A stretch of DNA of 37,048 nucleotides from Planctomycetota bacterium (GTDB taxonomy: Bacteria > Planctomycetota > B15-G4 > SIAN01): assembly GCA_016872815.1 (NCBI GenBank), contig VGYY01000005.1, positions 1 to 37,048 on the forward strand. The letters are read 5' to 3'. A program made the position numbers and the translations under genes. Under the pieces are notes generated by a model. The model searched no databases. It was given only the letters and a program-made list of their open reading frames with translations, and was not told the origin of the DNA. Each line of letters opens with the position of its first letter. The first letter of the stretch is position 1. Of the stretch, positions 1 through 37,048 are shown piece by piece.

Positions 1-206
1 GCGAGCCAGCCGTCGCCGAGGTGTGGCAGCGGCGGCGCGGTCGCGCGTGCCGCCTCCCACGCCGCGCTGCGCGTGGCCGCGAGGTCGAGGCGCAGCGGAG
101 CCGCCGGCCCGGCAGACGACGGGGGCGGCGGCGCGGGGGACGCGGGAGCGTCGGTCGGTGCGGAGATGACGGGCTCGCGTGGGGAGGTCGTTCCCCCGGG
201 GAACAC
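1..206 (-). CDS. Possible N-terminal fragment of an unknown protein, running off the left edge
   Basis: Minus frame from a GTG at 206 reads VFPGGTTSPREPVISAPTDAPASPAPPPPSSAGPAAPLRLDLAATRSAAWEAARATAPPLPHLGDGWLA without a stop to the window edge; no family recognised. Confidence 0.3.
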   Translation of the reverse strand, partial: MFPGGTTSPREPVISAPTDAPASPAPPPPSSAGPAAPLRLDLAATRSAAWEAARATAPPLPHLGDGWL

Positions 207-289
207 CCGGGGCGGGGAGGCTATCGACGCGGCGGGGGGAGCGGCTGTGATCGACCGAGGAGGCGCGGTCGCAGGCGGCCGCGCCGGGA

Positions 290-778
290 TCAGAGGGGCA
301 GGCGCTCGAGCACCTGGTAACCGGCGTCGACGAAGCCGTTCTTCCGGTAGGTCGCCTGCGCGCGGGTGTTGTGGCTCTCGACGTAGAGCCGCAGGCCGAT
401 CGCGCCGGCGTCGCGGCCATGGGCGATCACCCGATGCAGCAGCAGCTGGAACACGCCCTTGCCCCGCCACGCGGCATCGACGTAGACGCTCTGCAGCCAC
501 CAGAACAGGCCGTTGCGCCAATCGCTCCATTCGCTGGTGACCATCAGCTGGCCCACGACCGGGCCATGCGCCGGATCGCCCGCCACCGCGACGAAGTAGC
601 GGCCGAGCCGCGGATCCCGCAGCAGCGCGTCGACGCCGGCGGTCAGCGTCGCGTGGTCGAGCGCCTTGCCCTCGCTCTCCTGGGCCAGGCGATGGTTGAA
701 GTCGACGATGCGCGCGAGGTCGTCCAGGCGGCCGGCGCGGATCGAGAGTTCGGGGGACGGCTCCGCGGCGGCGGTCAT
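290..778 (-). CDS. GNAT family N-acetyltransferase
   Basis: MTAAAEPSPELSIRAGRLDDLARIVDFN...VYVDAAWRGKGVFQLLLHRVIAHGRDAGAIGLRLYVESHNTRAQATYRKNGF; typical GNAT RGKG motif and C-terminal YxxxGF. ATGA overlap with the upstream gene. Confidence 0.9.
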   Translation of the reverse strand: MTAAAEPSPELSIRAGRLDDLARIVDFNHRLAQESEGKALDHATLTAGVDALLRDPRLGRYFVAVAGDPAHGPVVGQLMVTSEWSDWRNGLFWWLQSVYVDAAWRGKGVFQLLLHRVIAHGRDAGAIGLRLYVESHNTRAQATYRKNGFVDAGYQVLERLPL

Positions 779-2556
779 TTCGCGTCCTCCTCGCGGATCA
801 CCAGCGAGCGTCCGGCGGCGCTGCCGGGGACGGCGTGCGTCGTCGTGCGGCCGGAACGCCAGCGCACCTCGAACTGCGCCTTCTCGGCCGGACCGCGCAG
901 CACGAAGTGCAGCCGGGGGTCGCAGGACGAGAGGTAGGAGTTGGAGCGATTCACCATGCGGACCTGCGCGCCGCCGCCATCGCGCAGGGTGGCGACGGCG
1001 CCGATCGCGTCGGTGGCCGGCGCTCTGCCGACGAGGCGGACCGTCAGCGGCGCGGGGCCGCCGGCGGCGCGCGGCAGATCGTTGCGGAGCAGGCGCGGCG
1101 GCGCGCCGACGTCCTTCACGTTCACGACGTAGTCGACGTCGCCGTCGTCGTCGAGGTCGCCGAAGGCGGCGCCGCGACTGACCCGCCCGACCTGGAAGTC
1201 GGGACCGAGCGTCGCCGAGATGTCGCTGAACCGGAAGCCGCCGTCGTTGCGGAACAGCCGGTCGGGATCGGCCGCCCTGAGGTCGAAGGCGCCGCCCATG
1301 ACCACCAGCAGGTCGAGATCCCCGTCCTGGTCGAAGTCGTGCATGCCGGAGCCCCAGGCTCCCTTGCCGACCAGCGGCGGCAGGACGCCCGCCTTGCCCG
1401 CGCACTCCTCGAAATGGGGATCCCCCGGCGCGCCGGGAGCGGCGTCGTTGCCGAGGTTGCGGAACAGCGCCGAGGTGAAGAGCGCCGGGACGAAGAGATC
1501 GAAGCGGCCGTCGCCGTCGACGTCGCCGACCGTGCCGTGCATCGACGGCATCGGTGCGCCGTTGCCGTCGCAGGCGACGCCGGCGGCGCCGCCGATCTCG
1601 GCGAAGCGACCCGTTCCGTCGTTCCGCCACGACACGTCGGGCTTCGAGTCGATCGCCTCGAACAGGTCGAGGTCGCCGTCGCCATCGAAGTCGCACGCCA
1701 CCGCGCCCATCGAGCGGCCGTCGGGGAACGCGAGTCCGGCCGCCGCGGTGATGTCGGTGAACTTCCCGTCGCCATCGTTGCGGTAGAGCAGCGACTGCTG
1801 GCCGGGATAGGACTCGGGCCCTTCGTAGGGGTACTCCTTCGGCAGGTGCGGGTCCTTGAAGGCGGGGTCGAAGGCGAGGTAGTTGGTCACGTAGAGGTCG
1901 AGGTCGAGGTCGCCGTCGGCGTCGAAGAAGACGGCGTTGACGCTCCACTTCGGCTGGCCGTTCAGCAGCGCCGGGCCCGCCACGCCGGCCGCCGCCGTCA
2001 CGTCGGCGAAGCGGCGCGTCCCGTCGGTCGCCACGTCGTTGCGCAGCAGGACGTTCGGTCCGCGGTTCAGCAGGAACAGGTCGTCATCGCCGTCGCCGTC
2101 GTAGTCAGCGGCCGCCGCGCCCATCCCGTAGGTGCCGCCGCCGATGCCGGCCGCGTCGGTCACGTCGGCGAACTTCATCCCGCCGAGGTTCCGGTAGAGG
2201 CGACTCCGTGCGCCGGAGCTCCGTTCCTTCCAGGCTGGATCGGTGAGTCCCGGCACGAAGGTGCCGTTGATCAGGAAGACGTCGAGCCTGCCGTCCCGGT
2301 CGAAGTCGAGCAGCGCCACGCCCGAGCCGGTGTCCTCGAGGATCTTCGAGAACTGGTCGTCGCCGAAGGTGTGGCGGAAGCCGTCGAGTCCGGAGCCGGC
2401 GACGACGTCGGTGAAGCGCCATGGCGAGCCGGCAGGCGCGTCGGCGGCCGGCGGTGGCTGCACCGGCGGGGACTGCCGGGCGGTGGCGGACCCGCCGACC
2501 GCGACGGCAGCGGCGAAGGCGGCGGATCGCACGACGGGAAACGTGCTCGACCTCAC
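775..2556 (-). CDS. FG-GAP/VCBS repeat protein with C-terminal ASPIC/UnbV domain (CRTAC1-like), secreted
   Basis: Multiple DxDxDGxxD Ca-binding loops (DFDRDGRLDVF, DYDGDGDDDLF, DFDGDGDLDLF, DVDGDGRFDLF, DFDQDGDLDLL, DLDDDGDVDY), an N-terminal hydrophobic stretch after a GTG at 2556, and a C-terminal UnbV-like segment. Confidence 0.85.
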   Translation of the reverse strand: MRSSTFPVVRSAAFAAAVAVGGSATARQSPPVQPPPAADAPAGSPWRFTDVVAGSGLDGFRHTFGDDQFSKILEDTGSGVALLDFDRDGRLDVFLINGTFVPGLTDPAWKERSSGARSRLYRNLGGMKFADVTDAAGIGGGTYGMGAAAADYDGDGDDDLFLLNRGPNVLLRNDVATDGTRRFADVTAAAGVAGPALLNGQPKWSVNAVFFDADGDLDLDLYVTNYLAFDPAFKDPHLPKEYPYEGPESYPGQQSLLYRNDGDGKFTDITAAAGLAFPDGRSMGAVACDFDGDGDLDLFEAIDSKPDVSWRNDGTGRFAEIGGAAGVACDGNGAPMPSMHGTVGDVDGDGRFDLFVPALFTSALFRNLGNDAAPGAPGDPHFEECAGKAGVLPPLVGKGAWGSGMHDFDQDGDLDLLVVMGGAFDLRAADPDRLFRNDGGFRFSDISATLGPDFQVGRVSRGAAFGDLDDDGDVDYVVNVKDVGAPPRLLRNDLPRAAGGPAPLTVRLVGRAPATDAIGAVATLRDGGGAQVRMVNRSNSYLSSCDPRLHFVLRGPAEKAQFEVRWRSGRTTTHAVPGSAAGRSLVIREEDAK

Positions 2557-2720
2557 GTCGGAGTTCTCCGGGGCTTGCGCCGATCGCGACGGCGACGCTG
2601 CGGCGCGGCCCTGCCAAGGGTCGCGGACGACCTTAGCGGCCGGGGAGCAGCGGCTAACATCCGCCCCCCTCGCGCCGCCGGCCCGGCCGCGACGCCATCG
2701 CCGCAGGCATCGCTCCCCGC

Positions 2721-3275
2721 ATGACCGCCGTGACCCATCTCCTGCGCCTCGACGTGAACGGCAGCACCGTCGACGTGGCGGCACCGGCCCATTGGACGCT
2801 GCTCGAGGTGCTGCGCTACCGGCTGGCGCTGACCGGCAGCAAACAGGGGTGCGACAAGGGCGACTGCGGGGCGTGCACGGTGCTGTTCGATGGCAAGGCG
2901 CGCCTCGCCTGCATCACGCTTGCCGCCGACGCGGTCGGCCATCGCGTGACGACGATCGAGGGGCTGGTCACGCCGGCCGGCCTCGACGTGCTGCAGCGCA
3001 CCTTCGACGAAGCGGGGGCGCTCCAGTGCGGCTTCTGCCAGCCGGGGATGATCGTCGCGGCGCGCGCCTGCCTCGACCGCAAGCCGGACGCGACGCGCGC
3101 CGAGATCAAGGAGGCGCTCGCCTCGAACCTCTGCCGCTGCACCGGCTACACCAAGATCTTCGAGGCGGTCGAGCAGGCGGTCCGCGCCGGCAAGGCGGCC
3201 CACGTCGGCGGCCCCGCGAGCCTGCTCCCGAGCGGCGATGCCACACCCGCCCCCGCGAGCGGAGCCGCGCGATGA
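2721..3275 (+). CDS. [2Fe-2S] subunit of xanthine dehydrogenase-family molybdenum hydroxylase (4-hydroxybenzoyl-CoA reductase gamma-like)
   Basis: Cys motifs GCDKGDCGACTVLFDGKARLAC, CGFCQPG and NLCRCTGY; first gene of an overlapping three-gene operon. Confidence 0.92.
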   Translation: MTAVTHLLRLDVNGSTVDVAAPAHWTLLEVLRYRLALTGSKQGCDKGDCGACTVLFDGKARLACITLAADAVGHRVTTIEGLVTPAGLDVLQRTFDEAGALQCGFCQPGMIVAARACLDRKPDATRAEIKEALASNLCRCTGYTKIFEAVEQAVRAGKAAHVGGPASLLPSGDATPAPASGAAR

Positions 3276-5704
3276 GCAGCTCCCACGGTTCCGGCAAGCC
3301 GCCCGCCGACCGCGCCGATCCGCTGCAGCACGCGCGGTCGCCGAATCGCACCTTCGGGCCGCAGCCGCCCGGCGAGCAGTTCGAGGTCATCGGCAAGCGG
3401 CTGCGGAAGGTCGACGGCGCCGGCAAGGCGACCGGCGAGGCGCTCTACACCGACGACCTCGCGCTGCCGGGGATGCTCCACGGCAAGACGCTGCGCAGCC
3501 CCCATCCGCACGCGCGGATCAAGCGGATCGACACCACCAAGGCCGAGGCGCTCGCGGGGGTCTTCGGCGTCGTGACCGGCGCCGAGATGCCGGCCCGCTT
3601 CGGCGTCATCCCGTGGACGCCCGACGAGACGGCGCTCTGCATCGACAAGGTGCGCTTCATCGGCGACCCGGTCGCTGCGGTCGCCGCCGTCGACGAGGAG
3701 ACGGCGACCCGCGCGCTCGACCTGATCGAGGTCGACTACGAGCAACTGCCGGCGCTGTTCGATCCGGCCGAGGCGCTCGCGCGCAAGGACGTGCTGGTCC
3801 ACGAGGGGAACAAGCACGGGAACATCACCAAGGAGGTCCTGCTCGAGTTCGGCGATCCCGACGGGGCGCTCGCCAAGTCCGACTTCGTGGTCGAGGACGA
3901 CTACTTCTTCCACGGCACGGCGCACGCGCCGATCGAGACCCACGTCGCACTGGCGCGTTACGGTTCGGACGGAGTGCTGACGCTCTGGTCGGCGACGCAG
4001 ATCCCGCACTACGTCCACCGCGAGCTGGCGAAGGTCCTCGACCTCCCGGCGCCGCAGATCCGCGTGATCCAGCCCTGCCTCGGCGGCGCGTTCGGCGGCA
4101 AGAGCGACCCTTTCAGCCTCGAGTTCTGCGCGGCGAAGCTGGCGATGAAGACGCGCCGGCCGGTCAAGTTCCTCTACACGCGCGAGGAGGAGTTCTACGC
4201 CCACCGCGGCCGCCACCCGATGGCGATGCGCTTCAAGACCGGCCTCTCCAAGGACGGCAGGATCACCGCCGTCGACAGCAAGATCCTGATCGACGGCGGC
4301 GCCTACTCGAGCTTCGGCCTGGTCACGACCTACTACTCGGGTCAGCTCCTCACCGGCCCGCACCAGATCCCGAACTACCGCTTCCACTCGACGCGCGTCT
4401 TCACCAACAAGCCCCCCTGCGGCCCCAAGCGCGGCCACGGCAGCGTGCAGCCGCGCTTCGCGCTCGAAGTGCAGCTCGACCGGCTGGCGGAGAAGGCGGG
4501 GCTCGACCCGATCGAGGTGCGCCGGCGCAACTTCCAGGGCGCCTACACCACGACGGTGAACGGCCAGCGTGTGACCAGCAACGGCTTCGATCAGTGCCTC
4601 GACGTCGTCGAGAAGGCGAGCGGCTGGAAGGAGCGGCGCGGGAAGCTCGGCCGCGGCCGCGGACTCGGCGTCGCCGGCTCGATGTACATCAGCGGCACCA
4701 ACTACTGCATCTACCCGAACGACATGCCGCAGGCGGGGATCCAGATCAAGGTCGACCGCAGCGGCCTCGTGACCGTCTTCAGCGGCGCCAGCGACATCGG
4801 CCAGGGCTCGAACTCGGTCGCCGCCTACATCGTGGCCGAGGAACTGGGCATGCGCGTCGAGGACGTGCGGGTGGTCGCCGCCGACAGCGACCTCTGCCCG
4901 GTCGACCTCGGCGCCTACAGCTCGCGCATCACCTTCATGGTCGGCAACGCGGCGGTCCACGCCGCGCGCAAGCTGCGCAAGCAGGTGCAGGCGGCCGTCG
5001 CGCAGGAGTGGGGGATCGAACCGGAACGGGTCGTGCTGGCCGGCGGCTTCGCCTTCGACAAGGACGATCGCGGCAAGGCGATCACCAGCGCCAAGGCGTT
5101 CCAGATCACCGAGGCGGTGCTCGAGACGCTCGGTTCGACCGGCTCCTACAACACGCCGAACCTCGGCGGCGATTACCGCGGCGGCACCATCGGGGCGAGC
5201 CCCGCCTACTCGTTCACGGCGTGCGTCGCCGAAGTCGAGGTCGACGAGGAGACCGGCATCGTCACGGTGCCGCACGTCTGGACCGCGCACGACTGCGGCC
5301 GCGCGCTGGCACCGGTGCTGGTGGAGGGGCAGATCGAGGGCAGCGCCTACATGGGCTTCGGCGAGGTCTTCCTCGAGCACCACGACGTGAACCGCTACGG
5401 GCTCCACGCGCGGCCGAACCTGCTCGACTACACGATCCCCACCTCGGTCGACTGCCCCGAGTTCCACGCCTCCTACGTCGAGTCGCTCGACCCGGAGGGG
5501 CCGTACGGCGCCAAGGAGGCAGGCGAGGGGCCGCTCCATCCGACGATCCCGGCGATCGCCAACGCGATCCACGATGCGTGCGGCATCTGGCTGACCAAGT
5601 TGCCGTTCACGCCGGCGAAGGTGGTGGCGGCGTTGCAGGCGCGCGATGCGGCGCGAGCGGCGGGTGGCGGTGCGAACGGCACGGCGAACGGGAGGGCGCA
5701 CTGA
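3272..5704 (+). CDS. Molybdopterin-binding subunit of xanthine dehydrogenase-family enzyme (4-hydroxybenzoyl-CoA reductase alpha-like)
   Basis: VIGKRLRKVDGAGKATGEALYTDDL, GGAFGGKSDPFSLEFCAAKLAMKTRRPVK, GPKRGHGSVQPRFALE, GAKEAGEGP; ATGA overlap with the upstream gene. Confidence 0.92.
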   Translation: MSSSHGSGKPPADRADPLQHARSPNRTFGPQPPGEQFEVIGKRLRKVDGAGKATGEALYTDDLALPGMLHGKTLRSPHPHARIKRIDTTKAEALAGVFGVVTGAEMPARFGVIPWTPDETALCIDKVRFIGDPVAAVAAVDEETATRALDLIEVDYEQLPALFDPAEALARKDVLVHEGNKHGNITKEVLLEFGDPDGALAKSDFVVEDDYFFHGTAHAPIETHVALARYGSDGVLTLWSATQIPHYVHRELAKVLDLPAPQIRVIQPCLGGAFGGKSDPFSLEFCAAKLAMKTRRPVKFLYTREEEFYAHRGRHPMAMRFKTGLSKDGRITAVDSKILIDGGAYSSFGLVTTYYSGQLLTGPHQIPNYRFHSTRVFTNKPPCGPKRGHGSVQPRFALEVQLDRLAEKAGLDPIEVRRRNFQGAYTTTVNGQRVTSNGFDQCLDVVEKASGWKERRGKLGRGRGLGVAGSMYISGTNYCIYPNDMPQAGIQIKVDRSGLVTVFSGASDIGQGSNSVAAYIVAEELGMRVEDVRVVAADSDLCPVDLGAYSSRITFMVGNAAVHAARKLRKQVQAAVAQEWGIEPERVVLAGGFAFDKDDRGKAITSAKAFQITEAVLETLGSTGSYNTPNLGGDYRGGTIGASPAYSFTACVAEVEVDEETGIVTVPHVWTAHDCGRALAPVLVEGQIEGSAYMGFGEVFLEHHDVNRYGLHARPNLLDYTIPTSVDCPEFHASYVESLDPEGPYGAKEAGEGPLHPTIPAIANAIHDACGIWLTKLPFTPAKVVAALQARDAARAAGGGANGTANGRAH

Positions 5705-6738
5705 TGTTGCGGCTCGAACCGTTCGCGTTCGCGAGACCAGGCAGCGTCGATGAGGCGGTCGCGCTGCTGGCGAAGCACGGCCGCGCGGCCAGACTGATCG
5801 CCGGCGGCACCGACGTGATGCCGAACCTGAAGCACGGCCTCTACGAGCCGGAGGTGGTGATCGGCCTCTCCGCCGTGGCCGAACTGCGCGGGATCGCGCT
5901 CGAGGGCGGCGGTGCCGCCGCGAACGGCTCCGACGGCGAGCTGGTGATCGGCGCGATGACCACGCTCGCGGAGGTCGAGAGCCATCCGCTGGTGCTGGCG
6001 CGCGCGCCCGGCCTGGCGCAGGCGGCGCGATCCGTCGCCGGCCCGACGCAGCGGACGATGGGGACGCTCGGCGGCAACGTCTGCCTCGATACCCGCTGCG
6101 TCTGGATCAACCAGAGCCACTTCTGGCGCAAGAGCCTCGGCTACTGCCTGAAGAAGGACGGCACCGTCTGCCACGTGGTGCAGGGCGGCAAGAGCTGCGT
6201 GGCCGCCGCCAGCAACGACACGGCGACGCTGTTGTGCGCGCTCGGTGCGACGCTGGTGATCCGCAGCGCGCGCGGCGTGCGCGCGGTGGCGATCCGCGAC
6301 TTCTACAAGCCCGACGGCGCGATGAACCAGCGCCTCGAGCCCGATGAGCTCTTGACGCAGATCCGCGTGCCCGCGCCGCGCCGCTCCAGCGGCGCGAGCT
6401 GGTCGGGCTACGCCAAGCTGCGCGCGCGCAACTCGATCGACTTCCCCAAGCTCTCGATCGCGGTGGCATGGACCACCGACCGCGTCGGCGCGATCGACGA
6501 CGCCACGCTCGTGGTGAGCGCCATCGCCGCCGTGCCGCGCGTCATCGCCGGCATCGCCGACCTCGCCCGCGGCGGCCGCGCCGACGACCCGGCGCTGATC
6601 GCCCGCCTCGGCGAGCAGGCGCGCAAGGTGACGATCCCGCTCACCAACATCGACGGCGACACCGGCTGGCGCCGCGCGATGGTGCCGGTCTTCGTGAAGC
6701 GGGCATTCGCCGCGGCGCGCATGGCGACGACGGGCTGA
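5704..6738 (+). CDS. FAD-binding subunit with HcrB-type [4Fe-4S] loop (4-hydroxybenzoyl-CoA reductase beta-like)
   Basis: LIAGGTDVMPNLKHG FAD motif; GTLGGNVCLDTRCVWINQSHFWRKSLGYCLKKDGTVCHVVQGGKSCVAA; TGATG overlap with the upstream gene. Confidence 0.9.
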   Translation: MLRLEPFAFARPGSVDEAVALLAKHGRAARLIAGGTDVMPNLKHGLYEPEVVIGLSAVAELRGIALEGGGAAANGSDGELVIGAMTTLAEVESHPLVLARAPGLAQAARSVAGPTQRTMGTLGGNVCLDTRCVWINQSHFWRKSLGYCLKKDGTVCHVVQGGKSCVAAASNDTATLLCALGATLVIRSARGVRAVAIRDFYKPDGAMNQRLEPDELLTQIRVPAPRRSSGASWSGYAKLRARNSIDFPKLSIAVAWTTDRVGAIDDATLVVSAIAAVPRVIAGIADLARGGRADDPALIARLGEQARKVTIPLTNIDGDTGWRRAMVPVFVKRAFAAARMATTG

Positions 6739-6771
6739 GCGAGCTCGCGCGGGGTCGGGAAGGAGCAGAGC

Positions 6772-7593
6772 ATGCGAGTCGGGCGCGCGCAGTGGCTGGC
6801 GGCGAGCCTCGTCGCGGCGGCGCTCGTCGGTTGCCGTTCCGTCGGCGCTGCCGACGGCACGGCCGGACCGGCGGCGGCAGTCGCGCCGCGGGCGCAGGCT
6901 CAGGCGGCCGCTGCGCCGGCGACCGCGCCAGTTGCAGCGCCGAAGTTCGGCCCCGACGGCCTGCCGATCGTCGACGTAGCGGCGATCAACCAGCCGTTCC
7001 TCGAGGCGAAAGAGGTCGCGAAGTTCGTCGCGCGTTTCGAGCGCGAGAGCCGCGAGATCTTCACCGACCGGGTCGCGATCGCCGACGCAGTCCGGTTGCG
7101 TCCGGGCGATCGGGTGGCCGACGTCGGCGCCGGTACCGGGCTGTTCGCGCCGTACTTCTCGCTGGCGGTCGGGGCGCACGGCAAGGTGATCGCGGTCGAC
7201 ATCGCGCCGCTCTTCCTCGAGCACGTCCGCCAGCGCACGCTGCTCGACAGCCTGCCGAACGTGACGACGCTGCTCTGCGACCAGGCGACGACGAACCTGC
7301 CGTCAGGCAGCGTCGACGTCGTCTTCATCTGCGACACCTACCACCACTTCGAGCAGCCCGCGGCGACGCTCGCGTCGATCCATGCCGCGCTGGTGCCGGG
7401 CGGTCGCCTGGTCGTGATCGACTTCCACAAGATCAAGGGGCAGTCGAGCGACTTCGTCATGGGCCACGTGCGCGCCGACGAGGCGACGGCCGTGGCCGAG
7501 ATCACCGCCGCCGGCTTCGCGCCGGTGCGGCGCGAGGGGTTCCTGAAGGAAAACTGGTTCCGCGAGTTCGTGCGCACGGAAAGCGGCCGATGA
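6772..7593 (+). CDS. Class I SAM-dependent methyltransferase with lipoprotein signal
   Basis: Motif I VADVGAGTGLFAPYFSLAVG, then VIAVDIAP and VVFICDTYHHF; N-terminus MRVGRAQWLAASLVAAALVGC is a lipobox-like signal followed by an Ala/Pro linker. Confidence 0.88.
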   Translation: MRVGRAQWLAASLVAAALVGCRSVGAADGTAGPAAAVAPRAQAQAAAAPATAPVAAPKFGPDGLPIVDVAAINQPFLEAKEVAKFVARFERESREIFTDRVAIADAVRLRPGDRVADVGAGTGLFAPYFSLAVGAHGKVIAVDIAPLFLEHVRQRTLLDSLPNVTTLLCDQATTNLPSGSVDVVFICDTYHHFEQPAATLASIHAALVPGGRLVVIDFHKIKGQSSDFVMGHVRADEATAVAEITAAGFAPVRREGFLKENWFREFVRTESGR

Positions 7594-8072
7594 TCCGATC
7601 CCTGCTGGCGATGGCGTTCGCCGCCATGGACGGCGAGTGGCGCGGCGAGGCGTGGACGCTGCTGCCCGAAGGATCGAAGCACGTGCTGACGCAGACCGAG
7701 CGGGTCGGCCCGTTCCTCGACGGCACGGTGCGCGTCATCGCGGGACGCGGCCACGAGGCGGACGGCTCGGTGAGCTTCAATGCGCTCGGCGTCCTCTACT
7801 TCGATCCCGACCAGAAGGCGCTGCGGATGCGCTCGTGGACCCAGGGCCGCACCGGCGAGTTCCCGGTCACCCGCACCGCCACCGGCTTCACCTGAGAGAT
7901 GCCGGCCGGCCCGATGACGATCCGCTACACCGCCACGATCGAAGGCGACTCGTGGCATGAGGTCGGCCACCGCCTCGTCCCGGGCCGCGAGCCGCAGATC
8001 TTCAACGAGATGACGCTGCGCCGCCTCGGCGACAGCGACTGGCCGGCGGCCGGCGCGGTGGCGCGGGAGTAG
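7590..8072 (+). pseudogene. DUF1579-like protein interrupted by an in-frame TGA at 7893-7895
   Basis: The frame from ATG 7590 reads ...TRTATGFT*EMPAGPMTIRYTATIEGDSWHEVGHRLVPGREPQIFNEMTLRRLGDSDWPAAGAVARE* with no frame change; the downstream 58 codons read as the natural C-terminal half. Confidence 0.7.
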
Positions 8073-8133
8073 GCGGCGCGCGACCCGCGGCGGCCAGCCA
8101 GCGCGGAGGCGTCGGCGGGAGCAGCTGCCGCGC

Positions 8134-9081
8134 TCAGGCGCGGAGTCGGGTCGCGATCGCCAGCGCCAGTTCATCCGCCGCTTCGGGGCGGAAGCGGAAG
8201 AAGAGCTCCGGCTCGATCAGCTCGAGCTCCATCAGCTCGAGACGCCCCGCATGCTCGATCACGTCGACGCGGGCGTAGAGCGGCGGGGCCGGGGCGGCGG
8301 CGACGGCGCGCAGCGCGAAGTCGATCTCGGCCGCGTCTGCGGCGTGCGCGGTGACGGTGCCGCCGTGGTCGTCCTGGACGCGGAAGTCGCCGGGTTTCGG
8401 CCGCTTCGCCACGGCGTGGGAGAAGCGGCCGGCGATCACGATCAGCGACACCTCTCCTGCCGAGAGCACTTCGGGCCGGAACGGCTGGACCAGCAGGGCT
8501 TCGCGCTGCAGCAGGGCGGCGAGGCGCGGCGCGACGGCGGCGGCGTTCGCGCCGTCGATCCGGTGGGTCTCGCGGGCGGCGCCCGAGACCGCGGGCTTCA
8601 CGATCAGCTCGGGGCGCGGGTGGCGGCCGCCGTCCGCCGCCGCCAGCTTCCGCTCGAGGTCGAGCGCCCCACCCGCCGGCACGATCGCGGTCGGCACGAT
8701 CGCCACGCCGGCGCGTTCGAGGTCGAGCAGGTAGCGCTTGTCGAGGTTCCAGCGCACGATCGCGACGTCGTTCAGCAGGCGGGTGGCGGCGGCGGCGCGC
8801 TCGAGCCAGGCGGCGAACTCGCCGAACCGGTGGAAGTAGTCCCAGGTCGAGCGGAAGCAGGCGGCGCGCGTGCAGCGCCAGTCGAAGCGCGGGTTCGACC
8901 AGGCGACGCGCTCGGTGGCGAGGCCGGCTCTCCGGCAGGCGTCGAGCAGCAGGTGGTCCTCGCGCAGCAGCTGCCGGTGCCAGGCGGCGGAGCCGGCGCC
9001 GGTGGCGGGAGCGGCCGCCGACACGGCGGGGGCCTCATGGGCGTCGTCGGTGAGCAGCACGAGGTCGAGCGGACGGATCAT
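8134..9081 (-). CDS. ATP-grasp domain protein (DcsG / RimK-glutathione-synthase-like)
   Basis: FRSTWDYFHRFGEFAAWLERAAAATRLLNDVAIVRWNLDKRYLLDLERAGVAIVPT...ELIVKPAVSGAARETHRI...ALLVQPFRPEV...GEVSLIVIAGRFSHAVAKRPKPGDFRVQ...YARVDVIEHAGRLELMELELIEPELFF; resembles O-ureido-serine cyclo-ligase-type ATP-grasp proteins. Confidence 0.85.
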   Translation of the reverse strand: MIRPLDLVLLTDDAHEAPAVSAAAPATGAGSAAWHRQLLREDHLLLDACRRAGLATERVAWSNPRFDWRCTRAACFRSTWDYFHRFGEFAAWLERAAAATRLLNDVAIVRWNLDKRYLLDLERAGVAIVPTAIVPAGGALDLERKLAAADGGRHPRPELIVKPAVSGAARETHRIDGANAAAVAPRLAALLQREALLVQPFRPEVLSAGEVSLIVIAGRFSHAVAKRPKPGDFRVQDDHGGTVTAHAADAAEIDFALRAVAAAPAPPLYARVDVIEHAGRLELMELELIEPELFFRFRPEAADELALAIATRLRA

Positions 9082-9106
9082 GGCGCCGAGGATAGGCTAC
9101 CGTCCG

Positions 9107-9637
9107 ATGCGTTACTGGGTCGACGGCTACAACGTGATCCACCGTGCGCCGATCGGCGCGGGCGCGAGCCTGCACGAGCGGCGCGCGGAGCTGCTGGCGC
9201 GGATCGCGGCAAGCGGGATGGCGGCCTTCGTCGCCTTCGACTCGAAGGAGCGCGTGGTCGGTGCCGAGCCGAGCGTGCCGCGCCGGATCGAAGTCGCGTT
9301 CGCGCGGGGCGGGCAGAACGCCGACCAGCTGCTGCTCGAGCGGCTGCGCAAGGAGCGCGACCTGCGCGGCGCGGTGCTGGTCAGCGACGATCGCGACCTG
9401 CGCGACCGCGCGCCGGGGCTCGGGGTGGAGACGCTGACGGTGGCGGCGTTCGCGAAGAAGCTCCTGCCGGCCGGCGCGGCCGGCGACGGCGCGAAGGGCG
9501 GCGGCCGGAAGGCGGCGAGCGGCGCGGCCGCGGGCGGGCGCGCGCTGTCGCGGCGCGAGGTCGATGACTGGATGGAGTGGTTCGGCTACGAGCGCGCGCC
9601 GGGAGCGGCGCCGGCGCCGAAGCGGAGCCGCCGATGA
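9107..9637 (+). CDS. NYN-domain (YacP-like PIN-fold) putative ribonuclease
   Basis: MRYWVDGYNVIHR, FVAFDSKERV, FARGGQNADQLLLERLRKERDLRGAVLVSDDRDLRDRAPGLGVETLTVAAFAKKL; acidic residues spaced as in NYN domains. Confidence 0.82.
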   Translation: MRYWVDGYNVIHRAPIGAGASLHERRAELLARIAASGMAAFVAFDSKERVVGAEPSVPRRIEVAFARGGQNADQLLLERLRKERDLRGAVLVSDDRDLRDRAPGLGVETLTVAAFAKKLLPAGAAGDGAKGGGRKAASGAAAGGRALSRREVDDWMEWFGYERAPGAAPAPKRSRR

Positions 9638-10728
9638 GCGCCCCGAAGCCCGAACTCGCCATCGATCCCGACATCACGCGGGCGCGGATGCCGCCGGCGG
9701 CGCTCTACCGCGATCCGGCCTGGTGGAAGGCGCTGTGCGACGGGCCGCTGGCGCGCGGCTGGCACTGCCTCGGCGTGGCCGACGGGCTCGAGGCGGTCGG
9801 CGCCGCGCGGCCGCTCGTGCTGCTGCCGGGCGCGCTCGACGAACCGGTGGTGGTCGTGCGCGGCGGCGACGGCGAGCTGCGGCTGCTCGCCAACGCATGC
9901 ACCCATCGCGCCCACCTCGTGGTCGAGCAGGCGGGGTGCGGGCGCGCGCTGCGCTGCAGCTACCACGGGCGCGGCTTCGCGCTCGACGGGCGGTGCACCG
10001 GTGCGCCGGGGTTCGAGGGAGTGGCCGGTTTCCCGGGAGCCGAAGACGCGCTCGCGCGCTACGCGCTCGCCGAGTGGCGCGGGCTCCTGTTCGGGTCGCT
10101 CGCGCCCGAGGCGCCGTGGCGCGAGGTGATCGCGCCGGTGGAGGAGCGGGCGGCGCCGTTCCTGCCGGCGCGCTGGCGGCATGACGCGACGCTCGACCAG
10201 ACCTTCGAGTTCGACGGCCACTTCGCGCTGTACGTCGAGAACTACCTCGAGGGGCTGCACATCCCGTTCATCCATCCGGGGCTGAACGCGCGACTCGACT
10301 GGAAGCAGTACGGCTACGCGAGCTTCGCCCACGGCACGCTGCAGGTCGGCGTCGCCGCCGCGGGCGAGCCGACGTTGCCGCTGCCGGCCGGGCATCTCGA
10401 CACGGCGCGCGGGCCGGTGGGCGCGCTCTACTTCTGGCTCTTCCCGACCACCATGGTGAACCTCTATCCGTGGGGCCTCTCGCTCAACGTGATCGAACCG
10501 CTCGGGCCGGCGCGCACGCGGGTCCGCTTCCTCGCTTTCGTCGAGCGGCCGGAGTTGCACGATCGCGGCGCCGGTTCGGGGCTGGTGCAGGTGGAGCTCG
10601 AGGACGAGCGCGCGGTGCTGCAGGTGATGAAGGGGCTCGCCGCGCGCGCGTACCGCGGCGGCCGGTACGTCCCGCACGCCGAGCAGGGCGTCCACGCCTT
10701 CCACCGGATGCTCGCGCGCACGCTCTGA
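9634..10728 (+). CDS. Rieske [2Fe-2S] aromatic ring-hydroxylating oxygenase alpha subunit-like protein
   Basis: Rieske motif CTHRAHLVVEQAGCGRALRCSYHGRGF; mononuclear iron motif ENYLEGLHIPFIH; ATGA overlap with the NYN gene. Confidence 0.9.
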   Translation: MSAPKPELAIDPDITRARMPPAALYRDPAWWKALCDGPLARGWHCLGVADGLEAVGAARPLVLLPGALDEPVVVVRGGDGELRLLANACTHRAHLVVEQAGCGRALRCSYHGRGFALDGRCTGAPGFEGVAGFPGAEDALARYALAEWRGLLFGSLAPEAPWREVIAPVEERAAPFLPARWRHDATLDQTFEFDGHFALYVENYLEGLHIPFIHPGLNARLDWKQYGYASFAHGTLQVGVAAAGEPTLPLPAGHLDTARGPVGALYFWLFPTTMVNLYPWGLSLNVIEPLGPARTRVRFLAFVERPELHDRGAGSGLVQVELEDERAVLQVMKGLAARAYRGGRYVPHAEQGVHAFHRMLARTL

Positions 10729-10750
10729 TCGCCGCGGGTTCGATCCGGGA

Positions 10751-10776
10751 CGAGGACGGCGTGGACTGCGTCCTCG
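10751..10776. terminator. Perfect 8-bp stem between convergent genes (possible bidirectional terminator)
   Basis: cgaggacg-gcgtggactg-cgtcctcg, between the Rieske gene (+, ends 10728) and a lipoprotein gene (-, ends 10864); no T-tract. Confidence 0.45.
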
Positions 10777-10863
10777 GCGAGCAGCGCCGCGCTGAACCTG
10801 ATCACGGATCGGTCGAATCGTCGCTGCGACGGAATGACGGAATTGCGGAGATGGGGGCGGCGG

Positions 10864-11625
10864 TCAGTGGCCGGTGTGGCCGTCGATGACGAGGGCGAGG
10901 CGCAGCGGCTCGGGCGGGTCGGTGGGGGCGGCGCCGGCGGCGCGACCGAGCAGGGCGACTTCGAGCGCCTGCTCGGCGAGCTCCCCGCGCTGCGCGATCC
11001 GCGGCTGGCCGTCCGGCGGCGCCGGCTCGCTCGCGGCGGTCACATAGAGCACCAGCGCGTGGTCGCTCGGCGACACCGGCACCGACAGCGCCAGCAGCGC
11101 TTCCTTGGTCGTGACCGCTTCCGGCGACTGCTCCTCGGCGAGGCTGGTCAGCACGAGGAAGTCGCGGCTGTCCGAGGTGCCGAGGTGGTTGCCGTCGCTC
11201 GGCTGATGGACGTAGCGCAGGCCGTAGACGCCGGCGTCGATCGCCTGGTCGCGGTAGTCGTGCGCCCCGGTCACGGCACGGGCCACGCCGACGAACGCCC
11301 CCGGCTCGATCCGCCCCAGCGTGAAGTTGCCGTCCGCCGCCTGCGGCAGCAGCGGCAGCTCGGCGCGCCACCAGACCTCGAGCCGCACCTTGCCGTCGGG
11401 AGCCACCACGCGCATCCCGTCCGCCGCGAGCAGCGCCGCGAACGACTCCTTCGCGCGCGCCGCATCCGGCACGGTCGAGCCGCCCGCCGCGTCGCGGATC
11501 GGCTCGACCCGCCAGACTTTCGCCGCGGGAGCCGCCACCGGCGCCACCGCGGGCGCCGCCTCCTGGCCGCCGTCGCTGGAAGCGCCGCCGCACCACAGCA
11601 GCGCGATGCAGAAGCTCGCTCGCAT
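10864..11625 (-). CDS. Hypothetical exported protein / lipoprotein
   Basis: 253-aa ORF, N-terminus MRASFCIALLWCGGASSDGG; coherent protein composition; no family recognised. Confidence 0.65.
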   Translation of the reverse strand: MRASFCIALLWCGGASSDGGQEAAPAVAPVAAPAAKVWRVEPIRDAAGGSTVPDAARAKESFAALLAADGMRVVAPDGKVRLEVWWRAELPLLPQAADGNFTLGRIEPGAFVGVARAVTGAHDYRDQAIDAGVYGLRYVHQPSDGNHLGTSDSRDFLVLTSLAEEQSPEAVTTKEALLALSVPVSPSDHALVLYVTAASEPAPPDGQPRIAQRGELAEQALEVALLGRAAGAAPTDPPEPLRLALVIDGHTGH

Positions 11626-11683
11626 GACCCCGCCTCTTCGCTGTCGCGGCCGCTGCGACCGTCTGCCGGACGCGCCGGGCGTC

Positions 11684-12466
11684 TCAGCGCGCCCTGACCT
11701 CGTCGTGACCGACCGTCCGCGGCGGCACCGCCGTCTCGATCTCGAACTTGCCGAGGAAGGCGCTGCGCGAATCGCGGTCGATCCACGCCAGCTCGAGCAG
11801 CGTCCCCTTGACCTTGTGCTCGACGGTGAAGACGGCGTGCTTGTCGGCCAGCGCCGTGACCAGCGGCGGATAGAAGGTCTTCTCGTGGCCGCAGACTTCG
11901 TCGGTCTCCTTGAGGCAGCGCGTCTCGATCTGCGCGATCTCGCCGGCCTCGAACTTGGCGCACCCCTCCTTGTCGCAGCAGTCGACCTTGAGCGCGATCG
12001 AGGTCGGGATCTCCTCGATCACGTTGCCGCCGAGCTCGCCCGCCTGGGTCGCGACGAAGTCGCGCAGCGCGCGCAGTTGCTCGTCGTTCGCGCGCGCGTC
12101 GACCAGCAGGACGTTCCGCACCGGCAGCGCCGAGTGGTAGGGGTCGCCCAGCGTCGATTTGGCGACGATCACCAGCGCGACGCCGAGCCCCTTCAGCTCG
12201 ACGCCCTTCCAGGCGCCCTCGCTGAACTTCCAGACCAGGGTCGCCTGACGGCCCTGCTCGCTGGTCTCCGAGTTGGCGTAGCAGGCGCCGACCCAGACAT
12301 CGCAGGTGCGCGCCTCGAGGTAGTCGCCGCGGAGCATCGAGGCGAGCGGTGCGCTCGGCTGCGGCCGCGGCCGCTCGTCATCACCACGGCTCGTGTCGCC
12401 ACCGAACCCGGCGAACGCGCTACCGGCCAAGAGCAGCGCGCCCAGTACCGCACTCACGGTCCGCAT
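11684..12466 (-). CDS. DUF1326-like exported protein
   Basis: Signal peptide MRTVSAVLGALLLAGSAFA, then LRGDYLEARTCDVWVGACYANSE...QATLVWKFSEGAWKGVELKGLGVALVIVAKSTLGDPYHSALPVRNVLLVDARANDEQLRALRDF; DUF1326-type pattern. Confidence 0.8.
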   Translation of the reverse strand: MRTVSAVLGALLLAGSAFAGFGGDTSRGDDERPRPQPSAPLASMLRGDYLEARTCDVWVGACYANSETSEQGRQATLVWKFSEGAWKGVELKGLGVALVIVAKSTLGDPYHSALPVRNVLLVDARANDEQLRALRDFVATQAGELGGNVIEEIPTSIALKVDCCDKEGCAKFEAGEIAQIETRCLKETDEVCGHEKTFYPPLVTALADKHAVFTVEHKVKGTLLELAWIDRDSRSAFLGKFEIETAVPPRTVGHDEVRAR

Positions 12467-12622
12467 TGTCGTGCTCCGCTGTCGCTTCCTGATCGTCGGG
12501 ACGATCCAGCCCGACCGGCACGCGGGTTGGCCTGTCGCCGGAGGCGTTCGTGACCGACCGCGAACTCTATCGGCAGGCGCCGGCCGTCGCTGCGGCCGGT
12601 GCGCCCGCCGCGCCTGCTGCTC

Positions 12623-12856
12623 TCACCCCTCGTAGCAGCCGCGCTCCGGGTTGCACTTCGCGGCGTCGCACGGCTCGCTCTCGGGACCGAGGGCCGTGAA
12701 CGTCTTCAGGCACCAGAAGCTGCGCCCTTCGAGGGCGCGCACCGGATCGGCCTGCCACCGTTCCATCTGCTCCTGCGAGGTGTAGTACATCTCCTTGCAG
12801 CGCAGATTGCGGCAGAGGCGGTGGCCGGCAGCCGGACGCAGGTTGGCGAAGCTCAT
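12623..12856 (-). CDS. Small Cys-rich protein of unknown function, last gene of the molybdenum hydroxylase operon
   Basis: MSFANLRPAAGHRLCRNLRCKEMYYTSQEQMERWQADPVRALEGRSFWCLKTFTALGPESEPCDAAKCNPERGCYEG; its start lies 1 nt after the FAD subunit stop. Confidence 0.75.
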   Translation of the reverse strand: MSFANLRPAAGHRLCRNLRCKEMYYTSQEQMERWQADPVRALEGRSFWCLKTFTALGPESEPCDAAKCNPERGCYEG

Positions 12857-12857
12857 C

Positions 12858-13847
12858 TCACGCTCCCTTCAGCGCCGCCGCGCACGCGCGCCGCAGCGCG
12901 ACCTGCGCCAGCTCGACCTTGTAGGCGTTGCCCTTGAGCGGAGTCGCCGACTTCGCGACCGCCGCCGCCAGACCGGCGATGGCGGCGGCGTCGATCGCCT
13001 TGCCGACCAGCGCCGCCGCTTCCGGCACGCTCCAAGGCGTCGGCGCCACGTGGCCGAGCGCGACGCGCGCCGCCACGCACTTGCCGCCGCCGTCCAGCTC
13101 GAACGCAACCGCCGCCGCCGCCAGCGGCCAGTCGAGTCCCTGGCGCGGGCGCACCTCGTAGGTCGCGCTCCGCGGCCGCGGTCGCGGCAACGTGACCGCC
13201 ACCAGCAGTTCGTCGGCGGCGAGCGCGGTCTCGCGCTCGCCCGCCGTCGCCGGCGTTCGGTAGAGCTCCTCGACCTGGACGGTCCGGTTGCCCTTCGGCG
13301 ACGCGATCTCGGCGGTGGCGCCGCAGGCGATCAGCGCCGGCGCCAGGCTCGATGCGTGCACGAACTTCGCGGGTCCCGCGTTGCCGAAGACCGCGTGGTA
13401 GCGGTGGTCGCCCTTCTCGACCATCGAGCTGCCGTCGGCCTCCTGCGCCAGGAGCCCGTGACCGCGCCGGAAGTACCAGCAGCGCGGCCGCTGCAGCAGT
13501 TCGCCGCCGACGGTGCCCATGGCGCGCAGCTGCAGGCTGCGGATCCCCGCCGTGGCGTGCCAGAGCGCCGGCCACTTGGCGGCCCACTGGTTCAGCGCGC
13601 CCGACTGCAGCAACGCGTCGAGCGTGACCGTCGCGCCGATCCGGAGCCCGTCCTTGCCGACCGTGATCGCCTGCAGCGGCGCGATCCCCATCAGCGAGAC
13701 CAGCCGCTTCGGCTCGACCACGAAGTCCTTCATCAGCGAGAGCAGGTCGGTGCCGCCGGCGAGCGGCGCCACCTCGCCGTCCTTCGCCGAGAGCAGCCCG
13801 ATCGCCTCCTCGACCGTCGCCGGCCGCGCGTACTCGAATGCGTTCAT
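12858..13847 (-). CDS. FAD-binding subunit of xanthine dehydrogenase-family enzyme (PaoB/YagS-like), cluster cysteines largely missing
   Basis: MNAFEYARPATVEEAIGLLSAKDGEVAPLAGGTDLLSLMKD...LRIGATVTL...GTVGGELLQRPRCWYFRRGHGLLAQEADGSSMVEKGDHRYHAVFG. Confidence 0.9.
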   Translation of the reverse strand: MNAFEYARPATVEEAIGLLSAKDGEVAPLAGGTDLLSLMKDFVVEPKRLVSLMGIAPLQAITVGKDGLRIGATVTLDALLQSGALNQWAAKWPALWHATAGIRSLQLRAMGTVGGELLQRPRCWYFRRGHGLLAQEADGSSMVEKGDHRYHAVFGNAGPAKFVHASSLAPALIACGATAEIASPKGNRTVQVEELYRTPATAGERETALAADELLVAVTLPRPRPRSATYEVRPRQGLDWPLAAAAVAFELDGGGKCVAARVALGHVAPTPWSVPEAAALVGKAIDAAAIAGLAAAVAKSATPLKGNAYKVELAQVALRRACAAALKGA

Positions 13848-13863
13848 TGCGGGTCTCCTCTTC

Positions 13864-15993
13864 TCACGTCTTCAGCGCGGCGAGGACGCGGTCGGGCGTC
13901 ATCGGGCAGCGCTTCACGCGGGCGCCGATCGCGTTGGCGACGGCGTTGGCGATCGCCGCCATCGGGCTGATCGCCGGCGGCTCGCCGATGCCGATCACGC
14001 CGCGCGCGACGTGCTCGGGCGTCTGCATCATGTGGACGTCGAGCCGCCCGACGTCGGCGATGCCGGCGAGCTTGTAGAACTCGAGGTCCGGGTTCAGCAC
14101 GACGCCGGTGACCGGATCCTGGATGCGCTCCTCGTAGAGCGCCGCGCAGACCCCCATGATCATCGCGCCGCGCACCTGGCTCTCGGTGGTGAGCAGGTCG
14201 ATGATGCGGCCGCAGTCCTGCACCGCGACCATCTGCCGCACGGTGACGATGCCGGTCTCGCAATCGACCTCGACGTCGGCCATCTGCACGCCGCCGACCT
14301 GCGAACTCGACATGCCGTTGCCGCGCTGCGTCTGCCCCATGGTCACGACCGGCTGCGCGCCGAGCCGCCGGCAGGCGTCGGCGAACGGCACGCCTCCCGC
14401 CGCCGACTCGCGGCCGCGGATCAGCCCGTCCTTCGCGATCAGCTGTTCCGGCGCCGCGTTCATCTCCGGCGCGATCGCCGCGCACAACTTGTCCAGCGCC
14501 TGCACGCAGGCATGGCGCGTCGCCGTGCTGATGGCGCCGACGGTGGTGGAGCCGCCCGAGCCGTCCGATTGCGGGTAGCGGTTCTCGCCGATCAGCACGG
14601 TCACCTTGGCGAGCGGCAGCCCGAAGGTCTCGGCCGCGACGATGCCGATGGTGGTGCGCGCGCCGACGCCGAGGTCCTGCGTGCCGCACCGGAGCTCGAC
14701 CGCGCCGTCGGGGTGGAGCGTGCACTGCACGTTGCTGTTGTGCGGCCCGCCGCCCCAGGTGTGCAGGGCGAGGCCGACGCCGCGGCGCACCACGTCGCCC
14801 TGGTCGCCGCGCGGGATCCACTTCTTCTTCCAGCCGATCATCTCGGCGGCGATCTCGAGTTCCTCGCGGTAGACGTCGGCGCGCGAAGTGAGCCCGAGGT
14901 TCTTCCGGAAGAAGTCGAGCTCGTCCATGCCGAGCTCGGCCGCGGCATCCGACAGCGCCGCCATGGTCAGCAGGCACATCTGCGGGTGGTTCGGCGCGCG
15001 CCACGCCCGCTGCGCGCCGGTGTTGGTGAAGATCGGCGTCGACTTCACCTTCTTGTTCGGGATGTTGCCGAAGACGTAGGGGAGGCCCGGCGCGCCCATG
15101 CCGCCGTTGACGCCGCCGGTGCCCCAGGCGTCCGACTCCCAGGCGACGATCTCGCCGTCGTCCTTGACGCCGACGCGCATGCGACCGAACGCCGACAGGC
15201 GCGAACCGGCCAGCGCGATCTCCATGTCGCGCTCCAGCATCACCTTGACCGGCCGGCCGGTCTGCCGGGCGAGCCGCGCCGCCAGCGCGCCCCAGAGGTC
15301 GGCGCCGAACTTGGAGCCGAAGCCGCCGCCCATGTGCTGGCAACTGACGCGCACCTGCGCCGCCGGCACACCGGCCGCCTGCGCGAACTCGCCGCCCACG
15401 CCCGACACCGCCTGCGACGAGCACCAGGCGCGCACGACCGGCTGTCCGTCCTCCTCGCCGAACTCGACCACCGAGCCGTGCGACTCGAGGCAGCAGTGGG
15501 TGAGCACCGAACAGCCGACCTCGGTCTCGCTCACCACCGCCGCGCCGCCGATCGCCTCGGCGAAGTCGTCGGTGAGCTGCTCGCGGCCCGGCTTCGCCTG
15601 GTTGCCGGCCATGGCGACGTCGTCATCGACGACGTTGTGGGCGAGACGGTCGAAGGTCACCTTGACCCGGCGCACTGCCTCGCGCGCGATCTCCTCGCTC
15701 TCCGCGGCGATGCAGGCGACCTCCTGGAACGAGGTCTTGAGCTCGCTGCCGACCCCGGCGATCACCTCGACGGCGACCACGCCGGGCAGCTGCTGCGCCG
15801 GCGTCACGTCCAGGGAGGCGACCCGCGCCCGCCCGTACGGGCAGGTGACGAACTTCGCCCAGAGCATGCGCGGACGGTTGATGTCGTAGGTGTACTTCGC
15901 CCGTCCGGCGCACTTGTCGGGGCCGTCGATGCGCGGCACGCGCGTGCCGAGCAGCGAGCAGTCCTTCGGATCGGGCCACGCGAGGTCGGCCAT
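13864..15993 (-). CDS. Molybdopterin-binding subunit of xanthine dehydrogenase-family enzyme (PaoC/YagR-like)
   Basis: LLGTRVPRIDGPDKCAGRAKYTYDINRP, SCQHMGGGFGSKFGADLWG, NTGAQRAWRAPNHPQMCLLTMAALSDAAAELGMDELDFFRKN, GIGEPPAISPMAAIANAVANAIG. Confidence 0.92.
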   Translation of the reverse strand: MADLAWPDPKDCSLLGTRVPRIDGPDKCAGRAKYTYDINRPRMLWAKFVTCPYGRARVASLDVTPAQQLPGVVAVEVIAGVGSELKTSFQEVACIAAESEEIAREAVRRVKVTFDRLAHNVVDDDVAMAGNQAKPGREQLTDDFAEAIGGAAVVSETEVGCSVLTHCCLESHGSVVEFGEEDGQPVVRAWCSSQAVSGVGGEFAQAAGVPAAQVRVSCQHMGGGFGSKFGADLWGALAARLARQTGRPVKVMLERDMEIALAGSRLSAFGRMRVGVKDDGEIVAWESDAWGTGGVNGGMGAPGLPYVFGNIPNKKVKSTPIFTNTGAQRAWRAPNHPQMCLLTMAALSDAAAELGMDELDFFRKNLGLTSRADVYREELEIAAEMIGWKKKWIPRGDQGDVVRRGVGLALHTWGGGPHNSNVQCTLHPDGAVELRCGTQDLGVGARTTIGIVAAETFGLPLAKVTVLIGENRYPQSDGSGGSTTVGAISTATRHACVQALDKLCAAIAPEMNAAPEQLIAKDGLIRGRESAAGGVPFADACRRLGAQPVVTMGQTQRGNGMSSSQVGGVQMADVEVDCETGIVTVRQMVAVQDCGRIIDLLTTESQVRGAMIMGVCAALYEERIQDPVTGVVLNPDLEFYKLAGIADVGRLDVHMMQTPEHVARGVIGIGEPPAISPMAAIANAVANAIGARVKRCPMTPDRVLAALKT

Positions 15994-15994
15994 C

Positions 15995-16639
15995 TCAGTT
16001 GCCTCCCTTGCCGGCCAGCGCGTCGACGACCGCCTGCGCGACGCCGTGATAGGTGCCGCAGCGGCAGAGGTTGCCGCCCAGCCCGTCGAGCGCCTGCTCG
16101 CGCGTGGCGCCGGGGTTGGCGCGCTTGAACGACTCGCACGCCATGACGAAGCCCGGCGTGCAGAAGCCGCATTGCTGGGCGTCGTTGGCGACGAAACACT
16201 TCTGGATCGGCGCGGCGCCGCCGTGGGTCTCGGCGAGCCCCTCGACCGTCTCGATGGCACGGCCGTTCGCCTCGACCGCCAGCACGGTGCAGGCGTAGAC
16301 CGCCTTGCCGTCCAGCAGGACCGTGCACGCCCCGCAGGTGGCGCGATCGCACACCTTCTTGGCGCCGGTCAGGTCGAGGTGGTTGCGCAGCGCATCGAGC
16401 AGCGTCACCCGCGGCTCGAGGCGCAGCTGGCGCACCTTGCCGTTGACGTTCAGGGCCACCGCGACTGGAGCGGGACCGAACACCGTCCCGGCCGCCGCGG
16501 CCTGTGGCCCGGCCTTCGCACCGAGTGCGGCGGCCGCGGGGGCGACTGCGCCGGCAGCCAGCGCTCCGGCGCCCACTCCCTTGAGGAAGCCACGCCGCGA
16601 GACGCCGGAAGCGTCCTGCGGCTGATCGGACCGGCTCAT
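15995..16639 (-). CDS. Tat-exported [2Fe-2S] subunit of xanthine dehydrogenase-family enzyme (PaoA/YagT-like)
   Basis: Twin-arginine signal GVSRRGFLKGVGAGALAAGAVAPAAAA; KVCDRATCGACTVLLDGKAVYAC, QQCGFCTPG and NLCRCGTY iron-sulfur motifs. Confidence 0.92.
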   Translation of the reverse strand: MSRSDQPQDASGVSRRGFLKGVGAGALAAGAVAPAAAALGAKAGPQAAAAGTVFGPAPVAVALNVNGKVRQLRLEPRVTLLDALRNHLDLTGAKKVCDRATCGACTVLLDGKAVYACTVLAVEANGRAIETVEGLAETHGGAAPIQKCFVANDAQQCGFCTPGFVMACESFKRANPGATREQALDGLGGNLCRCGTYHGVAQAVVDALAGKGGN

Positions 16640-16846
16640 GCGCCACTCCTCCCTCGGACGGTTCGATCCCGCGATGCGATCCGCGCCGCGGGCGCCACGG
16701 AAGGCGGCATCACAACGGACGACCCGGCGCAGGGCAAGCGCGGAACCGCGCAGGTCGCGGCGGGCGCGGCCGCTGGACGGAGCGGATACAACGCAGCGGT
16801 GCCACCGTGCCAGTGGAGCGCCGGCAACCGGCGCCATGTCGAGGAG

Positions 16847-18490
16847 ATGACGATTCGAAGGAAACCGACACCGCGCAGAAGCTCGGCCACATGGAAGTCG
16901 GTGCTCGCCGGTTGCATCGGCGGACTGTGCTGGACGCTGTTCAAGTGCGCCGGCGAATCGCGCCACCAGGCGAGTCACGAGCCATCCGGTTCGGCGCAGG
17001 AAAGCCCGTCGGCGGCGGGCGGCGCGGCGGCTGCCGACCGGGACCTGCGCAACGCGGTCGTCCGCGGCGAGCGTTCCGACACCGGCAGGAGCCGGCCGCT
17101 GATCCTGCTCGGGGCCGACGGGCTCGAGTGGGACCTGCTGCTGCGCTACCTCGCCGACGGCTCGCTGCCGCACTTCGCGGCGCTGGCGCGCGACGGTTTC
17201 GTCGGCACGTTGCGCACGCTGGAGCAGACGCTCTCGCCGCTGATCTGGACCACGGTGGCGACCGGCCGCCAGCCGGAGGAGCACGGCATCCTCGGCTTCT
17301 CCTACCGCGGCCACGACGACCAGCCGCACCTCTTCCTCAGTCTCCATCGCCAGAGCAAGGCGCTGTGGAACCTGCACGACGAGGCGGGCCTGTCGACCGA
17401 GGTGATCGGCTGGTGGTGCACCTTCCCGGTCGAGCCGATCCGCGGCGGCATGGTGGCGCAGACCTCGACGCGGGCGCAGGCGCGGATCGAGGACGGCACG
17501 GTGATCTGGAAGGGCAGCGTGCTGCCCGGCCTGCCGCATCAGGTGTGGCCGGAGGAGCGCCTCGCCATGATGGACGCGCACGCGCGCGCGCTGGCCGATG
17601 CGATCGCCGACGGCCGCGATCCGGTCACGCTCCGCTTCGGGCCGCCGCCGCCGAAGGAGCGCCGCCTGCCGAACCAGCTCTACGGCGCGCTGCAGCAGAG
17701 CCACTACGCCGACCTGCTGTTCCGCGCGGCGGCGACCGATGTCCTCGCCGCCGCCGCGGCGGGGGCGGGGCTGCCCGACGCGCTGCTGCTCTACCTCGGC
17801 AGCGTCGACGTCGCCTCGCACATGTTCTGGCGCTACCTCGAGCCCGATCGCTACGACCATCCGCCGACCGCCGCCGACATCGAGCGCTTCGGCGCGACGA
17901 TCCGATCCGCCTACCAGTTCATCGACGAGACGATCGGCGAGCTGCGTCAGCGCGCGCCCGAAGCCGATTTCCTGCTGGTCTCCGACCACGGCTTCCACGC
18001 GGTCGCGGTGAAGGAGCAGTTCCCCGACGATCGCGTCGGCCGCGCCGACTCGGGCAACCACCAGGATGCGCCGCCGGGCGTGCTGATGGCCGCGGGGCCG
18101 GGCTTCCGCAAGCAGCCGCTGCCGGCCGGCGCTTCGCGCGCGCAACTGAAGGAGGCCGGCAGCGTCGAGGATCTGCTGCCGACGCTGCTGGTGCGGGCGG
18201 GGTTGCCGTACGCCCATGACGGCGCCGGCCGGCCGCTGCGCAATCTGCTGGCGCCCGCGCTGCTCGACGGGCGGCCGATCCGCTCGGTGCCGACCCACGA
18301 CGATCCGGACTGGCGCGCGCGGCGCGCCGAACTGCTGCGGCGGATCCCCGAGTTCGAGCGCAACTTCGACGCCGCGCTGCGGGCGCTCGACGGCGCCAAC
18401 CTCGATCTGCTGCGCGCGCTCGGCTACGCCGGCGCCGGGATCGACGACGAAGCGGCCGCGACGGCGGAACCGGCAGGCGGCGGGAAGTGA
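16847..18490 (+). CDS. Alkaline phosphatase superfamily protein (type I phosphodiesterase / nucleotide pyrophosphatase)
   Basis: PLILLGADGLEWDLLLRYLADGSLPHFAALARDG...SPLIWTTVATGRQPEEHGILGF...LLLYLGSVDVASHMFWRYLEPDRY...DFLLVSDHGFH metal-site motifs. Confidence 0.87.
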   Translation: MTIRRKPTPRRSSATWKSVLAGCIGGLCWTLFKCAGESRHQASHEPSGSAQESPSAAGGAAAADRDLRNAVVRGERSDTGRSRPLILLGADGLEWDLLLRYLADGSLPHFAALARDGFVGTLRTLEQTLSPLIWTTVATGRQPEEHGILGFSYRGHDDQPHLFLSLHRQSKALWNLHDEAGLSTEVIGWWCTFPVEPIRGGMVAQTSTRAQARIEDGTVIWKGSVLPGLPHQVWPEERLAMMDAHARALADAIADGRDPVTLRFGPPPPKERRLPNQLYGALQQSHYADLLFRAAATDVLAAAAAGAGLPDALLLYLGSVDVASHMFWRYLEPDRYDHPPTAADIERFGATIRSAYQFIDETIGELRQRAPEADFLLVSDHGFHAVAVKEQFPDDRVGRADSGNHQDAPPGVLMAAGPGFRKQPLPAGASRAQLKEAGSVEDLLPTLLVRAGLPYAHDGAGRPLRNLLAPALLDGRPIRSVPTHDDPDWRARRAELLRRIPEFERNFDAALRALDGANLDLLRALGYAGAGIDDEAAATAEPAGGGK

Positions 18491-19428
18491 GCGAACCCGG
18501 CGGCGGATGGGGTGCGGGCGCCGGCGGCGCGGCGCTGGCGGCCGCGGCGTCATGGGCGGTGGCGACCACCCTGATGAAGGGGGCGATCGTGCGCGCCGGG
18601 CCGCGCGCGATGAACCTCTTCCGGCTCTGCATCGCGACGCTGCTGTTCTGGGGCGCGACGCTCCTGCTCGATGGCGCCGCGGCGGCGCGCGCGATCGCCT
18701 CGCACGAGGGGCTGGCGCTGCTCGGCTCGGGGGTGATCGGCCTCGCGCTCGGCGACGTGCTCCTGTTCACCGCGATGCGGCGCCTCGGGGCGCAACCGGC
18801 GGTGGCGCTGAACCAGCTGTCGCCGATCTGGTCGGCGCTGTCCGGGTTCCTGCTCGGCAGCGAGGCGCTGCGCGCGCGCGACCTCGGCGGCATCGCGCTG
18901 GTGCTCGGCGGCGTGCTGCTGGTGATCTTCGGCCGTGCCGCGCCGAAGGTGGCCACGGCGGAGGCCATGCCGGCCGCCGCCGCTGCGCGCCGGCTGCGGC
19001 GGAGCGGCGTCCTCGCCGGCATCGGCTCGTCGCTCTGCAACGCCGCCGCCGGGATGATCACCCACCACGCGATCGTCGCGGTCGGCGTGCTGCCCGGCTC
19101 GACGCTGCGGATGACCGGCGGCGCGGTCGCGCTGCTGCTGGCGACGCTGCTCGCCGGGCGCGCCGCCGCCGACCTCGCGCCGCTGCGCGAGGCGCCGCGC
19201 CGCGGCCGCGAGCTGCTCGCCGTGCTGATCGGCACCTTCCTCGGCGTCTTCCTGCAGCAGCAGGCCTACGCCGGCCTCGACGCCAGCATCGCGCTCTGCC
19301 TGCTCTCGACCACGCCGCTCTTCCTGCTGCCGATGGCCGTCACCCTCCTCGGCGAGCGCTACCGCTGGTGGGCGTGGCTCGGGACGCTGCTGGCGACGGC
19401 GGGGGTGCCGTTGCTGCGGGTCGGCTAG
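18487..19428 (+). CDS. DMT/EamA family transporter
   Basis: About ten hydrophobic helices in two halves; ALGDVLLFTAMRRLGAQPAVALNQLSPIWSALSGFLLGSEALRARDLGGIALVLGGVLLV; GTGA overlap with the upstream gene. Confidence 0.88.
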   Translation: MSEPGGGWGAGAGGAALAAAASWAVATTLMKGAIVRAGPRAMNLFRLCIATLLFWGATLLLDGAAAARAIASHEGLALLGSGVIGLALGDVLLFTAMRRLGAQPAVALNQLSPIWSALSGFLLGSEALRARDLGGIALVLGGVLLVIFGRAAPKVATAEAMPAAAAARRLRRSGVLAGIGSSLCNAAAGMITHHAIVAVGVLPGSTLRMTGGAVALLLATLLAGRAAADLAPLREAPRRGRELLAVLIGTFLGVFLQQQAYAGLDASIALCLLSTTPLFLLPMAVTLLGERYRWWAWLGTLLATAGVPLLRVG

Positions 19429-19518
19429 CAGCGGCGCCGGCGCCGGCGGCAGCGCGCCCGAATTCCGGGATCGCCGCGCTCGCAGTAGCTTGCCGCGCGT
19501 CATTACGGAGGAGGCTCG

Positions 19519-20691
19519 ATGGACTCGTTCGACGCGACTGCGGCCGATCGCTTCACCTTCGGACTCTGGACGGTCGGCAACCCGGGGCGCGACCCGTTCG
19601 GCGAGCCGGTGCGCGCGCGGCTCTCGCCGGTCGAGATCGTGGCGAAGCTCGCGGAGTGCGGTGCGCACGGCGTGAATCTCCACGACGACGACCTCGTGCC
19701 GCCCGGATCGAGCGCCGCGCAGCGCGATGCCATCGTCGCCGGGTTCAAGCGGGCGCTCGCCGACCACGGGCTGGTCGTGCCGATGGCGACGACCAACCTC
19801 TTCTCCCACCCGATCTTCAAGGACGGCGCGTTCACGGCGAACGATCCGGCGGTGCGCGCCTTCGCGCTGCAGAAGACCATGCGGGCGATGGAGCTCGGCG
19901 TCGAGCTCGGCGCGCGGATCTTCGTCTTCTGGGGCGGACGCGAGGGGTGCGAGGCCGATGCGTGCCGCGATCCGCGCACGGCGATCGCCCGCATGCGCGA
20001 CGCGCTCGACTGGCTCTGCGAGTGGACGCACGATCAGGGCTTCGAGCTGCGCTTCGCGCTCGAGGCCAAGCCGAACGAGCCGCGCGGCGACCTCTATCTG
20101 CCGACCACCGGCCACATGCTCCACTTCATCTCGACGCTGGCGCATCCGGAGCGGGTCGGCGTCAATCCCGAGGTGGCGCACGAGACGATGGCCGGCCTCT
20201 CGTTCGTCCACGCCGTCGCGCAGGCGATGGAGGCGGGGAAGCTCTTCCACATCGACCTGAACGCGCAGCGGATCGGCCGCTTCGACCAGGACCTGCGCTT
20301 CGGCTCGGAGGATCTGCGCCAGGCGTTCCTGCTGGTGCGGCTGCTCGAAGGCACCGCGGGCGGCCCGAAGTACCACGGCCCGCTCCACTTCGACGCCCAC
20401 GCCTACCGCACCGAGGACGACGGCGGCGTCTGGGAGTTCGCGCGCGGCTGCATGCGGACCTACAAGATCCTGGCGGCGCGCGCGCGCGCGTTCGACGCCG
20501 ACCGCGAGGTCAAGGAGCTGATCGCCGAGCAGCCCAGCAGGGAGCTCGATCCGCTGCTCGGCCGCTACAACAAGCAGAATGCGGCACGGCTGCGCGCCCT
20601 CGACCTCGACGCCGCCGCGACGGCGCGACGCGGGTTGCGCTACGAGCGGCTCGATCAGCTGATGATCGAGCATCTGCTCGGCGCGCGCTGA
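19519..20691 (+). CDS. xylA: Xylose isomerase (actinobacterial-type)
   Basis: [23 protein letters not shown]...[18 protein letters not shown]...[29 protein letters not shown]...[11 protein letters not shown]...[23 protein letters not shown]...[19 protein letters not shown]...[17 protein letters not shown]. Confidence 0.95.
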
Positions 20692-20695
20692 CGCG

Positions 20696-22213
20696 ATGAC
20701 GCAGGCGATCCGCCGCCTCTTCCTCGGGTTCGACGTCGGCACGCAGGGCGCGAAGGGGATCGTCATCGACGGCGAGCGCGGCGTCGTCGTCGCGCGCGCG
20801 GCGCGCTCGTACGGCCTGATCGCCGGGCTCCCGCCCGGCGCGGCGGAACAGCATCCCGACACCTGGGCGACCGCGCTGCGCGAACTCGCGGCGGAGCTGT
20901 TCGCGCTGCCGGGCGTCGACGCCGCCCTGCTCGCGGCGATCGGCGTCTCGGGACAGCAGCACGGCTGCGTGGTGCTCGACGAATGCGGCGCCGTCGTGCG
21001 TCCGGCCAAGCTCTGGTGCGACACGTCGACGGCGGCGGAGGCGCGCGAGCTCGCGACGCGGCTCGGCCGTCCGCTGCCGACCGGATACACCGCCTCGAAG
21101 CTGCTCTGGCTCGCCCGCCACGAACCCGACCGCTTCGCGCGCGTGCGCCGGGTCCTGCTGCCGCACGACTGGGTCAACTTCCGGTTGACGGGCCGCGCGA
21201 CGATGGAGGCGGGCGACGCGTCCGGAACCGGGCTGTTCGATCCGGTCGCCCGCCAGTTCGATCGCGCGGCGCTCGCCGCGGTCGATCCGCGGCTCGCGGC
21301 GATGGTGCCGCCGCTGGTCGAGGCGGGAGCGGCGGCCGGCACGCTCACGGACGAGGGGGCAAGCTGGCTCGGGCTGCCGCGATCGGCGGTCGGCGCGCAG
21401 GTCGCGGCCGGCGGCGGCGACAACATGATGAGCGCGATCGGCAGCGGCGCGACCCGCAGCGGCGTCGCCGTGCTGAGCCTCGGCACCTCGGCGACGCTCT
21501 TCACCCGCAGCGAGCGCGCGATCGTCGATCCGGGCGGAGCCATCGCTCCCTTCTGCGATTCGACCGGCGCGTGGCTGCCGCTGCTCTGCGTGATGAACGC
21601 GACCGGGGTGCTGGAGGAGGTGCGCGCCGCGTTCGGCGGCGACCTGGCGACGCTGACCGACGAGGCGGAGCGGGTCGAGCCGGGTTGCGGCGGACTGACC
21701 TTCCTCCCGTTCCTGAACGGCGAGCGCGTCCCCGACCTGCCGCACGCGAGCGGCGCGCTGCTCGGCCTGCGGCCCGGTTCGCTGCAGCGCGGCCGCCTCT
21801 TCCGTGCGGCGCTCGAAGGCGTCGCGGTGAACCTCGCCTGGGGCGCCGCGCGGATGCGGGCACTCGGGATCGCGCTCGACTCGATCCGGCTGGTCGGCGG
21901 CGGCGCGCGCAACCGCCTCTGGCGGCAACTCCTCGCCGATGCGCTCGCGGCGCCGGTCCAGCCGCTGGCCGAGGCGGAGTCGGCCGCGCTCGGTGCGGCG
22001 CTTCAGGCGCTCTGGAGCTGGCGCCGCGCGCGCGGCGAGAACGTGGGCGCCGACGCCGTGGCCGCGCCCTGGATCCGCTTCGAGGGCGAGCCGATCGTTC
22101 CGCGCGCCGACGGCGTGGCGCACTTCGCGCAGCGGCTCGCGCCGTTCCAGCAGGCGTGCACCCGGCTGTTCGGGGCCGCGCCGCACACCGCCGCGACGCC
22201 GTCGCCGGAGTGA
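20696..22213 (+). CDS. xylB: Xylulokinase (FGGY family)
   Basis: LFLGFDVGTQGAKGIVID, IGVSGQQHGCVVLD, LPTGYTASKLLWLARHEPDRFARVRRVLLPHDWVNFRLTG, DASGTGLFDP, LPFLNGERVPDLPHASGALLGL; 4 nt after xylA. Confidence 0.92.
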   Translation: MTQAIRRLFLGFDVGTQGAKGIVIDGERGVVVARAARSYGLIAGLPPGAAEQHPDTWATALRELAAELFALPGVDAALLAAIGVSGQQHGCVVLDECGAVVRPAKLWCDTSTAAEARELATRLGRPLPTGYTASKLLWLARHEPDRFARVRRVLLPHDWVNFRLTGRATMEAGDASGTGLFDPVARQFDRAALAAVDPRLAAMVPPLVEAGAAAGTLTDEGASWLGLPRSAVGAQVAAGGGDNMMSAIGSGATRSGVAVLSLGTSATLFTRSERAIVDPGGAIAPFCDSTGAWLPLLCVMNATGVLEEVRAAFGGDLATLTDEAERVEPGCGGLTFLPFLNGERVPDLPHASGALLGLRPGSLQRGRLFRAALEGVAVNLAWGAARMRALGIALDSIRLVGGGARNRLWRQLLADALAAPVQPLAEAESAALGAALQALWSWRRARGENVGADAVAAPWIRFEGEPIVPRADGVAHFAQRLAPFQQACTRLFGAAPHTAATPSPE

Positions 22214-22228
22214 GCGCGCGCTCACTCC
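22207..22228. terminator. 22-bp perfect palindrome containing both convergent stop codons
   Basis: ggagtgagcgcgcgctcactcc is self-complementary over its full length; it contains the xylB TGA (22211-22213) and the minus-strand hydrolase TGA (22222-22224). Confidence 0.6.
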
Positions 22229-23283
22229 TTCGGCGGTGACTTGTCGGGCGCGACCGCGCGCAGCGCCGCGGCGAGCGCCTTCGGGTCGATCTTGTCCTGC
22301 AGGATGGTCTTCACCTTGCCCGCCGCGTCATGGACGACGACCGCGGGCGTCGCCTTGAGGCCCGCCTTGGCGAAACCCTCGGCGTCGGCGTCGCGATCGA
22401 CCTTCGCCGCGGCGAGCTGCTGGCCGTAGTGCTGGACCAGCCGATGGCGCGTCGCCTGGTTCTGGAACGCCTTCGCTTTCTCGTTCTTCAGGTCGCCGGA
22501 CGAGGAGTACCACCAGACGAACGAGCCGGCCTTCGCCGGTCCGGCAGCGGCCGCGTCGAGCGCCGCCTGGGGTGACGCCTGCCACTCGAACGCCGCGCAC
22601 TTGCCGGGCACGTAGCGCCCCTCCTGCACCTCGAGCCACCACGAGAGGTAGGGCACGAGCTTCTCGGGCCAGGCGTGGCCGAGCCCCGGCTGGAGGCGGC
22701 ACTCGACCGATTGCACCTTCTCGTCGAGCAGTGCGACCGTCTTCTCGGCCGCGTCGCGATTCGCGTCGTCGCTGCCGGCGAGGGCGAGCACGCCCATCTC
22801 CTTCTTCGCGTGCCGCGGGACGCTGCCGCCCTGGAAGCCCGCCGCGACCCAGCACGCGCTCTGCACGCGCAGCGCCTCGTCGAAGGCGAGCGGCGCCAGG
22901 TTCCAGCCGCCGTTCGAGAACCCGATCACGTGGAGGCGCCGTTCGCCGACGCGGAGCCGCTGCTTCAGGTCGGCCGTCATCCGGCGGACCGCCGCGACGT
23001 CGGCCGCGTTCCAGCCCAACCCGGTCGACTTCGGCGCGAGCACGACGAAGTCCTCCTTGCACAGGTGCAGCAGCGAGCGCGCCATCCCGTCGTCGCTGCC
23101 GCCGTTGCCGTGCAGGATCACGACCAGCGAGCGCTCCTTCGCGGCGTCGAAGCCGCCCGGCATCACCAGCGTGCACTTCAGCCCCTCGAGCTGCTGCGTC
23201 GACTCGCCCGCCGGGAATGGCGCCGCCTGCGGCGCCACGACGAGGCAGCCCTGCAGCGCGGCGCCGGCCAGCCATGCCCCCAT
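22222..23283 (-). CDS. Alpha/beta hydrolase (esterase/DLH-like) with C-terminal thioredoxin-like region
   Basis: SLVVILHGNGGSDDGMARSLLHLCKEDFVVLAPKS...LHVIGFSNGGWNLAPLAF (GxSxGG nucleophile elbow); C-terminus SFVWWYSSSGDLKNEKAKAFQNQ...DAEGFAKAGLKATPAVVVHDAAGKVKTILQD. Confidence 0.8.
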   Translation of the reverse strand: MGAWLAGAALQGCLVVAPQAAPFPAGESTQQLEGLKCTLVMPGGFDAAKERSLVVILHGNGGSDDGMARSLLHLCKEDFVVLAPKSTGLGWNAADVAAVRRMTADLKQRLRVGERRLHVIGFSNGGWNLAPLAFDEALRVQSACWVAAGFQGGSVPRHAKKEMGVLALAGSDDANRDAAEKTVALLDEKVQSVECRLQPGLGHAWPEKLVPYLSWWLEVQEGRYVPGKCAAFEWQASPQAALDAAAAGPAKAGSFVWWYSSSGDLKNEKAKAFQNQATRHRLVQHYGQQLAAAKVDRDADAEGFAKAGLKATPAVVVHDAAGKVKTILQDKIDPKALAAALRAVAPDKSPPKE

Positions 23284-23414
23284 CGCTCGCTCCTCGGCGC
23301 CCGCGCGCGAAGTCGAGCGCGGCCGGGCGGGCGCGATGGTAGGCACCGTCGGGTTGACTTCGCGCCGGGCCCGGACAGGATGCGCTCGCGACCGGTCCCT
23401 CGGAGAGAGCTCGC

Positions 23415-24467
23415 ATGGGCGCATCCGCATCCTCCCGCCGCGATTTCCTGCGACAGACCGCCGCGACGACGGCGGCGTTCTCGTTCGGCGCGTTCGGTTC
23501 GAGCGAGCGGCTGCGCGCGCAGCAGGGGCCGGCGGCTGCGAGTTCCGGCCTCGCCAAGCGGCGCTTCGGCAAGACCGGGATGGACGTCACGCCGCTCGGG
23601 TTCGGCGGCGCCGAGATCGGGTTCGAGCACACCGATCAGGCGACCGTCTCGAAGCTGCTCAACACCGCGCTCGACGCCGGCCTGAACGTCGTCGACACCG
23701 CCGAGTGCTACGTCGAGTCGGAGGCGCTGATCGGCGCGGCCGTCGGCCATCGGCGCAAGGAGTTCTTCCTCTTCACCAAGTGCGGCCACTGGGTCGAGGG
23801 CGACGGCGCGTCCGGCTGGTCGAAGGCGGAGCTGCTGCGCTCGATCGAACGGAGCCTCGGCCGGCTGAAGACCGACGCGGTCGACCTCGTGCAGCTCCAC
23901 TCCTGCTCGCTCGAGGTGCTGAAGAAGGGCGAGTGCATCGAGGCGCTCGAACTGGCGAAGCAGCAGGGCAAGACGCGCTTCATCGGCTACAGCGGCGACT
24001 CCGCGGCGGCGCGCTACGCGGTCGAGTGCGGACGGTTCGACGCGCTGCAGACGTCGATCAACGTCTGCGACCAGGAGTCGATCGAGCTGACGCTTCCGCT
24101 CGCCGCCGAGAAGGGGATGGGCATCGTCGCGAAACGCCCGATCGCGAACGTCGTCTGGCGCCACGACGCGGCGCCGGCCAACGGCTACCACCTCGAGTAC
24201 TGGAAGCGCCTGCAGGAACTGCGCTACGACTTCGCCATGGGCGACGCGCGCAAGCGGGAGGACGCGGACGGCCCCGTCGGCGTCGCGCTGCGCTTCACCG
24301 CCATGCAGCCCGGAGTCGGCGTCCTGATCGTCGGCACGACCAAGCCTGAGCGGTGGAAGCAGAACGCCGGGCTCCTGCAGCCCGGCCCGCTTCCCGAAGC
24401 GCTCGCCCGTTCGATCCGCGCCCGCTGGAAGGAGGTCGCGCGCAGCGACTGGACCGGGCAGACGTAG
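23415..24467 (+). CDS. Aldo/keto reductase with Tat signal peptide
   Basis: SASSRRDFLRQTAATTAAFSFGAFG twin-arginine signal; LAKRRFGKTGMDVTPLGFGGAEIGFEHTDQATVSKLLNTALDAGLNVVDTAECY...LGRLKTDAVDLVQLHSC...KTRFIGYSGDSAAARYAVE. Confidence 0.92.
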   Translation: MGASASSRRDFLRQTAATTAAFSFGAFGSSERLRAQQGPAAASSGLAKRRFGKTGMDVTPLGFGGAEIGFEHTDQATVSKLLNTALDAGLNVVDTAECYVESEALIGAAVGHRRKEFFLFTKCGHWVEGDGASGWSKAELLRSIERSLGRLKTDAVDLVQLHSCSLEVLKKGECIEALELAKQQGKTRFIGYSGDSAAARYAVECGRFDALQTSINVCDQESIELTLPLAAEKGMGIVAKRPIANVVWRHDAAPANGYHLEYWKRLQELRYDFAMGDARKREDADGPVGVALRFTAMQPGVGVLIVGTTKPERWKQNAGLLQPGPLPEALARSIRARWKEVARSDWTGQT

Positions 24468-24622
24468 GCGCGCGCCGGCGGTCGCTCACCGCGCCGGCGT
24501 GCTCACCCGCCGTCGGCGCGTCGCCGCGCCCCCTTCCTCCGGCGCGGCGGGCCCGGCATCCTGCCGCCTCCATCGCGGCGGTGCGCCATGGACTGGCGCG
24601 GGCAGGAGCGCAGGCGAGGGCG

Positions 24623-26560
24623 ATGGTGCGACGACGATTCGGCGAGGCGCTGCTCTTGGTGTCGGCGCTGTTCGGCTGCGCGTTCGAGGAGTCGGTGCCG
24701 CTGCGCGCGGACGCGGCGGCGCGCGGCGGCGAGGAGCGACCCATGGCGCACGACATCCACTCGTTCGCGCGACCGGAAGAGGCGCGGGTGCGGCGGCTCG
24801 AGCTCGACTTGACGGTCGACTTCGCGACGAAGCGGCTGAGCGGGCGCGCGAGCCTCCTGGTCGCGGCGCAGGCCGGCGCGAAGCAGCTGCTGCTCGACAC
24901 GCGCGATCTCGAGATCCGCGGCGTCCGCGGCGACGCGCCGCTCGCGCACGCGCTCGGGCCGGTGCAGGGCGACTTCGGCCAGGCGCTGACGATCGAGCTG
25001 CCGGCGGCGCCGGCGGGCGCCGCCGCGCGCGAACTCTGGATCCACGTCGACTATGCGACGAGCCCGGCCGCGGCGGCGGTGCAGTGGCTGGCGCCGGCGC
25101 AGACCGCCGGCGGCAAGTCGCCGTTCCTCTTCACCCAGTCACAGGCGATCCTCGCCCGCACGTGGGTGCCGTGCCAGGACTCGCCCGGCGTCCGCATGAC
25201 CTACGGCGCCCGGATCAAGGTGAACTCGCCGGCGGGCGGGCCGCCGCTGCTGGCGGTGATGTCGGCGGCCGGCAACCCCGAGCGCGCCAGCCCGGACGGC
25301 ACCTACACCTTCGACATGCCGCAGCCGATCCCGAGCTACCTGCTGGCGCTGGCGGTCGGCGACCTCGCCTTCCGGTCGCTCGGCCCGCGCAGCGGTGTCT
25401 ACGCCGAGCCTTCGGTCGTCGCGCGTGCCGCCGACGAGTTCGTCGACCTCGAGTCGATGATCGCCGCCGCGGAGCAGCTCTACGGCCCCTATCGCTGGGG
25501 CCGCTACGACGTGCTGGTCCTGCCGCCGAGCTTCCCGTTCGGCGGCATGGAGAACCCGCGCCTGACCTTCGCGACGCCGACCATCCTGGCGGGCGACCGC
25601 TCGCTGGTCTCGCTCGTCGCCCACGAGCTGGCGCACAGCTGGTCGGGCAACCTGGTCACCAACGCGACCTGGAACGACTTCTGGCTCAACGAGGGGTTCA
25701 CCGTCTACTTCGAGCACCGCATCATGGAGGCGGTCTACGGCGACGAGTTCGACGAGGCGCTCGCCGTGCTGGGCCTCGCCGACCTCGAGCACACGATCGC
25801 CGAGCTCACCGCCGGCGGGCAGGCGCGCGATACCTGGCTCCGTCTCGACCTCGCCGGCCGCAATCCCGACGACGGCGTGACCGAGGTCGCCTACCAGAAG
25901 GGGGCGCGCTTCCTGCAGGCGATCGAGCAGGCGGTCGGGCGGGCGAAGTTCGACCGCTTCCTGCGCGCCTGGTTCGACGGCAACGCCTTCGAGAGCCGCA
26001 CCACTGACGACTTCCTCGCCTTCCTGCGGCGCGAGCTGCTGGCCGGGCAGCCGGCGCTCGAGGCGTCGCTCCGCATCGGCGAGTGGGTCGACGGCCCGGG
26101 GCTGCCCACGAACTGCCCGCGGGCGACGTCGCGCGCGCTCGAGAAGGCGGCAGCGGAGATGGCGCGATTCAAGGGCGGCGCGGCGGCGGCGGCGCTCGAC
26201 GTGAAGGGGTTCACCACGCAGCAGTGGCAGCAATTCCTGCGCGCGCTGCCGGCGGGGACGAGCGGCGCGCGGCTCGCGGAGCTCGACGCGGCGTTCGGGC
26301 TGTCGAACCGCGGCAACTCCGAGGTGCTGTTCCAGTGGCTCGAGCGGTGCGTCGCGCTGCGGCATGAGGCGGCGCTGCCGGCGCTGGAGCGCTTCCTCAC
26401 CGCGCAGGGGCGGCGCAAGTTCCTGAAGCCGCTCTACCAGGAGCTGGCGAAGAGCAGCTGGGGCAAGCCGATCGCGATGCGGATCTACGCCAAGGCGCGG
26501 CCGGGCTACCACGCGGTCTCGACCGCGACGATCGACGGGATCCTGAAGTGGGGGAAGTGA
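24623..26560 (+). CDS. M1 family (leukotriene A4 hydrolase-like) zinc aminopeptidase, predicted lipoprotein
   Basis: GGMENPRLTF; HELAHSWSGNLVTNATWNDFWLNEGF (HExxH-X18-E); lipobox LLVSALFGC after ATG 24623. Confidence 0.92.
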   Translation: MVRRRFGEALLLVSALFGCAFEESVPLRADAAARGGEERPMAHDIHSFARPEEARVRRLELDLTVDFATKRLSGRASLLVAAQAGAKQLLLDTRDLEIRGVRGDAPLAHALGPVQGDFGQALTIELPAAPAGAAARELWIHVDYATSPAAAAVQWLAPAQTAGGKSPFLFTQSQAILARTWVPCQDSPGVRMTYGARIKVNSPAGGPPLLAVMSAAGNPERASPDGTYTFDMPQPIPSYLLALAVGDLAFRSLGPRSGVYAEPSVVARAADEFVDLESMIAAAEQLYGPYRWGRYDVLVLPPSFPFGGMENPRLTFATPTILAGDRSLVSLVAHELAHSWSGNLVTNATWNDFWLNEGFTVYFEHRIMEAVYGDEFDEALAVLGLADLEHTIAELTAGGQARDTWLRLDLAGRNPDDGVTEVAYQKGARFLQAIEQAVGRAKFDRFLRAWFDGNAFESRTTDDFLAFLRRELLAGQPALEASLRIGEWVDGPGLPTNCPRATSRALEKAAAEMARFKGGAAAAALDVKGFTTQQWQQFLRALPAGTSGARLAELDAAFGLSNRGNSEVLFQWLERCVALRHEAALPALERFLTAQGRRKFLKPLYQELAKSSWGKPIAMRIYAKARPGYHAVSTATIDGILKWGK

Positions 26561-27240
26561 GCGGCGAGGGCTCGCGGCCGCGCCCCGCGCCGCCGAAGCG
26601 CCCGGCCGGGATGGCGGCGCTGCTGGCGGAGGCGCGCGTCGCCGCGAAGCTCGAGGAGCCGGTGGCGCCGCGGCGCTGCGGTTCGCCGCGCGCATCGTTC
26701 CTCGCGGCCGGGGTCCTCGCCTTCATCGGAGCGGCGCGCTTCAGCAGCGACTTCCTCACCGATCGCGACCCGGGCTGGGTCGAGGGCTGGCGGGACTCGC
26801 CGCTGCGCTTCTTCGTGCGGATGCCCTCGGATGGCAGCCTGTTGGCCGACCTGAACGTGCAGTGGTTCAAGGTGCTGGCGATCCCGTGCTGCGTCGCCGG
26901 CCTCTACGTGGTGAAGCGGCTGCTGGCGCGGGACCTGCGCGCGACCCAGCGGCTTTGGCAGATGCCGCTCTACCGCCGTCTCTTCCTCGGGCTGTTCGCG
27001 CTGATGTGCCTGGTGATGGAGCTCGAGAAGAGCTTCCACTTCCTCGGGCTCCGGATGGCCGGCCAGTTGCCGGGCGAGCAGGCGTGGCTGAATCACCTGA
27101 TCCACGGGTTCAGCCTTGCCGGGGGCTGGTGGTGGATGGGGTGGCTGCGCTTCGTGGCGCCGGAGGAGATGGCGTCGCGGCGCGCGCCGGCGGTTGCGGG
27201 CGCGCCGTCCGGGCACGGGGGGGCGGCGCGCCGTGGCTGA
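26557..27240 (+). CDS. Membrane protein of unknown function
   Basis: Several hydrophobic helices ([73 protein letters not shown]); GTGA overlap with the M1 gene, or GTG at 26548. Confidence 0.75.
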
Positions 27241-27490
27241 ATCGCCGCAGCGCAACAACCCCCTGCACGGCATCACGCTCGAGGCGATCGTCACCGAGCT
27301 GTCGCAGCGCCTCGGCTGGCCCGAACTCGGCGAACGGATCCCGATCCGCTGCTTCCGCTTCGACCCGAGCGTGACCTCGAGCCTCAAGTTCCTGCGCAAG
27401 ACACCGTGGGCGCGCGCGAAGGTCGAGGCGCTGTTCCTCGACCTCCGCAGCGAGCCGGGGCCGCGGTCGGATCAGCTGCCCTTGCCCTGA
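27233..27490 (+). CDS. VF530/DUF2132 family DNA-binding-like protein
   Basis: [64 protein letters not shown]; distinctive DUF2132 signature; GTG start overlapping the previous gene. Confidence 0.9.
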
Positions 27491-27975
27491 AGCTCGCGAT
27501 CGGCCTGGCGCGCCTTGTCGGCGCGCTTGGCGCGGTCGGCGGTCACTCGTGCGGCCAGCTCGGGGTCGGCCAGCGCGAGGATCTGCGCGGCGAGCAGCGC
27601 GGCGTTCTCGGCGCCCCAGGTCCCGGCGGCGACGGTGGCGACCGGAATCCCGGGCGGCATCTGCACCGTGGCGAGCAGCGAGTCGAGGCCGTTGAACGGC
27701 TCGGTGGCGACCGGAATGCCGATCACCGGAAGCGTGGTGCGCGCGGCGACGGCGCCGGCTAGATGGGCGGCGCCGCCGGCGGCGGCGATCAGCACCCGGA
27801 GGCCGCGCGTGGCCGCGCTGCCGGCCCACTGGCCGACGTCCTCGGGCGTGCGATGCGCCGACATGACGCGCACCTCGCAGCCGATGCCGAGGCCCTTCAG
27901 GACCTCGATCGCCTTCTCGAGCTTCGGCAGGTCCGACGCCGAGCCCATCACGATTCCGACCTTGGCAGTGTTCAT
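27472..27975 (-). CDS. purE: 5-(carboxyamino)imidazole ribonucleotide mutase (PurE, copy 1)
   Basis: [47 protein letters not shown]...[26 protein letters not shown]...[23 protein letters not shown]. Confidence 0.93.
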
Positions 27976-28060
27976 GGTTCCTGGCAGTTCCTGATCGTCC
28001 TTGGGTCCATCGCTTCGCAACGACTCTTGGTCGACTGCCTCGACGCGTCCGGCGCGAGGC

Positions 28061-28110
28061 GGATGCACTTCGTCGGATGCACTTCGTTCAGCCGGCGGTT
28101 CAGCCGGCGG
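28061..28110. repeat. Two abutting short tandem duplications (about 13 bp x2, then 12 bp x2) at the 3' end of purE copy 2
   Basis: ggatgcacttcgt at 28061-28073 and 28075-28087; ttcagccggcgg at 28087-28098 and 28099-28110. Confidence 0.85.
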
Positions 28111-28705
28111 CGGCGCCGAAGCTCGGCGGCGAGCTGTTCGCGGCGCCCGGCAGGCTGCCGGCCACCGCGGCGAAGGTCGAGGCGCGCGCCGGCGAGCCGA
28201 CCTTCTCGGCGCGGACGCGCTCGTCCTGCTCGCGGCGGAAGGCGGCCCAGCGCTCGCGCAGCTCGGCGTCGTGGCGGGCGAGCATCGCCACCGCCAGCAG
28301 CGCGGCGTTGATCGCGCCGGTCTTGCCGATGGCGAGAGTGCCGACCGGGACGCCGGCCGGCATCTGGACGATCGACAGCAGCGAGTCCATGCCCTTCAGC
28401 GCATGGCTCTCGAGCGGGACACCGAAGACCGGCAGCAGCGTGTGCGCGGCGAGCATGCCGGGCAGGTGGGCGGCGCCGCTGCCGCAGGCGACGAGCGCCT
28501 GCAGGCCGCGCTCCTCGGCGGTGCGGGCGTAGTCGGCGAGGTACTGCGGCGTGCGGTGGGGCGACACGATCAGGCACTCGTGCGGCACGTCGAGCTTCTT
28601 CAGCGTGTCGCTCGCCGCCTGCATCGTCTCCCAGTCGGCCTTGGAACTGATCACCACGCCGACCTTCGGCGGCCCGGCGCTGCTCTTCTCCTTCTTCTTG
28701 CTCAC
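28100..28705 (-). CDS. purE: PurE paralog (copy 2), AIR carboxylase/N5-CAIR mutase-like
   Basis: KVGVVISSKADWETMQAASDTLKKLDVPHECLIVSPHRTPQYLADYARTAEERGLQALVACGSGAAHLPGMLAAHTLLPVFGVPLESHALKGMDSLLSIVQMPAGVPVGTLAIGKTGAINAALLAVAML; GTG start. Confidence 0.9.
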   Translation of the reverse strand: MSKKKEKSSAGPPKVGVVISSKADWETMQAASDTLKKLDVPHECLIVSPHRTPQYLADYARTAEERGLQALVACGSGAAHLPGMLAAHTLLPVFGVPLESHALKGMDSLLSIVQMPAGVPVGTLAIGKTGAINAALLAVAMLARHDAELRERWAAFRREQDERVRAEKVGSPARASTFAAVAGSLPGAANSSPPSFGAAAG

Positions 28706-28743
28706 GGCGTTCCTCCCCGAAGAGCGCGGAACGTTAGCCGGAT

Positions 28744-28800
28744 CGGACGATTCGTTCCTGGATCAGTTGTTCCGGACAATTCGTTCCTGGATCAGTTGTT
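28744..28800. repeat. Tandem direct repeat, 28-bp unit, period 29, one mismatch
   Basis: cggacgattcgttcctggatcagttgtt (28744-28771) and cggacaattcgttcctggatcagttgtt (28773-28800); intergenic, markedly less GC-rich than the surroundings. Confidence 0.9.
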
Positions 28801-28814
28801 CAGGTTCGGCCGGT

Positions 28815-29321
28815 TCACCAACGGTGGTAGGCGGGGTGGCCGGGGCGGACGGCGACGAAGGTGCCGTGGCAGGTGGCGGTGACCTTGCCGGCGGCGGAGA
28901 GGGTGGCGTCGACCACGGCGCGATCGTCGCCCGACTCGACCACCCACGCCCGCAGTTCGAGCGGCCCGTCGACCGGCGTCGGGCGCTTCAGCTTCACCGC
29001 GAAGTCGGCCGTCACCGTGCAGGGCGGCGATTCGAGCCCCGCCTTCCGCATCAGGAGCATGGCCGCCATCCAGTTGCTGTGGCAGTCGAGCAGCGCGCCG
29101 GTGATGCCGCCGTTCAGCATCCCCGGGAACGCCTGGTGGTGGGGCGCCGCCCGCCACGTCGCGACCAGTTCGAGCGTCGGCTTGCCATCGGCCCCGGTCG
29201 CCGCCTGCTCGAAGCTGCGGATGTGGAGCCCCTGCGCGTTGGCCGGCCCGCAACCGAAGCAGATGCTCTTCGGCGAGTGGCGCTCCTGCACGCACGGGCC
29301 GCCCGCATCGTCCTGACTCAT
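28815..29321 (-). CDS. PaaI-like hotdog-fold thioesterase
   Basis: ICFGCGPANAQGLHIRSFE...HHQAFPGMLNGGITGALLDCHSNWMAAMLLMRKAG...CTVTADFAVKLKRPTPVDGPLELRAWVVES. Confidence 0.85.
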   Translation of the reverse strand: MSQDDAGGPCVQERHSPKSICFGCGPANAQGLHIRSFEQAATGADGKPTLELVATWRAAPHHQAFPGMLNGGITGALLDCHSNWMAAMLLMRKAGLESPPCTVTADFAVKLKRPTPVDGPLELRAWVVESGDDRAVVDATLSAAGKVTATCHGTFVAVRPGHPAYHRW

Positions 29322-29354
29322 CGAGTGCCTCCCGTTCCCGGGCTCCCCGTTCGC

Positions 29355-30635
29355 TCACCCTGCCGCCGCGAACGTCGCCGCATACCGCGCCCGATAACGC
29401 GCCGCGATCAGCGCCGCGCCGAGCAGGATCACCATCGCCGCGAAGAACGGCAGCCGCGGGCCGAGCACGAACAGCGCCCCCGCCATCGCCGGTCCGGTCA
29501 CGCGCGCGAGGCTCCCGCCCGACTGGTTGAGGCCGAGGAACGCCCCCTGCTCCGCCTCCGGCACCGCCCGCGACAGGAGCCCGGCCACCGACGGATTGGT
29601 CAACCCGAAGCCGAATGGCATCAGCACGCAGCCGGCGATCACCACCGCGAAGGTCGGCGCGCCGCCGATGATCCCGAGCGAGACGCCGAGGATCGCCGGC
29701 CCCACCGCCGCCAGCCGGAGCTCGCCGTACTTCGGGAGCAGCCGCCGAATGAAGCCGCCCTGGATCAGCGCCGAGAGCAGCCCGACCGCGAACAGGTAGC
29801 GCCCGGCGACCGGCGCGGCCTTCATCACGTCGTCGAGCGTCGGCTGCGCCACCGCCGCGGGCTGATTGAACCAGGTCGGGAACAACGACAGCCCGAACCG
29901 CGTGAACATCGCCTCGAAGCAGGAGAAGGCGAAGATGTTGAGGAAGTTGAGCCACATCAGGGTGGCGATCCGCGGGTCGCCGAGCGCCCGCTTCAGGTGG
30001 CCGCTGCCGAAGCTGCGCGAGCCGACGTCGCGCCGCTCCGGCTCCTGCAGCATCACGGCGCCGAACAGCGCCGCCGCCACCGAGAACGCCGCCGCGACGT
30101 AGCCCGGCAGCGCGAAGCGGCTCCCGACCCAATCTGCCGAGCACGCCGACAGCTCGCCGCCCATCAGCGGTCCGAAGGTGAAGCCGAGCCCGAACGCCGC
30201 GCCGAGCAGCCCCATCCCCTTCGCGCGCGACTTCGCGTCGGTCACGTCGGCGATGTACGCCTGTGCCGCGGCGAGATTGGCGCCGAAGAATCCCGCCAGC
30301 AGGCGCGACGCATAGAGCATCGGCGCGCTCTCCGCCCGGGCGAAGAGCAGGTACGCCGCGGCCGTCCCGAGCAGCCCGCCGACCAGCACCGGCTTGCGCC
30401 CGATCCGGTCGGAGAGCCGGCCCCACATCGGCGCGAACAGGAACTGCATCGCGGAGAAGCAGCTGAAGAGCAGCCCGAGCTCGAGCTCGCTCATCGCGAA
30501 CGCCTTGCTGTAGATCGGCAGCAGGGGGATCACGATCCCGAAACCGAGCAGGTCGATGAACACGGTCAGGAAGATGAACAGCAGCGGCGAGCGGCCGGGG
30601 CGCTTCGCCCGGGCGGTGGCGGTTTCGGTCGGCAT
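29355..30635 (-). CDS. MFS transporter, TetA-like
   Basis: LLFIFLTVFIDLLGFGIVIPLLPIYSKAFAMSELELGLLFSCFSAMQFLFAPMWGRLSDRIGRKPVLVGGLLGTAAAYLLFA; 12-TM pattern. Confidence 0.92.
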   Translation of the reverse strand: MPTETATARAKRPGRSPLLFIFLTVFIDLLGFGIVIPLLPIYSKAFAMSELELGLLFSCFSAMQFLFAPMWGRLSDRIGRKPVLVGGLLGTAAAYLLFARAESAPMLYASRLLAGFFGANLAAAQAYIADVTDAKSRAKGMGLLGAAFGLGFTFGPLMGGELSACSADWVGSRFALPGYVAAAFSVAAALFGAVMLQEPERRDVGSRSFGSGHLKRALGDPRIATLMWLNFLNIFAFSCFEAMFTRFGLSLFPTWFNQPAAVAQPTLDDVMKAAPVAGRYLFAVGLLSALIQGGFIRRLLPKYGELRLAAVGPAILGVSLGIIGGAPTFAVVIAGCVLMPFGFGLTNPSVAGLLSRAVPEAEQGAFLGLNQSGGSLARVTGPAMAGALFVLGPRLPFFAAMVILLGAALIAARYRARYAATFAAAG

Positions 30636-30714
30636 GGGGCGCGGAGTATAGGTGCAGCGCGAGCGGGGGACGGCGCGGCGCGCGAGCGCGCGCTCGTCCG
30701 TGGCGGAGGACGGC

Positions 30715-31983
30715 ATGGCGCGTGCACACGAGACGGGTCGCGGCAGGTTTTCCGCGGCGACGATCGCCGGCCTCGCTGCGATCAGCGCCGCGGCGCGCGC
30801 GCAGGACGCCAGCGCGCCGCCGCCACCACCGGCCGCGCCGCTCACGGCCGGCTTCGACGACCACTTCTTCCTGCAATCCGCCGACGGGCGCAACCGCGTC
30901 GAGCTCGGCGCGCTGATCCAGGTGCACGCCGTCGCCTTCGGTCGCGGCTCGCACGGGCGCGATGGCGACGTCTTCCTGCGCCGGTTCCGGCTCGAGCTCT
31001 CCGGCCGCATCGACGACGCGTGGCGCTTCAACTTCGAGCCGAAGTTCACCGAGCACGAGGTCGAACTCGAGGAGGCGTGGGTCGGCGCCGAGCTCGAGCG
31101 CGGACTCCTCGCGATGGCCGGCCGGATGAAGGAGCCGTTCAGCCTCGAGGAGGCGCGCTCGCAGAAGCATCTCGCCTACGTGAACTTCTCGATCCTGAAC
31201 CAGTTCGTGCCGGCCGAGGGACACGGGCTCACGTTGGCGGGCGAGGCGCGCGACAACGCGTGGGAGTGGGGGGCGGCGCTCTACCAGGGCGGCGAGGAGG
31301 GGCTGAACGACGGCGACGAGTTCGCGCTGCGCGCGGTCACGCGGCCGTTCGCGCTCGGCGCGCCGGCGCTGCGACGGTTGCAGTTCGGCGCGGCGGCGAC
31401 GGTCGGGCGGAGCGACGGCTCGCTCGCCGGCGTCGAACTCAAGAACGAGGCGCGCGTTCCGTTCGCGACGCTCGACCCGGCGGCCGAGTCGGATGGGGAG
31501 CGCGTGCGGCTCGGCCTCGAGGCGGCGTGGTGGGGCGGTCCGGTCGAGGTCGCGGCCGAGGCGGTGCGGATCGAGCAGCAGGTCGAGGGCCCGCTCGAGC
31601 AGGAGCGCGCAGCGCTGCAGGCGTGGTACGTCGGCGCCGCGTGGGTGCTCACGGGCGAGGAGCGGACGGTGAAGGCGTTCCGGCCGGCGCGACCGTATCG
31701 GCTGCGCGGCGGCGCCGGCGGCGGCCTCGGCGCGCTCGAGCTGGCCGGTCGCGTCTCGCGCCTCCAGTTCGGCGACGGCTTCAGCGAGTCGGGCGTGCTG
31801 CCCGCCGGCTCCGACCCGCGCCGCGTCACGAGCTTCGACCTCGGCCTGAACTGGTATCTCACCTGGAACGCGCGGGTGAAGCTGCACGGCCTGCTGACCC
31901 GCTACGCCGAGCCGATCGCGATCGGCGGCCAGGCAACGCGCGACGAGAAAGCGCTGCTGCTGCAGTTGCAGCTCCACTTCTGA
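30715..31983 (+). CDS. OprO/OprP-like porin (outer membrane beta-barrel)
   Basis: Signal sequence ending AAISAAARAQ; NRVELGALIQVHAVAFGRG...FLRRFRLELSGRIDDAWRFNFEPKF...AGRMKEPFSLEEARSQKHLAYVNFSILNQFVP; C-terminal aromatic LLLQLQLHF. Confidence 0.85.
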   Translation: MARAHETGRGRFSAATIAGLAAISAAARAQDASAPPPPPAAPLTAGFDDHFFLQSADGRNRVELGALIQVHAVAFGRGSHGRDGDVFLRRFRLELSGRIDDAWRFNFEPKFTEHEVELEEAWVGAELERGLLAMAGRMKEPFSLEEARSQKHLAYVNFSILNQFVPAEGHGLTLAGEARDNAWEWGAALYQGGEEGLNDGDEFALRAVTRPFALGAPALRRLQFGAAATVGRSDGSLAGVELKNEARVPFATLDPAAESDGERVRLGLEAAWWGGPVEVAAEAVRIEQQVEGPLEQERAALQAWYVGAAWVLTGEERTVKAFRPARPYRLRGGAGGGLGALELAGRVSRLQFGDGFSESGVLPAGSDPRRVTSFDLGLNWYLTWNARVKLHGLLTRYAEPIAIGGQATRDEKALLLQLQLHF

Positions 31984-32005
31984 GTCGCACCCGTCGGAGC
32001 GACTC
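31982..32005. terminator. 7-bp perfect stem at the porin stop codon (possible terminator)
   Basis: gagtcgc-acccgtcgga-gcgactc starting inside the TGA of the porin gene; no clear T-tract. Confidence 0.4.
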
Positions 32006-32054
32006 CGCGAGCGCATACAGCAGCCCTGACCGACGGGATCGGGAGGTTGCATCG

Positions 32055-32747
32055 ATGCGGAACAAGAGGCGTGCGGGGGAGCGAACGATGCGCGAAGGGC
32101 GGGAGGGGGTGCCGTGGCTCGTCACCGCGACGGCCAGCGTGCTGGCGGGCGCGCTGTCCGGCTGCAGCTACCACCACGTGTCGAGCTGGAGCAATTTCGA
32201 GCTGGTCGCGCCCGACCCGGCAGGGAATCGCGCCAGCTGGGGACTGTTCGAGACCGTGAGCGGCGACTGGAAGGTGGTCGACCGCGTCGACGTCCCGTCG
32301 CCGCCGCAATCGGTCCAGCAGGATCACGTCGGCGCCAAGGACGACTTCAATCTGCTGCTGGTCACCGGCGCGAAGGCGGAGGCCGGCACGCTCTCGGTGC
32401 GGTTGCGCGCGCTCGACGGCACGATCGACCAGGGCGGCGGGCTGGTCTGGCGCGCGCAGTCACCGCGCGACTACTACCTCGCGCGCTGGAACCCGCTCGA
32501 GAACAACGTGCGCGCCTACGTCGTGAAGGACGGCGTGCGCACGATGCTCGCCAGCGAAGGCGTCGAGCTCGGCGACGGCTGGCACGCGCTGGCGATCACC
32601 TTCGACGACGACCGCATCGAGGTCGCCCTCGACGGCCAGGTGAAGCTGGCGTTCGACCACTCCGCGCAGTTCCCGGCCGGCCGCTTCGGGGTGTGGACCA
32701 AGGCCGACGCGCGCACGCAGTTCGACGATCTCGCGATCGCGGACTGA
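32055..32747 (+). CDS. Lipoprotein with DUF1080/LamG-like beta-sandwich fold
   Basis: Lipobox TATASVLAGALSGCSY; FELVAPDPAGNRASWGLFETVSGDWKVVDRVD...GGGLVWRAQSPRDYYLARWNPLENNVRAYVVKDGVRTMLAS...WHALAITFDDDRIEVALDGQVKLAFDHSAQFPAGRFGVWTKADARTQFDDLAI. Confidence 0.82.
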   Translation: MRNKRRAGERTMREGREGVPWLVTATASVLAGALSGCSYHHVSSWSNFELVAPDPAGNRASWGLFETVSGDWKVVDRVDVPSPPQSVQQDHVGAKDDFNLLLVTGAKAEAGTLSVRLRALDGTIDQGGGLVWRAQSPRDYYLARWNPLENNVRAYVVKDGVRTMLASEGVELGDGWHALAITFDDDRIEVALDGQVKLAFDHSAQFPAGRFGVWTKADARTQFDDLAIAD

Positions 32748-32818
32748 CGCGGACTGAACAGCAGCGCTCGCCGGCCTGACCGGCGCATGCGCCAGGACCC
32801 GCATCCGCGGCACTCGCG

Positions 32819-32849
32819 TTGCATTCGTTCCCGAGCGGGACGAATGCGA
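32819..32849. terminator. Long hairpin between two + strand genes (terminator or 5'-UTR structure)
   Basis: gcattcgt-t-ccc-gagc-ggg-acgaatgc: 8-bp stem, one bulged T, 3-bp stem, 4-nt loop; ends about 14 nt before the ATG at 32863. Confidence 0.55.
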
Positions 32850-32862
32850 GCGGAGCGGAACC

Positions 32863-34938
32863 ATGCGGTGCGGGGCAGCGACGATCATCCTCGGGACGCT
32901 GGTCGGTGCGGTGGCACTGGGTGTCACCGCGAGTGCACGTCTCGGCGGAGCCGCTCGACTCGATCCGCTGGCGGCACGCGGGGCGGCCGACGACAGGGGC
33001 GGTGAGCCGCTCGCGAAAAGCACATCCGCCGAGTCCGCGCTCCGAGAGATCGGAGTCGCTTCCGCTGCGCTTCCGCCGCCGATCCCGGCGGAACGGGTGC
33101 CGGCGCCCGGGTCGACCGTCGTGGAGCCGGACGGTCCGACGGTCGTGCGGCGGATCGTCGTCATGCGCGCCGAGAACGGCACCCCGATCGCCGGGGCGGC
33201 GATCACCCTGCAGGACGTGCCAGAGCACTTCGGCGACAAGCGGCCGGAACGCCGTGCGGTCGACCTGCGCACGGACGCCCGCGGCGAACTCCAGATCGCC
33301 ATCGACCGTCGGATCGACGCGATCGTCCGCGTGCCGGGTTGCTGCGTCGAGGCGGCGGAGGTGCCGTTCGACCGGAATCTGCCGACCGCGATCGTGACGA
33401 TCCCGCTGTTTCCCGCGGCCTCCCTCGCGGGTCGGGTGGTCGATGAGCATGGCAATCCGGTCGCAGGGGCTGAGGTGGCGGCGATCGGCCGCTACCACCG
33501 CGAGGCCACTGCCGTCAGCCGTGGCGGCTGCGGGAATGGCTACCACGCCTGGAACCGGGACCTCGGCACCACCGATGCCCAGGGTCGCTACGGGCCGGTG
33601 ACCTGCTACGCCGGCGGGATTCCAGCCTTCGAGGTGGCGTTCGAGGGGCGACAGGTCGTGCTGGCCGGAATCGAACTGGATCCGACGCTCGGTCCCGTGT
33701 TCGACGTCGAACTCCGCCTGCCGCCGCGCGTCGAACTCAACGTCCACGTTCGGACGCCCGACGGTCGGCCGGCCAGGGACGACTCACTCGAAGCGGTCGT
33801 GACGCGCGAGTTCGATTGCTTCGCGCCCATCGAGTCGTGGGGGCACTTCCACTCGGAGGGCGTCGCGACGTTCGCGCTTCCTGCGGCCGGGCGCCATCGA
33901 CTCCGGTTGCAGGCGGTCAGCGACGACGCGGTGGAGGAACCCGCTCCTGCCATCGAGCTCGACCTCGTGGTCCGTCACGGAACGAACGACATCACGGTCG
34001 TCTTGCCGTGGTCGGTCGCGCAGGCGGACGCGTCCGACGCGGCACTGGACGACGAGAGCGACGACGCGGGGGACACCGAAGAGGTGGACGACGAAGCGGC
34101 GCCGCCGGAGTCGGAGCCGGGAAACCTGGTCGGGAGCATCGCCTGCGAGTGCAGCGAAGAGGAGGGTTGCGACTCGTTGCGTGTCCGGGTGCTCCGCGAT
34201 GGCGTCACGATCGATGCGATCGACGCCCCATGGAACGACGAGTACGAGTTCGACGATCTGGAGCCGGGCGCCTACGTCGTCGTGCTCGATGGGGCCGGCC
34301 ATCGCCCGGTCGAGTCCGCGCCGGTCGTCGTCGAGGCGCACGCCACGACCGAGGTCGCACGGCTGGTTGCACCAGCCATCGGCCAAGTCCGCGGCCGACT
34401 CGTCGACCCGTTGGGACGCCCGCTCGTGGGGATCGACCTCGCGCTGGTTGGCGCTGCCGACCCGGAGCAGGAGCGCGTGCATGCGGAGACCGACGAGAGC
34501 GGGCGCTTTCGCCTGCCTCGACTCCGCGACCCGGCCTTCCTCGACGTCGTTGATCCCGGAGTCGGCGCCGTCCGTATGCCGTTCCCCGACCTCGCACCGA
34601 CGGAATGGACCATCGAGCTGCCGGCGCCGCGGCGCATCACCGGCACGATCGTCACGCCGCTCGGAGTGCCGCGACACTGGGTCACGGTGCGCTGGGGCGA
34701 TGCGTCGGCGACGGCGGCGAACCCGGGTGGGATGGTGCCGCCCGGCGAGCGGCAGACCGAAGAAGCTGCCGTCGCCGCCGACGGGACCTTCGTCATCGAG
34801 CGCGCTTCCGCGGGTCCGTGCATCCTCGAGCCGCGCTACTCCAGCTTTCCGCTCACGAACTACGTCGTCGCCCGCCGGCTTCTGCCGGCGGGTGGTGACC
34901 TCGACCTCGGCGTCTGGGAGTTGCCGGCGGTGCAGTGA
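32863..34938 (+). CDS. Secreted protein with carboxypeptidase-regulatory-like (Ig-like) repeats
   Basis: Hydrophobic N-terminus; repeated VVMRAENGTPIAGAAITLQD, LAGRVVDEHGNPVAGAEVAAIGRYH, VRGRLVDPLGRPLVGIDLALVGA, ITGTIVTPLGVPRHWVTVRW modules. Confidence 0.82.
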   Translation: MRCGAATIILGTLVGAVALGVTASARLGGAARLDPLAARGAADDRGGEPLAKSTSAESALREIGVASAALPPPIPAERVPAPGSTVVEPDGPTVVRRIVVMRAENGTPIAGAAITLQDVPEHFGDKRPERRAVDLRTDARGELQIAIDRRIDAIVRVPGCCVEAAEVPFDRNLPTAIVTIPLFPAASLAGRVVDEHGNPVAGAEVAAIGRYHREATAVSRGGCGNGYHAWNRDLGTTDAQGRYGPVTCYAGGIPAFEVAFEGRQVVLAGIELDPTLGPVFDVELRLPPRVELNVHVRTPDGRPARDDSLEAVVTREFDCFAPIESWGHFHSEGVATFALPAAGRHRLRLQAVSDDAVEEPAPAIELDLVVRHGTNDITVVLPWSVAQADASDAALDDESDDAGDTEEVDDEAAPPESEPGNLVGSIACECSEEEGCDSLRVRVLRDGVTIDAIDAPWNDEYEFDDLEPGAYVVVLDGAGHRPVESAPVVVEAHATTEVARLVAPAIGQVRGRLVDPLGRPLVGIDLALVGAADPEQERVHAETDESGRFRLPRLRDPAFLDVVDPGVGAVRMPFPDLAPTEWTIELPAPRRITGTIVTPLGVPRHWVTVRWGDASATAANPGGMVPPGERQTEEAAVAADGTFVIERASAGPCILEPRYSSFPLTNYVVARRLLPAGGDLDLGVWELPAVQ

Positions 34939-34989
34939 AGGAATCGCCGCCGGGCCGCGGCCGTCAGCGAGCGGCGACCCTCTCGCCGC

Positions 34990-35949
34990 CTACAGCCACC
35001 GCCTCCCCCGCAGCCACCGCCAGGTGCACCCGCCCACCAGCGCCATCAGGCCGAGCAGCGCCCACACGCCCCACGGCCGGTCGATCAGCGGCATCGCCCG
35101 GAAGTTCATGCCGAACAGCCCGGCGAGGAGGCTGAGCGGCAGCAGCAGGGTCGCCACCGCGGTCAGCGTGCGCATGGTGACGTTGAGCTCGGTGTTCATC
35201 GCGGTGAGGTGGGCGTCGCGCGCGGCGAGGATGCCGTCGCGGACGGCCTCGAGCAGGTCGTAGATGCGCAGCATGTGGTCGGCGACGTCGCGCAGGTAGG
35301 GCTCCTCCGCCCGCGGGATCAGCGGGTTGCCGCCGCGCGCGAGCGCCTGCATCACGTCGCGCTGGGCGCGCACGACGCGGGCGAGCGCGGCGGTGCGGCG
35401 GCGCAGCTGCTGCAGCTTCTCCAGCGTGTCGGTGGCGGCGCGCTCGAGCGAGCGCTCCTCGAGCTCCTCGGCGCAGTCGATCATCTCGTCGACGCGCTCC
35501 TCGAACACGTCGCACAGGTGATGCAGGATCGCGTGGAGGATCCGCTCGGGCTTGCCGAGGTAGTAGTCGGGGTTGCGTTCGAGCGTCGGGCGGAGCGGGT
35601 CGAGCAGCGGCAGCTCGCGACGCACCACCGAGACCAGCCAGCCGCGGCCGAGGAAGAGCGAGATCTTGCGGGTGTGGACCTCGAGCCCCGGCTCGGGCGC
35701 GTGGACGATCGCCATCAGGTGGCCTTCGAGCTCGCGCAGCAGCGGCGGGTGGTGGGGCTGGAGCGAGTCCTCGAGCGAGTCCTTCGGCAGGTGCAGTTGC
35801 TCGAGGAGGAACGCCTGCTCGGCGGTGTCGGGGACGACCGCCTCGAACCACGCCGGGTGGCGCGCGAGGCCGGCCGCCGCGGCGCGCGCCGCCTCGAGAC
35901 CGGTCGTCGTGCGCCAGCCACCGCCCTCGCCACGGTGGACCCTCAGCAT
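34990..35949 (-). CDS. CorA-family divalent cation transporter
   Basis: FEAVVPDTAEQAFLLEQLHLPKDSLEDSLQPHHPPLLRELEGHLMAIVHAP...RTLTAVATLLLPLSLLAGLFGMNFRAMPLIDRPWGVWALLGLMALVGGCTWRWLRGRRWL (GMN motif, two C-terminal TM helices). Confidence 0.92.
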   Translation of the reverse strand: MLRVHRGEGGGWRTTTGLEAARAAAAGLARHPAWFEAVVPDTAEQAFLLEQLHLPKDSLEDSLQPHHPPLLRELEGHLMAIVHAPEPGLEVHTRKISLFLGRGWLVSVVRRELPLLDPLRPTLERNPDYYLGKPERILHAILHHLCDVFEERVDEMIDCAEELEERSLERAATDTLEKLQQLRRRTAALARVVRAQRDVMQALARGGNPLIPRAEEPYLRDVADHMLRIYDLLEAVRDGILAARDAHLTAMNTELNVTMRTLTAVATLLLPLSLLAGLFGMNFRAMPLIDRPWGVWALLGLMALVGGCTWRWLRGRRWL

Positions 35950-37048
35950 CAGCGTCCTCCAGTCGGGGGCGCGGCGGGCGATCCGGCGCCGGCGCCGGCG
36001 TCGCCGTCGCCATCGAGTCGCACCGGCAGCGGCCGGTCGGCGCGCAGCACGACCTCGCGGTGCGGGAAGGGGATCGCGATGCCGTTGCGCGCGAAGGCAG
36101 CGTCGATCGCGAAGTGCAGGTCGCTGGTGACGCGGCCGGTCTGGCGGGTGTCGGGCAGCCAGAAGGTGAGACGGAAGTCGATCGAACTGTCGTTGAAGCG
36201 CAGGAACCAGACCTCCGGCGCCGGGCGCCGCATCACCCGTCCATCCTTCGCCGCCACCTCGAGCAGGACGTCGCGCACCCGCTTCAGGTCGCTGCCGTAG
36301 GCGACGCCGACCACGATCGACACCCGCATGCGCGGGTCGATCGCGTCGTGGTTCACCACCCGCTGGGTGATGAACTCACGGTTGGGGACCAGCACGTGGA
36401 TGTTGTCGGCGGTTTGGATGGTGGTGGCGCGGATGCCCAGTTCGCGCACGGTCCCGACCTGCCCATCGCCGAGGCTGATGGTGTCGCCCGGCTTGATCGG
36501 CCGCTCCAGCAGCAGGATCAGGCCGCTGACGAAGTTGCTGATGATCTCCTGCAGCCCGAAGCCGATGCCGACCGACAGCGCGGCGACCAGGTAGCCGAGG
36601 TTGGCCAGGTCGAACAGGCGGGTCGCCGCGAGCCAGAAGCCGGCGCCGTGCAGCGCGTAGATCGAGAGCGTCGTGATCGTGTAGCGCGTGCTGCGCAGGA
36701 GCGCGGTCATCGGCAGCAGCACGTCGGTCAGCGCCAGCTTGAGCTGGCGGGCGACGTGCACGGTCAGCACGGCGATCAGCACGGCGAGCAGGACGTCCCA
36801 CCAGGTGCGGCGCGCGACCGGATCGGTCGCGTCCTGCAGCGGCAGGGGGCGCTCGAAGAAGGCGCGCAGGCTGGCGAAGGACGTGCCGGTGAACTGCAGC
36901 ACCAGGAGGAGCAGCACCACGATCACGGCGGCGCGCAGCAGGAAGCGGAGGATCTCGTCGAGCGCATGCAGGCGCGCGCGGTCGAGCGACGCGGCGTCGT
37001 CCTCGTCGGGCGCGCCTTCGCCGCCGCCGCCGCTGCCGCTGCCGCCGC
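35949..37048 (-). CDS. MscS-family mechanosensitive ion channel, N-terminus cut by the window edge
   Basis: YLVAALSVGIGFGLQEIISNFVSGLILLLERPIKPGDTISLGDGQVGTVRELGIRATTIQTADNIHVLVPNREFITQRVVN; the frame stays open to 37048. Confidence 0.92.
   Translation of the reverse strand, partial: GGSGSGGGGEGAPDEDDAASLDRARLHALDEILRFLLRAAVIVVLLLLVLQFTGTSFASLRAFFERPLPLQDATDPVARRTWWDVLLAVLIAVLTVHVARQLKLALTDVLLPMTALLRSTRYTITTLSIYALHGAGFWLAATRLFDLANLGYLVAALSVGIGFGLQEIISNFVSGLILLLERPIKPGDTISLGDGQVGTVRELGIRATTIQTADNIHVLVPNREFITQRVVNHDAIDPRMRVSIVVGVAYGSDLKRVRDVLLEVAAKDGRVMRRPAPEVWFLRFNDSSIDFRLTFWLPDTRQTGRVTSDLHFAIDAAFARNGIAIPFPHREVVLRADRPLPVRLDGDGDAGAGAGSPAAPPTGGR

Follow-up and report, generated by a model that had tools for sequence, protein, structure and literature searches.

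A PaoABC-like molybdenum hydroxylase from a clade of FAD subunits that appears to have lost its [4Fe-4S] ligands once, and an undescribed four-cysteine protein encoded beside it

What becomes of an exported molybdenum hydroxylase when its FAD subunit carries one of the four cysteines expected to hold a [4Fe-4S] cluster? The reference enzyme, PaoABC, oxidizes aromatic aldehydes in the periplasm, and to our knowledge the role of its [4Fe-4S] cluster is open. This cluster, bound by four cysteines of the FAD subunit, has been called characteristic of the enzyme (PMC13404670). In Escherichia coli, PaoB and PaoC cross the membrane by means of the TAT signal of PaoA (PMC4273604), and the natural electron acceptor of the complex had not been identified as of PMC3958847. 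The case studied here comes from a 37,048-nucleotide stretch of planctomycete DNA (the window).

The FAD subunit (329 aa, positions 12858-13847, minus strand) is PaoB/YagS-like in its domains, FAD_binding_5 (PF00941, E = 2.3e-34) and CO_deh_flav_C (PF03450, E = 1.7e-13). It keeps the AGGTDLL and TVGG motifs and, after T-GG, the insert with the QRxRCxYF framework. Its open reading frame contains ...GTVGGELLQRPRCWYFRRGHGLLAQEADGSSMVEKGDHRYHAVFGNAGPAKFVHASSLAPAL..., and the former [4Fe-4S] loop corresponds to residues 119-165 (13353-13493, minus strand); residues 117-162 read LLQRPRCWYFRRGHGLLAQEADGSSMVEKGDHRYHAVFGNAGPAKF. Cysteines are found at 123, 175, 257 and 322 and nowhere else. E. coli PaoB has exactly four (C119, C129, C138, C157), all in the loop, which align with C122, C138, C146 and C155 of HcrB (1RM6); the latter we take to be the ligands of its [4Fe-4S] cluster, the numbering being consistent. 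For 4-hydroxybenzoyl-CoA reductase, the HcrB enzyme, such an extra [4Fe-4S] cluster is named in a paper title (Unciuleac et al. 2004). At the four positions the window subunit has C123, L133, S141 and A160, in agreement with the sequence-only reading that only the first cysteine, near residue 123, is left. Close homologs show the same loop. The same reading had credited the other molybdenum hydroxylase of the window with a complete loop, and its FAD subunit (5704-6738, plus strand) indeed keeps 4/4 cysteines (132, 148, 156, 165). This second enzyme (2721-6738, plus strand) is of the HcrB type, and no TAT signal was seen on its FeS subunit.

An AF2 model of the FAD subunit has a pLDDT of 89.9 overall, with 5y6q_B, 1rm6_B and 5g5g_B as best fold matches. 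The lowest values (62-71) lie around residues 121-140, a stretch that would fit a surface loop in need of a partner. Chain B of 5Y6Q, an aldehyde oxidase of Methylobacillus sp. KY4400, is the nearest solved structure by both sequence and fold; it has the four-Cys loop, whereas the window subunit does not. HcrB carries an insert loop at the same site of the FAD subunit but has four Cys ligands and belongs to a separate clade; against TIGR03195 (4-hydroxybenzoyl-CoA reductase beta) the score is 184 bits, below the cut-off of 404.6. FAD subunits of the CoxM type (CO dehydrogenase, quinoline oxidoreductase) share the FAD fold and likewise have no [4Fe-4S] cluster. In these the insert is missing entirely, the alignments breaking at this point, whereas in the window subunit it is kept and rewritten.

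Elsewhere in the enzyme the FeS, Mo and FAD motifs are all intact. Upstream of the FAD gene lie those for the Mo-binding subunit (709 aa, 13864-15993, minus strand, with GGGFGSK and GEPP) and for the 2x[2Fe-2S] subunit (214 aa, 15995-16639, minus strand), whose TAT signal reads SRRGFLKG and whose two cluster motifs are complete. The window thus resembles E. coli PaoABC (YagTSR, 5G5G) in its FeS(TAT)/FAD/Mo gene set, in the QR.RC.YF ... HA framework and in fold. It differs in gene order (FeS-Mo-FAD), in having no XdhC and in an added small four-Cys gene and DUF1326 gene. The sole XdhC_CoxI match of the genome lies on a different contig, so that the operon is without a PaoD-type chaperone. Against the NCBIfam PaoC equivalog NF041671 the Mo subunit scores 290 bits, below the cut-off of 1180. 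Because it has one of the four ligand cysteines, we file the window subunit in a cluster-less clade inside the PaoB lineage and not as PaoABC. A gene for a Rieske ring-hydroxylating oxygenase alpha subunit lies near the operon (9577-10728, plus strand).

The age of this state was addressed with a wider set of FAD subunits, sampled in depth in three phyla (Planctomycetota, Acidobacteriota and Hydrogenedentota). Over 191 of them three ligand states were found: CCCC (four-Cys), CCC(S/T) (three-Cys) and C(L/F/V/M)(S/A/P/D)(A/G) (cluster-less); no two-Cys intermediate occurs among the listed ligand patterns. In a FAD-driven scan of GTDB contigs, which gave 80 loci, mostly labelled Acidobacteria with some Planctomycetota and Hydrogenedentota, every locus with a pattern-readable loop was cluster-less. 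Trees were built without the loop columns. In a 68-row tree all sampled cluster-less subunits form one clade (bootstrap/SH-aLRT 100/97), and this clade, together with a mostly four-Cys sister group, lies inside the four-Cys subunits (100/98); in a 127-row tree a single change suffices for the cluster-less state. The three-Cys state, in which Ser or Thr stands at the fourth ligand (L008, L014, L015, L140, L141, L142, L157, L162 and others), takes about four changes on the tree.

Since the cluster-less subunits are nested within four-Cys subunits, the polarity is that of a loss. The trees indicate a single, ancestral loss of the ligands, and the state has been passed down to members of Planctomycetota, Acidobacteriota and Hydrogenedentota. 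The loss being old and common to the whole clade, the window gene itself lost nothing recently. The initial proposal that this subunit appears to have lost its cluster loop is partly supported: the direction holds, but the loss belongs to the whole clade. The objection foreseen with it, that the wider clade might have no cluster, largely applies, yet the tree still gives an ancestral loss.

What followed the loss does not look like decay. Among 52 cluster-less representatives, C123, W124, Y125, R127 and G129 are each present in 52/52, G131 and A160 in 51/52, L132 in 48/52 and L133 in 47/52, and the motif RxG[FY]GLL is fixed in the clade. The alignment thus speaks for a loop that was rewritten rather than left to decay: a C123 that was a mere cluster ligand would be expected to drift, and instead it is kept throughout. 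A monophyletic cluster-less clade in which the first cysteine and the rewritten loop are conserved amounts to a natural experiment on the role of the [4Fe-4S] cluster. Variants exist: in L145, L150 and L161, a divergent branch within the clade, HLPNCWYFRKGYGLL replaces QRPRCWYF, and in L208 the stretch from the first cysteine to YHAIFGN is shortened (QRPRCWYFRNGMIPGADADLRYHAIFGN).

Directly downstream of the FAD gene, with its start codon 1 nt past the FAD stop codon, an open reading frame (12623-12856, minus strand) encodes a protein of 77 aa, MSFANLRPAAGHRLCRNLRCKEMYYTSQEQMERWQADPVRALEGRSFWCLKTFTALGPESEPCDAAKCNPERGCYEG. Its cysteines C15, C49, C68 and C74 are invariant in a family of homologs (kept in 165/165 members); C20 and C63 are additional. 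The dN/dS of about 0.28-0.39 among three same-genus copies, together with membership of a wide family, indicates that the frame is coding. In the family K, R, W, T and GPD are nearly invariant as well, and the four cysteines are spaced by 25-37, 17-19 and 5-7 residues without any CxxC pair among them. Their invariance makes metal binding a likely, predicted property of the 77-aa protein. No export signal of its own was found in it, and it could be cytoplasmic. The model is of moderate quality (pLDDT 72.7) and gave no fold match in the PDB.

The family is undescribed and has no match in Pfam, NCBIfam or PDB. Searches of Pfam and NCBIfam with 61 members and the profile gave nothing convincing: DUF7549 (0.14) and CoV_NSP10 (0.055) in Pfam were set aside as chance, as was NCBIfam PRK10183 (0.001), hit by 1/61 members only. 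The profile search of the PDB returned only a nanobody (E 1.2), also a chance match. Our literature search found nothing on the small protein or on the cluster-less clade.

The small gene is tightly linked to the FAD gene. Its profile is present in 82/294 Planctomycetota genomes, nearly always in single copy, with E <= 5e-12 and a clear gap, one noise hit excepted. A separate FAD-based search of the same 294 genomes retrieved 90 PaoB-like FAD subunits above a clear score gap. In 80 of these loci the small gene comes immediately downstream in the same orientation; two of the other ten lie at contig ends. The family is also found in 28/149 Acidobacteriota (two weak hits left out) and 14/68 Hydrogenedentota, behind the FAD gene wherever the locus was read. 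By loop type, over all loci, it accompanies 87/88 cluster-less, 13/14 three-Cys and 64/71 four-Cys subunits; the last count is biased, many four-Cys loci having been retrieved via the small gene, whereas the 80/90 count is unbiased. In the FAD-driven scan, 76/77 cluster-less loci with enough downstream sequence carry it. The one that does not, L036, has after its FAD gene a protein with repeated glyoxalase-like sequence. No copy was found in HcrB-type loci (0/9) or in the E. coli paoABCD region, and no fusion to the FAD subunit was seen in the loci examined. The tie to the loop is thus not specific to the loss, four-Cys subunits having the small gene too, and most likely the gene predates the cluster loss and persisted through it. 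For the same reason we discarded the small protein as a specific, simple replacement of the lost cluster.

Taken together, we consider it likely that the operon encodes a TAT-exported PaoABC-like enzyme of the xanthine-oxidase family, that the clade of its FAD subunit lost the [4Fe-4S] cluster once, ancestrally, and that the small protein is a probable metal-binding partner. From the replaced ligands we infer that the cluster is absent from the window subunit. The remaining enzyme being intact, electrons should be able to pass from Mo via [2Fe-2S]I and [2Fe-2S]II to FAD without a fourth centre; they would then exit on the flavin side, towards an acceptor in the periplasm. The FAD and Mo subunits would presumably be exported by the TAT signal of the FeS subunit, as in E. 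coli. If no replacement centre exists, the electron path would be altered accordingly.

For the small protein itself, we give even chances to its being an Fe-S or Zn partner that docks at the loop of the FAD subunit, or close to it, and aids either electron exit or assembly of the complex for export. Conserved beside FAD genes across three phyla or more, and lying outside Pfam and NCBIfam, it is a candidate for a missing component. A bolder form of this idea, which we regard as rather unlikely, makes the family a fourth component of exported PaoABC-type enzymes, with an Fe-S or metal centre of its own at the flavin exit. If true, the small protein would be the outlet for electrons in the cluster-less clade, possibly together with the orphan C123.

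The cluster may also have been lost without any replacement, the small protein being a cytoplasmic Zn factor for maturation or export proofreading with no role in electron transfer. This we judge plausible, if less than probable. It agrees with a protein without signal peptide whose gene lies beside both loop types, and with an operon that has no other obvious dedicated chaperone, XdhC being encoded elsewhere in the genome. On the other hand, the E. coli enzyme needs no such protein for its export (PMC4273604), and the small gene always adjoins the FAD gene, not the Mo or FeS gene.

That the subunit might recruit ligands from another protein had been suggested from the sequence, and the adjoining four-Cys protein does supply a candidate: C123 and cysteines of the small protein would share a [4Fe-4S] cluster at the subunit interface. 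This is possible but not favoured, and we would be surprised to see it borne out. C123 is invariant despite the loss of its three partners, the adjoining protein offers four invariant cysteines outside CxxC pairs, and an extra cysteine occurs at one column of the small protein in 41/87 copies from the cluster-less clade against 1/78 others. However, these extra cysteines are not universal, and the window copy is without the commonest one. The small protein also coexists with full four-Cys loops, which argues that its four cysteines evolved for something else, and the invariant Trp, Tyr and Arg near C123 suggest that this stretch has a structural role. An extra cysteine placed two residues ahead of the conserved cysteine of the WC pair (C-W-C) accompanies loss of the fourth ligand in 11/13 three-Cys cases; as this co-variation comes mostly from one clade, it was not counted as evidence.

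Two explanations deny a real loss. In the first, the clade never had a cluster and four-Cys sites arose repeatedly in other lineages, as the insert-free CoxM-type subunits might invite one to think; our tree refutes it and we give it very little credence, for the sister group and all deeper branches (among them E. coli PaoB, 5Y6Q and HcrB) carry aligned four-Cys loops, and the insert framework and first cysteine are still kept. The second, a sequencing error or frameshift in the assembly, found no support and can be dismissed, since the frame is open and the same conserved loop recurs in FAD subunits of two same-genus genomes (81% and 79% identity), in another family of the same order, and in dozens of other genomes extending to other phyla.

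Behind the small gene in the window follow genes for a DUF1326 (PF07040) protein with an N-terminal signal-like stretch (11684-12466, minus strand) and for a 253-aa protein without Pfam family (10864-11625, minus strand). DUF1326 stands behind the small gene in 47/74 cluster-less, 9/11 three-Cys and 4/34 four-Cys loci, an enrichment that is suggestive only, since all cluster-less subunits fall into one clade and the correlation has little power. In some Acidobacteriota loci DUF1326 is followed by a family that looks like the 253-aa protein.
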